From Aquella oligotrophica (GTDB taxonomy: Bacteria > Pseudomonadota > Gammaproteobacteria > Burkholderiales > UBA11063), in NCBI RefSeq assembly GCF_002892535.1, contig NZ_CP024847.1, forward strand, positions 124,001 to 188,000: 64,000 nucleotides of DNA, in the 5' to 3' direction. How positions within the stretch are numbered: position 1 is the stretch's first letter; every line of letters begins with the position of its first letter. The translations under genes and the position numbers were made by a program. The notes below the pieces were generated by a model that saw only the letters and a list, made by a program, of their open reading frames with translations, searched no databases and was not told where the DNA came from. Below, in pieces: positions 1 to 64,000 of the stretch.

Positions 1-799
1 ACTATTAAGCCATACAAAAAATGCTTCCAGTATCACTTTAAATGAACTCGAAAATAACCCCGAACTAATTAGATCTATTGATATAGTCATTAATCTTGCT
101 GGAGCAAATATTGGAGCCAAGCGCTGGACAACACAAAGAAAGCAGGAACTACTTGAAAGTAGAATCTCTACGACTAAAAATCTAGTAAGCTTATTCAATG
201 AATATAATTCGGAAATACATTTTATCTCAGCCAGTGCCATCGGAATCTATCATCCTAACCAAGAGAATAAAGAAACTGAAAGTATTGACTATAGCAATTA
301 TGAAAATTTCTCACAGGAAATCACCAAAAAATGGGAAACTGAAGCTTTAAAATTTAAAGGCAACTTAACTATTACCCGCTTGGGGGTAGTTTTGGCTAGT
401 AATGGCGGAGCTTTTCCACAAATGTTACGTCCTTTTTTATTTGGGGCTGGAGGAAAACTAGGTAATGGACAGCAGTATTTCCCATGGATTGCACTAACAG
501 ACTTACTCAATGCCTTAAAGCATATAATTGATAATAAGCTGACTGGTATCTATACTCTGGTTGCGCCAGAATTAATTACAAATGCAGAATTAACCAAACA
601 CATAGCACAGACATGGAAGCGCCCAGCTTGGTTTAATCTTCCACAATCAGTAATTAGATTAATTTTTGGTCAAATGGGGCAGGAATTATTTTTAAATAGT
701 ATTAAGATTTCTCCAGATAAGTTGATTGCTAGTCGATTCAAATTTAATTATCCGAGTATTGCTGAATGTCTAACTGCAATAAAAAAACAGGAATTTTAA
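1..799 (+). CDS. TIGR01777-family NAD-dependent epimerase (SDR39U1/YfcH-like), 5'-truncated by window edge
   Basis: The reading frame is open from base 2, so the gene starts before the window and lacks its N-terminal Rossmann glycine motif here. Visible family signatures are LAGANIGAKRW, the SASAIGIY strand and RLGVVLASNGGAF, followed by a C-terminal region (IRLIFGQMGQELFLNSIKISPDKL) typical of the TIGR01777 family of extended short-chain dehydrogenases. These are cytosolic NAD(P)-binding proteins of poorly defined substrate; the E. coli relative is YfcH. An ATG at 380 begins a shorter in-frame segment, but the upstream codons clearly belong to the same protein. The gene ends 4 bases before the next one and probably shares its transcript. 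Confidence 0.85.
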   Translation, partial: LLSHTKNASSITLNELENNPELIRSIDIVINLAGANIGAKRWTTQRKQELLESRISTTKNLVSLFNEYNSEIHFISASAIGIYHPNQENKETESIDYSNYENFSQEITKKWETEALKFKGNLTITRLGVVLASNGGAFPQMLRPFLFGAGGKLGNGQQYFPWIALTDLLNALKHIIDNKLTGIYTLVAPELITNAELTKHIAQTWKRPAWFNLPQSVIRLIFGQMGQELFLNSIKISPDKLIASRFKFNYPSIAECLTAIKKQEF

Positions 800-803
800 T
801 ATC

Positions 804-1466
804 ATGCAAAAGATAATTAAGTGTTTTTCTATACTTTTTTTAGTTTCTATTCACTATTCATATGCCGCAACTTATATACCAGAATCTGGAGACTTTCTTT
901 TTCAGGATCTGAATTGTGGTTCAATGTGTGATAGTATTGATAGTGTTACCAGAGGGTATGATAACACCTATGTTTCTCATGTAGGAATGATTATTAATAC
1001 TGATCCGCCAGAGGTGATTGAGGCAGTATCAAATGGAGTAGAGATTACACCATTGACAAAATTTCTCCAGCGCAGTCTTGATTCAGAAAGTAAGCCACGA
1101 GTCATGGTTGGCAGACTAAAACCAGCCTACAAGAAACTGATACCAGATGCTATATCTATTGCCAGAGAGCAAATTGGTAAGCCTTATAATAGTAGTTTTA
1201 TTCCAGCACGGGGAGAAGCTTTCTACTGCTCAGAATTATTTGATTACTCGTTTAAAGCAGCAAATAATAATCAGCCATTTTTCCATCCAGCACCGATGAA
1301 TTTCACTGATGGTAAATCGAGCAAAATTCTTCCACTTTGGCAAGATTATTACAAGCCCTTACATATCAAAGCACCCCAAGGAGTATTAGGTACTAACCCC
1401 GGAGCAATGTCCAGGGAAAGTATGATAGAGATAATTTATTTTTATGGAAAGCCGCGCCAGCATTAA
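804..1466 (+). CDS. Exported YiiX/YebB-like NlpC/P60-superfamily cysteine hydrolase
   Basis: 220 residues. An N-terminal signal peptide (about 1-21, ending SYAA) predicts export to the periplasm. The mature part has the permuted papain-like pattern of the YiiX/YebB family: GDFLFQDLNCG near residue 30, a catalytic histidine in SHVGMI (His59), and a catalytic cysteine in FYCSELFDYS (Cys142). Family members are thought to be amidases or peptidases acting on the cell wall or lipids; the substrate here is unknown. The start ATG has a CAGGA ribosome site inside the end of the upstream gene, from which it is separated by 4 bases. Its end overlaps the convergent acid-phosphatase gene by 4 bases. Confidence 0.75.
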   Translation: MQKIIKCFSILFLVSIHYSYAATYIPESGDFLFQDLNCGSMCDSIDSVTRGYDNTYVSHVGMIINTDPPEVIEAVSNGVEITPLTKFLQRSLDSESKPRVMVGRLKPAYKKLIPDAISIAREQIGKPYNSSFIPARGEAFYCSELFDYSFKAANNNQPFFHPAPMNFTDGKSSKILPLWQDYYKPLHIKAPQGVLGTNPGAMSRESMIEIIYFYGKPRQH

Positions 1467-2254
1467 TTATACTGATTAGCTTCCCAACTGCCATACATAG
1501 GGTTAGGTAGGATAAAGTAGCCTTTACCAAAAATACTAAACTCGCTGCTATTTTCATCAAGAGAATTTGCACTGCCCTGTTTAAACTTAGGGAAATCTTG
1601 AATATTATCACCAAAATAGGCGATTACTTTATGCGCTGGTAATTTATTTGACCAAACCATCTGTGTGGCATCATAATTACCAGTATTTATAGCATTAAAG
1701 CGTGGGTTTTTATTACTTGGCGTTTTAGAGTCACGGCGATTTGCCAAAACCACTTGATCAAAATAAATTTTCTCATGTTTTAGATTTTGGGTAGTAGTAT
1801 CCAGTACGCTACCAGTTTCATCTTTAAATGATCCATCACGATTTGAAACAAATGAAACATAACCACCAAGATCATGAACTAGTTGGGTAAATTTGGCTAC
1901 GCCGGGCAATGCAGTAGATTTCATCGGATTTGCTACATAGTGACTAAAATCAGATTCATTACTAGCCAGTTCGCCGCACTCACGGAAATACCATGAATTA
2001 TCCAGTGTTGTTTCATCAATATCAAGTACTACACCCCAGCTTTTCGCTTTTGGATGGTTTGATTTAACCCATTCACTGACATAATTTGTCCCGATCAAAA
2101 AAGTCTGATTATAAAGAGCTTTTTTCTCTGCCGAATCACGGTACCATTTAACAGCCTGTTTTATATCTTGCTGCTTAGCTTCTGGCGAACAAATATTATC
2201 GGCATAACAATTGATACTACTCAAGATAAATAACGAGGTTAATATTTTTTTCAT
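1463..2254 (-). CDS. Exported HAD-superfamily acid phosphatase (class B / e(P4)-like)
   Basis: 263 residues from the ATG at 2254. That start is preferred over an ATG 27 bases upstream because AAAGGAAG lies just ahead of it and the protein then begins with a clean signal peptide (MKKILTSLFILSSINCYA). The HAD catalytic motif is VVLDIDETTLDNSWYF (DxDxT), followed by SFVSNRDGS and a C-terminal YFGDNIQDFPKF metal-binding motif, in the order seen in the acid phosphatase B / lipoprotein e(P4) family (PF03767). Such enzymes dephosphorylate nucleotides in the periplasm or at the outer membrane. No lipobox is evident, so a soluble periplasmic enzyme is more likely than a lipoprotein. It is convergent with the NlpC/P60 gene. 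Confidence 0.85.
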   Translation of the reverse strand: MKKILTSLFILSSINCYADNICSPEAKQQDIKQAVKWYRDSAEKKALYNQTFLIGTNYVSEWVKSNHPKAKSWGVVLDIDETTLDNSWYFRECGELASNESDFSHYVANPMKSTALPGVAKFTQLVHDLGGYVSFVSNRDGSFKDETGSVLDTTTQNLKHEKIYFDQVVLANRRDSKTPSNKNPRFNAINTGNYDATQMVWSNKLPAHKVIAYFGDNIQDFPKFKQGSANSLDENSSEFSIFGKGYFILPNPMYGSWEANQYN

Positions 2255-2408
2255 TAGCGCTTCCTTTGAGGTTAATTTCAAGAAGCTATTATAGTTTGCA
2301 AGGTTTATTAAATCAAAGCGAATTTAATAAAACCAAATATTTGATAAATTATTATTAAATTACAGATAGATATGTAAGAGTATTAATCTACACCGGGGGT
2401 TATTTAGG

Positions 2409-2439
2409 CAAAAAATTAAGCAGGCTAGGAAGCCTGCTT
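2409..2439 (-). terminator. Rho-independent terminator after the BON lipoprotein gene
   Basis: A 9-bp stem AAGCAGGCT/AGCCTGCTT (2418-2426 with 2431-2439) closes a 4-base loop. On the minus strand it is followed by a T run (2410-2415), directly downstream of the stop codon at 2456. The rest of 2282-2455 shows nothing else I can support. Confidence 0.8.
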
Positions 2440-2455
2440 GTAACTTAAAACTAGC

Positions 2456-3055
2456 TTAGTCAACATAGGTATCTGATTCAGTATAATCTTTGTCACCTGG
2501 CTTAACTAAATTAACTACTTGAGTAACACCTTCCATCGCATAAATACCATTAATGGCTTTATTTAGTGCAGTTAAATTACCAAGGTTGCTTCCCATAATA
2601 TAAACTACACCATCAACAGCATTTACCCTTACGTATTGAGCGTCAATATCACTTTGTGATTTAATTCTTGCCATAGCCTTATCCGCCAATGAAGAGTTTG
2701 AATTAAGTACTGGCTTATTAGCATTTATTGTCAGGTAGTTATCAACCTGCTTAACATATGGAATCTGTTTTGCAATAGCCGCAGCACGAGTTTTATCACT
2801 ACTACTAGGAACTTGTCCCACCAACAATACTTCTCCAGAATAGGCTGTTATATCAATTGCGTTGCCTGGGATTTGTGTTTTGTATAAGCTTTTCAATTTA
2901 TTTTGTAGATCTTTATCATCTTTTGCTTGATTATCAGCATCTGTATAGTATGGTGCCGTTAATTCAGATGATACTTTATACGCAGCCTGTGTAGAACATG
3001 AGGTTATTGCCAGCATTGAGATTAATATTGTAATTAAAGAAGATGTTACCCGCAT
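2456..3055 (-). CDS. BON-domain lipoprotein (OsmY/DolP-like)
   Basis: 199 residues. The N-terminus has a lipoprotein signal with the lipobox ITSC (Cys near residue 20), so it is likely anchored in the outer membrane. Two BON-type repeats follow: the first around residues 45-115 (ITAYSGEVLLVGQVPSSSDK), the second around 120-190 (RVNAVDGVVYIMGSNLGN). The two-BON lipoprotein layout matches DolP (YraP) of Enterobacteria and its Neisseria homologues, which bind anionic phospholipid and support envelope integrity; the assignment rests on architecture. It stands alone, with its own terminator downstream. Confidence 0.8.
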   Translation of the reverse strand: MRVTSSLITILISMLAITSCSTQAAYKVSSELTAPYYTDADNQAKDDKDLQNKLKSLYKTQIPGNAIDITAYSGEVLLVGQVPSSSDKTRAAAIAKQIPYVKQVDNYLTINANKPVLNSNSSLADKAMARIKSQSDIDAQYVRVNAVDGVVYIMGSNLGNLTALNKAINGIYAMEGVTQVVNLVKPGDKDYTESDTYVD

Positions 3056-3229
3056 ATTGAATGATTACCTTTGAAAGAATCTATTATAAATATTATATCG
3101 GACATATTCTATCATAAACCCACAAATAAGAATAAAATTTACTCTCTAGGATTATTATTGACACAAGCATCAGATAAGATTAAGTGTTGCATTTTTGCGA
3201 AAAATACACATTTAGGGTAAATAATAAGC

Positions 3230-3235
3230 TATAAT
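3230..3235 (+). promoter_or_regulatory. Likely -10 box of the ferritin-like gene
   Basis: A perfect TATAAT lies about 31 bases before the ATG at 3266, in the divergent gap between the BON lipoprotein and the ferritin-like gene. No convincing -35 element sits 16-18 bases upstream. Confidence 0.45.
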
Positions 3236-3265
3236 TATGCACTTTTTAAATTTTTGGAGAAAAAA

Positions 3266-3694
3266 ATGTTAGACATCAATGAAAAAAAAGTCTGTGCCAT
3301 TCTTGATAAAATTATTGCTCACGAATTAGCTGGTGTTAGCCGCTATACTCATTACAGCTTAATGGTTTATGGTTTAGAGCGCCTTTCTTTGGTTGGTTAT
3401 TTTAAAGGTCATGCTACTGAATCTCTTGATCATGCATTAAAAGCAGGTGAATTGATGACTGGTTTGGGTGGACATCCAACTTTAGAGACAGAGTCAATCA
3501 AAGAGTCAAATAAGCATGATTTACAAACTATCATCAAAGAATCCATTGAACATGAAACTAAAGCAGCTAAGCTTTATCATGAATTATTAGATGAAGTTAA
3601 AGATAAATCTGTTTATCTTGAAGACTATGCACGTGGTATGATCGGTTCTGAAGAGCAACACGTTCTTGATATGCGTAAAATTGTTAAAAAATAA
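3266..3694 (+). CDS. Ferritin-like (bacterioferritin-type) four-helix protein
   Basis: 142 residues from the ATG at 3266. An upstream TTG would absorb the ribosome site TTTTTGGAGA, so it is rejected. The protein is all-helical, and glutamate and histidine residues are placed as in a bacterioferritin-type di-iron centre: Glu20 in the first helix, ESLDH (Glu52/His56) in the second, ESIEHE near 92-97 in the third, and SEEQH (Glu130/His132) in the fourth. A role in iron storage or protection from peroxide is expected from the family. No haem-ligating methionine could be assigned with confidence, so it may be a DPS/ferritin-like variant and not a true bacterioferritin. It is monocistronic, with a terminator right after it. 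Confidence 0.75.
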   Translation: MLDINEKKVCAILDKIIAHELAGVSRYTHYSLMVYGLERLSLVGYFKGHATESLDHALKAGELMTGLGGHPTLETESIKESNKHDLQTIIKESIEHETKAAKLYHELLDEVKDKSVYLEDYARGMIGSEEQHVLDMRKIVKK

Positions 3695-3718
3695 TTTTTC
3701 ACGCTAAAAGATTTGCTT

Positions 3719-3748
3719 ATAGGGGTAGATTTTTCTATCCCTATTTTT
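3719..3748 (+). terminator. Rho-independent terminator of the ferritin-like gene
   Basis: Stem ATAGGGGTAGA (3719-3729) pairs with TCTATCCCTAT (3734-3744) with one G-T wobble and a 4-base loop, followed by TTTT. It abuts the stop codon of the convergent LysR gene. Confidence 0.85.
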
Positions 3749-4675
3749 CTAGCCATATACCTTATCTACAAAACTACGCTCTGAAGTACTAACCGAAAGA
3801 TTATCAAAAATTTTATTAATATACGTCATAAAAGCTTTGAACTTTGGATCATTCTCGTTAATATTTCGTAAAAGATAATAATCAATATACCCGGCATGAA
3901 ACTCGGGAAATAATCGAATCAGTTGATTAGAGGCTAACTCTTCCTGAACCAGATACTCTGGCAACTCAGCAATCCCCTGATGACCCATGATAAAAGACTT
4001 TGCCTCAACAAAACTACTTAGCGTAATTTTCCGCTTAACCTCAAGCTCAACCATTTTTGCATCATCTTCGGAAAATAGCTTAATTGTATTACTCTCTAAT
4101 CCCTCCAAATCCGATCGACAAACAATAAAATGTTTATAAGCATCCTCAACCTTATTTAATAAGCCATAATTAATTGCATATTCAGGAGTACAAAGCAGTA
4201 GCAGCTTGGTTCTACCAATCTTTTTTATTTTCTGTGACTGCTGTAATGGCTCGTAATCTGTGATCGCTAAATCATACAATTCCTTTTTCATATTAAATTT
4301 ATTAAAGTTATGAACAATGTTTAACTCCAAATCTGGATATTTAAGTAGCAAGTTACTTATTTCTGGGATTAAAAGGTTATTTGCAAACGTAAAAGGTAAA
4401 ACAACGTTTAATTTACCCTCAATACTTATCTCATTTTCTTCAAATAAGTCATTAAGCTTACGTTCATAGCTCTTGAAACAGTCATAGAAAAACCTTCCAT
4501 CTTCAGTCAAAGATACACCTTGCGGGCTTCTATTTAAGAGAGTCTTGCCTACTTTAGCTTCCAATCCATCAATTCTCCGTGCCGCTGTAGAATGAGGAAT
4601 AGAAAGTTTTTTTTCTGCTGCAAGAATACTACCTGCATCTACCACTTTTAAAAAAAGTAGAATATCATCAATCAT
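3749..4675 (-). CDS. LysR-family transcriptional regulator
   Basis: 308 residues, the normal LTTR length. The N-terminal winged helix-turn-helix (about 1-60) contains VDAGSILAAEKKLSIPHSTAARRI, in which the recognition helix follows the usual S-x-x-S-R/x-I pattern, then a linker helix and a periplasmic-binding-protein-like effector domain (about 90-290). Ribosome site GAGGA. Nine bases and one in-frame stop codon separate it from a second LysR DNA-binding domain upstream (4685-4951), which is transcribed with it. The effector is unknown. The divergent acyl-CoA ligase gene at 5224 is the natural candidate target, because LTTRs often control the gene facing them. Confidence 0.85.
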   Translation of the reverse strand: MIDDILLFLKVVDAGSILAAEKKLSIPHSTAARRIDGLEAKVGKTLLNRSPQGVSLTEDGRFFYDCFKSYERKLNDLFEENEISIEGKLNVVLPFTFANNLLIPEISNLLLKYPDLELNIVHNFNKFNMKKELYDLAITDYEPLQQSQKIKKIGRTKLLLLCTPEYAINYGLLNKVEDAYKHFIVCRSDLEGLESNTIKLFSEDDAKMVELEVKRKITLSSFVEAKSFIMGHQGIAELPEYLVQEELASNQLIRLFPEFHAGYIDYYLLRNINENDPKFKAFMTYINKIFDNLSVSTSERSFVDKVYG

Positions 4676-4684
4676 ATCTAGTCC

Positions 4685-4951
4685 TCATAAACCAGGATTA
4701 CAAAGCCTACTTTTTTCCATTTGTTTTTCAATTTCAGCTTCAATTCCTTTAAATGAATTGTAAAGCTTCATTCCATAATCAGTTAGAGAAATTTCTCCGT
4801 AACCTCTACGAATAAGCGCATGATTTAGCTTCTTCTCAAGACTAGAAATTTTTCTGGAGATAGTTGATTGAGCAATACCCAAAGTACTAGCTGCAGTTGC
4901 AATCTTACCAGCCTGAACAATTTTAACAAAAAAGCAGATTTCACTATACAT
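4685..4951 (-). CDS. Standalone LysR-type DNA-binding domain (truncated LTTR)
   Basis: 88 residues. They comprise only the LTTR winged helix-turn-helix (IATAASTLGIAQSTISRKI, then an SSLEKKL turn) and the start of the linker helix; no effector domain follows. A good AAGGGG ribosome site precedes the ATG, so translation is likely. The stop TGA at 4687-4685 is in the same frame as the next gene: TGA, three codons, then the ATG of the full-length regulator. It may be a remnant of a tandem LTTR duplication that lost its effector domain, or a small DNA-binding modulator. Sequence identity between the two helix-turn-helix regions is only moderate by eye. Confidence 0.7.
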   Translation of the reverse strand: MYSEICFFVKIVQAGKIATAASTLGIAQSTISRKISSLEKKLNHALIRRGYGEISLTDYGMKLYNSFKGIEAEIEKQMEKSRLCNPGL

Positions 4952-5223
4952 GATAAGCCCCTTTTACATAAAACCTCTATTTATCAATCCATTATAAATG
5001 ACTGATACCTTCCTAACCACGTATAATACTATAGCCAAATTTATCACGGTTTCCCACTTTTGCAAAATCTATTCCCAAATATGCAAACCCATATAATATA
5101 CTGATTATAAATGATTTAATCTACTTTAACCAAGCAGAACTGATTTCATCTTAATTATGTTCTCACCTTTATTAAACCAATCTGGTAAAATAATTAGAAT
5201 GATATTTACTGGAAAGTACACTA

Positions 5224-6780
5224 ATGAATCGAGAATATCCCGTCAATAATTTCTATCAGATTATAGGTAATAACTTACGTAAAAAACAAAATAAAACAGC
5301 AATTATTGATGGTGACATTAAAATATCTAATCTTGATTTAAAAAAACATATAGATACAGTTGCCAGTTATTTGGTTGAATCGGGGATAAAACCGGGTGAT
5401 AAAATTGCCATGATTATGGCAAATTCATACATGTTTATTGTAAACCTGTTTGCAATCTCAAAAATTGGAGCAGTGGCAGTTCCTGTTAATAATTTCCTCA
5501 AACATGATGAATATGCTTATATTCTGAATGACTCTGAGGCTAAGTTGTTATTTGCCTCAGCTAAGTTTGCTTCTGAAATAAAAGGACTTACTATTGCTAC
5601 CAAAATAGAGAAAGTCATTTGGGTTGATGGCGTTCCGCTTGAAAATGAAAAAAATATAGACTATACTAAAATTACAGATAAATTTAGAGATACTACCTCA
5701 TTCGTAGATAAAGACTTAAATGATCTTGCAGTAATCATATATACAAGTGGTACTACCGGTAAGCCCAAAGGAGCTATGCTTAGTTATCAAAATTTACTAT
5801 CAATTATTTATGGCGCAATTGAGCATTATAATATCAAAGAAGGACAAGCAAAATTTATCTGTTACCTTCCGATGTTTCATGCTTTCACGCTTGCAGTAAC
5901 AGTTCTGTTACCGATAGCCACCAATAGCGGTGTCATCATTGTCCGCTCAATTGCGACCAAAAAAGATTTTGCCCAACTCCTAAAACTGGTTCTTCTTCAC
6001 CGCTGCCAATACTTTGTTGGTGTTCCGGACATATTTAGTGCTATGGCAAGAGCAAAATTACCTTGGTATTTTCATTGGTTTCATAATGTAAAAGGCTGGG
6101 TCTCAGGAGCTTCTCCATTATCCGAAGACGTAATTACACGTTTTAGCAAAACCTTCAAACGGGGAAAATTGGTTCAAGGTTATGGACTTAGTGAGTGCGC
6201 ATCAGGTGTTTCATTAAATAAACCTTGGGCAAATAAGTTTGGTTCTGTGGGAACTCCATTACCAAGCTTTGAGATCGAGGCTTTTAGCGAAGATTTTCGC
6301 CTTGAGCCACGTGGAGAAGTTGGTGAGTTATGTATTAAGGGTGATTGTGTAATGCTTGGATACTATAACCGCCCAGAAGAAACGGCAGAGGTTATTACGG
6401 ATGGCTGGTTTAAAACTGGGGATATTGGTTATGTTGACCAAGATGGTTATGTATTTATAATTGATCGTAAAAAAGATTTAATCATCCATAAGGGAATGAA
6501 TATTTATCCCCGAGAGATTGAAGAATTTCTCTATACACATGAAAAGATTCAGGCTTGTGCAGTAATTGGAATTAAAGATATTGAAGAAAATGAAACCCCT
6601 GTTGCCTACATTGAAGCAAAAGAAGGCGTTGAAATTTCAGAAAAAGAAGTTAAGGATTACCTAAAGCCGCTTCTTGCACCTTTTAAACAACCCAGAAAAA
6701 TCTTCTTTATGGAAAAATTACCAAGAAATGCCACCGGAAAGATCTTGAAACGGGAATTGCGTCTTATAAACAATAATTAA
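5224..6780 (+). CDS. AMP-dependent acyl-CoA synthetase/ligase (FadD-like)
   Basis: 518 residues, typical for the ANL superfamily. The phosphate-binding P-loop IIYTSGTTGKPKGAM lies near residue 175, GYGLSECA near 320, the WFKTGDIGYVDQDGY hinge motif near 400 and the C-terminal catalytic lysine motif PRNATGKILKREL at the end. It should activate a carboxylic acid, probably a medium- or long-chain fatty acid, to its CoA thioester through an acyl-adenylate. The exact chain length cannot be read from sequence. Ribosome site GGAAAG. It faces the LysR pair across a 270-bp gap and is followed after 16 bases by the Dph6-like gene. Confidence 0.85.
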   Translation: MNREYPVNNFYQIIGNNLRKKQNKTAIIDGDIKISNLDLKKHIDTVASYLVESGIKPGDKIAMIMANSYMFIVNLFAISKIGAVAVPVNNFLKHDEYAYILNDSEAKLLFASAKFASEIKGLTIATKIEKVIWVDGVPLENEKNIDYTKITDKFRDTTSFVDKDLNDLAVIIYTSGTTGKPKGAMLSYQNLLSIIYGAIEHYNIKEGQAKFICYLPMFHAFTLAVTVLLPIATNSGVIIVRSIATKKDFAQLLKLVLLHRCQYFVGVPDIFSAMARAKLPWYFHWFHNVKGWVSGASPLSEDVITRFSKTFKRGKLVQGYGLSECASGVSLNKPWANKFGSVGTPLPSFEIEAFSEDFRLEPRGEVGELCIKGDCVMLGYYNRPEETAEVITDGWFKTGDIGYVDQDGYVFIIDRKKDLIIHKGMNIYPREIEEFLYTHEKIQACAVIGIKDIEENETPVAYIEAKEGVEISEKEVKDYLKPLLAPFKQPRKIFFMEKLPRNATGKILKRELRLINNN

Positions 6781-6796
6781 AATTTTGGAAATATGA

Positions 6797-7450
6797 ATGA
6801 AAAAAGCAGTTGTTGCCTGGAGTGGTGGCAAAGATAGTTGTCTAGTTTACCATTTAGCAAAGGTACAAGGAATAGAAGTAGTTGCATTATTAACTATGCT
6901 CGATGGTAAACATAACTGTTCTCGATCAAATGGAGTTGACAGAGAAATTCTTGAGTTACAAGCAAACTTATTGGGAATACCAATTCTTTATTTAGATACC
7001 AGCTGGGAAAATTATCGTCAAACTCTGTTATCTGGATTAAAAATCTTAATTGAAAAATATCAAATTGATGGCTGCATCTTTGGAGATATGGATAACTTGG
7101 CACATAAGAAATTTAATGATGAATTATGTCATGAAGCTGGGATTAAAGCACTTATGCCAATATGGGGGAAATCTAGATTTGAAGTTTATACCTTACTCCA
7201 CAAATACCAGATCAAAGCTAAAATTAATGTTATAAATAATTCTTTTAATCTTGATGATATTTTGGGTGCTGATTATCATAATCTTAATCTATATGAATTA
7301 GTCTCACGACCACTTGATATTTGCGGTGAACAGGGAGAGTTTCATACCTTGGTTTATGATTGTAAGGAATTTAAACAGTCAATACCTATTTGTGAAAGTG
7401 ATGTTTATAAACTTGATTCGGTAACAATGATAAAATATAACTTACGGTAA
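6797..7450 (+). CDS. Diphthine-ammonia-ligase-type ATP-binding protein (ATP_bind_4/Dph6 family)
   Basis: 217 residues. The N-terminal PP-loop VAWSGGKDSCL (residues about 6-16) marks an adenylating N-type ATP pyrophosphatase. GCIFGDM near residue 93 and the C-terminal GEQGEFHTLVYD motif are diagnostic of the Dph6/ATP_bind_4 family (PF01902). Eukaryotic Dph6 amidates diphthine on elongation factor 2, a modification bacteria lack, so the bacterial substrate is unknown. The gene follows the acyl-CoA ligase by 16 bases and probably shares its transcript; whether the functions are linked is not known. An ATG at 6793 is out of frame. Confidence 0.8.
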   Translation: MKKAVVAWSGGKDSCLVYHLAKVQGIEVVALLTMLDGKHNCSRSNGVDREILELQANLLGIPILYLDTSWENYRQTLLSGLKILIEKYQIDGCIFGDMDNLAHKKFNDELCHEAGIKALMPIWGKSRFEVYTLLHKYQIKAKINVINNSFNLDDILGADYHNLNLYELVSRPLDICGEQGEFHTLVYDCKEFKQSIPICESDVYKLDSVTMIKYNLR

Positions 7451-7483
7451 AAGAAAAGCCCGGATTAAATTAACCCGGGCTTT
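7451..7483 (-). terminator. Shared convergent terminator hairpin
   Basis: The 9-bp GC-rich stem AAAGCCCGG/CCGGGCTTT (7455-7463 with 7475-7483) lies between two convergent genes. The minus-strand side ends in TTTTCTT, so it best fits the FMN-glutamate-synthase gene, but it may stop transcription from both sides. Confidence 0.8.
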
Positions 7484-7489
7484 CGCATA

Positions 7490-9091
7490 TTAATGAACAA
7501 ACGTAAAGGAGTCAGGGGTCGCAGCTTCCCAAAAGCGTTGATATTGCTTAGGAACTGTCGAAGCCTCAAGTAAACAGCCCGACTTCACAAATTCATAAAT
7601 TTCATCAAAATAGCGCACTTCGTGATCACTTATTCGACGCATCACACTTGATGGCAAAATATCACTCGGATTTTCAAGTCCCATTGCTCCAACTAGCTCT
7701 GTAAAATTTTTAACCGTTGATTTATGGTAATTATACACCCGCTCAGACTTATCATCAATATCGAGCTGCTTAAATAGGCGCGGATTCTGCGTGGCAACAC
7801 CAACGGGACAAGTATTATTACCACATTGTTTAGATTGGATGCAACCCAAAGCTAACATCATGGCGCGTGCAGAATTGATAATATCAGCACCTAATGCCAT
7901 CATCCGCACCATGTCAAAACCTGTCGCATTTTTTCCGCTGGCAATAATGCGGATATGTTTACGTAAGCCACAACCAACTAAAGCATTATTAACAAAAACC
8001 AAAGCTTCCTGAAGTGGCATACCAATTGAATTTACAAACTCCGAAGGTGCAGCACCAGTACCACCTTCCATCCCATCAATCACAATAAAGTCAGGATAAA
8101 TACCCGTTTGCAACATTGCCTTACAGATTGCAAAAAATTCAGTTTTTTTACCAATACAAAGCTTGAAGCCAACTGGCTTACCATCAGATAACTCTCGTAA
8201 CTGAGCAATAAAATGGCATAAACCTAGTGGCGTTGAAAAGGCTTTATGTGTCGGCGGGGAGATTACATCCTTATCCATACTTACGCCACGAATGCGGGCA
8301 ATTTCTGGCGTGATTTTTTCTTTGGGTAACATTCCGCCATGAGCTGGTTTTGCCCCCTGAGATAGCTTAATCTCAATTAGTTTAACATTTGGCAGAGTTG
8401 CTTGTTGGCGAAACTTTTCTGGATCAAAATTGCCATCAGCAGTTCTAAATCCAAAATATGCAGTTGCTACTTGCATTCCTACATCGCCGCCAAGTAAATG
8501 ATATTCAGTTAATCCACCTTCACCAGTATTATGCAGGAAATTTCCTTTTTTAGCTCCAAGATTTAGTGCCATTATGGCGTTTTTGGATAGTGCCCCAAAG
8601 CTTAGTGCAGATATATTCAGACGAGAAGCTGAATACGGCTGTTTGCATTGCTCATTACCAATAATTATACGCGGATCTACATCGGTATGATGTTTAGGTG
8701 AAAGAGAGTGTAGTGCCCATTCATACCCAGCTTTCATAATATCTTTATCATTACCAAATGAAATGGTATCCGGTATTCCTTTGGCACGTTCATAGACTAT
8801 AGTTCTAGTTTTGCGGTCAAACGGTCGTTCGCTATCATCACTTGCAACAAAGTATTGTTGAATTTCTGGACGAAAAAATTCAAGAATATAGCGCATATGA
8901 CCAAGAACTGGAAAATTTCTTAATAATGTATGTTTGCGCTGAATCCTATCATAAACTCCAACTGCAGCAAGGATCCCAATTAAACCAAAAATCCAATACC
9001 AATTAGCTTGTACAATAATCAGTAATGCGACAAAAAAAATCAGGACAATTCCAAATCCTACATACCACTTACGGCGTTCAGTTACCAGCAT
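7490..9091 (-). CDS. Membrane-anchored FMN-binding glutamate-synthase-family protein
   Basis: 533 residues. Two N-terminal transmembrane helices (about 10-45) precede a cytosolic domain homologous to the FMN/[3Fe-4S] catalytic domain of glutamate synthase. Visible features are SRLNISALSFGALS, GGLTEYHLLGGD, the IDGMEGGTGAAP FMN-binding loop, and the cysteine cluster CIQSKQCGNNTCPVGVATQ that would hold the iron-sulfur cluster. The amidotransferase domain and the GltD partner are absent, as in the widespread one-chain 'FMN-binding glutamate synthase family' proteins, whose physiological reaction is unsettled. I would not assign ammonia assimilation to it. It stands alone. Confidence 0.85.
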   Translation of the reverse strand: MLVTERRKWYVGFGIVLIFFVALLIIVQANWYWIFGLIGILAAVGVYDRIQRKHTLLRNFPVLGHMRYILEFFRPEIQQYFVASDDSERPFDRKTRTIVYERAKGIPDTISFGNDKDIMKAGYEWALHSLSPKHHTDVDPRIIIGNEQCKQPYSASRLNISALSFGALSKNAIMALNLGAKKGNFLHNTGEGGLTEYHLLGGDVGMQVATAYFGFRTADGNFDPEKFRQQATLPNVKLIEIKLSQGAKPAHGGMLPKEKITPEIARIRGVSMDKDVISPPTHKAFSTPLGLCHFIAQLRELSDGKPVGFKLCIGKKTEFFAICKAMLQTGIYPDFIVIDGMEGGTGAAPSEFVNSIGMPLQEALVFVNNALVGCGLRKHIRIIASGKNATGFDMVRMMALGADIINSARAMMLALGCIQSKQCGNNTCPVGVATQNPRLFKQLDIDDKSERVYNYHKSTVKNFTELVGAMGLENPSDILPSSVMRRISDHEVRYFDEIYEFVKSGCLLEASTVPKQYQRFWEAATPDSFTFVH

Positions 9092-9381
9092 AATAATCTA
9101 CTCACAAAAAACCACGTTGCGTTATTTTATCATTATAAGGAGTTTGATCAAGAACAATAAAGCTATAAATTTGACTAAAAATATCACAAACTTTTCTAGG
9201 ATCAAATTTTCTAAGAGCTTAAATAAAAAATGATGGTTATGATATAAGCAAGGGATACTTTCAAAATACAACTAAGAAACATATTTTTGTATCAATTTAT
9301 TTTTTAAATATGATAATATTATTCTCACAAACCATATAAACGCATATGATTATCTTAGTAATAGCTACAGAAGGAATAAAG

Positions 9382-10536
9382 ATGAAACGAGTAAATGGAA
9401 TCATGCTACTTTTGGCATCAGAGATGGTCATTAGCGGATGTAGTTCGGGAAGTAGTAATGGCACAACACAGCCATCCCCATATCAATTCGTTGTTGATGC
9501 TGGCAGTAGTGGTTCACGAATTTATGTCTATAACAAATTGACAACAGAATCAGGGCTAGTTATAAACGACCTATATGAATCAAAAATTAATATTCCTTTG
9601 GCAAGTTTTGCTAATAATCCTCAAGATGCTGGTAGTTATGGAATCCAACCATTATTAACCAGTGCAATTAACTTTATCCAAACTAGAGAATCAACGGTCA
9701 ATTTAGCAATTATTCCAACCAGTGTTCTTGGTACTGCTGGAATGCGTTTAGTGCCGGAATCACAGCAGAATGCAATTTATCAAAGTGTTGCTGCAACAAT
9801 AATTGAAAATAATCTAGAATTAGATCAGACAAAAACAATCAGCGGACAATATGAAGGTATCTACTCATGGGCGGACGTCAATTATTTACAAAATAATTTT
9901 GGCAATAATATTACAAATGGTATATTTGAAGTTGGCGGGGCATCTACCCAAGTAGCATTTGCTACTCCGCAGGCAAGCAGTGAGAGTATTATCAAAATTT
10001 CAGTTAATAATAAATTTTACAATGTCTACGCAATAAGCTTTTTAGGTCTAGGACAAGATGTAGCAAGGAACACGATGAATACGCTAGCAAATCATAATGC
10101 CTGTTATCCATTAGGCTACAGCAGTACCTTGCTTGACATTAATGGTAATTTTGATTTTAGTAACTGTGTATCAAACTACGATTCAGTTATAGCACCATAT
10201 CCAGAAATAAATCAGGTAAAAGATGTAGCTGGTTATTCTTCAGAATCCTTTATTGGTATAGCCAGTGTCTATTATGCCCTAAGTTTTTGGAACATAGAAA
10301 GTCAACCGGGCTTACTCACACAGAACATTAACTCTACCTGCGTTGAAAATTATGCTCAAATTGTGGCACAACACCCAACTGCCTTTAAACCAGAAAATCA
10401 ATGTGCAAACTCCACTTTGATTAACACTATGATGTTCAATAACCTTGCTATGGAATCTAGTCAACTAACTGCTGTAGAAACAATAAATGGTACACCTCTG
10501 ACATGGACATTAGGATACGTATTGGTTCAAGACTAA
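9382..10536 (+). CDS. Eukaryote-type NTPDase (GDA1/CD39 apyrase) lipoprotein
   Basis: 384 residues from the ATG at 9382, chosen because AAGGAA precedes it and it yields a lipoprotein signal with lipobox ISGC. All five apyrase conserved regions are visible in order: VVDAGSSGSRIYVYNK, VLGTAGMRLV, ISGQYEGIYSWADVNYL, GIFEVGGASTQVAF and FIGIASVYYALSFW. The family hydrolyses nucleoside tri- and diphosphates to the monophosphate with a divalent metal. Bacterial members are uncommon; the best known is the Legionella enzyme linked to growth in host cells. A lipid anchor would place it at the cell envelope, perhaps exposed outside. It overlaps the convergent MFS gene by 4 bases, and the 290 bases upstream hold no other gene. 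Confidence 0.85.
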   Translation: MKRVNGIMLLLASEMVISGCSSGSSNGTTQPSPYQFVVDAGSSGSRIYVYNKLTTESGLVINDLYESKINIPLASFANNPQDAGSYGIQPLLTSAINFIQTRESTVNLAIIPTSVLGTAGMRLVPESQQNAIYQSVAATIIENNLELDQTKTISGQYEGIYSWADVNYLQNNFGNNITNGIFEVGGASTQVAFATPQASSESIIKISVNNKFYNVYAISFLGLGQDVARNTMNTLANHNACYPLGYSSTLLDINGNFDFSNCVSNYDSVIAPYPEINQVKDVAGYSSESFIGIASVYYALSFWNIESQPGLLTQNINSTCVENYAQIVAQHPTAFKPENQCANSTLINTMMFNNLAMESSQLTAVETINGTPLTWTLGYVLVQD

Positions 10537-11804
10537 TTTCTCTGTTTAAAGAAACAGCTAGCAATAAAACTAATAATTAGTGTGGCAAAAATAAAGTATA
10601 AACCCATATTATACTTATACCAGCCATCATGTACTGTTGAACTAAATATCCAATGGTAAACAAATATTTTCTTACCCGGATTGATAATGCCAAGTTCAGT
10701 ATTGGCAATAAAATCACCAACTACAGGTTGCTCAATTAAGCCCGAAAATATATATGAGAAAGTAAGTACAAATGATGTTGCAAGTGGTCTTAGTTCAGCT
10801 TCAGCAATATTTTTCTGAACACATTGGAAGGCAAGAATAGACCCACTGCAACCAACTCCAAATAATACACAGATACTGCCAACAATAAAGTTTGCATTGG
10901 CTGAATCAAACCTTACGAATAAAATTACTGCAAAAGTTATTACTGCAAGTAGTCCAGCAAACCGAGCTGGAATAACATAGTTATTTAATCTCTGAGCCAG
11001 TGTTCCAAGAGTTAACCCACCAACTGTCAGACCAAAGGGAATCATTGAATTAAGAATGGTAGCATTGCTGAAACTTTCGTGAAAGGCATTCATTTGGAAT
11101 GAAACATCAAATAAATCAACAAAAGTTAGTACAGCACCAAATAAACCAGAAAAATATAATGATGCATACCAAACTTGAGAATTTTTCAGAATTTTCTTCA
11201 AACTAGCAATAAATGGAACCTGCTGATTCGCAGATTTATTATTACTCTGATTTTTATCAAAGAATAAAAATACTAATACTGCACAAATTAAAAAGACTAT
11301 TGATAAAGCAATATAGGGGGTTCTAAATCCGCTTTTGATTAACATGAAAGCTATAAAACCAAATATCCCAGCACATAAATTGGCAAGACTTTGACTTAAC
11401 GAAGAAATAACTGGAAAGATTCTTGTTTCAAAACTATTTTGCGCAACAAATAGTACCCCAACAAAAGTAGCAGCAAGCCCTACCCCCAGCATTATCCGTG
11501 CCGCAAATAACATAAAAATGCTATTTGTCATACTAAATAAAAGTGCTCCAGCAGCAGAAACCAGCGTACTTATAAGCAAGACATTTCTTGCTGAAAAGAT
11601 TACAAATAATTGACCAGAAAAAAACTGGGTTATCGCATACACTATAAAGAAAATACCGGATAACCAACCTAATGCCGTATCACTTAAATGCATTGATTTG
11701 GCAATTGGACCACTAAAAACCCCAAACATCACCCCAGAAATCACACTAAAAATAAAAAATAACTCGGCACTTGACCATTGTAACCATTTATTGGCATATC
11801 TCAT
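10533..11804 (-). CDS. MFS transporter, about 12 transmembrane segments
   Basis: 423 residues and strongly hydrophobic throughout, with about twelve helices in two halves and a polar loop near residue 200 (FFDKNQSNNKSANQQ). The N-terminal half has the MFS pattern DTALGWLSGIFFIVYAITQF and ARIMLGVGLAATFVG. Substrate is not readable from the sequence. It lies 90 bases downstream of guanine deaminase on the same strand, which suggests purine or related import or export, but this is inference from context only. Ribosome site AAGGGG before the ATG. Confidence 0.75.
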   Translation of the reverse strand: MRYANKWLQWSSAELFFIFSVISGVMFGVFSGPIAKSMHLSDTALGWLSGIFFIVYAITQFFSGQLFVIFSARNVLLISTLVSAAGALLFSMTNSIFMLFAARIMLGVGLAATFVGVLFVAQNSFETRIFPVISSLSQSLANLCAGIFGFIAFMLIKSGFRTPYIALSIVFLICAVLVFLFFDKNQSNNKSANQQVPFIASLKKILKNSQVWYASLYFSGLFGAVLTFVDLFDVSFQMNAFHESFSNATILNSMIPFGLTVGGLTLGTLAQRLNNYVIPARFAGLLAVITFAVILFVRFDSANANFIVGSICVLFGVGCSGSILAFQCVQKNIAEAELRPLATSFVLTFSYIFSGLIEQPVVGDFIANTELGIINPGKKIFVYHWIFSSTVHDGWYKYNMGLYFIFATLIISFIASCFFKQRN

Positions 11805-11894
11805 CTTTTTACCCCTTCAACTCAAACTCCAAATAAAACTCCAAGGCCGCAACATTTTCATGCTACAGCCTTAGAAGGGAGCCTTTTAATCCTG

Positions 11895-13229
11895 TTAATT
11901 GGAACTATTTGTATAAACATTATCGCCATAAACATATGTCGCAGCGACTATCCGATCATCTCCGAGTGAACTCACCGAGAATAGATAGTCTAGTAAATCA
12001 TAACTGCTTTCCAGACGATAATTTAATAGTTCATTTGCTTCAGGATCCAATACGATGAAATCTGCTTCTTTACCTACTTCCAAACTGCCAATATAATCAT
12101 CCAATGCCAATGCTTTTGCCGAACCAAGTGTTGCTGAATACCAACGTGTTAGTGTTTCTAGTTTAAACGAATTTAACATTGCCACTTTATAGGCATCATC
12201 CATTACTCTTAGCATAGACAAGGTATTACCTGCTGCCCAATCAGTTCCCAATGTTAGTTTCGCATTTCTTTTAACTGCTTCATCATAACGAAATAACCCG
12301 CTACCCAAATAATTATTACTAATTGGGCAATTGGCAAATATAACCTCAGCTTCCGTCATCCGCTTCCATTCACTATCAGATAGATGGATACAATGCCCAA
12401 AGATTGATTTGTCATGAACTAGCCCATATTTCTCATAAACTTCAAGATAATCCTTTGCCCAAGGGAATTTAGCTAATGTATCCTGAATCTCGTTTACATT
12501 TTCACATAAATGTGTCTGCATATAAGCATCAGAATGTGACTCCACAAATTCTTTGCATAAGCCCATGCTTTCATCTGTGCAACTTAATGCAAAGCGTGGT
12601 GTCAATGCATATGACAGGCGGTTGGTTTTATGCCATTTGTTATAAAGCTTCTCACTGATTAACATACTGGTTTCGCCATCAGTAATTAATTTAGGATTAC
12701 CATCTGTCATAATAGTATTCCCCATTACAGCGCGCATTTTATATTTATCAGTAATTTCAAATAGCAGATCAGCACCATCATAAGAACTTGGTAAATATGC
12801 ACAAATTGTCGTGGTTCCATTTTTAAATAGCTGCTTTAATAGTATCTCATACTCACGCCGCGCGGATTGTTCGCTATTAAATGCGACTTCACCTGGGAAG
12901 ATATAATTATCGAGCCACGTTAATAATTTTTCGCCATAAGCACTGACTGCCGAAGTCTGAGTTGCATGCATGTGTGAATCAATAAAACCCGGAGTTATCA
13001 ATTTCCCACTATAATCAACCTCTTTATCTTCTGCTTGAAGCTGACTCTTAATATCTAGATAATCACCAATTGCAACTATTTTACCGGATTCAACAATAAT
13101 TGCCCCATCTCTTAGAAATATAAATTTCTCATCATTTACAAATAAACTATCTGGCACTACACCTTGCAGATTTGACAAGGTTGCCTTAGTTGTAAAAGTA
13201 AATATTTTCCCTCTGTATAATGTTTTCAT
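11895..13229 (-). CDS. guaD: Guanine deaminase
   Basis: 444 residues, close to the usual length. It belongs to the metal-dependent amidohydrolase superfamily. The first zinc-binding motif is PGFIDSHMHATQT (near residue 80), followed by THLCENVNEI, FGHCIHLSD and LGTDWAAGN with the late metal-binding aspartate. The amidohydrolase C-terminus GKEADFIVLDPEA is intact. The HATQT and TH.CEN contexts match guanine deaminase better than the related chlorohydrolase or cytosine-deaminase branches. It would convert guanine to xanthine and ammonia in the cytosol. It is co-directional with the MFS gene downstream and has an AAGGGA ribosome site. Confidence 0.8.
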   Translation of the reverse strand: MKTLYRGKIFTFTTKATLSNLQGVVPDSLFVNDEKFIFLRDGAIIVESGKIVAIGDYLDIKSQLQAEDKEVDYSGKLITPGFIDSHMHATQTSAVSAYGEKLLTWLDNYIFPGEVAFNSEQSARREYEILLKQLFKNGTTTICAYLPSSYDGADLLFEITDKYKMRAVMGNTIMTDGNPKLITDGETSMLISEKLYNKWHKTNRLSYALTPRFALSCTDESMGLCKEFVESHSDAYMQTHLCENVNEIQDTLAKFPWAKDYLEVYEKYGLVHDKSIFGHCIHLSDSEWKRMTEAEVIFANCPISNNYLGSGLFRYDEAVKRNAKLTLGTDWAAGNTLSMLRVMDDAYKVAMLNSFKLETLTRWYSATLGSAKALALDDYIGSLEVGKEADFIVLDPEANELLNYRLESSYDLLDYLFSVSSLGDDRIVAATYVYGDNVYTNSSN

Positions 13230-13261
13230 TTTTGTAATCCCTTCTAAAAACTACAGAACGG

Positions 13262-13267
13262 ATTATA
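13262..13267 (-). promoter_or_regulatory. Likely -10 box of guaD
   Basis: Minus-strand TATAAT about 33 bases before the guaD ATG. A -35 match is weak. A short hairpin with a minus-strand T run (about 13286-13311) lies upstream of it, in the divergent gap shared with rpoH. Confidence 0.4.
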
Positions 13268-13393
13268 CGGTTAGCATCAGTTAAAAAACATCCGCGTTTT
13301 TACACGGATAGTAGCAAAAGGACTCTAAAATCAAGCAGTTAGCAAATACGAATTTATTCACATTAAATGATTTCGCATATTAAATATCGTAAT

Positions 13394-13422
13394 TTGACAA
13401 ATCAGCAGTTTTTTGCTATAAT
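13394..13422 (+). promoter_or_regulatory. Perfect-consensus sigma-70 promoter of rpoH
   Basis: TTGACA at 13394-13399 and TATAAT at 13417-13422 are both exact, the spacer is exactly 17 bp, and TGC precedes the -10 box (extended -10). The ATG follows 33 bases later, so the leader is short. A DnaA-box match TTATTCACA sits 32 bases upstream (13354-13362). Confidence 0.85.
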
Positions 13423-13455
13423 TTGTGCGCTAAAAGTACCTTTAAAGGAGGAGCA

Positions 13456-14316
13456 ATGACTAATATTATAGCTCTAAATAATAATTTCCCAGTTGCCAGT
13501 AATGGTAGTATGGATGCCTATATTTCTTATGTTAACAGCATTCCAATGTTAACGGAAAAAGAGGAATACGAATTTGCTGAAAAATGGCGTCAAGAAGAAG
13601 ACGTTGATGCCGCACGTAATTTGGTATTATCTCATTTGAGATTGGTTGTATCCATTTCGCGCAATTACCTTGGCTATGGTCTTGCCTTTGCAGACATTGT
13701 TCAAGAAGGAACTATCGGCTTAATGAAAGCAGTTAAGCGTTTCGATGCTCGTAGAAAGGTTCGACTAGTAACTTTTGCAATTCACTGGATTAAAGCAGAA
13801 ATTAATGACTTTATTATAAAAAATTGGCGAATTGTTAAAACAGTAACTACCAAAGCACAAAGAAAACTGTTCTTTAATTTACGTTCACAACGTGAGGATA
13901 TTGGTAACCTGTCTGATAGTGAAGCAAGCAGAATAGCTAAAACGCTAGATGTCAGCAAAGAAGATGTTATAGAAATGAATATGCGTCTAACTGGTACTGA
14001 TGTTGCATTAATTGCTGAAAATGGCGAGGAGTCAGCACCAATTGACTGGCTTGCAGATAATGATCATACTCCCGAATTAATGTTAGAGCGTAAATCACAA
14101 GACAGAATCCAGACTGATGGTATTTCTTATGCTTTGGATCATCTTGATGCGAGAAGCCGTAGAATCATTGAAAGCAGATGGCTTACTGATGCAGAAGATC
14201 AGTTAACATTACATGATCTTGCCGCTGAATTTAATATATCTGCAGAACGCGTAAGACAAATTGAAGTTAAAGCGTTACAAAAAATGAAAAGTTATCTTGA
14301 AGAGTTTGCTGCTTAA
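13456..14316 (+). CDS. rpoH: RNA polymerase heat-shock sigma factor sigma-32
   Basis: 286 residues from the ATG at 13456, which has a near-ideal AAAGGAGG ribosome site; an upstream in-frame TTG would swallow that site. Region 2 is intact (NLVLSHLRLVVSISRNY, DIVQEGTIGLMKAVKRFD, RLVTFAIHWIKAEI). The RpoH box QRKLFFNLR, unique to sigma-32, is present near residue 135, and region 4 ends in AERVRQIEVKALQKM. It directs RNA polymerase to heat-shock and chaperone promoters. The perfect housekeeping promoter and short leader suggest strong constitutive transcription, with activity probably set after transcription, as in other proteobacteria. Confidence 0.95.
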   Translation: MTNIIALNNNFPVASNGSMDAYISYVNSIPMLTEKEEYEFAEKWRQEEDVDAARNLVLSHLRLVVSISRNYLGYGLAFADIVQEGTIGLMKAVKRFDARRKVRLVTFAIHWIKAEINDFIIKNWRIVKTVTTKAQRKLFFNLRSQREDIGNLSDSEASRIAKTLDVSKEDVIEMNMRLTGTDVALIAENGEESAPIDWLADNDHTPELMLERKSQDRIQTDGISYALDHLDARSRRIIESRWLTDAEDQLTLHDLAAEFNISAERVRQIEVKALQKMKSYLEEFAA

Positions 14317-14319
14317 ATA

Positions 14320-14365
14320 ATGTATTTGATAGAAGTTAAATATCATTAACCGCTATCAAATACAT
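14320..14365. terminator. Inverted repeat between convergent rpoH and LysR genes
   Basis: A perfect 13-bp stem ATGTATTTGATAG (14320-14332) pairs with CTATCAAATACAT (14353-14365) around a 20-base loop. It sits just after the rpoH stop and before the LysR gene end. The T tracts beside it are weak, so termination is likely but not typical. Confidence 0.55.
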
Positions 14366-14374
14366 TTCTCGCTT

Positions 14375-15286
14375 TTACCTCAATTTTTTATCTTCCGCCT
14401 TTAACTGCTCTTCAAGAAATTTACAGAATACCTGTACTTTTAATTCATTATGATTAGGGTGACGAATTAAATAATACCTTAACTGCATTACGTGATACTC
14501 CGGCAATACAGGCACTAGGTCACCAAAGCGATAATGAGACAAATCAATATTATCAAGTAAAGCAGCGATAACTTCTCCTGACTCCATTAATCTAATATTA
14601 TGTAAAGCATTATTACTTGTTATCCTTTTTGGCATTGGTATAATAACCACCTCATCAGTATCGGTATTAGTGAGACTAAGATTTGAAGAGATACTATAAT
14701 CATCAGAAATATACCCAGTTACTAAATGATTTGCTAATTCATCTGGATGCTTAGGAACTCCATATTTCTCAGCATAGTCTTTCGTACAGTACAATAATGC
14801 CATTATGCTATAAATATGCTTTATTTTTTGATTTTGCTGCTTAGGCATATGATTGATTATTGCAACGTCAATTCCCTCCCGGATTAAATCAACTTCCTTA
14901 TTATTATAGTTAATATTTAAATTTATTTTAGGATACTTGCGTAAGAATTTTGGAATATATGGTGTTATAGAATCAAGAGCCATCGCACTTGGAAAAATGA
15001 CATTTAATGTACCCTGAGGCTCTTTCTGATGATCAATAACTTCTTCAATTATATCATCCACTGTATTAGCCTGAGTTTTGAGAGACTCATAAATTCTCAA
15101 TCCAATCTGTGTTGGTTCAAAGTTCTTGGTATTTACTCTTAATAAAGCAACCCCTAATTGCTCCTCAAGATTTTTTATCCTCCGGCTAATTGTAGTGTGA
15201 CTAATTTTGAGCATTTTTGCAGTATGAATAAAACTGCCTATCTCAACAACTTTTGTAAATAAAAATAAATCATCATATGAATACAT
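14375..15286 (-). CDS. LysR-family transcriptional regulator
   Basis: 303 residues. N-terminal winged helix-turn-helix (FIHTAKMLKISHTTISRRI near residues 18-36, then NLEEQLGVALL), a linker helix, and a LysR substrate-binding domain from about residue 90 (GTLNVIFPSAMALDSI). It resembles the regulator at 3749-4675 in layout, including a conserved late segment (PVLPEYHVMQLRYYLIRH versus RLFPEFHAGYIDYYLLRN), so the two are paralogues by eye. It is transcribed divergently from rsmA across 143 bp, but no regulatory link to rsmA is expected. Effector and targets are unknown. Confidence 0.85.
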   Translation of the reverse strand: MYSYDDLFLFTKVVEIGSFIHTAKMLKISHTTISRRIKNLEEQLGVALLRVNTKNFEPTQIGLRIYESLKTQANTVDDIIEEVIDHQKEPQGTLNVIFPSAMALDSITPYIPKFLRKYPKINLNINYNNKEVDLIREGIDVAIINHMPKQQNQKIKHIYSIMALLYCTKDYAEKYGVPKHPDELANHLVTGYISDDYSISSNLSLTNTDTDEVVIIPMPKRITSNNALHNIRLMESGEVIAALLDNIDLSHYRFGDLVPVLPEYHVMQLRYYLIRHPNHNELKVQVFCKFLEEQLKAEDKKLR

Positions 15287-15429
15287 AAATCCGTACCCCA
15301 GCGAACTACTAAATAATAAAAATCCAGTAATGATGACTATATTATACCCAAATCACTATCTTGCATTTACAATCTTTGACTAAATTGGTAAAATCATTGC
15401 CTACCTCCAAAATTTACAAAGGTTTTTTA

Positions 15430-16185
15430 ATGCAACATATACCACGCAAGCGATTTGGGCAAAATTTTCTTCAGGATCAGTATATAATAAATAAAATTAT
15501 CCAGTGTATTGACCCGAAACCCGAGGAAAATATTCTTGAAATAGGTCCAGGTCTAGCTGCATTAACAAAGCCATTAATTGAAATCGCAGGACACATTCAG
15601 GTACTCGAATTAGATCGAGATATAATTAAGTTTCTTGAAGGGAATTTTTCTAAAGAAGAGATTAAAATACATGCCGGAGACGCTCTTGCTTTTGATTTTG
15701 GAGGCGTTAACAACTTACGTGTAGTGGGAAATCTACCTTACAATATTTCAACACCTATCCTATTTCACCTACAGAAATTTGATAACATTAAAGATATGAC
15801 TTTTATGCTGCAAAAAGAAGTTGTAGATAGAATCTGTGCCAACCCAGGGAATGGAAATTATGGGCGTTTATCAATCATGCTTCAGTATAAGTACAAATGT
15901 CGCAAACTTCTTGATGTACCACCAGAAGCATTTTACCCAGCACCAAAAGTTGATTCTGCAATAGTCTCAATTAAGCCAAGAACTGACTATGACTGGTCTT
16001 TAATTAATGTCAAACAGCTGAATCATATCACAACTCAGGCATTTAACCAAAGAAGAAAAACGGTTGCCAATAGTCTCAAAACTCTCTTCTCTCAAGAGCA
16101 ATTAATACAGTTTGGCATTAATCCAAGCTCAAGGGCAGAGAATCTGACAGTTGAAGATTATCTAAGGCTTAGTCAAGTAGAATAA
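15430..16185 (+). CDS. rsmA: 16S rRNA dimethyladenosine transferase
   Basis: 251 residues from the ATG at 15430, which begins MQHIPRKRFGQNFL exactly where the family starts; an upstream TTG in the same frame is rejected. SAM-binding motif ILEIGPGLAALT, acidic motif VLELDRD, and the catalytic NLPYNIS motif are all present, with the C-terminal helical domain FNQRRKTVANSLK. RsmA dimethylates two adjacent adenines near the 3' end of 16S rRNA during late assembly of the small subunit. Ribosome site AAAGG. It is monocistronic here. Confidence 0.95.
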   Translation: MQHIPRKRFGQNFLQDQYIINKIIQCIDPKPEENILEIGPGLAALTKPLIEIAGHIQVLELDRDIIKFLEGNFSKEEIKIHAGDALAFDFGGVNNLRVVGNLPYNISTPILFHLQKFDNIKDMTFMLQKEVVDRICANPGNGNYGRLSIMLQYKYKCRKLLDVPPEAFYPAPKVDSAIVSIKPRTDYDWSLINVKQLNHITTQAFNQRRKTVANSLKTLFSQEQLIQFGINPSSRAENLTVEDYLRLSQVE

Positions 16186-16238
16186 TTACCATATAAAATA
16201 GATAATTAACCACATTTGCTTTCAAATCAAAGTAAAAT

Positions 16239-16266
16239 AAAGGCAGATCAATTATGATCTGCCTTT
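16239..16266. terminator. Bidirectional terminator between rsmA and acetoacetyl-CoA synthetase
   Basis: A perfect 12-bp stem AAAGGCAGATCA/TGATCTGCCTTT closes a 4-base loop, with AT-rich tracts on both sides (ATTT on the plus strand, TTATTTTACTTT on the minus strand). It lies between two convergent genes. Confidence 0.85.
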
Positions 16267-16270
16267 ATTT

Positions 16271-18223
16271 CTACAATTTTAGTTCAGGATGGTTCGCAAA
16301 CAAATCCAAAGCTTCAGGATTAGCTAAGGACTCTTTATTTTTCACTTCTTCCCCATGAACTACATTTTTTACTGCCATTTCAACAACCTTACCACTGATC
16401 GTTTTAGGAATATCAGCTACCTGAATTATTTTAGCTGGCACATGACGCGGTGAAGCACCGATCTTGATTCTCTGTTTCAAAGTTGCTTTTAACTCTTCAG
16501 ACAAGACCTTGCCATCTTTCATCTTGATAAACAAAATAACCCTTACATCGTCTCCAGTTTCCTGACCAATCACAACACTCTCAACTATATCCTCAATTGT
16601 TTCTACTTGGCGGTAAATCTCTGCCGTACCGATCCTGACTCCACCAGGATTAAGCGTTGTATCAGATCGTCCATAAATAACAATCCCACCATATTCAGTT
16701 AATGAAGCATAATCACCATGACACCAAATATTATTGAACCGCTCAAAATATGCTTTCTTATATTTTACTTTATCAAGGTCATTCCAAAAATAAATTGGCT
16801 GGCATGGAAATGGTTTGGTACAAACCAGCTCACCTTTTTCATTTATTCCCGCTGGCTCACCATTATCGTTAAACACCTCAACACTAAGCCCAAAACCACG
16901 CTGTTGGATCTCTCCACGATGAATTGCTTTAGCAGGATTCCCTAGGACAAAGCAGGAAACTATATCTGTTCCACCTGAGATTGAGCATAAACGAACATCA
17001 GTTTTAATATCCCGATAAACAAAATCATAGCTTTCAGGTAATAATGGAGAGCCAGTAGATAAAATAGCTTCTAGAGATTCTAGTCCTGCATGTTGATTTG
17101 GCTTGTATCCAGTTTTTTCAAGAGATGCAAGATACTTAGCACTAGTACCAAAAACGTTTATATGATAGTCAGCAACATAATCCCAAAGCACCTTAGGATC
17201 TGGAGCTGTTGGTGATCCATCATATAACATAAGTGTTGCTTCTGATGCTAATGCAGAAACCAGCCAATTCCACATCATCCAACCACAAGTTGTATAATAA
17301 AATATCCGACTATCACGCTTTAGATTTGTATGAAGCTGATGCTCTTTTAAATGCTGTAATAACGTGCCGCCAGTTGAATGAACAATACATTTTGGAACCC
17401 CAGTAGTTCCAGAAGAATACATAATGAATAACGGATGGTCGAAATCAACCTGCTCAAAATTATGGCTAGTTACAGGAGTTTCTGCAAGAAGAGCATCCCA
17501 TGAAATGCTATTCTTAACCGTTACCCCTACTGTTGATCCTGCATAATTAACTATAACTGTTTTTTCTACACTCGGTAATTTATCTATAATTTCAGCTACT
17601 TTAGCTATGCATTCCACCTGCTTACCATTATAATAATAACCATCAACAGCAAATACAACTTTTGGCTCAATTTGTCCAAACCTGTCTAATACACCCTGCA
17701 CACCAAAATCAGGTGAACATGATGACCAGATAGCACCAATGCTGGTAGTTGCCAGCATTGCCATCACCGTATGCGGTAAATTAGGTAAATCACCTGCGAC
17801 ACGATCACCTTTAGTAACTCCAATATCTCGTAGAGCCTGAGCCAATTTAGCTACAATACTACTTACTTCTGCAAAGGTATATTTCCATTCAACTTTATCT
17901 TCACCACGAAAAACGATTGCTAATTCGTTATCATTTCGCCGTAGCAAATTTTCTGCGTAATTAAGTTTACTACCAACAAACCATTTCGCATTTAACATGT
18001 CATGGCTATCAGCCAGTATTATATCGGCAGATTTAGTAAATTTTATCTGACTAAATTTAGCAAAACTACTCCAAAATAATTCAGAATTACTTATAGACCA
18101 CTCATATAGTGCATCAGAATCAGCAATCTCAGCAAGTTGATTTTTTCTCAAAAAATCAATGAATTTATATATTTGACTGTTTTGTATTTGATTGTCAGTT
18201 GGCATCCATACTATATCAGACAT
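16271..18223 (-). CDS. Acetoacetyl-CoA synthetase
   Basis: 650 residues from the ATG at 18223, the usual length for this family. A longer reading frame exists upstream, but GGAGA precedes this ATG and the product begins MSDIVWMPTDNQI as homologues do. Adenylate-forming motifs: LFIMYSSGTTGVPKCIVHS, SGGTDIVSCFV, YGRSDTTLNPGGVRIG and the C-terminal lysine motif PKTISGKVVE. The enzyme activates acetoacetate with ATP and CoA in the cytosol, which lets the cell reuse acetoacetate from ketone bodies or polyhydroxybutyrate breakdown. It lies 92 bases after aroK; a minus-strand TATAAT-like sequence in that gap could give it its own promoter. Confidence 0.9.
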   Translation of the reverse strand: MSDIVWMPTDNQIQNSQIYKFIDFLRKNQLAEIADSDALYEWSISNSELFWSSFAKFSQIKFTKSADIILADSHDMLNAKWFVGSKLNYAENLLRRNDNELAIVFRGEDKVEWKYTFAEVSSIVAKLAQALRDIGVTKGDRVAGDLPNLPHTVMAMLATTSIGAIWSSCSPDFGVQGVLDRFGQIEPKVVFAVDGYYYNGKQVECIAKVAEIIDKLPSVEKTVIVNYAGSTVGVTVKNSISWDALLAETPVTSHNFEQVDFDHPLFIMYSSGTTGVPKCIVHSTGGTLLQHLKEHQLHTNLKRDSRIFYYTTCGWMMWNWLVSALASEATLMLYDGSPTAPDPKVLWDYVADYHINVFGTSAKYLASLEKTGYKPNQHAGLESLEAILSTGSPLLPESYDFVYRDIKTDVRLCSISGGTDIVSCFVLGNPAKAIHRGEIQQRGFGLSVEVFNDNGEPAGINEKGELVCTKPFPCQPIYFWNDLDKVKYKKAYFERFNNIWCHGDYASLTEYGGIVIYGRSDTTLNPGGVRIGTAEIYRQVETIEDIVESVVIGQETGDDVRVILFIKMKDGKVLSEELKATLKQRIKIGASPRHVPAKIIQVADIPKTISGKVVEMAVKNVVHGEEVKNKESLANPEALDLFANHPELKL

Positions 18224-18314
18224 TTTTATGTCTCCATTATACTTATACAATGCACTGATTATACTAAGTTGCTGCCAACTATTCCAGTTGCAGCGCACAC
18301 TTTGGAAGAGGTGT

Positions 18315-18830
18315 TTAGAGGTATTGTTCAACCTTGCTTACAACCTGGGCAGGTTTTAAGTTAGTCGTATTAACAGTAAGATCACTGACTGCATCATAGA
18401 ACTCTTTTCTTTCATTAAAAAGATTTTCTATTTTCTGCTGAATATCCTGATTTGCAAGAAGAGGTCTCTTGTTTGGTGATTTAACTAATCTCTCAACTAT
18501 GACTTTTAAGTCTGCAATCAGCTGCAAGACAAGATTATTACTACGAGTAATAATCTGGCGATTTTCAGCCCGAATTACGCAACCACCACCAAGAGAAAGT
18601 ACGTAATTATCATTTTGACTGATAACCTGTTTTAAGGCAAGGGATTCTCGATCTCTAAATCCTTGCTCTCCCTCCAATTCAAAAATTGTTGGTATATCTA
18701 CACCGCAACTTACTTCAATGTATTTATCAAGATCAATAAATTGTTTATCCAGCTTCTCAGATAATACTTTACCAATCGTTGTTTTGCCGACTCCTGTTAT
18801 GCCGACAATTATTATATTTTTAGCTGTCAT
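18315..18830 (-). CDS. aroK: Shikimate kinase
   Basis: 171 residues. The Walker A loop GITGVGKTTIGK is near residue 10, the shikimate-binding FIDLDKYIE near 32, the GFRDRESLAL segment near 57, and SLGGGCV near 80; the lid arginines lie in KSPNKRPLL. It phosphorylates shikimate in aromatic amino-acid synthesis. Its start overlaps the end of pilQ by 11 bases, the familiar betaproteobacterial pilQ-aroK junction, but the usual next gene aroB is missing and acetoacetyl-CoA synthetase follows. Confidence 0.9.
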   Translation of the reverse strand: MTAKNIIIVGITGVGKTTIGKVLSEKLDKQFIDLDKYIEVSCGVDIPTIFELEGEQGFRDRESLALKQVISQNDNYVLSLGGGCVIRAENRQIITRSNNLVLQLIADLKVIVERLVKSPNKRPLLANQDIQQKIENLFNERKEFYDAVSDLTVNTTNLKPAQVVSKVEQYL

Positions 18831-21032
18831 TTTCTAAACTATTCGCAATTACACGTGGAGTGATAAAAATCAATAATTCACGTTTAGAGTTAGTCGTTTG
18901 CTGAGCTTTAAACAACCATCCCAAGTATGGTATGTCTCCCAAATATGGGATTTGTTCTTGAACCTTCTGTTGATCATCAACATAAATACCACCAACCAAA
19001 ATGGTTGAACCATCTTTAACTCGTACTTGAGTAGTAACACTATTGGTATTAATCGCTGGAGTTCCTTGCACCTGCAAAGTTGGACTAGGTGTATTTTTTT
19101 GTATATTGATATTTAGCAAAATAAAACCATCATCGGTAATTTGCGGAGTAACCTGCAACGATAAAGTTGCATTGACAAAAGCAACGTTGGTATTTCCCGC
19201 ACTTGAAGCTTGTTGATATGGAATCTGTACCCCTGCTGGATATTAGCTGGTTGATAATTTGCGGTCATGACCTTTGGACTCGAAATTGTTCTACCCTGAT
19301 TTTGTAACTCCAAAGCATCAACCTCTAAACCAATTAAAGTATTACTATTAGGGCTAAATATTGCCGCCAATGATGCCCCATTATTAACACCAAAGTTTTG
19401 ATTAACAAAGGTACTTGCACCACCTGTTGCACCACCAGCACCTGTCGCTGCTCCTGCACCTGCCGTACCGCCAGCTGCACCGCCAGAACTGATAACATTT
19501 ATACCCTGTTGATTAATAGTTACTCCATTCTCTAGTGTATTTGCAATTGTTAAATTTCCAGATACTCCAGCAAGCAACAATCGAGTACCTAAGTCTTTCT
19601 CAAAATAACTTGTTGCCTCAACAATACGAGCTTCAATCAATACCTGCTTAACTGGAATATCAATTTTATCCACCAGCTCTTTTATCTCTTTAAGTCTTGA
19701 TGGTGTATCATTAACAATCAATGTATTGGTTCTGCTATCAGTAAGAATTGAGCCTCGAGAAGATAGAATTTGGTTAGGCTGATTACTACCTGTTATTGAA
19801 GCACCGGGAGAAGAAGATGTACCGCCAGCAGGTTGATTTGGTGTATTAACCGAAGCATTAACACCGCCACCAGCTGTAGCAGGTCTTAGTATCATTGATT
19901 GCACCGTTGTTGCCTGAGCATATTTTAAACGAATAGTAAGGGTATCTAATGGCTCTACCGCTTCATAAGATTTTTGACTATCCTGTTGCTGTTTATTAAT
20001 CGCCGCTAATTCCGATGCTGGAGCAATTCGAATTATGTTGCCATCCCTACGCATATCCAGACCTTTTGCAGTGAGAATAGTTTGCAAAGCCTGATCCCAA
20101 GGCACATTATTAAGCTTTATTGAGATAGTACCCGTAACACTATCACTAACTAAAATATTATAACCACTAAAATCAGCTAGAAGCTGCAATAATGCGCGTA
20201 CATCTATATTCTGAAAATTAAAGGAGACCTTATCTGAACCACCGGATTTTAAAGTTGGGATACTACTTGAACCAGTTGTTTTTGCTAAATTCCTTACATT
20301 AATAACTAGCTTATTTTGCAATTGATATAGCGCGTAATCCCAAGAGTTTCGATTAATTATTTCTATCTTTAATCTTCCACCTGCACCTTTAGTATTTACA
20401 TATTTTATCGGGCTATCAAAATCAGTTACATCTAGTTTTTTAAATAAAGAATCATTATAGTTCACACCTAAGAGGGTAACCAACAAAGAGTTACCAAGCC
20501 GTTCTTTAGCAAGGTTTAATTTGGTATCACCAGTATAAGTTACTTCAACAACTCCACCGCCATTATCATCTCGGCTAAATTTAATACTACTAACAGTTAT
20601 TGAATAATCAGTAGCCCCCTTTTTATCACCTAGGTCAATCACGCCAACCTGATGCTGAGTCATAGCTGATTGACCGATCTGATCGCTTAGCTGAACAACA
20701 ATAGCATTTGATTTTGATTCAAGCTTATACTTATACCTTGCGCCGCCAGCTACTACAGCTCGAGTTCTATCATTTACTGATACCAAGGTTATTTGGTGAA
20801 TATATCCCTGACTAATCTCAATATTTTTTTGCTGCTGCTGATAATCTGTTGAATAAAAATCTAAAATTAAGTCATTGCCAGCAATAAAAACCTTCGGAGT
20901 AACTGGAGTAGAATTAAAATTAAACTGCAGTGATTGCACTCGTTCATAGACGTTACTAACAACATTACTAATCGAAGCTGCAAAAGCACTATTAAAAAGA
21001 AAGGAAATAACTATAATTAATATTTTTCTCAT
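18820..21032 (-). pseudogene. pilQ: Type IV pilus secretin PilQ, interrupted by an apparent -1 frameshift
   Basis: A signal peptide (MRKILIIVISFLFNSAFA) is followed by two AMIN-like regions, an STN/N0 domain (VSFNFQNIDVRALLQLLADF), an N1 domain, two Gly/Ala-rich low-complexity stretches and the secretin barrel. The frame runs into unrelated sequence after NYQPANIQQG. Reading on after adding one G to the four-G run at 19230-19233 restores VQIPYQQASSAGNTNVAFVN and then the final secretin segment LQVTPQITDDGFILL through ITPRVIAN. The repaired product is 737 residues, a normal PilQ. PilQ forms the outer-membrane pore for the pilus. It could be a sequencing error, a true mutation, or slippage on the G run; I cannot tell which. 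It overlaps pilP by 4 bases and aroK by 11. Confidence 0.85.
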
Positions 21033-21517
21033 TGTTTCAATTTTGCTTTAGAATTAGTTGGCTGTAACAATTCAATATAGATTTTTTTATTGTAAGTTTT
21101 ATCATCAATAACTTGCAATTGATTAATTTCCGTAACTGAGTTCGTAATGTTAACTACTTTGGCACCTTTAATCTGATCACCTGCTTTTACTTTAATCGTA
21201 TCAAATGGTGTCTTTAAAAAAGCATAATCAATGCCATTATAGTTCATATAGCCCACCATCTGTAACTGATTAAGCGAATAATCCTGATTATATTCCATAC
21301 TATTCAAATCATAATTAGTAAAATTACGACTTGCGTCAAATACATTGTTGGGTAGAGAGTTCTTGTAATCTCCAGACTGCTGTCCAAATTTAGGCAAAAT
21401 AATTGTAGGCATAGGAATTCGCTTTTGCTCTAACTCTTTTACAAGACTCTCCAGATCATTTATATCTGCATAAACAGGAGCGATGAACATTAAAGCAATC
21501 AATACTTTAAGCATCAT
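21029..21517 (-). CDS. pilP: Type IV pilus inner-membrane/periplasmic protein PilP
   Basis: 162 residues. The position between pilO and pilQ, and the C-terminal beta-rich domain (LNQLQMVGYMNYNGIDYAFLKT, then KVKAGDQIKGAKVVNI), identify PilP, which joins the PilMNO inner-membrane platform to the PilQ secretin. PilP is normally a lipoprotein. Here the N-terminus ends in FIAPVYA with no cysteine, so it looks like a standard cleaved signal peptide. The start ATG is one of two in tandem (21517 or 21514), overlapping the pilO stop. Confidence 0.85.
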   Translation of the reverse strand: MMLKVLIALMFIAPVYADINDLESLVKELEQKRIPMPTIILPKFGQQSGDYKNSLPNNVFDASRNFTNYDLNSMEYNQDYSLNQLQMVGYMNYNGIDYAFLKTPFDTIKVKAGDQIKGAKVVNITNSVTEINQLQVIDDKTYNKKIYIELLQPTNSKAKLKQ

Positions 21518-22113
21518 TTACTACTAAAATAAATTTTTATATCAAACGATACATTTACGGTACTATTATCCATTCTAGATAACCGTATATTCTGAATAGC
21601 AATAACTCGAGGCAATCTGGCTATTCTAAAAATAAAATCAACAAAATTTAAATATCTTGCATTTGCCATAATTGAAAACTCTTGAGACATTATTTTATCT
21701 TTCCCAGAATTACCGGCAGTCAAATTTATTTCTTTTGTATCTTTTGGGGTAAAGTTAGCAATACTTACATTTGAATCCTCTGCAACCTGATTGATTTGAA
21801 TCAATAAAGAGGATATCTCATTTGAGGATGGAAATTTAGCATTTACAACGCTCTCCAAACCTCTTAATTCATTGAATCTTGCCTGATAAGCAGGCACATT
21901 TTTTACTTGCGCATAATTTTTTACAAGATTATCTTTTAATTCTTGCTCTATGCGCTCTAACTCAACTAATCTATTTACCTGATTAATTGTAAAATTATTA
22001 TATATCAATAATGATAGCAGAAACATTAATACAATCAAGCCAGGTATAAGCAAGCGAATACGCCACAAATAAAGTGGCAAAAATTCAATCTTGTTGATTT
22101 TCTTCGTGAGCAT
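21514..22113 (-). CDS. pilO: Type IV pilus assembly protein PilO
   Basis: 199 residues from the ATG at 22113, which has GGAAAG ahead of it; a TTG 15 bases upstream is less likely. One N-terminal membrane helix (about 23-46, LIPGLIVLMFLLSLLIYN) is followed by a coiled-coil stretch and a ferredoxin-like periplasmic domain, the standard PilO layout. It pairs with PilN to form the inner-membrane alignment complex. Its start overlaps the end of pilN by 29 bases. Confidence 0.85.
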   Translation of the reverse strand: MLTKKINKIEFLPLYLWRIRLLIPGLIVLMFLLSLLIYNNFTINQVNRLVELERIEQELKDNLVKNYAQVKNVPAYQARFNELRGLESVVNAKFPSSNEISSLLIQINQVAEDSNVSIANFTPKDTKEINLTAGNSGKDKIMSQEFSIMANARYLNFVDFIFRIARLPRVIAIQNIRLSRMDNSTVNVSFDIKIYFSSK

Positions 22114-22663
22114 TGCTTTCCGCCACAAGATTTTCTTTTATCATAGATGATATAAGGAAATTAAAATTCCCACCAGTTGCTGCATTATTTGATTTTAGAA
22201 CAGGATCATAAAAAATCCCACTTTCAGCACGCAATCTATCTAGAAAATCCGCTAAATATACCGGACTTGAGCTTACACCATTAAAGGTAACGCTTGATTC
22301 ATTCCAGCTGATATTTGTAAAATAAATTTGCTGGGGTGTAATTTGATTCAACTTCTGAAAAAACGCAACCATGTCATCCCGCTCATTCTCTATCGAATTA
22401 ATTAACTCAATATGTTTATTAATGATATCTATTCTGGCTTCAAAATCTTTAATTGGCTTTAATCTCTCATTTAGCATACTTATATGCGCATTCAAAAATG
22501 AATTCCTAGTCTCCTGGTACATTATTTTAACTTGATAGAATACATAAATAAAGATATTTATAAGTAAAGCCAGAATAACTGCTGAAGTAATCAAAAAATA
22601 TAAGCGTAATTTCTTATAATGTACCTGTTGGTAACGATAATTATATAAATTAATTCTTATCAA
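22085..22663 (-). CDS. pilN: Type IV pilus assembly protein PilN
   Basis: 192 residues. The start MIRINLYNYR matches the conserved cytoplasmic MIRINLLP peptide by which PilN binds PilM. The start codon is therefore TTG at 22663, inside the last codons of pilM (14-base overlap, different frame). One membrane helix (about 24-46) is followed by a periplasmic coiled coil and a ferredoxin-like domain. Overlaps with both neighbours point to translational coupling through the operon. Confidence 0.85.
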   Translation of the reverse strand: MIRINLYNYRYQQVHYKKLRLYFLITSAVILALLINIFIYVFYQVKIMYQETRNSFLNAHISMLNERLKPIKDFEARIDIINKHIELINSIENERDDMVAFFQKLNQITPQQIYFTNISWNESSVTFNGVSSSPVYLADFLDRLRAESGIFYDPVLKSNNAATGGNFNFLISSMIKENLVAESNAHEENQQD

Positions 22664-23738
22664 TTTTCTGCCCCCATGATGCCAGCGAAATTGCAGTAAA
22701 TAATCTCATTAAATCAATTTTTGGAAATCTATCATTATTTTTATAAATAAAATCAGTTGCATACATTGGACGTTTAGTAAAATGTTGGCTTATTTCTTCT
22801 AAAACACCAGGAATTAATGCATTACCACCAAACAAATAGCATTCAATATCTTTTGATAAATTTAATTTTTTTTCCACCAGTGCATTTGATTTCAACTGTT
22901 GTAGCATTTTAGCTACATCTGAAGCAATAGCTGTAACGAGATTTCGATCAATATGATTTCTACTTATCAATAACTCGTTAATATATTCATAAACGCTTTT
23001 ATAGTTTCTCAGGTAATTTGGATCTCCAAGTTCTGTAGCTATCTCTTCCATAAGAGTTGTATAATTTACATTAATTTCATTAAATAGTATAAATAACTTC
23101 CCTACGAAAACGAGCCCTTTAATCCTAGTTGCACCAAGCTCAAGAATAATTATATGCTGATTACTTGGTTTATCTACTAAAAGATGTTCAAACAAAAATT
23201 GTAATGCATAATTCTCAACATCAATAGCAGCAACTTTTATACCACTCATCTGAATTATAGCCTGATATTCTTCAATTTTCTCTTTTTTTGCCACAACAAC
23301 AGAAGCAATCTGATTATCTGGATTTGTATCTTTTAGAACATAATCAAAATCGATATCTTCATTATCAAGATCTTTAGTAAGCTGCTCTCTAACAAATTCA
23401 TCCATCTTGTATGAATTCGAAACCTCAGGAAGTTTTAATTCCCTCATAATAACAGCATTTTGGGGAATGGTAATAGCTACATCTTCATAATCAGGCTTAA
23501 ACTCCAGCCAGCCATTTTGAATAACTTCAGCAATACGTTCAATATCATTGATGACTCCTTCAGACACTTGGTTCTTGGCTAAATTAAAGATTTTATATTT
23601 ATCAATCACCAATGAATCAGCTTTTAACTGAACAATTTTAACAGCTGTCGTTGATATATCTATCCCTATACAGCGAGGAGTTGTGTAACCAAAAAAAACT
23701 CGCTGGAGTCGCTGTAGTAACTTCCTAAAATAACGCAT
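22650..23738 (-). CDS. pilM: Type IV pilus assembly ATPase-like protein PilM
   Basis: 362 residues from the ATG at 23738. Actin-like fold motifs: CIGIDISTTAVKIVQL near residue 30, VAITIPQNAVIMRELKLP, IILELGATRIKGLVF and LFGGNALIPGVLEEI. PilM is cytosolic and binds the PilN N-terminal peptide at the inner-membrane platform. The reading frame extends to an ATG at 23768, but that codon is inside the loop of an intrinsic terminator hairpin (23752-23779), so the inner ATG is preferred. It heads the pilMNOPQ-aroK series. Confidence 0.85.
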   Translation of the reverse strand: MRYFRKLLQRLQRVFFGYTTPRCIGIDISTTAVKIVQLKADSLVIDKYKIFNLAKNQVSEGVINDIERIAEVIQNGWLEFKPDYEDVAITIPQNAVIMRELKLPEVSNSYKMDEFVREQLTKDLDNEDIDFDYVLKDTNPDNQIASVVVAKKEKIEEYQAIIQMSGIKVAAIDVENYALQFLFEHLLVDKPSNQHIIILELGATRIKGLVFVGKLFILFNEINVNYTTLMEEIATELGDPNYLRNYKSVYEYINELLISRNHIDRNLVTAIASDVAKMLQQLKSNALVEKKLNLSKDIECYLFGGNALIPGVLEEISQHFTKRPMYATDFIYKNNDRFPKIDLMRLFTAISLASWGQKIDKN

Positions 23739-23751
23739 AGCAATGCACCAA

Positions 23752-23779
23752 ATAAAAAAGCCAAGCATTTCGCTTGGCT
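23752..23779 (-). terminator. Intrinsic terminator between the repeat lipoprotein and pilM
   Basis: Stem AGCCAAGC/GCTTGGCT (23759-23766 with 23772-23779) is followed on the minus strand by TTTTTTATTT. It should separate atp/lipoprotein transcripts from the pil operon, although only about 14 bases remain before the chosen pilM start. Confidence 0.8.
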
Positions 23780-23803
23780 AAATCTGTCACATCAAGTAAT
23801 AAA

Positions 23804-24034
23804 TTACTTAGCAGCTGATGCTTCTGGAGCTGATGCTGCAGGAGCTGAAGCCTCTGGAGCAGCTGCAGGAGCTGATGCTTCTGCTGGAGCAGCCGCAGGA
23901 GCTGATGCTTCTGCTGGAGCAGCCGCAGGAGCTGATGCTTCTGTAGCTGAAGCATTAGCAGACGATGAGCTTTCATTATTTGAACATGCTACAAGAGCAA
24001 CACCAGCAAGTAAAACAGCTAGTAATTTTTTCAT
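23804..24034 (-). CDS. Small Ala/Pro-rich repeat lipoprotein
   Basis: 76 residues from the ATG at 24034 (AAAGG upstream). It has a textbook lipoprotein signal, MKKLLAVLLAGVALVAC, then a Ser/Asn-rich linker and a tail of ten-residue repeats of the type EASAPAAAPA. There is no folded domain; such tails may be spacers through the peptidoglycan. Function is unknown. It lies about 115 bases downstream of atpC on the same strand, with a terminator right after it. The DNA repeat is described separately. Confidence 0.75.
   Translation of the reverse strand: MKKLLAVLLAGVALVACSNNESSSSANASATEASAPAAAPAEASAPAAAPAEASAPAAAPEASAPAASAPEASAAK
23851..23940. repeat. 30-bp tandem repeat, three copies, in the lipoprotein gene
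   Basis: Units at 23881-23910 and 23911-23940 are identical, and 23851-23880 differs at three positions. Each encodes ten residues, so copy-number change keeps the frame. Identical adjacent units suggest recent expansion. Confidence 0.9.
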
Positions 24035-24150
24035 AGTTTTTAGACCTTTCATAATTTTTTATTACTTAATTATTCAAAAAATAATTCAGCGAATATTTTA
24101 TCACATACACTCGTTAAATGCATGATAATTTAGAATTTTAATCTATTTTA

Positions 24151-24585
24151 TCAACTTCTTCGCGCTTGTTTGTTTGAATACTCTACAGCTTTAAGTTGGG
24201 CAATGATTAATTCAAGCGCAGCATAAGCTTTAGCATCATCTTCATTAATTGTAGCACCAGATTGTTTAATTCTTTCTTCCGCCAACTTTTTCTGTTCAAC
24301 AAGTTTGGCTTCATCCAAATCATCACTCCGTTCAACTACATCTGCTAAAACCGTAGCCTTATTACCCTGAACCTCAAGAAATCCACCAGATATTGCAAAT
24401 ACAAGATGCATCTCATGATTAGGCAATTTAACTCTTAAAACACCCGGTTTCAAGCGATTAATTAACTGAATATGATGAGGGTAAACCCCAAGTTCACCTT
24501 CATACCCCGGTGCAACCAGATACTCCGCTTCACCAGAAAAAATTTGTTCTTCAGAGCTTACAATATCCACTAGCATAGTAGTCAT
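24151..24585 (-). CDS. atpC: ATP synthase F1 subunit epsilon
   Basis: 144 residues. The N-terminal beta sandwich (VDIVSSEEQIFSGEAEYLVAPGYEGELGVYPHH) and the C-terminal helical hairpin (LDEAKLVEQKKLAEERI) are both present. It forms the central stalk with gamma and can inhibit ATP hydrolysis through its C-terminal helices. It is the last gene of the atp operon, 12 bases after atpD. The start could also be the in-frame ATG at 24576. Confidence 0.95.
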   Translation of the reverse strand: MTTMLVDIVSSEEQIFSGEAEYLVAPGYEGELGVYPHHIQLINRLKPGVLRVKLPNHEMHLVFAISGGFLEVQGNKATVLADVVERSDDLDEAKLVEQKKLAEERIKQSGATINEDDAKAYAALELIIAQLKAVEYSNKQARRS

Positions 24586-24597
24586 AGGAAAGCCTTA

Positions 24598-26875
<2,278 letters not shown>

Positions 26876-26893
26876 AATTATTCCTTACAAAAC

Positions 26894-28432
26894 TTATGCA
26901 AATGTTGCTTTAAATTCGGTTAATGCTTTAATTAATGTCTGCTCATCATCTTTTGATAAATCACCAGTAGATTCAAGCTTAGTAAGCATTTCCGCACAAT
27001 TAGCTTTAGCATAAGCAAGAAACCCTGATTCAAAAGCCAAAGCTTTATCCACAGCCACATTTTCATAATAACCATTATTAATAGCATAAAGCGTTAAAGC
27101 CATTTCTGATACTTTTAATGGTGAAAACTGTTTTTGTTTCATTAATTCGGTTACAATTTGTCCATGGCGTAGCTGTTTTCTAGTTGCATCATCAAGATCA
27201 GATGCAAATTGGGCAAAAGCTGCCAACTCACGGTACTGAGCTAATGCTAAACGAATACCACCACCTTGTTTTTTGATAACTTTAGTCTGAGCAGCACCAC
27301 CTACACGAGAAACAGAAATACCAGGGTTCATCGCAGGACGAATACCAGAATTAAATAAATCCGTTTCCAAGAAAATTTGTCCATCAGTAATTGAAATCAC
27401 ATTTGTTGGTACAAAGGCAGATACATCACCAGCCTGAGTTTCAATAATTGGTAGAGCCGTTAATGATCCAGTTTTACCTTTTACTTCACCCTTAGTAAAT
27501 TGCTCAACATAATGAGCATTTACACGAGCAGCACGCTCAAGTAGACGTGAATGCAAATAGAATACATCACCAGGATAAGCTTCACGACCAGGAGGACGAC
27601 GTAATAACAACGAAATCTGACGATAAGCTACAGCCTGTTTTGATAAATCATCATATACAATCAAGGCATCTTCACCGCGATCACGGAAGTATTCACCCAT
27701 AGTACAGCCAGAATAAGGAGCAAGAAACTGTAATGCAGCTGACTCTGAAGCTGAAGCTGATACAATAATCGTGTGATCTAAAGCACCATGCTCTTCAAGT
27801 TTTCTTACAACATTTGCAATCGAAGAGGCTTTTTGACCAACTGCAACATAAATACAAATTACTCCAGTTCCTTTCTGGTTAATAATTGTATCAAGCGCTA
27901 CAGCCGTTTTACCTGTTTGACGATCACCAATGATTAACTCACGTTGACCACGACCAACTGGTACCATTGAATCGATAGCTTTCAAACCCGTTTGTAATGG
28001 TTGGCTAACTGATTGACGCGCAATTACCCCCGGTGCTACTTTTTCTACCGGAGAAGTTAATTGTGAGTTGATAACACCTTTACCATCTATTGGACGACCT
28101 AATGCATCAACAACACGACCAATTAACTCTCTTCCCACTGGAACTTCAAGAATTTTTCCAGTGCAAGAGACCTCATCGCCTTCTTTAATATGTTCGTAAT
28201 CACCCAGAACAACGGCTCCTACAGAGTCCCTTTCTAAGTTCATTGCCATACCGTAGACATTTCCAGGGAATAAAATCATCTCTCCCTGCATAACTTCCGA
28301 TAAACCATAGATACGTACAATACCATCGGTTACTGATACAACTGTTCCTTTGCTGCGATAATCGCTGCCGCTTTGTGTACCATCAATCTTTGATTTTATA
28401 ATATCACTAATTTCAGAAGGATTTAATTGCAT
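26894..28432 (-). CDS. atpA: ATP synthase F1 subunit alpha
   Basis: 512 residues, the normal length. Walker [14 protein letters not shown], the alpha-chain signature [14 protein letters not shown], and the N-terminal [16 protein letters not shown] crown segment are all present. Alpha binds nucleotides without catalysing and alternates with beta in the F1 head. It is separated from atpH by 12 bases. Confidence 0.97.
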
Positions 28433-28444
28433 GAATCACTCCTA

Positions 28445-28978
28445 TTATTTTGTAAGTTGAGCAGCCAAATTAGTCAGCCTGCCTTTAACTGAACCATCGA
28501 TAACTTTATCATCAACAGTAATTTTTATGCCTGCTATAAGGTCAGCATTAACTTTAACCTGAGCAGTAATTTTTTTGCCAAATTTATCTGAAAGCAGCTT
28601 CTCAAATTCATCTTTCTGAGTTTGACTAATATCGTATGCCGACTCAATAATTGCATCAGCACATTTTTGATCTTCAAGTACCAATTCACGAAAGATGTTA
28701 TATATATCTGATAAAATAATTAATCGATTATTTTCAGACAATAAATTTAGAAGACTAACAACTTCAGGTGTAGCATCATTTTTAAGAATAGTTTCAATTA
28801 GTTTTAATTGTTCTTTACCATCAATTTTTGGATTATTAATTAATAAAGAAAAACCTTCTGCTTCAACTATTTCTTTAAGATCAGCCAGCACTTTAAGCCA
28901 TTTATTTTCACTTTTCTCCTGCTTAGCAAGATTAAAAAGTGCTTGTGCATATGGTCTGGCTACATTTGCATGCAACAT
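28445..28978 (-). CDS. atpH: ATP synthase F1 subunit delta
   Basis: 177 residues. The N-terminal helical bundle begins ANVARPYAQALFNLA, and the C-terminal segment IAGIKITVDDKVIDGSVKGRLTNLA is the delta signature. It joins the peripheral b stalk to the top of F1. It begins one base after atpF ends. Confidence 0.95.
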   Translation of the reverse strand: MLHANVARPYAQALFNLAKQEKSENKWLKVLADLKEIVEAEGFSLLINNPKIDGKEQLKLIETILKNDATPEVVSLLNLLSENNRLIILSDIYNIFRELVLEDQKCADAIIESAYDISQTQKDEFEKLLSDKFGKKITAQVKVNADLIAGIKITVDDKVIDGSVKGRLTNLAAQLTK

Positions 28979-28979
28979 A

Positions 28980-29453
28980 TTATTGCAACTCCGCTCTTAC
29001 CTGAGCAAGAATCTGCTCATGTCTTGATTTATCAATTTCAGCACGCAACACCTGCTCTGCTCCTTTTATGACCAAATCAGAAACCTGAAGACGGAGATCT
29101 TCTTTCATTCTGGCAAATTCATGGTCTATCTGAGCTTTTGCTTCAGCAATAATTTTATCTGCTTCAATGTGCGCCGACTCTTTTGCTGTTTCAACAATCT
29201 GATTTGCTCTCTTTTCAGAGTTAGCAATTATCTCTCCAGCCCTCTGCTGAACCTTTTTCAACTCATCAGCTACTCTAGATTCTGCATCAAGAAGCTCTTG
29301 CTTCCCTTTTTCAGCAGCTGCAAGCCCATCAGCTATCCGTTTAGCCCTTTCTTCAAGCATGCCATTTAATGGCGGCCAAACAAATTTCATTGTGAACCAT
29401 ATCAGGACAGCAAATGTTATTGCTTGACCCAACAACGTTGCATTAATATCCAC
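28980..29453 (-). CDS. atpF: ATP synthase Fo subunit b
   Basis: 157 residues. A single N-terminal membrane helix ([18 protein letters not shown]) is followed by a long charged coiled coil (about 30-140), the peripheral stalk of the proton-translocating ATP synthase. The start codon is GTG, with GGAGA ahead. There is only one b gene, so the stalk is a homodimer. Confidence 0.95.
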
Positions 29454-29483
29454 ACTTGTCTCCTTTAAAGATTAAGTAGTGTA

Positions 29484-29780
<297 letters not shown>

Positions 29781-29823
29781 CTAAAAAGTTAAAGAAATTA
29801 CAATAAAATAAACACAGATAAAA

Positions 29824-31010
<1,187 letters not shown>

Positions 31011-31050
31011 AATTATATCACACTAAAATTTGCTGACATTAAAATAAATA

Positions 31051-32409
31051 CTAGCTTTTACGCCAGACTGTACCATCTTTATTATCTTCCAAAATTATTC
31101 CATTAGCTAATAGATCTGCTCTTATCTGATCTGCTAATTTGAAATCTTTGTTTTGCTTAGCTATTTTTCTAGAAATTATTAATTGTTCAATTTCACTTTC
31201 AGCCAGAGCACAATCAGCCTGTAAAAAATTTTCTGAAGTGCTAGTTATTAATCCAATAGTTCCTGCTAATTTTTTTAGTAAATTTGCTAGATCAACATTA
31301 TCAGTCTTGTTTAATTCCGTTACTATTTCAAATAAAATGCTTATTGCCAATGGAGTGTTAAAATCATCATCCATTGCTTCTTTGAACTTTCTAGCAAATT
31401 GACTATTCCAGTCAATCAAATAGTCTTCCGTTAGATTGTATTTTCTTAAAGCTTGATAAAACCGGTTAAGACTATTCTTAGTATCCATCAAACTATCATG
31501 CGAAAAATTTAACGGACTTCTATAATGGGTTTTTAACATAAAAAATCTTATTACTTCAGGGTTATATTCATTAAGTACATCCCTTAACGTAAAAAAATTA
31601 CCTAATGACTTCGACATTTTTTCATCATTTATGTTCAAAAACCCATTATGTAGCCAGTAATTGGCAAACTTACAGCTATTATGAGCTTCACTTTGCGCTA
31701 TTTCATTTTCATGATGTGGGAATTGTAAATCCTGACCACCACCATGAATATCAAAATTTTTACCAAGTATTTCTTCAGACATTGCAGAGCACTCTATATG
31801 CCAGCCAGGTCTTCCATAACCAAATTCAGAATCCCAGCAAGGCTCTTCACTCGAAGCTTTCCAAAGAACAAAATCTAGCGGATCTTCTTTATTTAAATCA
31901 ACTTGGACTCTTTCACCAGCTCGTAAATCATTAATACTTTTACCGGATAATTTTCCATAACTTTCAAATTGTCTAACTCGGTAATAAATATCTCCATTTT
32001 TAGCCTGATAAGCGAAACCTTTATTAATTAACCCTTTAATTAAATTTAACATTTGAGGTATATATTTTGTTGCTCGTGGCTCAATATCTGGTTTCATTAT
32101 CCCCAAACGGGCAAAATCTTCATGCATAAAATCAATAAACCGCTCAGTCAGAGTATAAATACTTTCACCATTTTCTTTTGCCCGATTAATAATCTTATCA
32201 TCAATATCTGTGATATTTTCTACAAAAGTTGTCTGATAACCACTATTAATGAACCAGCGACGTATCATGTCAAATACTACAGCTTTTCGCGCATGTCCAA
32301 GATGACAATAATCATAAACTGTTTGACCGCATACGTAAATTTTTACTTTGCCTTGTTCAATCGGAATAAATTGTTCTTTTTGCTTATTTAAACTATTAAA
32401 TATTTTCAT
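31051..32409 (-). CDS. cysS: Cysteinyl-tRNA synthetase
   Basis: 452 residues. Zinc- and ATP-binding motifs: YVCGQTVYDYCHLGHARKAV (with HLGH as the HIGH motif), the GYGRPGWHIECSAM zinc region, FPHHENEIAQSEAH, and KMSKSLGNF. The C-terminal DALR and anticodon-binding parts are intact. It charges tRNA-Cys. No good ribosome site precedes the ATG. A terminator hairpin (32425-32460) separates it from ntrX, so its promoter must lie close to that hairpin. Confidence 0.95.
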   Translation of the reverse strand: MKIFNSLNKQKEQFIPIEQGKVKIYVCGQTVYDYCHLGHARKAVVFDMIRRWFINSGYQTTFVENITDIDDKIINRAKENGESIYTLTERFIDFMHEDFARLGIMKPDIEPRATKYIPQMLNLIKGLINKGFAYQAKNGDIYYRVRQFESYGKLSGKSINDLRAGERVQVDLNKEDPLDFVLWKASSEEPCWDSEFGYGRPGWHIECSAMSEEILGKNFDIHGGGQDLQFPHHENEIAQSEAHNSCKFANYWLHNGFLNINDEKMSKSLGNFFTLRDVLNEYNPEVIRFFMLKTHYRSPLNFSHDSLMDTKNSLNRFYQALRKYNLTEDYLIDWNSQFARKFKEAMDDDFNTPLAISILFEIVTELNKTDNVDLANLLKKLAGTIGLITSTSENFLQADCALAESEIEQLIISRKIAKQNKDFKLADQIRADLLANGIILEDNKDGTVWRKS

Positions 32410-32424
32410 AATTTTGTTGTGTAT

Positions 32425-32460
32425 AAAAAATTAATTCCGTAGTATCAACCACGGAATTAA
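32425..32460 (-). terminator. Terminator after ntrX
   Basis: Stem TTAATTCCGT/ACGGAATTAA (32431-32440 with 32451-32460) has a 10-base loop and a six-T run on the minus strand. The plus side is also T-rich, so it may work in both directions. Confidence 0.8.
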
Positions 32461-32468
32461 TTTTAATT

Positions 32469-33050
32469 TTATTTTATCTTAATACCCAAATTTTTAAATT
32501 TTCTATATAAATGAGCTCGATCAACACCCGAAACTTCAGCTATTTTAGTTATATTTCCTTTTTGTTTATTCATATGATAAAGAAAATATCTTCGCTCAAG
32601 TGTCTCTTTAATATTTTTTAATTGATTATTTAAATCAAGTGTAATTATTTCAGAGATATCCTCCAAAACACCTTCACTATTAGTTCTTTCTTTAAGAATA
32701 TGTTTATCAACTAATGGCAATAGCTTGCTTAATGAAAGTGGCTTTTCAAGAAAATCCCTAGCTCCTATTCGTATTGCTTCAAGAGCACTAGTTATCGAAG
32801 CATGCCCGGACATCATGATTACAGGTGTAACAATCCCATTTGACAAGAACCGTTTAAATAAAGAAACCCCATCCATATCAGGTAGCCATACATCCATTAG
32901 AATCAGATCAAATCTGTATTCTTTAACCATTTTATCTGCTTCAAGGGCATTTTCTGCTAATTTTACCAAATATCCTTCATCTTCAAGACATTCACGTAAT
33001 AATTCACGTATCCCAAGTTCGTCATCAACAATTAATATTTGTTTTTCCAT
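32469..33050 (-). CDS. ntrX: NtrX-type response regulator lacking the AAA+ domain
   Basis: 193 residues from the ATG at 33050. The receiver domain occupies about 1-120, with the acidic pair Asp9/Asp10, phospho-acceptor Asp53 (LILMDVWLPDMDG) and the conserved Lys in FLEKPLS. After a short linker comes a Fis-type helix-turn-helix (GNITKIAEVSGVDRAHLYRK). The sigma-54-interacting AAA+ domain of typical NtrX (about 450 residues in all) is absent, and the junction is clean with no remnant. As I recall, the same reduction has been described for Neisseria NtrX. It should act as a sigma-70-dependent regulator or repressor. It follows ntrY by 27 bases. Confidence 0.85.
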   Translation of the reverse strand: MEKQILIVDDELGIRELLRECLEDEGYLVKLAENALEADKMVKEYRFDLILMDVWLPDMDGVSLFKRFLSNGIVTPVIMMSGHASITSALEAIRIGARDFLEKPLSLSKLLPLVDKHILKERTNSEGVLEDISEIITLDLNNQLKNIKETLERRYFLYHMNKQKGNITKIAEVSGVDRAHLYRKFKNLGIKIK

Positions 33051-33077
33051 TAAAAACAACCCTTAAAACAATATAGT

Positions 33078-35183
33078 TTATTCTACAAGTGGTAATTTTA
33101 CTACTACATTGGCACCATTGTCATTAAATACTTCAATTTTACCGTTATGTTCGTCTATAATTTTCTTCACAATTGCCATCCCCAGACCACTTCCCTTAAC
33201 ACCTTTAGTTGTACGATATGGTTCAAATAGGTTTTCAATGATGATTTTATCAAATCCTGGACCATTATCTTTAATTAAAATTTTAATATAGCTATTTTCT
33301 TTGGAAATATGTACCAATACCTGCTTATTTTCAGTTAATTCCACACTTTCAATAGCATTTTTAACTAAATTATGGAAAACCTGACGTAAGAGACTGCTAT
33401 CTCCCATAAAAAATAATTCTTCTTCGCTAAAATTTTTATCAAGCTTAATATAGTCTATATTTTCATATAAAATATAAAATTGAGTAAAAAATTGAATAAC
33501 TCCCATTCTAGATAATGAAGGCTTACTTATGTTAGCAAAATCTCTGAATTTATTTACTAACTCTTTTAAATCCTCAACCTGAATGATAATCTGTTTAACC
33601 AATCGCTGTAAGAATGTTTGATCTTCTGTAGTTAATTTAGGTGTTAACTTCATTTCTATTCGCTCAGCGGATAAAACTATCGGCGTCAAAGGATTTTTAA
33701 TCTCATGTGCCAACCGCTTTGCTATATCCGCCCAAGCTTGATTCTGTTTCGCTTTTATTAAATTAGTTACATCGCTAATTAATGTTATATAAAGTATTTC
33801 ATCACTTGTATTAAATTTTATTGTTTTAACAAATAAAGTTTTTATATTATAACCATCGCGAATAATAACATTTTCTTCCCAATCATTATTTTTATTTGAA
33901 AAATTATTTTCTATAATTTCAATTAATCTATCAAGATGAGAATAAATTTTACCCCATAGATTCAATGGAGTTCCTTTTAAATTCTCAAGATCAACACCTA
34001 ATATTTCATGGCTTATTAAATTAATATTTTTTATATTATATTTCTCATCATAAACTATTACACTCAAACTCAGGTTATTAATTAAACTTTCAAGATAGTT
34101 TTTGTAAGAAGTAATTTGCTCTTTTTGAAATTTTTCAAGTTTTCTAACTCTATCAAGATTCTGACTCATTTCATTGAATGCGGTTATCAAATCAGATAAT
34201 TCATCATTACCGTAAACCAGATTTTTATTATTAAATGAACCTTGTTTTATTGACTGAATATTTTCAATTAAACTACTTAACCGTTTTATAAGAAATTGAG
34301 CAAAAAATATTGACAGTAAGACAGCGATTGAAATAGATAATAAAACACTAATAATCAATGTGCTAGTATAAACATCTTTTAAATGATCTTTGTTACTTAG
34401 TAAACCTAAATACAAATCTTTATTCTGAACTAACTTAGTATTATCAACTCGAATAAATTCCGGTGCATTTTGCGATAATACTATTATTTTATTTTTATCA
34501 TAAATCTGGTAATAATAAAATACATAATCCCCTTGTAAATCTTTATTTATCTCATAATAATAACCATTACTTTGTATCTTAGCTATTAGCGGTTGTGATA
34601 AATGTACTGGCAAAAAGCCATTTATGTTTAAACTGTCATTAAGTAATAACTTGCCACTTATATCATAAATTCTAAGATTGTTCACATCGATTATATTTTT
34701 AATCTTCTCAAGATTAAAGTTATTATCACTTTGATCAATAATTTTTAAGTATTCAGTTGCAATTGTAGTTTTTTTCTTTAATTCTTTTGAAAAATACTTT
34801 ATACTTTCTTCGGCAATATTAAAGCTATTATTAAATAACTCTTCGATTTGTGGATTAAATAAACGATTAACTGTATTATCAATAAAGTAGTTGGCAATTT
34901 TTATATTTATCAATGAAGGGATAATTACCATTAATGACAATAATATAAATATTTTCTTTGTTATTTTAGAACCAAAGACATTTGATCTAAAAAATATCTT
35001 ATATACAAAAAAACTTATAGTTAAAACTAATAATACCTCTATAATATGATTTAACTGAATTATCTCTTTATAGTCATTTAAATACAAAATAACATCATAT
35101 TTAGAATATACAGTAACATAAAAATAACTAAATATTATTAAAATTGCTAAAACTAACAAAAAACCAATATTAATATTTTTCAT
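33078..35183 (-). CDS. ntrY: Sensor histidine kinase NtrY
   Basis: 701 residues. Three N-terminal membrane helices (about 5-25, 47-65, 80-100) are followed by an extracytoplasmic region, another helix near 275-298, a HAMP linker (about 300-350), a PAS-like domain, the phospho-acceptor His493 in AKRLAHEIKNPLTP, and the ATPase domain with LRQVFHNLVKNAIES and GSGLGMAIVKKI. NtrY with NtrX forms a two-component pair linked in other proteobacteria to nitrogen or redox/respiratory control. Codons here are more AT-rich than in the atp operon. It follows rsmB by 11 bases. Confidence 0.9.
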   Translation of the reverse strand: MKNINIGFLLVLAILIIFSYFYVTVYSKYDVILYLNDYKEIIQLNHIIEVLLVLTISFFVYKIFFRSNVFGSKITKKIFILLSLMVIIPSLINIKIANYFIDNTVNRLFNPQIEELFNNSFNIAEESIKYFSKELKKKTTIATEYLKIIDQSDNNFNLEKIKNIIDVNNLRIYDISGKLLLNDSLNINGFLPVHLSQPLIAKIQSNGYYYEINKDLQGDYVFYYYQIYDKNKIIVLSQNAPEFIRVDNTKLVQNKDLYLGLLSNKDHLKDVYTSTLIISVLLSISIAVLLSIFFAQFLIKRLSSLIENIQSIKQGSFNNKNLVYGNDELSDLITAFNEMSQNLDRVRKLEKFQKEQITSYKNYLESLINNLSLSVIVYDEKYNIKNINLISHEILGVDLENLKGTPLNLWGKIYSHLDRLIEIIENNFSNKNNDWEENVIIRDGYNIKTLFVKTIKFNTSDEILYITLISDVTNLIKAKQNQAWADIAKRLAHEIKNPLTPIVLSAERIEMKLTPKLTTEDQTFLQRLVKQIIIQVEDLKELVNKFRDFANISKPSLSRMGVIQFFTQFYILYENIDYIKLDKNFSEEELFFMGDSSLLRQVFHNLVKNAIESVELTENKQVLVHISKENSYIKILIKDNGPGFDKIIIENLFEPYRTTKGVKGSGLGMAIVKKIIDEHNGKIEVFNDNGANVVVKLPLVE

Positions 35184-35194
35184 AAAATAAATAC

Positions 35195-36430
35195 CTATTT
35201 AGATAATTTTCTTATTAAAGCATAATATAAACCATCATTATATAAATCTGGAAGAATCTGTATATCAGTAATTAATTCAAATCCAACTATATTATTACTA
35301 AACCATTTAATATTATCTTCATTCTCATCTTTTAAAATTGAGCATGTAACATAAAGCATATAACCATTAGTTTCAAGCATATCAAATAAATTTACTACTA
35401 TCTTTCGCTGTAATCCAACAAACTTTGAAATATCTGTTTCCAATCTATTTACCCTAATATCTGGATTTTTTTTAATTGTCCCTATGGCAGAACATGGAAC
35501 ATCAGCTAAGATAAAGTCAAATTTATTATAATCCCACCAATCTTTACTCGCTGCATCAGCTAATATACATTTACAATTTAAATCTAATCGGTTTAAATTT
35601 TCTTTTATTTTATCTAATCGATTTTGCGAATTATCAAGTGCAGTTAAATCCAGATCATAATTCTCAAGTAATAAACAAGTCTTTCCTCCAGGTGCAGCAC
35701 ATGCATCTAATATTCTCTTTGGCTGTATTGAATATTTAGCTAAAATATCTGATATATATTGTGCCGCTGAATCTTGAATACTTACATAACCATCTGCGAA
35801 AAATGGTATATTTATAATATTATTTTCTTTTTCTAAAATAATAACATTATTAAGAACCTTATATTCGATTTCATTATCTTCTAAAACTTCAATATATTTT
35901 TCGATATTTGTTTTCCGTTTGTTAACTCTTAATGTTATTTTAACATCTGCATTCAAAGCATTAAATATTTGCTCATACTTATTAGGATAATATTCTATAA
36001 TTTTATCACTTAACCAATTTGATAGATTTGCACCAACTTTATAATCTATTAACTCTTGCTTTAATAAATCTTTCTTTCGTAAATAATTTTGAAGAACTGC
36101 ATTAACTAAATTTTTATATTTTCCGTTATACTTTTTTGTTAAATTAACTAAATCATTAACTATTGCATAGGGTGGTTTAACTGAATAAGTAATTTCATAT
36201 ATACCCATTTGCAGAATCAAATAAACATCTTGATTAGGTATTTTTTTTAGTAATCTAGTTAATATAAATTTAATTGAATAATAATTTTTTAATATCTGAT
36301 AACAGTGGTTTTTTATTTTATTACGATATTTGTTATCATCAACTTTTAAAATTACCTCTTTTAAATTTTTGCCACTATAGATTTCTTTCAAACACTTTAT
36401 TATTAAATGATATTCTTGCATATTATCCAT
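35195..36430 (-). CDS. rsmB: 16S rRNA m5C967 methyltransferase
   Basis: 411 residues from the ATG at 36430; an alternative ATG lies at 36421, and longer upstream reading is rejected because it would cross the fpr terminator. An N-terminal NusB-like helical domain (about 1-140) is followed by a SAM-dependent methyltransferase domain with ILDACAAPGGKTCLL, ADVPCSAIGTIKKNPDIR and the catalytic YVTCSIL. It methylates C967 of 16S rRNA. A parS-like palindrome (36434-36449) sits directly before the start codon, where a ribosome site would be expected. Confidence 0.9.
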   Translation of the reverse strand: MDNMQEYHLIIKCLKEIYSGKNLKEVILKVDDNKYRNKIKNHCYQILKNYYSIKFILTRLLKKIPNQDVYLILQMGIYEITYSVKPPYAIVNDLVNLTKKYNGKYKNLVNAVLQNYLRKKDLLKQELIDYKVGANLSNWLSDKIIEYYPNKYEQIFNALNADVKITLRVNKRKTNIEKYIEVLEDNEIEYKVLNNVIILEKENNIINIPFFADGYVSIQDSAAQYISDILAKYSIQPKRILDACAAPGGKTCLLLENYDLDLTALDNSQNRLDKIKENLNRLDLNCKCILADAASKDWWDYNKFDFILADVPCSAIGTIKKNPDIRVNRLETDISKFVGLQRKIVVNLFDMLETNGYMLYVTCSILKDENEDNIKWFSNNIVGFELITDIQILPDLYNDGLYYALIRKLSK

Positions 36431-36433
36431 TAA

Positions 36434-36449
36434 TGTTTCATATGAAACA
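36434..36449. other. parS-like centromere site (left)
   Basis: TGTTTCATATGAAACA, a perfect 16-bp palindrome. The general bacterial parS consensus is TGTTTCACGTGAAACA, so only the two central bases differ. It shares a longer left flank (TTAATG) with the second site at 40228. It fills the gap between the fpr terminator and the rsmB start. Confidence 0.65.
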
Positions 36450-36476
36450 AAAAAAAGATACCTAAGCGGTATCTTT
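36449..36476 (-). terminator. Intrinsic terminator of fpr
   Basis: Stem AAAGATACC/GGTATCTTT (36454-36462 with 36468-36476) has a 5-base loop and a minus-strand T run. It overlaps the fpr stop codon, and its T run abuts the parS-like site. Confidence 0.85.
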
Positions 36477-37251
36477 ACCAATAATTTTCTACAGCCATAT
36501 TACCAGGATTTCCTCGTCTGGATATAGTTAATCCTCTTTCAGCAAGTAACCTTCGTGTATCATCAACCATTTGTGGGTTACCACAAATCATAACTCTACT
36601 ATTTTCAACAGTAAAAGGAATACCTACGAAATCTTCTAATTCTTTATTAACAATAAGATCAGTAATTCTACCATATAAATCAGCTTCATTTTTTTCTCTA
36701 GTAGTAATCTTTACATACTTTAATTTATCTTTTACCAACTCACCGTAATATTCATGTGTGAAAAATTCATTAATCGTTTCTTGATAAGTTAACTCTTCAG
36801 ATAATCGAGTACAGTGTACTAAGATAACTTTATCGTATTGCTCCCAAACACTAAAGTCATACATTATAGATATAAATGGGGCTAACCCAGTACCAGTTGA
36901 TAAAAACCATAGATCTTTACCATTTTCAAACCTATCTGTTGTTAATAATCCATAATTCGTTTTATCAATATAAATATCATCATTTATTTTAATGTTTTTT
37001 AATCTTTGTGTAAATTCACCATCTGGAACTACAATAGAATAAAATTCGAGTTCTTCATCATAATCAGCTGAAACTATAGAGTAAGGTCTCCATACAATAG
37101 TTTCGTCTTCTTTTTTTACTCCTAATCTGGCAAATTGTCCAGGAATGAATTTAAAAGATTCATCTCGAGTAATTTTGAAGCTAAATAGATGATCTGTCCA
37201 TTGTTTAATATATGTTACTTTTTGTATTGTATATTTACCTTCTTTAGCCAT
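36475..37251 (-). CDS. fpr: Ferredoxin/flavodoxin-NADP+ reductase
   Basis: 258 residues, the length of bacterial subclass I/II enzymes. The FAD-binding RPYSIVSA motif lies near residue 55. The NADP-binding motifs LSTGTGLAPFISI (near 115) and VMICGNPQMVDDTRRLL (near 220) and the C-terminal GNPGNMAVENYW follow. It exchanges electrons between NADPH and ferredoxin or flavodoxin for iron-sulfur assembly and oxidative stress defence. It is the first leftward gene beside the candidate origin region and has its own terminator. Confidence 0.9.
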   Translation of the reverse strand: MAKEGKYTIQKVTYIKQWTDHLFSFKITRDESFKFIPGQFARLGVKKEDETIVWRPYSIVSADYDEELEFYSIVVPDGEFTQRLKNIKINDDIYIDKTNYGLLTTDRFENGKDLWFLSTGTGLAPFISIMYDFSVWEQYDKVILVHCTRLSEELTYQETINEFFTHEYYGELVKDKLKYVKITTREKNEADLYGRITDLIVNKELEDFVGIPFTVENSRVMICGNPQMVDDTRRLLAERGLTISRRGNPGNMAVENYW

Positions 37252-37571
37252 AATGATTCCATTTAATAATAAGAGGTTATTTTATCATTAGTTAAGAGCT
37301 TCTAATATTAAAGATTTAATGTTATAATATATTAACTAATTTTATTAATTATATACTTTATTATTATTAATATTAGTCTATTTCTATGTTAATAAGCTAT
37401 GTTTATATAAATAAATCAGATTATTAAGTATAAAAATAACATGATGATAATTCATGTATTAAGAAGTATATAAATGTGCATAAAAAAATATAAATAAATT
37501 AAATTGTGAATAACTTTAAATTATCAACATAGATTTTAAATTTTATTAACAATCAACTGTGAATAACTTTA
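37252..37571. other. Candidate replication origin: AT-rich region with DnaA-box cluster
   Basis: This 320-bp gap between divergent fpr and waaC is extremely AT-rich and has no gene. Three sequences match the DnaA box TTATNCACA exactly on the minus strand: 37475-37483 (TTATGCACA), 37505-37513 and 37558-37566 (both TTATTCACA). The last two lie within a repeated TGTGAATAACTTTAA, 53 bp apart. Three one-mismatch boxes lie at 37387-37395, 37521-37529 and 37543-37551. Stretches of A/T from 37321 to 37500 could be the unwinding element. Two parS-like sites flank the region at about 0.8 and 2.7 kb. dnaA, dnaN and gyrB are not nearby, so the origin reading is an inference. Confidence 0.6.
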
Positions 37572-38543
37572 ATGAAGCAACAAATAAATATTCTTATCAT
37601 TAGACTTTCTTCAATTGGTGATATATTTCATACATTAACTGTATTGCCTGATATAAAGAAAAAATTTCCAGATAGTAATATTGATTGGTGTGTTGATAAA
37701 TCATTTGAAAAAATAGTTAAATTATCACCTTTAGTTGATAATGTATTATCGATTCCTTTAAGAAAATGGAAAAAAAATAAGTTAACTTGGTTTTTTAAAT
37801 TATTAGATTATAAAAAAAGACTAAGTGATAAAAAATATGATTATATAATTGATACACAAGGGCTAATTAAATCTGCATTTATTACTAAATTTTTATTTAA
37901 TGGTAAGTTATATGGGCTTGATAAAAAATCTGCACGTGAGCCTTTATCAAGTGTATTTTATGATTATAAATATAACGTTAATCAAAATAATATAGCGGTT
38001 ATTCGCTTAAGAGGTTTGATAGCTAAAATTTTTGATCTTGATATAGATTACAATCAGATTGAGCTTCCTATTATTTTCAATGATTGTGGAATTAAATTAT
38101 CCGCAAATAGTATTTTATTTTTGCATGGTACTTCTAAAGAGTCCAAAAAATGGGATATAAATAATTGGAAAGTACTAACTGAATACATTTTAGAAAACTC
38201 GGATAATGATATTTATTTGACTTTTAGTAATAGTGAAGAAGAATTATTTGCTAATTCGCTTAGATCATTAGTAAACGATAACCGTGTTAAAATAGTTTAT
38301 AAAATGGAGTTTGCTTTGTTAGCAGATTTAATTAACAAAGTTAAACTTATTATTGGTGTTGATACTGGGTTCACTCATTTGGCAAATCTTTTAGGCAAGC
38401 CAACCTTAGCAATATATCAAGATAGCGATCCATCTTATGTAGGGATATTTAAATATAATAATTCATCTAATTTTGGTGGAAATAAACTAAAAGTATCTGC
38501 CAGTGAAATAATCAATTATATACAAAGTAATAAATTATTATAA
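37572..38543 (+). CDS. waaC: Lipopolysaccharide heptosyltransferase I
   Basis: 323 residues, GT-B fold of family GT9. The N-terminus KQQINILIIRLSSIGDIFHTL is typical of WaaC; IDWCVDKSFEKIV, the central TQGLIKSAF and the C-terminal IIGVDTGFTHLANLLGKPTLAIY nucleotide-sugar motif support it. It adds the first heptose to Kdo2-lipid A at the inner membrane. The start ATG follows a DnaA-box-like TGTGAATAACTTT with no ribosome site, so translation may be weak or leaderless. Grouping with waaA supports the assignment. Confidence 0.85.
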   Translation: MKQQINILIIRLSSIGDIFHTLTVLPDIKKKFPDSNIDWCVDKSFEKIVKLSPLVDNVLSIPLRKWKKNKLTWFFKLLDYKKRLSDKKYDYIIDTQGLIKSAFITKFLFNGKLYGLDKKSAREPLSSVFYDYKYNVNQNNIAVIRLRGLIAKIFDLDIDYNQIELPIIFNDCGIKLSANSILFLHGTSKESKKWDINNWKVLTEYILENSDNDIYLTFSNSEEELFANSLRSLVNDNRVKIVYKMEFALLADLINKVKLIIGVDTGFTHLANLLGKPTLAIYQDSDPSYVGIFKYNNSSNFGGNKLKVSASEIINYIQSNKLL

Positions 38544-38569
38544 TTTCTGTATTTTGTTTGGAGTAATTT

Positions 38570-38797
38570 ATGTTTAATAATAATGAAATATTCACTTCAC
38601 CTGATAAATGTATAGAAGAATGTGATAAGCAGATTGAATTTGCTAATAATATAATAAATTATTTACAACAGTATGTTAAGCAGATTGAGTCCATAAAATC
38701 AATAGCAGGATCAACAAAAGCGTTGCAGCAGATGAATCCTTTAAATATGATGATGGATTTCATTAATAGCCAGAATAAAAAGAAAGAAGATGAATGA
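38570..38797 (+). CDS. Small unknown helical protein
   Basis: 75 residues with a GGAG ribosome site, and its stop overlaps the waaA start by 4 bases (ATGA), so it is almost certainly translated and coupled to waaA. It is predicted to be mostly helical (CIEECDKQIEFANNIINYLQQY), with a methionine/asparagine-rich later part and a charged KKKEDE tail. No signal peptide or membrane helix. I do not recognise the family. Its place between two LPS core genes suggests a role near that pathway, but this is guesswork. Confidence 0.65.
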   Translation: MFNNNEIFTSPDKCIEECDKQIEFANNIINYLQQYVKQIESIKSIAGSTKALQQMNPLNMMMDFINSQNKKKEDE

Positions 38798-40032
38798 TTT
38801 TTATTTATTCATTTCTTTTATATCTAATATCACCTTTATTGCCTTTATATTTAAAATATCGTGGAAAAAAAAATCCAGATTATCTTCTTAATTGGAATGA
38901 AAGATTTGGTATAAATCTCAAAACACCCTTAAAAAAAATAATTTGGATTCATGCAGTTTCAGTTGGTGAAACTAGAGCCACTATAAAACTAATAAAACTA
39001 TTAAGTGATAGTTATCCTGAATATCAAATATTGATTACAAATATGACTCCAACTGGTAGAAAAACAGCAAGAAATCTTTTTCCAAACGCAATTGTCCATT
39101 ATATTCCATATGATTTATATTTCTCGGTTAGAAAATTTTATAAAACGTTTAAACCTGCTATTGGTATTATTATGGAAACCGAGATCTGGCCAAATTTGAT
39201 TTGGCAAAGTAAGAAGTTTAAAATACCTCTTTATCTTGCAAACGCTCGTTTATCTTATAGATCATATAACGGTTATAATAGGTTCAAATATTTATTAATG
39301 CCAGTTATTAATCAACTTAAAGGTATTTTATGTCAGGAAGAAAATACTTTAAATAATTTTAAAAATCTTGGTTATACTGGAGATTTAACTATTGTTGGTA
39401 ATACCAAATTTGATTTAGAGCTCCCGGAAAATTTTCTATCAGTTAAAGAATCTCTTAATAAAATTATTGATAATAGAAAAATAATATGTTTTGCTTCAAC
39501 ACGTGATGGTGAAGAAGATCTTATTTTAGATAATATTGATTTGAGTCTTGATGTTATTTATCTTATAATCCCAAGACACCCGGAAAGATTTTCTCTTTTG
39601 GCTGAGACTCTTGAAAAGAGATCGATTAAATATATTAGAAGATCGCAGAATAAACCGCTAGCAAAAGATGATAAAATCATTATTGGTGATAGTATGGGCG
39701 AAATGCTTGCTTATTACGCAATCAGTGAAATAGTTGTTATAGGTGGAAGCATAAATGATTTTGGTGGACAAAATCCATTAGAAGCATTTTTTATGGATAA
39801 ACCGGTGCTATTTGGTAAATCTATGTATAATTTTAGTAAAATAGCCAAGGACTCGCTAGATACTGGTTGTGCGATTCAATTTGATAATATTCAGAATTTG
39901 AAAAAAATTATAGATGACTTATTGATTAATGATGATTTATATTGTCAATTGAAGAATAAGTGCAAGTTATTTATGGATAAATATCAGGGTGCTTCTCAAA
40001 GAATATACGATATTGTAAATAAAGATTTATAG
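38794..40032 (+). CDS. waaA: 3-deoxy-D-manno-octulosonic acid (Kdo) transferase
   Basis: 412 residues. An N-terminal membrane anchor (FIYSFLLYLISPLLPLYL) is followed by IIWIHAVSVGETRATIKLI with the catalytic glutamate, ETEIWPNLIW, the SYRSYNGYNRFK segment, and the C-terminal GGSINDFGGQNPLEAFF sugar-nucleotide motif. It attaches Kdo to lipid A precursor on the inner face of the inner membrane. Together with waaC it shows that the cell makes a heptose-containing LPS core. Confidence 0.92.
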   Translation: MIFIYSFLLYLISPLLPLYLKYRGKKNPDYLLNWNERFGINLKTPLKKIIWIHAVSVGETRATIKLIKLLSDSYPEYQILITNMTPTGRKTARNLFPNAIVHYIPYDLYFSVRKFYKTFKPAIGIIMETEIWPNLIWQSKKFKIPLYLANARLSYRSYNGYNRFKYLLMPVINQLKGILCQEENTLNNFKNLGYTGDLTIVGNTKFDLELPENFLSVKESLNKIIDNRKIICFASTRDGEEDLILDNIDLSLDVIYLIIPRHPERFSLLAETLEKRSIKYIRRSQNKPLAKDDKIIIGDSMGEMLAYYAISEIVVIGGSINDFGGQNPLEAFFMDKPVLFGKSMYNFSKIAKDSLDTGCAIQFDNIQNLKKIIDDLLINDDLYCQLKNKCKLFMDKYQGASQRIYDIVNKDL

Positions 40033-40145
40033 TAACTGCTCGGACTATCCCGTATAATAGCTGTGTTGTAAGGCTCCTTATGTACGTTCCTGTGTATACT
40101 GCGTCGCCTTGCATCTTGCTCTTGCAGCATATTCTGGCAGTTACA
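40033..40145. other. GC-richer intergenic element with terminal inverted repeats
   Basis: Between waaA and the right parS-like site lies about 110 bp of visibly higher GC than its surroundings. It is bounded by GTAACTGC (40033) and GCAGTTAC (ending about 40144) and holds several short internal hairpin candidates (TAAGGCTCCTTA, a TGCA-rich stretch near 40110-40130). It has no open reading frame. It could be a small dispersed repeat, a structured RNA or a regulatory site; I do not recognise it. The remaining bases to 40227 are plain AT-rich sequence. Confidence 0.4.
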
Positions 40146-40227
40146 GAGCTATATAGTATAAGTAATTACGATTTATAAGTGTTGAGTTTATTGTTGAAAA
40201 TTAATCAGATATTTTAAGAAAATTTAA

Positions 40228-40243
40228 TGTTTCATGTGAAACA
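40228..40243. other. parS-like centromere site (right)
   Basis: TGTTTCATGTGAAACA differs from the general parS consensus by a single base. The palindrome continues outward (TTAA on both sides, 40224-40247), and the left flank TTAATG is the same as at the site at 36434. It lies just before the ribosome site of the SDR gene and 740 bp before a ParA-family gene. Confidence 0.7.
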
Positions 40244-40257
40244 TTAAAGAGGATATA

Positions 40258-40938
40258 ATGAAAAAAGCAATTGTAGTAACTGGTGCAACAAGTGGTATTG
40301 GTCTTGAGTGTGTTAGACAGTTTTTAACTATTGATAACTTATATATATTTGCATTGGGAAGAAATATTGATTCTTTAAAACCTTTAGAATGCGATCGATT
40401 AATAGTTAAGCAGATAGATGTATTAAATGCTAACGATATAAGTTTATTAATTGAAAATATTTCTACTGAGTATGTAATTGATGGTTTAATTAATGGAGCG
40501 GGGGTTGCGTATTCGGGTGATTTTTTAGATATAGATCATGATGAAAACGAACAGATGATTAAAGTAAATACAATTGGACTTACCAATATGATTGAAACTA
40601 TATTGCCAATTATGCGCGCGAATAAAAAAGGAACTATTTTAAATCTTAGTTCTCTAGCCGATCGTTATCCACGACCTAATACTACTGTTTACGCAGCAAC
40701 TAAAGCTTATGTTAAAAGTATAAGTGATTCTTTACGTGTACAGAATGCTAAATTTAATATTCGAGTAGTAAATATTTCACCTGCACTAGTTGATACACCA
40801 ATGTTAACAAAATTACGTGGTGATATTGATACTGTTAATGTAAGTGATTTTGTTAATATAGTTAAATTTATTTATATGCAACCACATAATATTTGTATTC
40901 GGGATATTGTGGTTGCGCCTACTTATTATGAAGGTTAA
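40258..40938 (+). CDS. Short-chain dehydrogenase/reductase
   Basis: 226 residues. The Rossmann motif VVTGATSGIGLEC lies at residues 6-18, NGAGVAYSGD near 82, the catalytic serine in ILNLSSLADRYPRP near 137, and the YAATK catalytic Tyr/Lys pair near 151-155. It is a classical SDR with C-terminal VVNISPALVDTPM. It resembles the YdfG-type branch, but the substrate is not readable. Ribosome site AGAGGA overlaps the edge of the parS-like element. The ParA gene follows after 44 bases on the same strand. Confidence 0.8.
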   Translation: MKKAIVVTGATSGIGLECVRQFLTIDNLYIFALGRNIDSLKPLECDRLIVKQIDVLNANDISLLIENISTEYVIDGLINGAGVAYSGDFLDIDHDENEQMIKVNTIGLTNMIETILPIMRANKKGTILNLSSLADRYPRPNTTVYAATKAYVKSISDSLRVQNAKFNIRVVNISPALVDTPMLTKLRGDIDTVNVSDFVNIVKFIYMQPHNICIRDIVVAPTYYEG

Positions 40939-40982
40939 TAAAGCAGAAAGCTTAATGTTTTTATCAATAGAGATTGGGAAAA

Positions 40983-41630
40983 ATGAGTGCAAAAATAATT
41001 ATTGTTACTAATCAAAAAGGTGGTTGTGGTAAAACAACCTTGGCTATGAATGTGGCTGGTGTATTAGGTTTAAACAACAAAACGTTACTGATTGATGGTG
41101 ATCCACAAGGTAGTGCTAGTAGATGGGCAGCAAGTAGTAGTGATGAAAAGCCTTTTCCGGCAGCAGTTATGAGTCTTGCTGCTGTAAATGATAAGGTAAA
41201 TCGTGAGATAAAAAAATATATTGATGATTATGAATATATAGTAGTAGATTGTCCTCCTGCGATTGATAATAAATTTACTTCTTCAGCTTTATTAATTGCT
41301 GATTTGGCATTAGTTCCAATTGTTCCTAGCCCAACTGATCTTTGGGCTGCGATTGGTATTCAAAATTTAATTTCAAATGTGAGTGAAATTAATGAAAAAT
41401 TACAAGCTAGGCTTGTAGCAAATATGTGCCAGACAAATGCTAGTATTTCAAAAGAAGCGTTAAGCTTGATTGAAGAATTTGATTTTCCTAAAATGACTAC
41501 TGATATTTATCAACGTACTGCCTATCGCCAGTCTGCTGCTTTGGGTGGTACAGTTTTTGATCTGGATAATCAGAAAGCTCGCGAAGAAATAAAGGCTCTT
41601 GTTAGTGAAATTATTGATGCATTAAACTAA
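40983..41630 (+). CDS. Solitary ParA/MinD-family partition ATPase
   Basis: 215 residues from the ATG at 40983 (GGGAAAA upstream). Deviant Walker A NQKGGCGKTTLA with the signature lysine is near residue 11, switch I LLIDGDPQGSASRW near 38, and Walker B YIVVDCPPAID near 85. It is shorter than chromosomal Soj/ParA (about 255) and has no N-terminal helix-turn-helix, so it belongs with the orphan ParA proteins that place cargo such as chemoreceptor clusters, carboxysomes or plasmids over the nucleoid. No parB follows; the next gene encodes a basic-tailed, phasin-like protein. That pairing is the main clue to its cargo. Confidence 0.85.
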   Translation: MSAKIIIVTNQKGGCGKTTLAMNVAGVLGLNNKTLLIDGDPQGSASRWAASSSDEKPFPAAVMSLAAVNDKVNREIKKYIDDYEYIVVDCPPAIDNKFTSSALLIADLALVPIVPSPTDLWAAIGIQNLISNVSEINEKLQARLVANMCQTNASISKEALSLIEEFDFPKMTTDIYQRTAYRQSAALGGTVFDLDNQKAREEIKALVSEIIDALN

Positions 41631-41693
41631 TTACATTTAACTGCTTAATTATTATATAATCTAGTGTAACATTATAATATTTTGGAGAAAATG

Positions 41694-42263
41694 ATGGCTA
41701 CAAAAAGAAAAATTGGAGCTTCACTGCGCCAATCAGTTACAGCTGAAAAACAGAAAGTTGCTGATACTAAGCAACCTAGCGAAAAGTCAGCAAAGCCAAA
41801 TCCTGTAAAAGCAGCTGTTGTGAATAAACCAGTTACTGTAACTGAAGCAAAACCAGCGCCTAAGAAACCAAGTGTACCTAAAAAAGTTAATCAGGTATCA
41901 AATGCAGCTAAACCTTCAATTGCTACTAAAACAGTGGAGAAGGAATTACCAAAGGCGACTGCTACTCCAGCAAGTAAATTTCCTGAATTTAAAATTAATC
42001 AAGATTTATTAAATTCAGTTCCTAAATTAAATGAAGTTCTTGATCAGCTAACTTCAATGAGTAATAAGCTTGCAAACCTCTTCTTAGAAAATATGCATTC
42101 GACAAATTCTCATTTAAATGAATACTTATTGCAGCTTGGTTCGTTAAAAGATCCGGCAAGCCTCTATGAGTTAAATATGAAGTTAATGAATAAACTAAAA
42201 GCTAGCCAACAGGAAATTTTTAGTAAAAATCTTGAGTTTTTCTCTTTTTATAAGAAGAAATAG
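41694..42263 (+). CDS. Basic-tailed, phasin-like protein, probable ParA partner
   Basis: 189 residues from the ATG at 41694, placed 6 bases after GGAG; ATG 41691 and TTG 41682 are alternatives. Residues about 1-95 are Lys/Ala/Pro/Val-rich, strongly basic and disordered, like the DNA-binding tails of PhaF/PhaM granule proteins. Residues about 98-189 form an amphipathic helical region (KLANLFLENMHSTNSHLNEY, then LQLGSLKDPASLYELNMK), whose L..N......L...KDP..LYEL pattern resembles polyhydroxyalkanoate phasins. The phasin link is by eye and could be wrong. The 63-bp spacing from ParA on one strand suggests they work together, though TATAAT sequences in the gap could give it a separate promoter. 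Confidence 0.6.
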   Translation: MATKRKIGASLRQSVTAEKQKVADTKQPSEKSAKPNPVKAAVVNKPVTVTEAKPAPKKPSVPKKVNQVSNAAKPSIATKTVEKELPKATATPASKFPEFKINQDLLNSVPKLNEVLDQLTSMSNKLANLFLENMHSTNSHLNEYLLQLGSLKDPASLYELNMKLMNKLKASQQEIFSKNLEFFSFYKKK

Positions 42264-42282
42264 TATAGTTTATCTATAGTTA

Positions 42283-42327
42283 AAATCTGCTACTTTAAGT
42301 TTTTTAAGAAGTGGCAGATTTATTTTT
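42283..42327 (+). terminator. Terminator after the ParA/phasin-like pair
   Basis: A 13-bp stem with one G-T pair (42283-42295 with 42309-42321) is followed by ATTTTT. Its right arm encodes the last codons of the convergent PLP-enzyme gene. Confidence 0.75.
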
Positions 42328-43194
42328 AAGGTAATTATATCTTTGTTGCATTGAATAGTTGCCAGTTAGCCCGCCACAATGAAGGTATAGAATACTTCCT
42401 TTAATAGTCTCCAAATTTTCCAGTAAAATTTTCCAGCCAACTGGATCATAAATTAAATCAAATTCAATTTGACTAACTTTATTTATTTCTCGGATTGTAG
42501 TCAACAATTCTTCATATGGTGTAGCAAAACGATATTGTTTATTATCAATTACTAATGGAAGCTTTGAGTTATCGTAATTAATTGAACTCATTTGCTCTAT
42601 AAGATAATCACGACTGCCTACACAATTTGTTGTAATTACTTGATGCTTATCAAGGTGTTTTTGTAAAAAAAAGGCAGTAGTCCCAGTTCCAGATGGGAGG
42701 AAAATATTTATACTTTCCAAATAATTTAATACTGCCCATTTGTTTATTTCTTCTGCTAGCTGTTTTATACCGTATTCAGCCTCTATTTGAAGCGCTCCTT
42801 GACAAATTAACAATTGATTTGAGGTAGTGCATAGGCTACTAGTAAATTGATTGTATTCTTTATCTAATTCTATAAGCTGCATACCATTTTTAAGGCTCAA
42901 TTCTAGATTACTCTGTTTGCTATCTTTTACAGTTTTGGATAAAGAGCGCGTATAATAAATAAATTGCCAATTTTTTAGTTGTGCCAGACAGGAAAGAGAA
43001 TACATAAGATTTGACTGATTACCGCCATAGCTTATAATTGTATTTGTCGCTGGAAAGTCGTTCTCTAGGTAATAAGCTAGCTTTCTCGCTTTATTCCCAT
43101 TAAAATTTTTATCCAATAAATCATCACGTTTTACAAAAAAAGTATGATTTCCATATTTGAATTGGGATATTGGAGAGTTATTTAGAATCATCAT
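42304..43194 (-). CDS. PLP-dependent ACC deaminase/D-cysteine desulfhydrase-family enzyme
   Basis: 296 residues. Fold type II PLP enzyme: KRDDLLDKNFNGNKARKL carries the PLP lysine (GNKxRKL), ISYGGNQSNLMYSL contacts the cofactor, and FLPSGTGTTAFFL is the phosphate-binding loop. The family includes 1-aminocyclopropane-1-carboxylate deaminase and D-cysteine desulfhydrase; the true substrate is unclear. It is the last gene of a tightly packed operon: its ATG overlaps the stop of the RibD-C gene (TAATG). An ATG three bases later could also start it. Confidence 0.8.
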   Translation of the reverse strand: MMILNNSPISQFKYGNHTFFVKRDDLLDKNFNGNKARKLAYYLENDFPATNTIISYGGNQSNLMYSLSCLAQLKNWQFIYYTRSLSKTVKDSKQSNLELSLKNGMQLIELDKEYNQFTSSLCTTSNQLLICQGALQIEAEYGIKQLAEEINKWAVLNYLESINIFLPSGTGTTAFFLQKHLDKHQVITTNCVGSRDYLIEQMSSINYDNSKLPLVIDNKQYRFATPYEELLTTIREINKVSQIEFDLIYDPVGWKILLENLETIKGSILYLHCGGLTGNYSMQQRYNYLKNKSATS

Positions 43195-44057
43195 TAATAA
43201 TTGATTTTATAACGTGTATAAAGAAAATTATTGGCAATATTATGAAGTGTCAGAATTGTATAGTGTGGATGGCTGCGGCTGCTAAAAGATTGATTTTGCA
43301 TGCCAAGGCTATTTATTGAGCCACCAATATAAACGCTTGAAGTATTTAACCACGCTTCATCAAGTAATTTATCTTCTTGTAGCTTATGATGTAAAAAAGG
43401 TGATTCATTTAGCATGATTTTTATGTCAAGTGCAAATAATTTATCAAAAAGTATTCTAAAATTAAAAGAGTCATTATCATAAATAATCTGTTTGATTTTA
43501 TTTTCATTCAAATCATGAATTGATAAAACTGGAATATCATAGGATTTAAGAGGCTTTCTTGCTGAATAAATTAGCAGAGGAATCTCCGGATTTTTATAAA
43601 TTATTTCATCATAAATATTAAAATTATCGATATCCCGAGTTACTAAAATATGTAAAAGTTCGCTGGGTTTGCCTAACTGTTTTCTAAATTTAAGCAGATT
43701 TTCATTATCAATATTTGCGATAAAGTTATTATTTTCATTTGTTAGGCTATTTGTCCCAATTATTACTGCATCACTTATGCTTCTACCGAGTAATAAATTC
43801 CAATAATCTGCATAACGTTCTTCTTGTGTTGCGCTTGAGTTTTTTGCAGCAATCGCGTAGCCAGTTTTCATATCAGGGTAACAGAGCTTACCATCTACAG
43901 AAAGAGCAAAACAGCTAAAAATAAATGATTTGCTTTTTATTTCTGGTAATTTCAAATAAGTACCAAGAGTTTCGTTTAAATATTCCGATTTAATTATTTG
44001 ATAATTTTCAGAATTTAATACATTATTTTCAATTAATAGCTTAAATTTCAACTTCAT
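43194..44057 (-). CDS. RibD C-terminal/dihydrofolate-reductase-like protein
   Basis: 287 residues. The middle part fits the RibD_C fold: FSCFALSVDGKLCYP (substrate strand), DYWNLLLGRSISDAVIIGTNSL (nucleotide-binding turn), and the late EAWLNTSSVYIGGS. No deaminase domain is present, so it is not a complete RibD. Stand-alone members reduce various pyrimidine- or pterin-like compounds with NADPH; the substrate here is unknown. It overlaps the permease gene upstream by 17 bases and the PLP enzyme downstream by one, which implies translational coupling. Confidence 0.7.
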   Translation of the reverse strand: MKLKFKLLIENNVLNSENYQIIKSEYLNETLGTYLKLPEIKSKSFIFSCFALSVDGKLCYPDMKTGYAIAAKNSSATQEERYADYWNLLLGRSISDAVIIGTNSLTNENNNFIANIDNENLLKFRKQLGKPSELLHILVTRDIDNFNIYDEIIYKNPEIPLLIYSARKPLKSYDIPVLSIHDLNENKIKQIIYDNDSFNFRILFDKLFALDIKIMLNESPFLHHKLQEDKLLDEAWLNTSSVYIGGSINSLGMQNQSFSSRSHPHYTILTLHNIANNFLYTRYKINY

Positions 44058-45522
44058 TTTTAGTTATTCTTTCAGCTAAAAATCCTGTTATTATGCAGAT
44101 AATGGCACAAATTAAATAGGTCAAATTTATATGGCTCAGAAATTGAATTTTTGGTGTCTGTGAATGAATCAAACCAAATCCGCTTAGGATTATTAAAAGA
44201 ATAAATCCGTAAGCTGCCGGAATCCATTTTCTATACATTATAAAATAAAAAATACTCGTTAAAAGGAGGCTAAATAAAATCGAACCCTTAGCTAATATGA
44301 ATAGTCCATTTACACCTCTTAATTGCATAAAATTAGTGATGTGGTTTTCTGTTGATAATAATTCAAGTTTATTATATATAAGTTCAGTAAGGATTGGTAT
44401 GATTCCAATGATCAACAGTATATATTCATTTTTCTTTAATGCTTCAAAGCTCACAGCTGTTGTGGTAATTCCAATAACTATCAGTACTGGTAGGGTTACC
44501 CATTCTGGGATCAGGCTAATAAGTAAAATACTAAGTCCGGTTGAACCCAGTATTAGATAAATTATTCCATTATATAAAGAAAACCTGTAGTCTGCACCTT
44601 GTTGTTTCCATGAATAATGTCCAAAAAATAAAGCCATAGCAAAAGGATTGCCCATTATACTTGAAAAACCACTAATTAAACCACTTGTTAAAATTGCAGA
44701 ATATGGATTGAAGTGGTCATTACTAAGTTTTGATTCTTCAAGAATCTGGATTGCACTAACAGCATCAATTATTGCAAAAGCAATTATTAGTGGTAGATAT
44801 GAATAACAATGGTCTAATACTTCTGAAGATACGTCAAGCCAGATAAATTGTGGAATATAAATTTGATAGCTATGCAAATCTGGATTAACCCATTGAAACT
44901 CTTTACTCACAAAAGCAATTATAGTTCCTAATAAGACACCTAGCATTATAATTGGAATATTAACTTTTATCCTTGCTATGCTGATGGCAAGAATAACTAA
45001 TAATGGCAATAAACCAGATAATGGATGTTCAAAAAGAGTTGGCAGGTTATTAATTGCAAGCCAAGTAAAGGCAGATCCAGCTAGTCCGCTAAAAAGAGCA
45101 GGAGAAGGGATGTATTTTAAGAGCTTGATTAATAATATTCCAACAATTATAAAAATAATAGCATTAATTAAATTTGCCAATAAAGCAACCTTGTAAGCAA
45201 GTAGTGGATTACCTGTTTTAGTAGCTATTGGAAGCATGATAGCAAAGAGCCAGACAAAAACACAGCTTGCCTGTAAACCGCTGGGTAATGCTGTTACACT
45301 AGTATTTGTTTTTCTAGCGAGAGTTTTTGCTTGCCAAAAGTATGCAAAATTTAATAAAAAAAGGCTAAAGCATAGTCCAGGAAGAATATTATGGTTAATA
45401 ATATCTTGTGGTAAATGAATAATACCAGTTAAAACAGCAATACTTACCGCTATTTTAGCAAAGCTATCAAAAAATACTCCGATGGTTGCGTTTAAATTTG
45501 CGCTTTGGTTTATTGCAAGCAT
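44041..45522 (-). CDS. NCS2/xanthine-uracil-type permease
   Basis: 493 residues with 12-14 hydrophobic segments. The N-terminal half has FWQAKTLARKTNTSVTALPSGLQ, resembling the polar signature of nucleobase or ion symporters of the AzgA/NCS2 fold, and helix-breaking segments LFSGLAGSAFTWLA and SGLISGFSSIMGNPFAMALF. A purine, pyrimidine or oxyanion cargo is plausible but cannot be decided here. It begins one base after the stop of the ion-channel gene and overlaps the RibD-C gene, so the four genes are a single operon. Confidence 0.6.
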   Translation of the reverse strand: MLAINQSANLNATIGVFFDSFAKIAVSIAVLTGIIHLPQDIINHNILPGLCFSLFLLNFAYFWQAKTLARKTNTSVTALPSGLQASCVFVWLFAIMLPIATKTGNPLLAYKVALLANLINAIIFIIVGILLIKLLKYIPSPALFSGLAGSAFTWLAINNLPTLFEHPLSGLLPLLVILAISIARIKVNIPIIMLGVLLGTIIAFVSKEFQWVNPDLHSYQIYIPQFIWLDVSSEVLDHCYSYLPLIIAFAIIDAVSAIQILEESKLSNDHFNPYSAILTSGLISGFSSIMGNPFAMALFFGHYSWKQQGADYRFSLYNGIIYLILGSTGLSILLISLIPEWVTLPVLIVIGITTTAVSFEALKKNEYILLIIGIIPILTELIYNKLELLSTENHITNFMQLRGVNGLFILAKGSILFSLLLTSIFYFIMYRKWIPAAYGFILLIILSGFGLIHSQTPKIQFLSHINLTYLICAIICIITGFLAERITKNEVEI

Positions 45523-45523
45523 T

Positions 45524-46468
45524 TCAGGAAATAACCGCTATATAAGTATTAACAACAATGTAACTAATGTAGCAGATAAATGAAATAATTCCAATTGTGT
45601 AGGATAGCTTATGTTTTTGTTGCGGTGGTATGTTTAATTGTTCGGTAAGTATTGATATACAAATTGATAAAAAAAGAACAATAAAGGTTGCTGCTTGAAT
45701 TGAGTCTGCTAAAGTAAAGTCAGTAGTTAGTGGTAATTTCTGATCAATGGTATATTTATTTCCAATAAATGAAAATATACCACCAGCAAAAATAGTTGCT
45801 CTTGCCGGGAAAGGGAAAGTATTCATTAGATAGAGAATATGTGCTAAAAACCCTGCCATAAAAAAGCCAATAAAATAACTGATAAATACCCGCATACCTT
45901 CGCGCTTTATTTCTATCGTCATAGTAATTCTATCAAACAAACCCTTAGGTGCATCAGCATTACCAAAGTTGGTATCATAGGTAGTTGTACTTTTTTTAAC
46001 CGACATATTTAATATTTTCCAGCCGGGTAATTCAAATTCAGAATGTAATCGAGAATCTTTAAAGTCTGGATCAAAGACTATATGATCCGTATCCTCGAAG
46101 TCTTCCAACCTGACCTGCAAATATTGATGCCCAAAAGGAAAATACTTCAGGTTCCAGTCATAGTGTATTTTTGCGTAGTAATGTACAAAGGTATAATAAT
46201 CACCATTGGCGGTTTTCCCTGTTCCACCAAATTTATGTGTATAAGTACGGGCATTTACTATTTCAATACTTGTATCTGGTTTATAGTTTTTATCTTTAGT
46301 TCTCCACCATGCATAAAAGCTAATTCCAAAAGAGTTATTGAATTGATCAAGCTCATAAATGCTCATGGGATAAACGCCAAAAGTAACTGTTTCAGGTATT
46401 TCTGGTTTAGCTTCAGCCAAAATGGGAAATAAAAATAGAACAAAAATTACTAATTTTAATAGTTTCAT
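45524..46468 (-). CDS. Predicted pentameric ligand-gated ion channel (Cys-loop receptor family)
   Basis: 314 residues. A signal peptide (about 1-20) precedes a beta-rich extracellular domain of roughly 180 residues, containing HYDWNLKYFPFGHQYLQVRL, the prokaryotic form of the Cys-loop (aromatic-Pro-Phe-x-x-Gln) without cysteines. Four membrane helices follow: VFISYFIGFFMAGFLAHILY, a polar pore-like helix ATIFAGGIFSFIGNKYTI ending near KLP, SIQAATFIVLFLSICISIL, and SYTIGIISFICYISYIVVN. The order and spacing match GLIC/ELIC-type channels, with short intracellular loops. It would be a homopentamer in the inner membrane gated by a periplasmic ligand. It leads an operon with a permease and two enzymes; no earlier gene shares the transcript. 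Confidence 0.7.
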   Translation of the reverse strand: MKLLKLVIFVLFLFPILAEAKPEIPETVTFGVYPMSIYELDQFNNSFGISFYAWWRTKDKNYKPDTSIEIVNARTYTHKFGGTGKTANGDYYTFVHYYAKIHYDWNLKYFPFGHQYLQVRLEDFEDTDHIVFDPDFKDSRLHSEFELPGWKILNMSVKKSTTTYDTNFGNADAPKGLFDRITMTIEIKREGMRVFISYFIGFFMAGFLAHILYLMNTFPFPARATIFAGGIFSFIGNKYTIDQKLPLTTDFTLADSIQAATFIVLFLSICISILTEQLNIPPQQKHKLSYTIGIISFICYISYIVVNTYIAVIS

Positions 46469-46541
46469 AAGAGTACCAGATAAAATATGTAAAATTATTG
46501 TAACATAAGCAGAAAAGCGTGGTGAGAATAATTTAGTAGAT

Positions 46542-47246
46542 TTATAAGGTATTATTAAGCCAGTTTACAGGAGCTTGTTTTTGATTTGCAAAATATTCGT
46601 TGGCAAGTTTAAAGTGATTACAACCAAAAAAACCACGACTTGCAGATAAAGGAGAAGGATGTACACCTTCAAGGATAAGATGTTTGCTAGAGTCTATCAG
46701 AGATTTCTTATTACGCGCATAATTTCCCCATAAGATAAAAACACAATTTTTACCAGAGGTACTAATTTCCTGTATGATTTTATCAGTTACAGTTTGCCAG
46801 CCTATTTTTGCCAGCGAGTTTGCTTTATCTTTTATAACTGTCAATGTGCTATTTAATAATAACACTCCTTGAGATTTCCAGTTTTCAAGTAAAGATGCAT
46901 TAAGCTCAGTTAAAATTGGATTAAACTCCAATATCAGCTCTTTAAAAATATTTTTTAGAGATGGGGGAAGGGTAGTGCCATGATTTACAGCAAAAGCAAG
47001 CCCATTGGCCTGATTTTCTCCATGATAGGGGTCTTGTCCAATAATTACCACTTTAATATTTGCCGGGTTTAACCCTGATAGGGCATAAAAGATTTTGCTT
47101 TTAGGTGGATAGATTATAGAATTTTTTGATATTAAGGTTAGTTCCCGATCAATTTCCAGAATTGTATTATGACAGTTGTTGTAGAAAAAGTCTTTCCAGT
47201 AATTATCAAGAGAATCCCAGTCTTGTGCTAGATATGTTAAATTCAT
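46542..47246 (-). CDS. ung: Uracil-DNA glycosylase
   Basis: 234 residues, the family length. The catalytic water-activating motif VVIIGQDPYHGENQANGLAF (near residue 65), LLNSTLTV, FILWGNYARNK and HPSPLSASRGFFGCNHF with the catalytic histidine are all present. It removes uracil from DNA at the start of base-excision repair. Its start overlaps the end of the CsgG-like gene by 4 bases, and 73 bases separate it from the ion-channel gene. Confidence 0.96.
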   Translation of the reverse strand: MNLTYLAQDWDSLDNYWKDFFYNNCHNTILEIDRELTLISKNSIIYPPKSKIFYALSGLNPANIKVVIIGQDPYHGENQANGLAFAVNHGTTLPPSLKNIFKELILEFNPILTELNASLLENWKSQGVLLLNSTLTVIKDKANSLAKIGWQTVTDKIIQEISTSGKNCVFILWGNYARNKKSLIDSSKHLILEGVHPSPLSASRGFFGCNHFKLANEYFANQKQAPVNWLNNTL

Positions 47247-47914
47247 GATTCCTGATTGGAATAAACTTTGATTTCATTAGTATTTGGAGCTGCTTCCTGA
47301 TAATCACGAATAATTTTGCCATTATCCAGCTGAAGAGTTAGCTGGTTATTAACTTCTGCAGCTAGATCTTCGCCTGCTTGTTGAATTAATTTAGGTGTAT
47401 TATGTGAAACTTTTTGATTTTTATTTGAAGTTAGCTTAACATCTCCACCATGACCAGCAGCAGTAAATGATGCTATTATATGATTATCTTTTGTTCTAAC
47501 TAGTTTATAATCTACCGCAATATCGATTGAATATATAATTGAATACATATTGGTATTGCTTAACTCTTTGGTTTCTTCATTGGTATCAATAGCCGAAACA
47601 ACTCCAGTAAGAATATAATCAGGTTTTATTATTGTATTGGAGCTAGGAGACTCAACTTTTAGCAGATTATTATTTAAATCAATAACATTAAAATGCTTGC
47701 TTTGAATAATTTTACCGCGTATTTGCGCTGAAAAAGTACTTATTTGCTGCTTAAGCTCAGTTTGGGTAACAGGGTCAATTGAGTCAGGCTTATCAGGGCT
47801 TATAAAGTTATTTGTATATGCAGAAGAAGATAACTGGAGATTTGGAACTGCAAGCGTAGCTGCGAGACAATTTAGCGAAACGAGAATGCTTACAGCAAAT
47901 AGTATCTTCTTCAT
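47243..47914 (-). CDS. Exported CsgG/LpoB-like envelope protein
   Basis: 223 residues with a signal peptide (MKKILFAVSILVSLNCLA) whose cysteine is followed by LAATLAV; a lipobox LNC is possible but imperfect. The mature part (ELKQQISTFSAQIRGKIIQSKHFNVIDLNNN, then PDYILTGVVSAID and SIDIAVDYKLVRTKDNHIIASFT) has the alternating pattern of the CsgG/LpoB fold. It directly follows lpoB by 15 bases, and the pair is probably a paralogous or partner unit. The role in peptidoglycan control or surface export is unproven. Confidence 0.6.
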   Translation of the reverse strand: MKKILFAVSILVSLNCLAATLAVPNLQLSSSAYTNNFISPDKPDSIDPVTQTELKQQISTFSAQIRGKIIQSKHFNVIDLNNNLLKVESPSSNTIIKPDYILTGVVSAIDTNEETKELSNTNMYSIIYSIDIAVDYKLVRTKDNHIIASFTAAGHGGDVKLTSNKNQKVSHNTPKLIQQAGEDLAAEVNNQLTLQLDNGKIIRDYQEAAPNTNEIKVYSNQES

Positions 47915-47929
47915 GATAATTCCGATGGT

Positions 47930-48529
47930 TTATTTTGTCATATCTTTGCGGATTTGTTTTTCATTACTCCATAATTGTGTACCTTGTTGTACGTCAATCA
48001 GTTTCATATTGAAAACATAGAAAACATCTTTTACTTGACCATTATCTTTAGTGATGTTGCTTACATAACCATCAAGACGGCATTGAGCACCCTGCATTTT
48101 ACCTAATTTAGCCGTACTACCTTGGTCATATAATCCAGATTGATTTTGACGATCTAATTCATCAACCTGACTTTGCATTTCCTGAGAAGATAGGACGTAC
48201 TGGCTTTTAACCTGTGCAGAGTTAGATAAATTATTAACAATACTTTGAGTAATGTTTTCAGTGTCAATGTATTGATCAGTTTTGTTACGAACTTTAGACA
48301 CAGTATATGTTTTACACTGGTTAATTTTGCCCGAAGTTATCAAAGCTGTTGCCATTTGGCTAGCTACCATATTCAAATCAGTAGAGCCGAAATCTGTATT
48401 AACTGTTTCTACTGCATTACTATCTCCATAACTCACCTTTCCACTGCCAACTACAGGTGCATTTACTGCACAAGAGCTTAAACTTAAAAGCATTACAATT
48501 GGCAAAATTCTTGTCAGGTTTGTATTCAT
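47930..48529 (-). CDS. lpoB: Penicillin-binding protein activator LpoB
   Basis: 199 residues. Lipoprotein signal with lipobox LSSC (near residue 20), then a linker, the DLNMVASQMATALITSGK helix, KTYTVSKVRNKTDQYIDTEN, and a C-terminal VFYVFNMKLIDVQQGTQLWSNEKQIRK, all typical of LpoB (PF13036). The lipoprotein reaches from the outer membrane to stimulate the bifunctional synthase PBP1b. Ribosome site AAGGAG. It follows hemE by 18 bases. Confidence 0.8.
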   Translation of the reverse strand: MNTNLTRILPIVMLLSLSSCAVNAPVVGSGKVSYGDSNAVETVNTDFGSTDLNMVASQMATALITSGKINQCKTYTVSKVRNKTDQYIDTENITQSIVNNLSNSAQVKSQYVLSSQEMQSQVDELDRQNQSGLYDQGSTAKLGKMQGAQCRLDGYVSNITKDNGQVKDVFYVFNMKLIDVQQGTQLWSNEKQIRKDMTK

Positions 48530-48547
48530 AAAAACTCCTTGATTTAA

Positions 48548-49600
48548 TTAACGCTGGGTATAACTGTGTACTGTATCAATAAGAGTAGCTACATTGTCTG
48601 GCTTGGCACTTGGTAGTATCCCATGCCCAAGATTAAAAATCAGGCGATCGTAACTATTGTTATTTGCTAAGTAATAGCTATCCAATATTTTTTTTGTTTC
48701 TTTTATAATTGTCTCACTATCTGCTACTGACAATAGTACTGGATCCAAATTTCCTTGTAGTATTTTCTGTGTACTTTTTCTCGCTTTTGCCAGATTTATT
48801 GTCCAGTCAACGCCAATCGCATTGCAGCCTATTTGATCAATAAATTCAATCCAGTTTCCGCCACCTTTGGTGAAAGAAATAATTGGTATATCAGAAAACC
48901 CAAGTGAACGAATCTGCTTAATCACTATATCCAGATATTTTAATGAGAATTCTTTAAATGCAGCCTCACTAAGTACACCACCCCAACTATCAAAAAGCAT
49001 TATACAATCAACACCAGATTTAATCTGTTCAATTAGGTAGTCAGCTACTGCAATCGCAATCTTGTTAAGTAATAGGTGCAAAGTATCTGGAGATTGATAT
49101 AGCAATGCTTTTATTTTTTCATAATTTTTGCTTGCTCCACCTTCCAGCATATAGCAGGCTAATGTCCATGGCGAACCGCTAAAACCAATAAGAGGAATAT
49201 TTTTAGGCAGTTCCTGTTTTAGGTTCTTAATCGTTTGCATTACATAACCTAAATCATGTGCAGGATATATGGTTTTTAGATTAAGTATGTCAGCCTGATT
49301 ATTTATTGGATTATCAAATTTTGGTCCTTCACCTTCTGTAAAATGAAGGTTCAAACCCATAGCTTCAGGAACAACAAGAATATCGCTAAACATAATTGAA
49401 GCATCAAGATTAAAGCGTCTTATTGGCTGAAGTGTAACTTCTGTTGCCAGATCAGGATTTTTACATAAACTTAAAAAACTTCCTGCTTTAGCGCGTGTTT
49501 GACGATACTCTGGCAGGTAGCGACCAGCTTGGCGCATTAACCATAATGGTGTATAGGTCGCAGATTGATTACGTAAGATATTAAGAAAGTTACTGTTCAT
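48548..49600 (-). CDS. hemE: Uroporphyrinogen decarboxylase
   Basis: 350 residues. The N-terminal PLWLMRQAGRYLPEYR signature with the active-site arginines is clear, as are FSDILVVPEAMGL with the catalytic aspartate, GFSGSPWTLACYMLEGG and FNLGHGILPSAKPDNV. It converts uroporphyrinogen III to coproporphyrinogen III in haem synthesis. Its start overlaps the end of rppH by 11 bases. Confidence 0.97.
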   Translation of the reverse strand: MNSNFLNILRNQSATYTPLWLMRQAGRYLPEYRQTRAKAGSFLSLCKNPDLATEVTLQPIRRFNLDASIMFSDILVVPEAMGLNLHFTEGEGPKFDNPINNQADILNLKTIYPAHDLGYVMQTIKNLKQELPKNIPLIGFSGSPWTLACYMLEGGASKNYEKIKALLYQSPDTLHLLLNKIAIAVADYLIEQIKSGVDCIMLFDSWGGVLSEAAFKEFSLKYLDIVIKQIRSLGFSDIPIISFTKGGGNWIEFIDQIGCNAIGVDWTINLAKARKSTQKILQGNLDPVLLSVADSETIIKETKKILDSYYLANNNSYDRLIFNLGHGILPSAKPDNVATLIDTVHSYTQR

Positions 49601-50072
49601 TGGATTTATTTTTTATTATGGGGGCAAAATAATTTAATGCCTTACGATATACATCTTGTTTGAATTTTACTACAAAATCAATCGGATCCCAGTAGGGAAT
49701 CCAGCGCCACGCATCAAATTCAGGTTCATGATGGCTACGAACATTGATATGGTGATCAGAACCAAGAAAATCCAGTAAATACCAAATTTGTTTTTGTCCA
49801 CGATAATTAGAGTTTTGTTTTGACCAGCTGCCTGGAACGTCGTAGTATAGCCAATCACTAGTTCGGTCTATGATGCTAACATGTTGTTGTAAAAGACCTA
49901 ATTCTTCATTTAATTCCCGGTACATACACTCATCAAGAGTTTCATTTTCAGCTAGACCGCCTTGAGGAAACTGCCATGAATATTCACCTTTACGCCGACC
50001 CCAAAATACTAAATTTTGTTTATTTAGTAAGATGATGCCTACGTTGGGACGGTATCCATCTTTATCTATCAT
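49590..50072 (-). CDS. rppH: RNA pyrophosphohydrolase (Nudix)
   Basis: 160 residues. Starts MIDKDGYRPNVGIILLNKQN as RppH does, with WQFPQGGLAENETLDE and MYRELNEELGL forming the Nudix box, and WIPYWDPIDFVVKFKQDVYR near the C-terminus. It removes pyrophosphate from the 5' end of transcripts and so starts mRNA decay. It heads the rppH-hemE-lpoB-CsgG-like-ung series. Confidence 0.93.
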   Translation of the reverse strand: MIDKDGYRPNVGIILLNKQNLVFWGRRKGEYSWQFPQGGLAENETLDECMYRELNEELGLLQQHVSIIDRTSDWLYYDVPGSWSKQNSNYRGQKQIWYLLDFLGSDHHINVRSHHEPEFDAWRWIPYWDPIDFVVKFKQDVYRKALNYFAPIIKNKSNEQ

Positions 50073-50252
50073 TTAGTTCCTCAGAAATACGCATAAAAAA
50101 GTTGCCATTATTTTAGCATAAGCACTGCGGTGATAGTCATTATTTACCGCCTGCACAAATGCTTTAAGATAAATCTTTTTCCTCAGATCCCCGATGGGAT
50201 TACTTTGAAATGCAGTAAAATGATGTGTTAAATCTATGACAAGGTCGGTTAT

Positions 50253-50813
50253 GTGAAGCCATCTATTTTTGATTTTAATACTAGGACTGTTGTTACAATA
50301 AGTATTGTGGCAGCTTTATATGGAGTTGTTGGGTTAGTTGGAATTCCTGTTGGGCCAAATGTTCAGCTAAGACCATCTATCATTATTCTTAGCCTTTTTT
50401 CAGTGTATTTTGGTCCGGTGGTCGGTTTTCTAGGCGGGTTTCTTGGCAATATGCTAACAGATTTACTTGCTGGTTGGGGTATTTGGTGGACGTGGGAAAT
50501 GGCGTCAGGGATATTTGGTTTATTTTGTGGGCTGGTTTACCTTTTTCCTGGATTTAATGTTCGCTACGGTTTATATTCGAAAATTCATCTAGCTTTCCTT
50601 ATAGTCTCAGCTGTTGGTGGATTTCTTGCGGGTTATACATTTGCTGGAATTAGTGATATTATTATAATGAATGAACCTCCACGTAAGGTATTTTTCCAGA
50701 TTATAGTTATTTTCATAACCAATTCTTTGGTGTTTATTTTTCTTGCTTTACCAGTCATATTTGGATTTATCAAGGCAAATAATAGATACTCAAGGCTGAA
50801 AGTTGAAGAGTGA
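50253..50813 (+). CDS. ECF transporter substrate-binding (S) component, substrate unknown
   Basis: 186 residues with about five or six membrane helices (ISIVAALYGVVGLVGIP, SVYFGPVVGFLGGFLGNMLT, SGIFGLFCGLVYLFPG and two more). The pattern of a conserved GP..GFLGG..GN.L.D.L turn followed by W.W is typical of vitamin-type S components. The start is GTG at 50253, with AAGG about 8 bases ahead, overlapping an out-of-frame start-stop ATGTGA. It is followed without gap by the ATPase and T genes. The upstream leader (50073-50252) shows no riboswitch I can recognise, so the vitamin cannot be named. Confidence 0.75.
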   Translation: MKPSIFDFNTRTVVTISIVAALYGVVGLVGIPVGPNVQLRPSIIILSLFSVYFGPVVGFLGGFLGNMLTDLLAGWGIWWTWEMASGIFGLFCGLVYLFPGFNVRYGLYSKIHLAFLIVSAVGGFLAGYTFAGISDIIIMNEPPRKVFFQIIVIFITNSLVFIFLALPVIFGFIKANNRYSRLKVEE

Positions 50814-52522
50814 TGAATAAGAATATAGTCATCAAATTTGCTGATTTTAGTTTTCGCTATCATAATCTGGAAAATCCTACTCTAGAAAATATTAATTTGG
50901 AAATTCAGGATGGGGAAAAAATCCTGATACTAGGAAGAAGTGGCTCTGGTAAAAGCACGTTACTTCACGCAATAAATGGAGTTATTCCATTTGCAAGTTA
51001 TGGGATAACTACAGGTGAATTGCTAATAGGTGGTAATGATGCGATTCAGAAAAATATATTTACCAGAAGCAAAGAGATTGGAACCATTTTGCAGGATATG
51101 GATAGCCAATTTATTGGGTTAAGCGTTGGAGAAGATGTTGCTTTTAGTCTTGAAAATGAGGGTGTGCATAGCCATAACATGCTAGATAAGGTTACAAGGA
51201 GCCTTACTCAAGTTGATATGCTTGAATTTTTTGATAATAGTCCATATGAATTGTCTGGTGGACAAAAGCAGAGAGTTTCACTTGCTGGTGTTTTGGCATC
51301 ATCACCACAGATATTATTATTTGATGAGCCTCTTGCTAATCTTGATCCTGCTTCGGCAGTGAAAATAACTGATTTAATCAAAAAGCTTAATGATGAATCT
51401 GCTAAAACTATTCTAATCGCAGAACATCGTTTGGAAGAATGCCTTGAGATTGAGCCGGATCGTATTATTGTTATGGCAGCGGGCAGAATACTTGCAGTTG
51501 GTACACCAGCAGAGATTCTTTCAATGGGGATTCTAAATGAAATTGGTATTCGTGAACCATTATATTGTGAGCTGTTAGGGTTCTCCAAGCTGGATACGGT
51601 TGCAGCTAAACTTGGTGATATACTTGAATTTGATACAGCAAAAAATCAAAAAATAATTAACTGGTTTCATCAAATCCATACTTTAAAACCATTTGAAAAA
51701 CCTAATACCCGGACTGCTGTTTTTTCCGCGCAAAATATATCCTTTGCCTATTTGGAAAATAAACTTGTGCTGAAGGATATTTCTTTTGATTTATACCCTG
51801 GTGAAATAGTTAGCATTTTAGGAAATAATGGAGCTGGTAAATCTACTCTAACTGGTATTATGAGTGGTATTTATTCTTCAGATACCGGAATCATGACTTT
51901 AAATGGTATAGATATTTCATCGTGGAAGATCAAAAAACGTGGGCAACATATTGCTTTGATAATGCAAAATCCAAATCAGATGATTATAAAAATGACAGTT
52001 TGGGATGAAGTTGCGTTTTGTTTGCTAAATGAAGGTGTCGATTCAGATGAGATTCAACGTCGTGTTGAAACAGTACTTAGAGTTTGTGGTTTGTGGGGTT
52101 ATCGGAACTGGCCTATTTCTGCACTTAGTTATGGGCAAAAAAAGCGTGTAACCATTGCTGCAATGTTAGTACTTGAGCCACAAATATTGATTTTGGATGA
52201 ACCAACTGCTGGGCAGGATTTAAAGACTTATCGTGAATTTATGAGATTTCTTCAGGAGCTTACTCAATCTGGTTTATCTATTCTTATTGTTACTCATGAT
52301 TTATATCTTGCAATTGAATATTCTTCTCGTAGTTTAGTGCTTGCAAATGGACGATTAATTGCTGATGAACATCCCGCGAGGATTCTTGTTGATGAGGAGG
52401 TTATTAATTCGGCAGGATTATATGAATTATCCCTAGTTACTATTGCTAGAAAATTGGGGCTTAATCCGATAGAATTTTTGTACAAATTCATTGCCAGTAG
52501 GGAAAGAGGTACTAATGAATAA
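50813..52522 (+). CDS. ECF transporter fused double ATPase (EcfA-EcfA')
   Basis: 569 residues, two ABC domains in one chain. First: Walker A LGRSGSGKSTLLHAI (near residue 42), signature LSGGQKQRVSLAG, Walker B ILLFDEPLANLD. Second: Walker A LGNNGAGKSTLTGIM (near 343), a degenerate signature LSYGQKKRVTIAA, Walker B ILILDEPTAGQD. It powers the importer. The start ATG overlaps the S-component stop (TGATG). The fused layout matches YkoD-type systems, known for thiamine precursor uptake in Bacillus, but that does not fix the substrate here. Confidence 0.9.
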   Translation: MNKNIVIKFADFSFRYHNLENPTLENINLEIQDGEKILILGRSGSGKSTLLHAINGVIPFASYGITTGELLIGGNDAIQKNIFTRSKEIGTILQDMDSQFIGLSVGEDVAFSLENEGVHSHNMLDKVTRSLTQVDMLEFFDNSPYELSGGQKQRVSLAGVLASSPQILLFDEPLANLDPASAVKITDLIKKLNDESAKTILIAEHRLEECLEIEPDRIIVMAAGRILAVGTPAEILSMGILNEIGIREPLYCELLGFSKLDTVAAKLGDILEFDTAKNQKIINWFHQIHTLKPFEKPNTRTAVFSAQNISFAYLENKLVLKDISFDLYPGEIVSILGNNGAGKSTLTGIMSGIYSSDTGIMTLNGIDISSWKIKKRGQHIALIMQNPNQMIIKMTVWDEVAFCLLNEGVDSDEIQRRVETVLRVCGLWGYRNWPISALSYGQKKRVTIAAMLVLEPQILILDEPTAGQDLKTYREFMRFLQELTQSGLSILIVTHDLYLAIEYSSRSLVLANGRLIADEHPARILVDEEVINSAGLYELSLVTIARKLGLNPIEFLYKFIASRERGTNE

Positions 52523-53336
52523 ATTTGGTTCCTTGTATTTTGAAGCGGATTCTTTTTTTCATCGTATGAACCCGGGAATTAAACTTATCATTTTTATCTT
52601 CTGGCTAATAGTGGTATTTATGTTTTTTGATCTTAGGGTAAGTATTGGTTTGCTTGTTACTGGTTTTGTATTACTTAAATTTGCAACAATCCCCTATACC
52701 GTATCAAGAAATCTTTTTATTGCTGTGCTAAGTTTTAATTTCATTAATGCTATCTTTATTTTACTGATTACTCCAGATTATGGGGTAACTTTGACTGGAA
52801 ATTCGCATATATTGTTCAATATTGCTGGATTTAGACTTTATAGTTCTACTTTAATGTATATTTTGGTAATCTCTTTAAAGTATTTATCTCTATTACCGTT
52901 AACTATGATTTGTATTTTTACTACTCATCCAAGTAAATTTGCTGCTAGCCTGAATCAAATAGGCATTCCGTATAAATTTGCCTACACAGTGAGCATTATT
53001 CTTCGTTATTTTCCTGATATTCAGCAGGAATTTAAAAATATTGCTAATGCGCAAGCACTTCGCGGGTTAAGCTTTGGTCGTGATGAGCCATCCAGAATAA
53101 AGCGAATACGGAATCTATTTAATATAACTGTTCCTTTGATAAATTCTGCTTTGGTACGGGTGGACAAAATAAGCAATGCCATGGAGTTGCGCGGGTTTGG
53201 CAAGTACCGCAAGCGGACATGGTTTAATCAGACTCAAATATCACATAGTGACTGGCTAACACTATGCTTTGCAACAGTAGTTTTTGTAGTATTCTGTGTC
53301 TTTCGCTTTTATTTCTATTCTGGGGTATTTTTTTAG
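52515..53336 (+). CDS. ECF transporter transmembrane (T) component
   Basis: 273 residues from the ATG at 52515, which overlaps the ATPase stop by 8 bases and has GGAAAGAGGT ahead. Multiple hydrophobic helices and two coupling-helix motifs, NAQALRGLSFG and SNAMELRGFGKYRKR (the A-R-G signatures), identify EcfT, which links the ATPases to the S component. It completes the S-A-T operon. Confidence 0.88.
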   Translation: MNKFGSLYFEADSFFHRMNPGIKLIIFIFWLIVVFMFFDLRVSIGLLVTGFVLLKFATIPYTVSRNLFIAVLSFNFINAIFILLITPDYGVTLTGNSHILFNIAGFRLYSSTLMYILVISLKYLSLLPLTMICIFTTHPSKFAASLNQIGIPYKFAYTVSIILRYFPDIQQEFKNIANAQALRGLSFGRDEPSRIKRIRNLFNITVPLINSALVRVDKISNAMELRGFGKYRKRTWFNQTQISHSDWLTLCFATVVFVVFCVFRFYFYSGVFF

Positions 53337-53345
53337 CTTTGCTAA

Positions 53346-53372
53346 TAAAAAACCCGGCGGTTAAACCGGGTT
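53346..53372. terminator. Hairpin after the ECF operon
   Basis: Stem AACCCGG/CCGGGTT (53351-53357 with 53366-53372). The A run before it would give a T tail only on the minus strand, so its action on the ECF transcript is uncertain. From 53373 to 53724 (about 350 bases) I see no supported gene, only AT-rich sequence and a TATAAT at 53681-53686 that may serve putA. Confidence 0.5.
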
Positions 53373-53724
53373 AATTATAAATCACTGATGTTGTGTATAT
53401 GTTTTAAGAATTAGATAGAAATAGTACCAGTGATGTAGATATTATAAGTCCAAAATTAAATAATATGTTGTTGCAGTGCCATAATAATCGCTGGATAGAT
53501 TATATAATAAGCCTAGATTTAGATAAGAAAATGGTCAAGAGCACTCAAATATATTGACTGAGGGTGTGATTTTTTGTAGTTTCTAATACTAGTATAAGAG
53601 TTCATTTGCTAGTTAATTTCAAATCTCTTCTACGCTCAAGTCTTTTGTAATTTGTTGTAATCCAATTCTGCCACCCGTAGTATAATAATCTGTTATGTGT
53701 GTAACTATAAATGAAGGGTAATTT

Positions 53725-56700
53725 ATGTTTAATCTAGCAGTTAGACCACAAACCGACCTTAAGACAAAGATCACAGAGAAATATCGCGATAATGAACAAA
53801 AATGCTTGGACAATTTGATTGAAATTCTGGATTGGGATGTAAATAAAGAAGAGCAAATAAGACAACTTGCTACAAGTATGATAGAAAAAGTTCGGAATAA
53901 CCGGATTAAAGGTAATGGTGTTGACGCCCTAATGCAGGAATTTAAGCTATCAACCGCCGAAGGTATTGCGCTTATGTGTCTGGCAGAAAGCCTATTACGC
54001 ATTCCGGATACATATACTCAAAATAAGTTAATTAAAGATAAAATTGCCACCGGAGACTGGAAAAGTCATACCAAGAGTGGCAGTTTTTTTGTAAATGCTG
54101 CAAGTTGGGGCTTAACCCTCACTGGTAAACTGGTTAAAGCTGATAGTGATGCAAAACTAACTGCAGCTTTGGTGAAAGTGGTTGGCAAATGGGGTGAGCC
54201 TATTATTCGTAAAGCAATGGGAACAGCAGTTCGCTTCATGGGTAATCAATTTGTTATGGGTGAGACAATTGAATCTGCACTTAAAGCAGCTACAGCCAAA
54301 GAAGCTAAAGGATATCAGTTTTCATTTGATATGCTTGGTGAAGCAGCGCTTACCGATGAAGATGCACAAAAATACATGCAAAGCTACATTGATGCCATTC
54401 ACTCAGTAGGTAAGGCAAATGCTGGACGTGGGATCAAAGAAGGTCCTGGGATTTCGGTTAAATTATCGGCAATTCATCCACGTTATGTTCGTGCGCAGCG
54501 TGAACGTGTAATGAGTGAATTATTTCCACGCCTAAAACACTTATATTTATTAGCCAAACAATATCAAATCGCTCTATTCATTGATGCCGAAGAAACTGAT
54601 CGACTAGAAATTTCCCTAGATTTATTAGAAAAATTGGTTACCGATCCAGATATGGCTGGATTTAAAGGAATTGGTTTTGTAATTCAGGCATATCAGCGCC
54701 GCGCGCCGCATGTTATTGATTATGTAATTGATCTTGCTCGCCGTGCCAATGCACGCATTATGGTTCGTCTAGTTAAAGGTGCTTACTGGGATAGTGAAGT
54801 AAAACGCGCTCAAGTAGATGGTCAGGCAGATTATCCGGTTTATACGCGTAAATTCTATACCGATCTTTCTTATCTTGCTTGTGCCAAAAAACTTTTGTCA
54901 GCTCAAGATGCGATTTATCCAGCATTTGCTACGCATAATGCTTATAGCCTAGCAGCAATACACACTATAGCGGAAGGTCGTGAGTTTGAATTCCAGTGTT
55001 TATATGGAATGGGTGAGACACTTTACGACAATGTAGTTGGTAAGGATAATTTGGGTGTAATTTGTCGTGTCTATGCACCAGTTGGAACTTATGAAACGCT
55101 ACTTGCATATCTGGTACGCCGCTTACTTGAAAATGGTGCTAACTCATCATTTGTACATCAATTAGTTGATCCATCGATTCCAGTTAGTGAATTAGTAGTA
55201 AATCCTCTTGATCTGACACTTAAAGCACACAAAGAATCAAATCCATTCTTTAAAAAACCTGCTGATATTTACCCTGGCGGAAGAATTAATTCTAAAGGAT
55301 TGGATCTTTCAGATGAGCTACAGTTAGCTACGCTAGATAAAGAATTAAACAAATTTATTGCCAACAAATATCAGGCTTATCCTTTACTTGATGGCTATAA
55401 AATCAGCGATCGCGAAACAAAAACAGTGCGTAACCCAGCTAAACAAGCGGATATTGTCGGCGAAGTAAAACTTGCCAATAGTGATGAACTGGATGTTGCA
55501 GTTAGTAATGCAGTAAAAGCTTTCCCAAATTGGTCAACTACATCACCACAAGAACGGGCTGCAAAAATAACTAAATTTGCTGATCTGATGGAAGAAAATT
55601 ACTACGAAGTACTGAATATTGTAATTCGTGAGGCTGGGAAAACACTAAGTAACGCAATTGCTGAAATTCGTGAAGCGGTTGATTTCTGTCGTTATTACGC
55701 AGCCCAAGTAACAAATGAATTTAGCAATGAAACACATAAGGCATTAGGCCCAGTAGTGTGTATTAGCCCATGGAATTTCCCGTTAGCAATTTTTGTTGGC
55801 GAAGTGGTAAGTAGTCTTGCAGCTGGAAATACAGTAATTGCTAAACCATCGGCACAGACTAATCTGATTGCATTTTATGCTGTTGAATTAATGCATAAGG
55901 CAGGTATTCCGACTGGTGCAATCCAGTTTATGCCAGGTAGTGGAAGCACTATTGGTAATGAATTAACCAAAGATCCACGCATCAAGGCGGTAATTTTTAC
56001 TGGTTCAACCGAAGTTGCCCAGACGATCAATCAAAATCTGGCGGCCAAAGCTGATGCGGGTGTATTGATTGCTGAAACTGGTGGACAAAATGCGATGATT
56101 GTTGATTCAACTGCACTACCAGAGCAAGTTGTTCTTGATGTGGTTTCATCTGGATTTGATAGTGCAGGTCAACGTTGCTCTGCCCTTCGGGTATTATATC
56201 TACAGGCAGATATTGCAGATAAAACCATCAAAATGCTAAAAGGTGCGATGGATGAATTACGAGTTGGTAATCCAAGTAGTCTAAATACCGATGTAGGTCC
56301 AGTAATTGATACCAAAGCGCAAAAAGTTTTACTCGATCATATTGAATCATTGCGTCATAAGGCAAGGATGATGTATCAAGCAAAACTACAACCTGAATGT
56401 GAAGATGGAATTTTTGTTGCGCCAACAGTATTTGAAATTGGTTCAATCAAGGAATTAAAACGCGAAGTATTTGGTCCGGTTATTCACATTATCCGCTTTG
56501 CTGGTGAAGATCTAGACAAAGTAATTGCCGAAATTAACAGTAGTGGTTATGGTTTAACTCAAGGGGTACATAGCCGTCTTGAAGATACTGCTGCCAAAGT
56601 ATATAATAATATCAAAGCTGGTAATATTTATATCAACCGTAATACCGTTGGTGCTGTAGTTGGGGTTCAGCCATTTGGTGGTGAAGGTCTATCAGGAACT

Positions 56701-57351
56701 GGACCTAAAGCTGGTGGACCATTATATTTATACCGCCTTGTAAATACAGAAGCTCTGCCAAAACTAGATGCCAGCAAAAAAGAGGTAGATTTTAGAACTC
56801 TTGATCGTTTTGTAAATAGCCTTGGACAATTGCAACTTGGTCAACAGGATATAACTGAACTACTAGCTGTAGCAAGTAAATTGAAAGAACACTCGCCATT
56901 AGCCGATCATATTGAATTGCCGGGTCCAACAGGGGAACGGAACTTTATGTTATTTGCACCACGTGGCTATGTGGCTTGTGTTGCTGATAGTTTACGTGGC
57001 TACTGTGAGCAGATTATTCATGCCCTAGCTACTGGTAATCAGGTGGTTATGGTAAAAGATGGTACAAATGATGTGTTTAGTCGCTATTTGCCAAAACAAT
57101 CGTATTTTACCAGTGAGTTTGCTAAAGTAGATATGCTTCATGCCTTACTAATTAGTAAAGGACATCCGAATCTTGCCCAAATCCGTAATGAATTAGCCAA
57201 ACGTGATAGTTTATTAACTCATGTACTTGAAGAATTACCACAAGGTGGATACAATATCCATCTACTAGTAACCGAACGTACAGTTAGTAATAATATCACT
57301 GCAACTGGTGGTAATGTTCAGCTGATGAGTATAGATGATAGGGTTGAGTAA
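53725..57351 (+). CDS. putA: Bifunctional proline dehydrogenase / pyrroline-5-carboxylate dehydrogenase
   Basis: 1208 residues. The FAD-dependent proline dehydrogenase barrel spans about 170-480 (GISVKLSAIHPRY, RIMVRLVKGAYWDSEVKRAQ, ATHNAYSLAAIH). The NAD-dependent aldehyde dehydrogenase spans about 560-1000 (PVVCISPWNFPLAIFVGEV, FTGSTEVAQ, IAETGGQNAMIVDS, catalytic Cys in SAGQRCSALRV). A C-terminal ALDH-like tail follows. The ribbon-helix-helix DNA-binding domain of E. coli PutA is absent, so it does not repress its own gene. It oxidises proline to glutamate at the inner membrane face. It is monocistronic with a terminator. Confidence 0.97.
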   Translation: MFNLAVRPQTDLKTKITEKYRDNEQKCLDNLIEILDWDVNKEEQIRQLATSMIEKVRNNRIKGNGVDALMQEFKLSTAEGIALMCLAESLLRIPDTYTQNKLIKDKIATGDWKSHTKSGSFFVNAASWGLTLTGKLVKADSDAKLTAALVKVVGKWGEPIIRKAMGTAVRFMGNQFVMGETIESALKAATAKEAKGYQFSFDMLGEAALTDEDAQKYMQSYIDAIHSVGKANAGRGIKEGPGISVKLSAIHPRYVRAQRERVMSELFPRLKHLYLLAKQYQIALFIDAEETDRLEISLDLLEKLVTDPDMAGFKGIGFVIQAYQRRAPHVIDYVIDLARRANARIMVRLVKGAYWDSEVKRAQVDGQADYPVYTRKFYTDLSYLACAKKLLSAQDAIYPAFATHNAYSLAAIHTIAEGREFEFQCLYGMGETLYDNVVGKDNLGVICRVYAPVGTYETLLAYLVRRLLENGANSSFVHQLVDPSIPVSELVVNPLDLTLKAHKESNPFFKKPADIYPGGRINSKGLDLSDELQLATLDKELNKFIANKYQAYPLLDGYKISDRETKTVRNPAKQADIVGEVKLANSDELDVAVSNAVKAFPNWSTTSPQERAAKITKFADLMEENYYEVLNIVIREAGKTLSNAIAEIREAVDFCRYYAAQVTNEFSNETHKALGPVVCISPWNFPLAIFVGEVVSSLAAGNTVIAKPSAQTNLIAFYAVELMHKAGIPTGAIQFMPGSGSTIGNELTKDPRIKAVIFTGSTEVAQTINQNLAAKADAGVLIAETGGQNAMIVDSTALPEQVVLDVVSSGFDSAGQRCSALRVLYLQADIADKTIKMLKGAMDELRVGNPSSLNTDVGPVIDTKAQKVLLDHIESLRHKARMMYQAKLQPECEDGIFVAPTVFEIGSIKELKREVFGPVIHIIRFAGEDLDKVIAEINSSGYGLTQGVHSRLEDTAAKVYNNIKAGNIYINRNTVGAVVGVQPFGGEGLSGTGPKAGGPLYLYRLVNTEALPKLDASKKEVDFRTLDRFVNSLGQLQLGQQDITELLAVASKLKEHSPLADHIELPGPTGERNFMLFAPRGYVACVADSLRGYCEQIIHALATGNQVVMVKDGTNDVFSRYLPKQSYFTSEFAKVDMLHALLISKGHPNLAQIRNELAKRDSLLTHVLEELPQGGYNIHLLVTERTVSNNITATGGNVQLMSIDDRVE

Positions 57352-57360
57352 ATACAAAAG

Positions 57361-57386
57361 GCTGGTTATTTTAACCAGCTTTTTTT
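57361..57386 (+). terminator. Intrinsic terminator of putA
   Basis: Stem GCTGGTT/AACCAGC (57361-57367 with 57373-57379) with a 5-base loop and seven T's directly after the stem, starting 10 bases after the stop codon. Confidence 0.9.
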
Positions 57387-57440
57387 CATAACTATCTAGT
57401 TGTACTATGTGATTGATATACATTATTTTCAAAATAAAGT

Positions 57441-58580
57441 TTAGTTAGATAGTGCCTCTTGAAGACCTTTTGCAATATTTTGATAATGCTCCGCTAATAT
57501 TGACGGATTTTTAACATATAATTCGATTTGCTTGTCAACAAGTTCTTTATATTTTTCTATTTCTATTCTAATTTTATTATTCTTTAAGATACACTCTTTT
57601 AATGCGTTGATGACATCACCCTTATATTGATCCATATTAAGACACCTAGAACAACCTGGGCTTTTTACTACTATTTCAATAAATATAGTTACGACATCAT
57701 CATTTTGTGCAAGAGCAAATACTTTTGCTAAATGAATTAACTCGTTTGAAAAGAAGCCAATTTGTTGTGTCCATGGTCGTCTATTTATTAGGGCATGTAA
57801 TAATTCCGTATCTTTTCCCGAGCTGATCTTGTTCGGATAAAATTGAAAAATGAGGCTAGCGTATGAAGATATCGCCGGATGACCCATGTTTTCTTTAAAG
57901 CGAGAGCAAAGCTCTAAAAATGCATTTCTAATAATTTTCCAGTTATTTTCTCCTTTAATATTTCTAACAGACAATATTGCAACAACGTTACCAATATTGT
58001 CTGGATTTTCTTTTAAAGCATTTATTAACCTACTATTATCATACTCAATAAACTTATTAAAAATTTCGGTGTTCTTATTATTTATCAATGCATCTATATC
58101 AGCTTTTAGTTTTTCCACCTCGAAAGTTTTATTTTCAATCGTTCTCTCAATCTGTTTAATTTCTTGATATCTCTCATTAACTTTATTTGAAAGTAATATG
58201 CCAAGAACAGCTGATATTAATCCAAAAACCCCTAAAATAATTGAAAAAATAGTTAAAGAATTACTATAAAGAGAATACAAAGCAGTAAACTGTTGCTCAC
58301 TAAGATTCTGCTGATTTATGATTGCTGTTTCTAATTTATCAATCCGGTTATCAAAGGAGCTTAAAATAGTATAAGATTCAGATAAGTATTTTGGTAATTC
58401 TGCTTTAACAATCCTAGTTTCCACATGGGTTTTTGTGCTATAATTTTTAATCGAACTAGATAATTGCCAATTTGCAGCGACATACGCTAACCATACAGCA
58501 ACAGGAAGTAAGGTAATAAAAAGTATCCAGTTATTAAAAATATAATATCGCTTTAATTTCTTTTTTAAGGTTACGCCCAT
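57441..58580 (-). CDS. Unknown membrane protein with coiled coil
   Basis: 379 residues, not recognised. A first membrane helix lies near residues 18-36 (ILFITLLPVAVWLAYVAA) and a second near 108-131 (LTIFSIILGVFGLISAVLGI). A long coiled coil follows (about 135-170), then a helical cytosolic domain without known motifs, apart from a SPGCSRC cysteine pair. The segment between the helices could be periplasmic. AAGGGG ribosome site. It stands alone between putA and 58790, and nothing nearby hints at its role. Confidence 0.7.
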   Translation of the reverse strand: MGVTLKKKLKRYYIFNNWILFITLLPVAVWLAYVAANWQLSSSIKNYSTKTHVETRIVKAELPKYLSESYTILSSFDNRIDKLETAIINQQNLSEQQFTALYSLYSNSLTIFSIILGVFGLISAVLGILLSNKVNERYQEIKQIERTIENKTFEVEKLKADIDALINNKNTEIFNKFIEYDNSRLINALKENPDNIGNVVAILSVRNIKGENNWKIIRNAFLELCSRFKENMGHPAISSYASLIFQFYPNKISSGKDTELLHALINRRPWTQQIGFFSNELIHLAKVFALAQNDDVVTIFIEIVVKSPGCSRCLNMDQYKGDVINALKECILKNNKIRIEIEKYKELVDKQIELYVKNPSILAEHYQNIAKGLQEALSN

Positions 58581-58789
58581 AATTACCCCTTGAAAATAAT
58601 TCTTTATTATACCCTCAAAACTAACTTATCCACAGATAAAAAACATATTTTCCAGCCTAACTTGATTTCTTCTTCAGAATGTAAAAAAATAGCCAACCTA
58701 TCTCCATCAATACCAAAATGGATAAACATAATCAATCAGAAAAGTGGTAAACTAAAATCCTGTTGTTAATAATAAGAGGTAGAATACCA

Positions 58790-59245
58790 ATGGCTAGTCT
58801 ATTTGAGAAAATTTTTCCCAAAAATGCAAATAATGACTACAAAGGACATAAGCTTGCAGCTTACGTGTTCTTTTTGCTTGCAGCGATGGGGACAGTTCGT
58901 AGTTGTATTCATTTTCTAGCACCAGATGGCGGGGCAGGAACTATTGCTGGGATGGATCTATCGGTAGCAGGAGCAGCAGGAATAATTTTTGGCTTTTCAC
59001 TATGGGGTAGCTCACAACTTTTATATGCAATTATTCAATTAGTTGTATTTTTTCGCTATAGAACCCTAGTTCCATTTATGTATATTTTAATGCTGTGTGA
59101 GACATTAATGCGGATGTTTATCGGACATATCAAGCCGGTTCATTTTGCCCATACTCCACCAGGTGCGATCTTGAATCATGTAATGATTCCGCTTACGATT
59201 ATCATGCTGATATTATCTTTATGGCATAAAGAAAAGCATAAGTAA
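58790..59245 (+). CDS. Unknown four-helix integral membrane protein
   Basis: 151 residues from the ATG at 58790 (AGAGGT upstream); an upstream in-frame codon gives a longer but less likely start. Four hydrophobic segments: LAAYVFFLLAAMGTVRS, GAAGIIFGFSLWGSSQLLY, RTLVPFMYILMLCETLMR and HVMIPLTIIMLILSLW. A polar loop FLAPDGGAGTIAGMD lies between the first two. I do not recognise the family. It lies on the same strand as the glycine-zipper gene 55 bases downstream. Confidence 0.65.
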   Translation: MASLFEKIFPKNANNDYKGHKLAAYVFFLLAAMGTVRSCIHFLAPDGGAGTIAGMDLSVAGAAGIIFGFSLWGSSQLLYAIIQLVVFFRYRTLVPFMYILMLCETLMRMFIGHIKPVHFAHTPPGAILNHVMIPLTIIMLILSLWHKEKHK

Positions 59246-59300
59246 AAAAACAACGTTTTATGCTAAAATTATGCAAATAAAATAAATTAAGGATATAGTT

Positions 59301-60125
59301 GTGGCAGACAATAATAATCGTAATTATAACAATCGTAACCGCAATAATAATCAACAACAGCGCCGTCAGCGTGTTTATGAAGAAGATCGCAGAGGTAATA
59401 ATTATCAGGATGACTACGATGATGATTATCGCGATGATCAGCGACAAATGGAACGTTCCCCACGCAATCGCCAGCAAAGAGGCAATCCAAATCAACAGTC
59501 ACGCCAACGTCGTTACGATGATGACTACGATGATTATCAACCACAATACCGCCAATCTAGCAGTAAAAAACCATTACTGATTGGTTTGGGTGCATTGGGA
59601 GCGGTAGCAGTTGCGGCTGGTTTATTTAGCTTTTTGAGTGGTAGTAGTACCGCCCAAATCGTATCAGTGTCACCAAATTATGTTTCAACGCAGCAGCCAT
59701 ATCAGGATTGTCATCGTGTTGGTACAACCCGTTATGTACGTAATCAGAAGAATGGTACAGAAGGTGCTTTGATCGGTGGGGCAACTGGTGCTGTTGCAGG
59801 AGGTATCATTGGTAATCAGGTAAAACAAGGTGGCGGAGGGACTGCGGTTGGTGCAGTGGTTGGTGGAGCAACTGGTGCTTTGGTTGGGCGTGAGGTTCAG
59901 CGTTCTAACCAGCCAGATTATGTAGCCCAAAAAGGCTCGACAACCCAATGTGCAACCCGCTATAAAACAGTACAAACCCAGGCTGGTTATAATGTTCAGT
60001 ATTTGTATAAGGGAAATATGGCAAGTATCGTTACTCAGTCAGCCCCTGCAATTGGTGTCAAATTGCCATATAGTCAATTACAGGCGATGGCAATGCCAGC
60101 AAGTCCCCCTCCTGCGTCAAACTAA
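59301..60125 (+). CDS. Glycine-zipper (SlyB/17-kDa-antigen-like) membrane protein with long disordered N-terminus
   Basis: 274 residues; the start codon is GTG with AAGGA 7 bases ahead. Residues 1-85 are extremely rich in Asn, Gln, Arg, Asp and Tyr and are disordered. A single membrane helix (about 90-111, LLIGLGALGAVAVAAGLF) is followed by a glycine-zipper pair (ALIGGATGAVAGGIIGNQV and AVGAVVGGATGALVGREV) of the kind found in outer-membrane SlyB/YcfJ proteins. The N-terminus has no signal peptide, so topology is unclear: the long basic-acidic tail would be cytosolic. Its function is unknown. Confidence 0.75.
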   Translation: MADNNNRNYNNRNRNNNQQQRRQRVYEEDRRGNNYQDDYDDDYRDDQRQMERSPRNRQQRGNPNQQSRQRRYDDDYDDYQPQYRQSSSKKPLLIGLGALGAVAVAAGLFSFLSGSSTAQIVSVSPNYVSTQQPYQDCHRVGTTRYVRNQKNGTEGALIGGATGAVAGGIIGNQVKQGGGGTAVGAVVGGATGALVGREVQRSNQPDYVAQKGSTTQCATRYKTVQTQAGYNVQYLYKGNMASIVTQSAPAIGVKLPYSQLQAMAMPASPPPASN

Positions 60126-60133
60126 ATTTAATC

Positions 60134-60157
60134 AGGGAGTTAGTTTACTCCCTTTTT
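60134..60157 (+). terminator. Terminator of the glycine-zipper gene
   Basis: Stem AGGGAGT/ACTCCCT (60134-60140 with 60147-60153) with a 6-base loop and TTTT following. Confidence 0.85.
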
Positions 60158-60174
60158 AGTATTTATTTGAAAAG

Positions 60175-60729
60175 CTATTTGATTTTACTACCGACACATT
60201 GCATTTTATTTTTTTGGATAAGTTCGATGTATCTAGCTATAGTATTGCGGGTATTTTCATAAAATTTCAAATCATGTCCATATGCATCCGCGACATCTTC
60301 CTTTTTCCCAGTAGCACATTCTGAAAGTAGGTAAATATTTTTCGCAGTGGGATCAATTTTTAATAACTTTTCTTTATGAGCTTCAGTCATCACCAAAACA
60401 AGCTTGGCAGAATCAATATCTGTTTTAGTTACTGGGGTAGCTCGATGATTTGAAATATCTTTAATACCAAGTTCTTTCATAGCAACAATCGCATACGATT
60501 CGGGAGTTAATTCTTTGGGATTAACATTAGCACCGCGTGAGTCAGCAATATAACCATTTTTTGCAAAATGAAAATAATCATTTGCTAGATACTCTGCCAT
60601 CGGGCTACGACCAGTATTGCCCCCACAAACAAAAAGAATTTTGTTGGTATCTGTAGTTGCTGCAAAGCTGGAACTAAAATAAGATAGACTAATAGCAAGA
60701 AGTGTAAGCAATCTGGAAGCTTTTGTCAT
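60175..60729 (-). CDS. Exported low-molecular-weight protein-tyrosine-phosphatase-family protein
   Basis: 184 residues. A clear signal peptide (about 1-23, LLTLLAISLSYFSSSFA) precedes an LMW-PTP/arsenate reductase fold: the P-loop FVCGGNTGRSPMAEYL fits CX5RS, and the general-acid region reads VADAYG where DP is usual. Family members act in the cytosol on phosphotyrosine or arsenate; a secreted version is unusual and would dephosphorylate periplasmic or external substrates. The missing DP proline might lower activity. Ribosome site AAGGA. It is convergent with the glycine-zipper gene. Confidence 0.75.
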   Translation of the reverse strand: MTKASRLLTLLAISLSYFSSSFAATTDTNKILFVCGGNTGRSPMAEYLANDYFHFAKNGYIADSRGANVNPKELTPESYAIVAMKELGIKDISNHRATPVTKTDIDSAKLVLVMTEAHKEKLLKIDPTAKNIYLLSECATGKKEDVADAYGHDLKFYENTRNTIARYIELIQKNKMQCVGSKIK

Positions 60730-60807
60730 GAGCAGATCCTTGATATCATAAATTAATCAAATATTTTCGCATTTTTAGAGAGCTACAAGTAAAAATTTAA
60801 TTGGCAT

Positions 60808-60838
60808 AAAAAAACCTGCCATAAATGACAGGTTTTAG
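60808..60838 (-). terminator. Terminator of sucCD
   Basis: Stem around AAACCTG/CAGGTTT (about 60812-60818 with 60829-60835) is followed on the minus strand by a T run. It lies 20 bases after the sucD stop. Confidence 0.85.
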
Positions 60839-60856
60839 ATGATACTTAACAAAGGA

Positions 60857-61741
60857 TTAGATCATACCTTTAGATTTTAATACTTCTAAAAGAGTGCTAC
60901 CTAATTCAGCAGGTGAACGGGTATAAGCAATACCAGCTTTTTCAAATGCAGCAAATTTTTCTTCAGCAGTACCTTTACCACCAGAAATAATTGCACCAGC
61001 ATGACCCATACGTTTACCAGCAGGAGCTGTAACCCCAGCAATATAACCAACTACAGGTTTAGTTACATTTGATTTAACGTATTCAGCAGCTTCTTCTTCG
61101 GCAGTTCCACCAATTTCACCAATCATGATGATTGCTTCTGTTTGCGGATCTTCTTGGAATAATTTTAATGAATCAATATGTGAAGTTCCTGGAATTGGAT
61201 CACCACCGATACCGATACAAGTTGATTGACCAAGGCCAAGTTTGGTTGTTTGCGCAACTGCTTCATAAGTCAAAGTACCAGAACGTGATACGATACCGAT
61301 TTTACCTGGTAAATGAATATGACCTGGCATAATACCGATTTTACATTCACCTGGAGTAATAATTCCCGGACAGTTTGGTCCGATGATGCGCGTACCAGTT
61401 GATTCAGCATAACGCTTAACTTTAAGCATATCAAGTGTTGGTACACCTTCAGTAATGATTACTACTAATGGTACGCCAGCATCAATCGCTTCAACAGCTG
61501 AATCAAGCACAAATGGAGCTGGAACATAAATTACAGACGCATTTGCTTGTGTTTCACGAACTGCTTCTTTCATAGTATTAAATACTGGTAGATTAAGATG
61601 TTTTGTACCACCTTTACCCGGAGTAACCCCACCAACTACTTTTGTTCCATAAGCAATAGCTTGTTCTGAATGGAAGGTACCATTTTTACCAGTAAAACCT
61701 TGTACCAAAACTTTGGTATTTTTATTAACTAAAACACTCAT
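60857..61741 (-). CDS. sucD: Succinyl-CoA synthetase alpha subunit
   Basis: 294 residues. The CoA-binding Rossmann domain starts [20 protein letters not shown], and the phosphohistidine loop is [17 protein letters not shown]. It makes succinate and a nucleoside triphosphate from succinyl-CoA in the citric acid cycle, with the beta subunit encoded 22 bases upstream. Ribosome site AAGGA. Confidence 0.97.
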
Positions 61742-61763
61742 TATATATCCTTCTTGTTTGGTA

Positions 61764-62927
61764 TTATTTTAAAGTAGCAACAACTTTTTGTGCTGCATCA
61801 GCTAAGCCATCAGCTGGGGTCAATTTCAAACCAGATTCCTGTAATAATTTAGAACCCAGTTCAGCATTATTACCTTCTAGACGAACCACCACTGGAACTG
61901 TAACGTTAACTTCTTTAACCGCAGCAATAATTGCTTCAGCAATCATGTCACAGCGTACAATACCACCAAAAATATTAATCAAAATTGCTTTTACCTGAGT
62001 ATCGGCAAGAATCAGTTTAAAGGCTTCAATAACACGCTCTTTAGTCGCACCACCACCTACATCTAGGAAGTTAGCTGGTTGTCCGCCGTATAGCTTAATA
62101 ATATCCATAGTCGCCATTGCTAGACCAGCACCATTAACCATACAACCAATATTACCTTCAAGAGCTACATAATTTAGGTCAAATTCAGATGCTTTAAGTT
62201 CAAGAGCATTTTCTTGCGATTTATCACGTAATTCAACTAGGTTAGGATGACGGAATAATGCATTTGAATCAAGATTAATTTTGGCATCTACACATACTAG
62301 TTCACCGTTTTCACGAACAGCTAGTGGATTGATTTCAAATAATGCGAAATCATTTTCTACAAAAGCTTTGTAAGCACCAAGCATCATTTTTACAAAATTA
62401 GCGATTTGATCACCAGTTAAACCAAGCTGGAATGCAACTTCACGAGCATGGCATGGTTGTAATCCAACTAAAGGATCAACCACAACTTTAAGAATTTTTT
62501 CTGGAGTTTCGTGAGCAACTTTTTCAATCTCAACACCACCTTCAGTTGAAGCCATGAATGTAACTCGGCGGCTTGAACGATCAACAACAGCACCAAGATA
62601 TAATTCACGAGCAACTGGGTATAAATCTTCAGATACATAAACTGAATTTACTGGCTGACCATTAGCATCGGTCTGATAAGTTACCAGATTTTTACCAATC
62701 AAGCTATTAGCTACTTCGGTAGCTTCGTCACGTGATTTAACTACTTTTACCCCGCCAGCTTTACCACGTCCACCAGCATGTACTTGGGCTTTAACTACAG
62801 CAAATTTGCCGCCCAAAGAATCAAATGCATTCGCCGCCTCATGTCCGTTTGTTGCCAAAATTCCGGTTTGCACACGTAATCCATAACGAGCCAATAACTC
62901 CTTGGCTTGGTACTCATGTAAATTCAT
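61764..62927 (-). CDS. sucC: Succinyl-CoA synthetase beta subunit
   Basis: 387 residues. The ATP-grasp domain begins [17 protein letters not shown], with [37 protein letters not shown], and [16 protein letters not shown]. It carries the nucleotide site and pairs with SucD. Ribosome site AAGGA; the two genes form a simple operon with a downstream terminator. Confidence 0.97.
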
Positions 62928-63033
62928 CTTATGTCCTTATAACAATCGAATTAAGTACTGATTAAATAAAATCGCATTATTTTAACATACTCATGCAACA
63001 TTGAGGGTGTAATAAAAATTAAAAGACAAAGAA

Positions 63034-63744
63034 TCAGAATACCCTAGCGCTACCTTGAATCTTGGATTTATTTGCAGGAGGAAGAGGTTTATTTGTTTTT
63101 ATTAATTCAGTTAACTTATTTAATGCCTGACGCCAATCATATTCACTATCATAGCTTTTATACAAATTGTAAAGTGTAAGTGCTAAATCATAATTTTCTG
63201 GTAAGTCGCTATCATTTAAAATATGACGAACTCTAGTGCGAATTTCTTCTTCTGAGAATCCAGTATCATTTTTTAACTGCCATATCAGGCATTCCCCAGA
63301 ACTAGTTGGAGTTATTTTTAAATTAGGAGTTTGCTTTGGATTATAAACAAAGTAATCGCAGGCAATTTCATCATTACTCTTGTCAATTGCTTGATTTTTC
63401 TGACTAAAAATGATTATACGGTAGGTTTTACTGCCAATCAGACGCTGTAAATCGTCTTTTGTGCTACATATGACCGAAGAGTCAGAGTTTAATGTACACT
63501 CAAGTTTGCCATTAATAAAACGATGCCATGGCTTTTCTTGGATTGAAAAGGATACGTTAGTAAAATCACCATTGATCCCTTTAAAAATACGAGGAGCAAT
63601 GGTTAATTTTAAAGTAATAGGAGTGCTGCTACCATTAACTTTCAGGTTAGTGGTATTTGGAGTGGCAGAATTATCAGTATCTTTACTGCACCCAGCAATG
63701 ATACTGATAACCATTAACAAATACCAATACTTAAACAATTTCAA
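63034..63744 (-). CDS. Unknown lipoprotein
   Basis: 236 residues. Lipoprotein signal with lipobox IAGC (Cys near residue 19). The mature part has a beta-rich region (about 45-150) with four cysteines (ECTL, VICS, IACDYF, GECLIW) that could form disulfides, and a helical C-terminal region (about 165-236). No family recognised. The start codon at 63744 is TTG; no in-frame ATG with a ribosome site lies near, so the exact start is uncertain. It follows the subtilase gene by 14 bases and probably shares its transcript. Confidence 0.65.
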   Translation of the reverse strand: MKLFKYWYLLMVISIIAGCSKDTDNSATPNTTNLKVNGSSTPITLKLTIAPRIFKGINGDFTNVSFSIQEKPWHRFINGKLECTLNSDSSVICSTKDDLQRLIGSKTYRIIIFSQKNQAIDKSNDEIACDYFVYNPKQTPNLKITPTSSGECLIWQLKNDTGFSEEEIRTRVRHILNDSDLPENYDLALTLYNLYKSYDSEYDWRQALNKLTELIKTNKPLPPANKSKIQGSARVF

Positions 63745-63758
63745 CTTGCCATTTCATA

Positions 63759-64000
63759 TCAGTTATTATATGTTTCAGCTAACTTTAGTGCTGCAGCTAC
63801 ATTTAAGCGCCCGGCATCAACTACACATATTTTTTTAGTACATTTTCCATTCTCTTGAATTGGGGATGCACTATCTCTCAATATTTTTACAATTTGCTCT
63901 GGAGTCAAATTAGGCTTGATAGCCAAAATATCTGCAATAGCAGCGGTAACCAGCGGTGCTGCAAAGGAAGTTCCTTTATAAGGTTTGTATATAAAGCACT
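63759..64000 (-). CDS. Subtilisin-like serine protease (S8), C-terminal part
   Basis: The last 79 codons of a gene that runs off the window edge; minus-strand codons start at 63998 and stop with TGA at 63759-63761. The segment YKGTSFAAPLVTAAIADILA contains the catalytic serine motif GTSxAAP of subtilases, followed by NLTPEQIVKILRDSA and VVDAGRLNVAAAL, typical of the closing part of the catalytic domain. The protease is likely exported, but its signal peptide is outside the window. The tandem lipoprotein gene may encode a partner or inhibitor. Confidence 0.85.
   Translation of the reverse strand, partial: CFIYKPYKGTSFAAPLVTAAIADILAIKPNLTPEQIVKILRDSASPIQENGKCTKKICVVDAGRLNVAAALKLAETYNN

Follow-up and report, generated by a model that had tools for sequence, protein, structure and literature searches.

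A probable chromosomal replication origin of Aquella oligotrophica lying apart from dnaA

Where does a chromosome begin to replicate when a cluster of DnaA boxes lies tens of kilobases from dnaA itself? The question is raised by a 320-bp gap in the chromosome of Aquella oligotrophica, a bacterium of tap water. The gap occupies positions 37252..37571 (genome 161252-161571) of the window, by which we mean the whole 64,000-nucleotide stretch that was analysed, bases 124001-188000 of the single 2,820,660-bp contig; the genome itself is labelled G000 hereafter. A preliminary description of this DNA had proposed that the gap is oriC or an ectopic origin. The portion of the A. oligotrophica paper that was available gives a chromosome of 2,820,660 bp and 36.43% G+C for strain P08, and no statement on the replication origin was found in that portion (PMC6612550). 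Here we present evidence, drawn from comparison of sequences, that the gap is the chromosomal oriC of A. oligotrophica, a reading to which we give a probability of roughly 0.95. GC skew, parS-like sites, synteny and the arrangement of the boxes all agree on this place, and of the two possibilities proposed the chromosome's own oriC is favoured.

The gap is 85% A+T and, as had been described, separates diverging genes: at its left edge a leftward gene for an fpr-like ferredoxin-NADP reductase (36475..37251, minus strand; NF008178, E 8e-58, under the curated cut-off), and at its right edge the rightward waaC, encoding LPS heptosyltransferase I (37572..38543, plus strand; TIGR02193, above the cut-off). 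The broader claim of two diverging gene series stands at the gap and fails further out, gene directions being mixed left of ~16 kb and the rightward run stopping at 42.3 kb. ATP synthase genes, six of the scanned ORFs, lie to the left (24598..31010, minus strand). Three exact copies of TTATNCACA, all on the minus strand, begin at 37475, 37505 and 37558, and the three one-mismatch versions at 37387, 37521 and 37543 are likewise real; the 15-bp direct repeat TGTGAATAACTTTAA, said to hold two of the boxes, is present at 37505 and 37558. The six DnaA boxes are box 1 (TTATTAACA, 37387..37395, minus strand), box 2 (TTATGCACA, 37475..37483, minus), box 3 (TTATTCACA, 37505..37513, minus), box 4 (TTATCAACA, 37521..37529, plus), box 5 (TTATTAACA, 37543..37551, plus) and box 6 (TTATTCACA, 37558..37566, minus). 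They define a lattice with offsets 0/88/118/134/156/171 and strands -, -, -, +, +, -, with 171 bp between the first and last starts. Exact TTATCCACA is absent from the gap, each of the six boxes being 1-2 mismatches off; as all are non-consensus, they are probably of lower affinity.

This cluster exceeds chance by resampling, by a scan of 1.08 Mb of the genome and by a lattice control. Isolated exact boxes are unremarkable, as the preliminary description had cautioned: seven copies of TTATNCACA lie in the window outside the gap, and the window total of 10, against 4.97 expected, was reached in 3 of 100 shuffles. The whole genome has 163 TTATNCACA sites (87 for the pattern read backwards). The case was said to rest on clustering, and the clustering is real: the gap has four boxes within one mismatch of TTATCCACA where 0.09 would be expected, which none of 300 resampled sequences matched. 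Among the 56 TTATNCACA sites in the 1.08 Mb sampled, a triple within 100 bp occurs in the gap only, and the next-tightest triple spans 4.3 kb and has two boxes in common with it. By a looser count at up to one mismatch, a DARS-like site at 531 kb in the same sample equals the density of the gap (4 per 200 bp). The lattice scores 46 out of 54 in the gap and 32 at the next best place in that sample (both strands, no shifts). If each site may shift by +-1 bp, the window's runners-up are a minus-strand place that again overlaps the gap (35.75) and a plus-strand one (34.25); shuffled 1.5-kb flanks score up to 35.25.

A putative unwinding element adjoins the boxes. No other 200 bp of the window are as A+T-rich as those starting at 37301 (87.5%), and the stretch left of box 1 (37301..37386) is, from its A+T richness, the likely DNA-unwinding element. 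It includes a DnaA-trio-like run of six NAN triplets, TAT TAT TAT TAA TAT TAG (37359..37376, plus strand), 10 bp from box 1; the minus strand likewise has a seven-triplet run with an 8-bp spacer to box 1, and in several relatives TTA runs fall at this place of the alignment. The search rule for the basal unwinding system, as given in PMC8287927, is a box with up to 2 mismatches, a spacer no longer than 16 bp and three or more NAN triplets. Box 1 (2 mismatches to TTATCCACA), its 10-bp spacer and the six triplets fall within these published limits, an agreement that is weak in such A+T-rich DNA, and the trio runs of the gap occupy both strands.

GC skew was sampled in 51 stretches of 20 kb, some adjoining, and in the window divided in four, giving 55 pieces and 38% of the chromosome. 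Along the arm from the gap to 1.49 Mb, skew is positive in 26 of 27 sampled pieces (the exception, 188-208 kb, is at -0.008); along the other arm it is negative in 25 of 27 (exceptions 104-124 kb, +0.002, and 1.54-1.56 Mb, +0.012). The one further piece contains the gap itself and is outside both arm counts. The sign flips at the gap (161 kb) and again from the piece at 1.47 Mb to that at 1.50 Mb; a linear, interpolated cumulative walk over this 38% sample has its maximum at 1.50 Mb. Begun at base 1, the linear walk has its minimum at the record end, 2.82 Mb, because base 1 lies mid-arm; only the circular walk begun at 1.49 Mb places the minimum of the 38% sample at 161.5 kb, and the maximum of that walk, being its chosen starting place, carries no weight. 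Over the contiguous 104-228 kb the exact cumulative minimum is at 161,127, 125 bp left of the gap. At the opposite end, an E. coli-type dif 22-mer has 0 matches at up to 3 mismatches in the genome and a 28-mer scan of the sampled stretches gave 7 mismatches at best; as dif was not found, the terminus is placed by skew only. KOPS were too scarce in the first 24 sampled pieces for their counts to be of use.

Could the skew switch merely follow the divergence of genes at the gap, with the boxes an accident of AT-rich DNA? Genes do diverge there, and the preliminary description had already argued, from hand counts of C16/G8 at 27001-27060 and C3/G11 at 43201-43260, that the bias seems to follow position beyond gene direction. 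Those counts are exact, and third-position skew upholds the argument: leftward genes average -0.311 left of the gap (28 genes) and +0.051 right of it (14 genes, 95% CI -0.008 to +0.109), and rightward genes -0.049 on the left (6 genes) and +0.242 on the right (11 genes), so that genes of one direction differ by the side of the gap on which they lie. In eight relatives with an fpr/waaC gap, the skew minimum of a 15-20 kb piece falls inside the gap in seven (G002, G005, G007, G009, G014, G018 and G022, of which G002 and G009 are near-identical) and 59 bp outside it in the eighth, G016, although minima in pieces of this size are partly shaped by gene direction. Left out of this count were G004, G010 and G012, small pieces with changed gene order or absent flanks; the minimum lies between waaC and fpr in G004 and near the contig start in G010 and G012. 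With the switch dividing two whole arms of the sample and the box spacing conserved, an explanation by gene direction and AT-rich accident is strongly disfavoured and, in our judgement, scarcely credible.

The dnaA gene begins at 208,268 and has dnaN and gyrB after it; it lies 46.7 kb to the right of the gap, in keeping with the earlier proposal of an origin away from dnaA. That these three genes stand together in order would suit a true origin beside them (208.3 kb), the gap then serving only to bind DnaA, for regulation or titration, between two promoters, and a shallower second skew dip does run through 192-208 kb, adjoining dnaA, in both the contiguous 104-228 kb and the circular walk. However, the cumulative skew is -1548 at 160 kb, below its values of -1279 at 192 kb and -1195 at 208 kb. 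The preliminary description had set its proposal against a skew minimum lying elsewhere, such as beside dnaA; in the 38% sample the minimum is at the gap and not at dnaA. Nor is there a box cluster or lattice in G000 within 1.2 kb upstream of dnaA; a one-mismatch box triple at 205.5 kb was considered as an origin and rejected, as it is inside an 872-aa ORF, and the one rpmH-like protein motif tried was not found in the 4 kb upstream of dnaA. The best parS matches, moreover, flank the gap and not dnaA. We regard an origin beside dnaA as very unlikely.

Two further observations bear little on the choice of the gap over dnaA. The four 16S genes all run in the direction of forks leaving the gap, which is equally true for an origin at dnaA. 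Upstream of dnaA, G000 and the relatives covered (16 of the 19 with a dnaA match) have no more than two boxes (up to one mismatch) in 500 bp and no lattice scoring over 30 (the G004 piece stops within dnaA and lacks an upstream part, and those of G019 and G011 have <1 kb upstream); this absence is weak evidence, because the 20 other-family genomes of the order that were checked, out of 58, likewise have no box clusters upstream of dnaA. We therefore claim neither a dnaA-adjacent origin as the norm of the order nor the separation as a peculiarity of the genus. Among relatives that are MAGs, dnaA and the gap are on different contigs.

The genome was searched for parS with the consensus TGTTTCACGTGAAACA, giving 27 sites at up to 3 mismatches against 10 for the reversed pattern. 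Only four have up to 2 mismatches, and two of these, the best one included, flank the gap. The left one, TGTTTCATATGAAACA (36434..36449, 2 mismatches), lies 0.8 kb from the gap, in the start of rsmB beside the end of fpr, and is the sole perfect palindrome among the genome's three 2-mismatch sites; the right one, TGTTTCATGTGAAACA (40228..40243), lies 2.7 kb from the gap between kdtA and an SDR gene and is the best match in the genome, with 1 mismatch. By comparison, the parS-like site nearest to dnaA at up to 3 mismatches is at genome position 220.8 kb and has 3. In same-genus pieces, TGTTTCAYRTGAAACA occurs three times in G018, twice in G002, G007, G009, G014, G016 and G022 and once in G004, G005 and G010, and was not found in the small piece of G012. 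In the relatives the parS-like sites are placed between fpr and rsmB, at the junction of the two, or just past kdtA, and inside fpr in G005 and G007. The putative parS sites are thus close to the candidate oriC, as expected of a chromosomal parABS region; in this they resemble the systems with origin-proximal parS described in the available parts of PMC7022226 and PMC4091711, with the difference that the genome's one match to the ParB family (PF17762) is far from the origin, at 2.31 Mb.

A ParA-family partition ATPase is encoded 3.4 kb right of the candidate oriC (40974..41630, plus strand; NF041546, above the cut-off). Its presence near the gap would fit a second origin, ectopic or acquired (that of an integrated plasmid, for example), beside a main origin elsewhere. 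However, the genes flanking the gap are housekeeping genes in an order conserved in the genus, no replication-initiator protein was found in the ORFs scanned (27 of the 74 listed for the window), and the skew sample has two arms only. The chromosome's own oriC is favoured because that sample has a single rising and a single falling arm, and a second origin of foreign descent seems to us extremely improbable. Beside the right-hand parS-like site, the ParA-family gene is followed by one with a sub-threshold Phasin_2 match (E 0.018; 40974-42263 for the pair), and both have counterparts in G014 and G022.

The position and architecture of the proposed origin are, by sequence comparison, conserved in relatives. 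At E<=1e-40, fpr is matched in 15 of 23 same-genus genomes, own included, and in 11 of these 15 the lattice scores at least 39: ten times at fpr (G000, G002, G004, G005, G007, G009, G014, G016, G018 and G022) and once upstream of waaC (G010, score 44, where fpr is not adjacent and the fpr side is without lattice). Weak lattices are present in G012 (37 upstream of waaC, 33 at fpr) and in G020 (36.5 at fpr, where the shuffle maximum is 33.75, and none at its waaC). G017 has fpr and no lattice in the 836 bp upstream, and none was seen in the 417 bp of upstream sequence of G008, nor at the waaC locus of G001, which has no fpr match at this threshold. A second fpr in G009 (L217, G009:C120), 76% identical, is without lattice; the G009 assembly may be a mixed bin. 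Gene order around the gap is kept in the genus, with atpB on the same side in G002, G007, G009, G014 and G022.

Within the fpr/waaC gap itself, the lattice recurs with a shift of 0-1 bp per site in G005, G007, G014, G016, G018 and G022, and, if the right edge is moved outwards, also in G002 and G009. The summed score over seven relatives is 301.25, compared with a mean of 228 and a maximum of 272.2 for random six-site lattices of equal length, none of 5,000 of which reaches the true sum, although the seven are not independent tests because they share ancestry. By contrast, exact TTATCCACA occurs in only 10 of the 42 lattice sites of these relatives. The letters ACA at box positions 7-9 are invariant (42/42 sites), which is partly expected because the sites were picked by box similarity. 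The spacing of the array is therefore apparently better preserved than the letters of its boxes.

A second, partial array seems to be present in some relatives. A second-best lattice, scoring 33.25-42, lies 274-300 bp left of the first in G002, G005, G007, G009, G014 and G022; shuffles of those gaps reach at most 33.75 (rounded), a limit to which G014 (33.25) and G022 (35.5) are near. Second-best scores are low in G000 (29.25), G016 (32.75) and G018 (29.5), which therefore show one module. The gap of G000 is also short, 320 bp against 462-795 bp in relatives, and a long alignment gap opens in it. We tentatively suggest, at somewhat less than even odds, that the origin of the genus is a fixed 171-bp six-site array of mostly non-consensus boxes, with spacing kept and letters drifting, to which one species group adds a second partial copy ~275-300 bp to the left, so that there are one or two modules. 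If true, these genomes would form a natural series in which to ask what number of modules an origin requires, and would separate spacing from box affinity.

How does the gap compare with the oriC of E. coli K-12 (NC_000913.3:3925744-3925975)? In E. coli dnaA is 42.0 kb away and in Aquella 46.7 kb from the gap. The exact boxes of E. coli oriC, R1 and R4, are 180 bp apart, similar to the 171 bp from first to last in Aquella, and in both the box adjoining the A+T-rich side is oriented alike relative to it. ATP synthase genes lie near the E. coli origin too. The flanks differ, however (mnmG/mioC in E. coli, fpr/waaC in Aquella), as does the spacing of boxes, the Aquella lattice scoring only 26 of 54 on E. 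coli oriC. Unlike E. coli-type oriC, the Aquella gap has no GATC (Dam/SeqA) sites, and it has no match to the IHF consensus used. The gap would thus work like a DnaA-dependent oriC, apart from dnaA as in E. coli, with an array that the two do not have in common. In the part of PMC6669920 available, the separation of oriC and dnaA in E. coli is treated as a rearrangement from a dnaA-proximal origin.

Boxes of another arrangement were observed at three intergenic places (L240, L110 and L241; genome 286738-286772, minus strand; 531188-531222, plus; 2330693-2330727, plus). These DARS-like motifs have three boxes, +,+,- at 0/+12/+26, which was the best of six spacings tried on the uvrB and mutH neighbourhoods of E. 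coli, with scores of 24 and 22 of 27; DARS1 and DARS2 were placed in those neighbourhoods by position, and the motifs scored are putative DARS cores. At up to 3 mismatches the triple-box motif is present in 19 of 23 genomes of the genus and in 76 of 120 of an order sample (4 of them of the same genus), the reversed-pattern control giving 0 in each. A review, in the part available, reports DARS2 to be conserved in beta- and gammaproteobacteria (PMC5742627), so these motifs are probably known in kind.

An origin beside waaC may be older than the genus of Aquella. In a genome of another family with 63% G+C (L190/L191, G049:C9, ~74.8-75.2 kb), eight boxes (up to one mismatch) lie within 500 bp at and upstream of waaC, with dnaA ~16 kb from this cluster on the same contig. 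The cluster does not share the Aquella lattice, and the skew minimum of a 40-kb piece is ~5 kb from it.

Two neighbouring loci are recorded here in their own right. Right of the candidate origin is a leftward gene block (42304-46468) in which the ORFs 43194-44057 and 44041-45522 have no Pfam or NCBIfam match at the thresholds used, one ORF has weak PLP-enzyme matches only, and 45524-46468 is weakly like ligand-gated ion channels. On the left, 32469-33059 encodes a 196-aa response regulator that matches the receiver part of NtrX, the central domain being unmatched; it is 93-95% identical in G002, G009, G014 and G022, far above the adjoining ntrY, rsmB and cysS.

If the gap is oriC, initiation would proceed as follows. 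DnaA-ATP would bind the six-box array, and a DnaA filament starting at box 1 would grow to the left, enter the A+T-rich stretch and open it. Helicase would be loaded, and two forks would depart in opposite directions and converge near 1.5 Mb. ParB bound to the parS sites on either side would then help to segregate the new origins. The complete genome of A. oligotrophica now has a probable place for its oriC, which would add to the lineages that have oriC separated from dnaA, and its array, conserved with a spacing that appears to outlast the sequences of the boxes, would be useful for testing what is constrained in origins.
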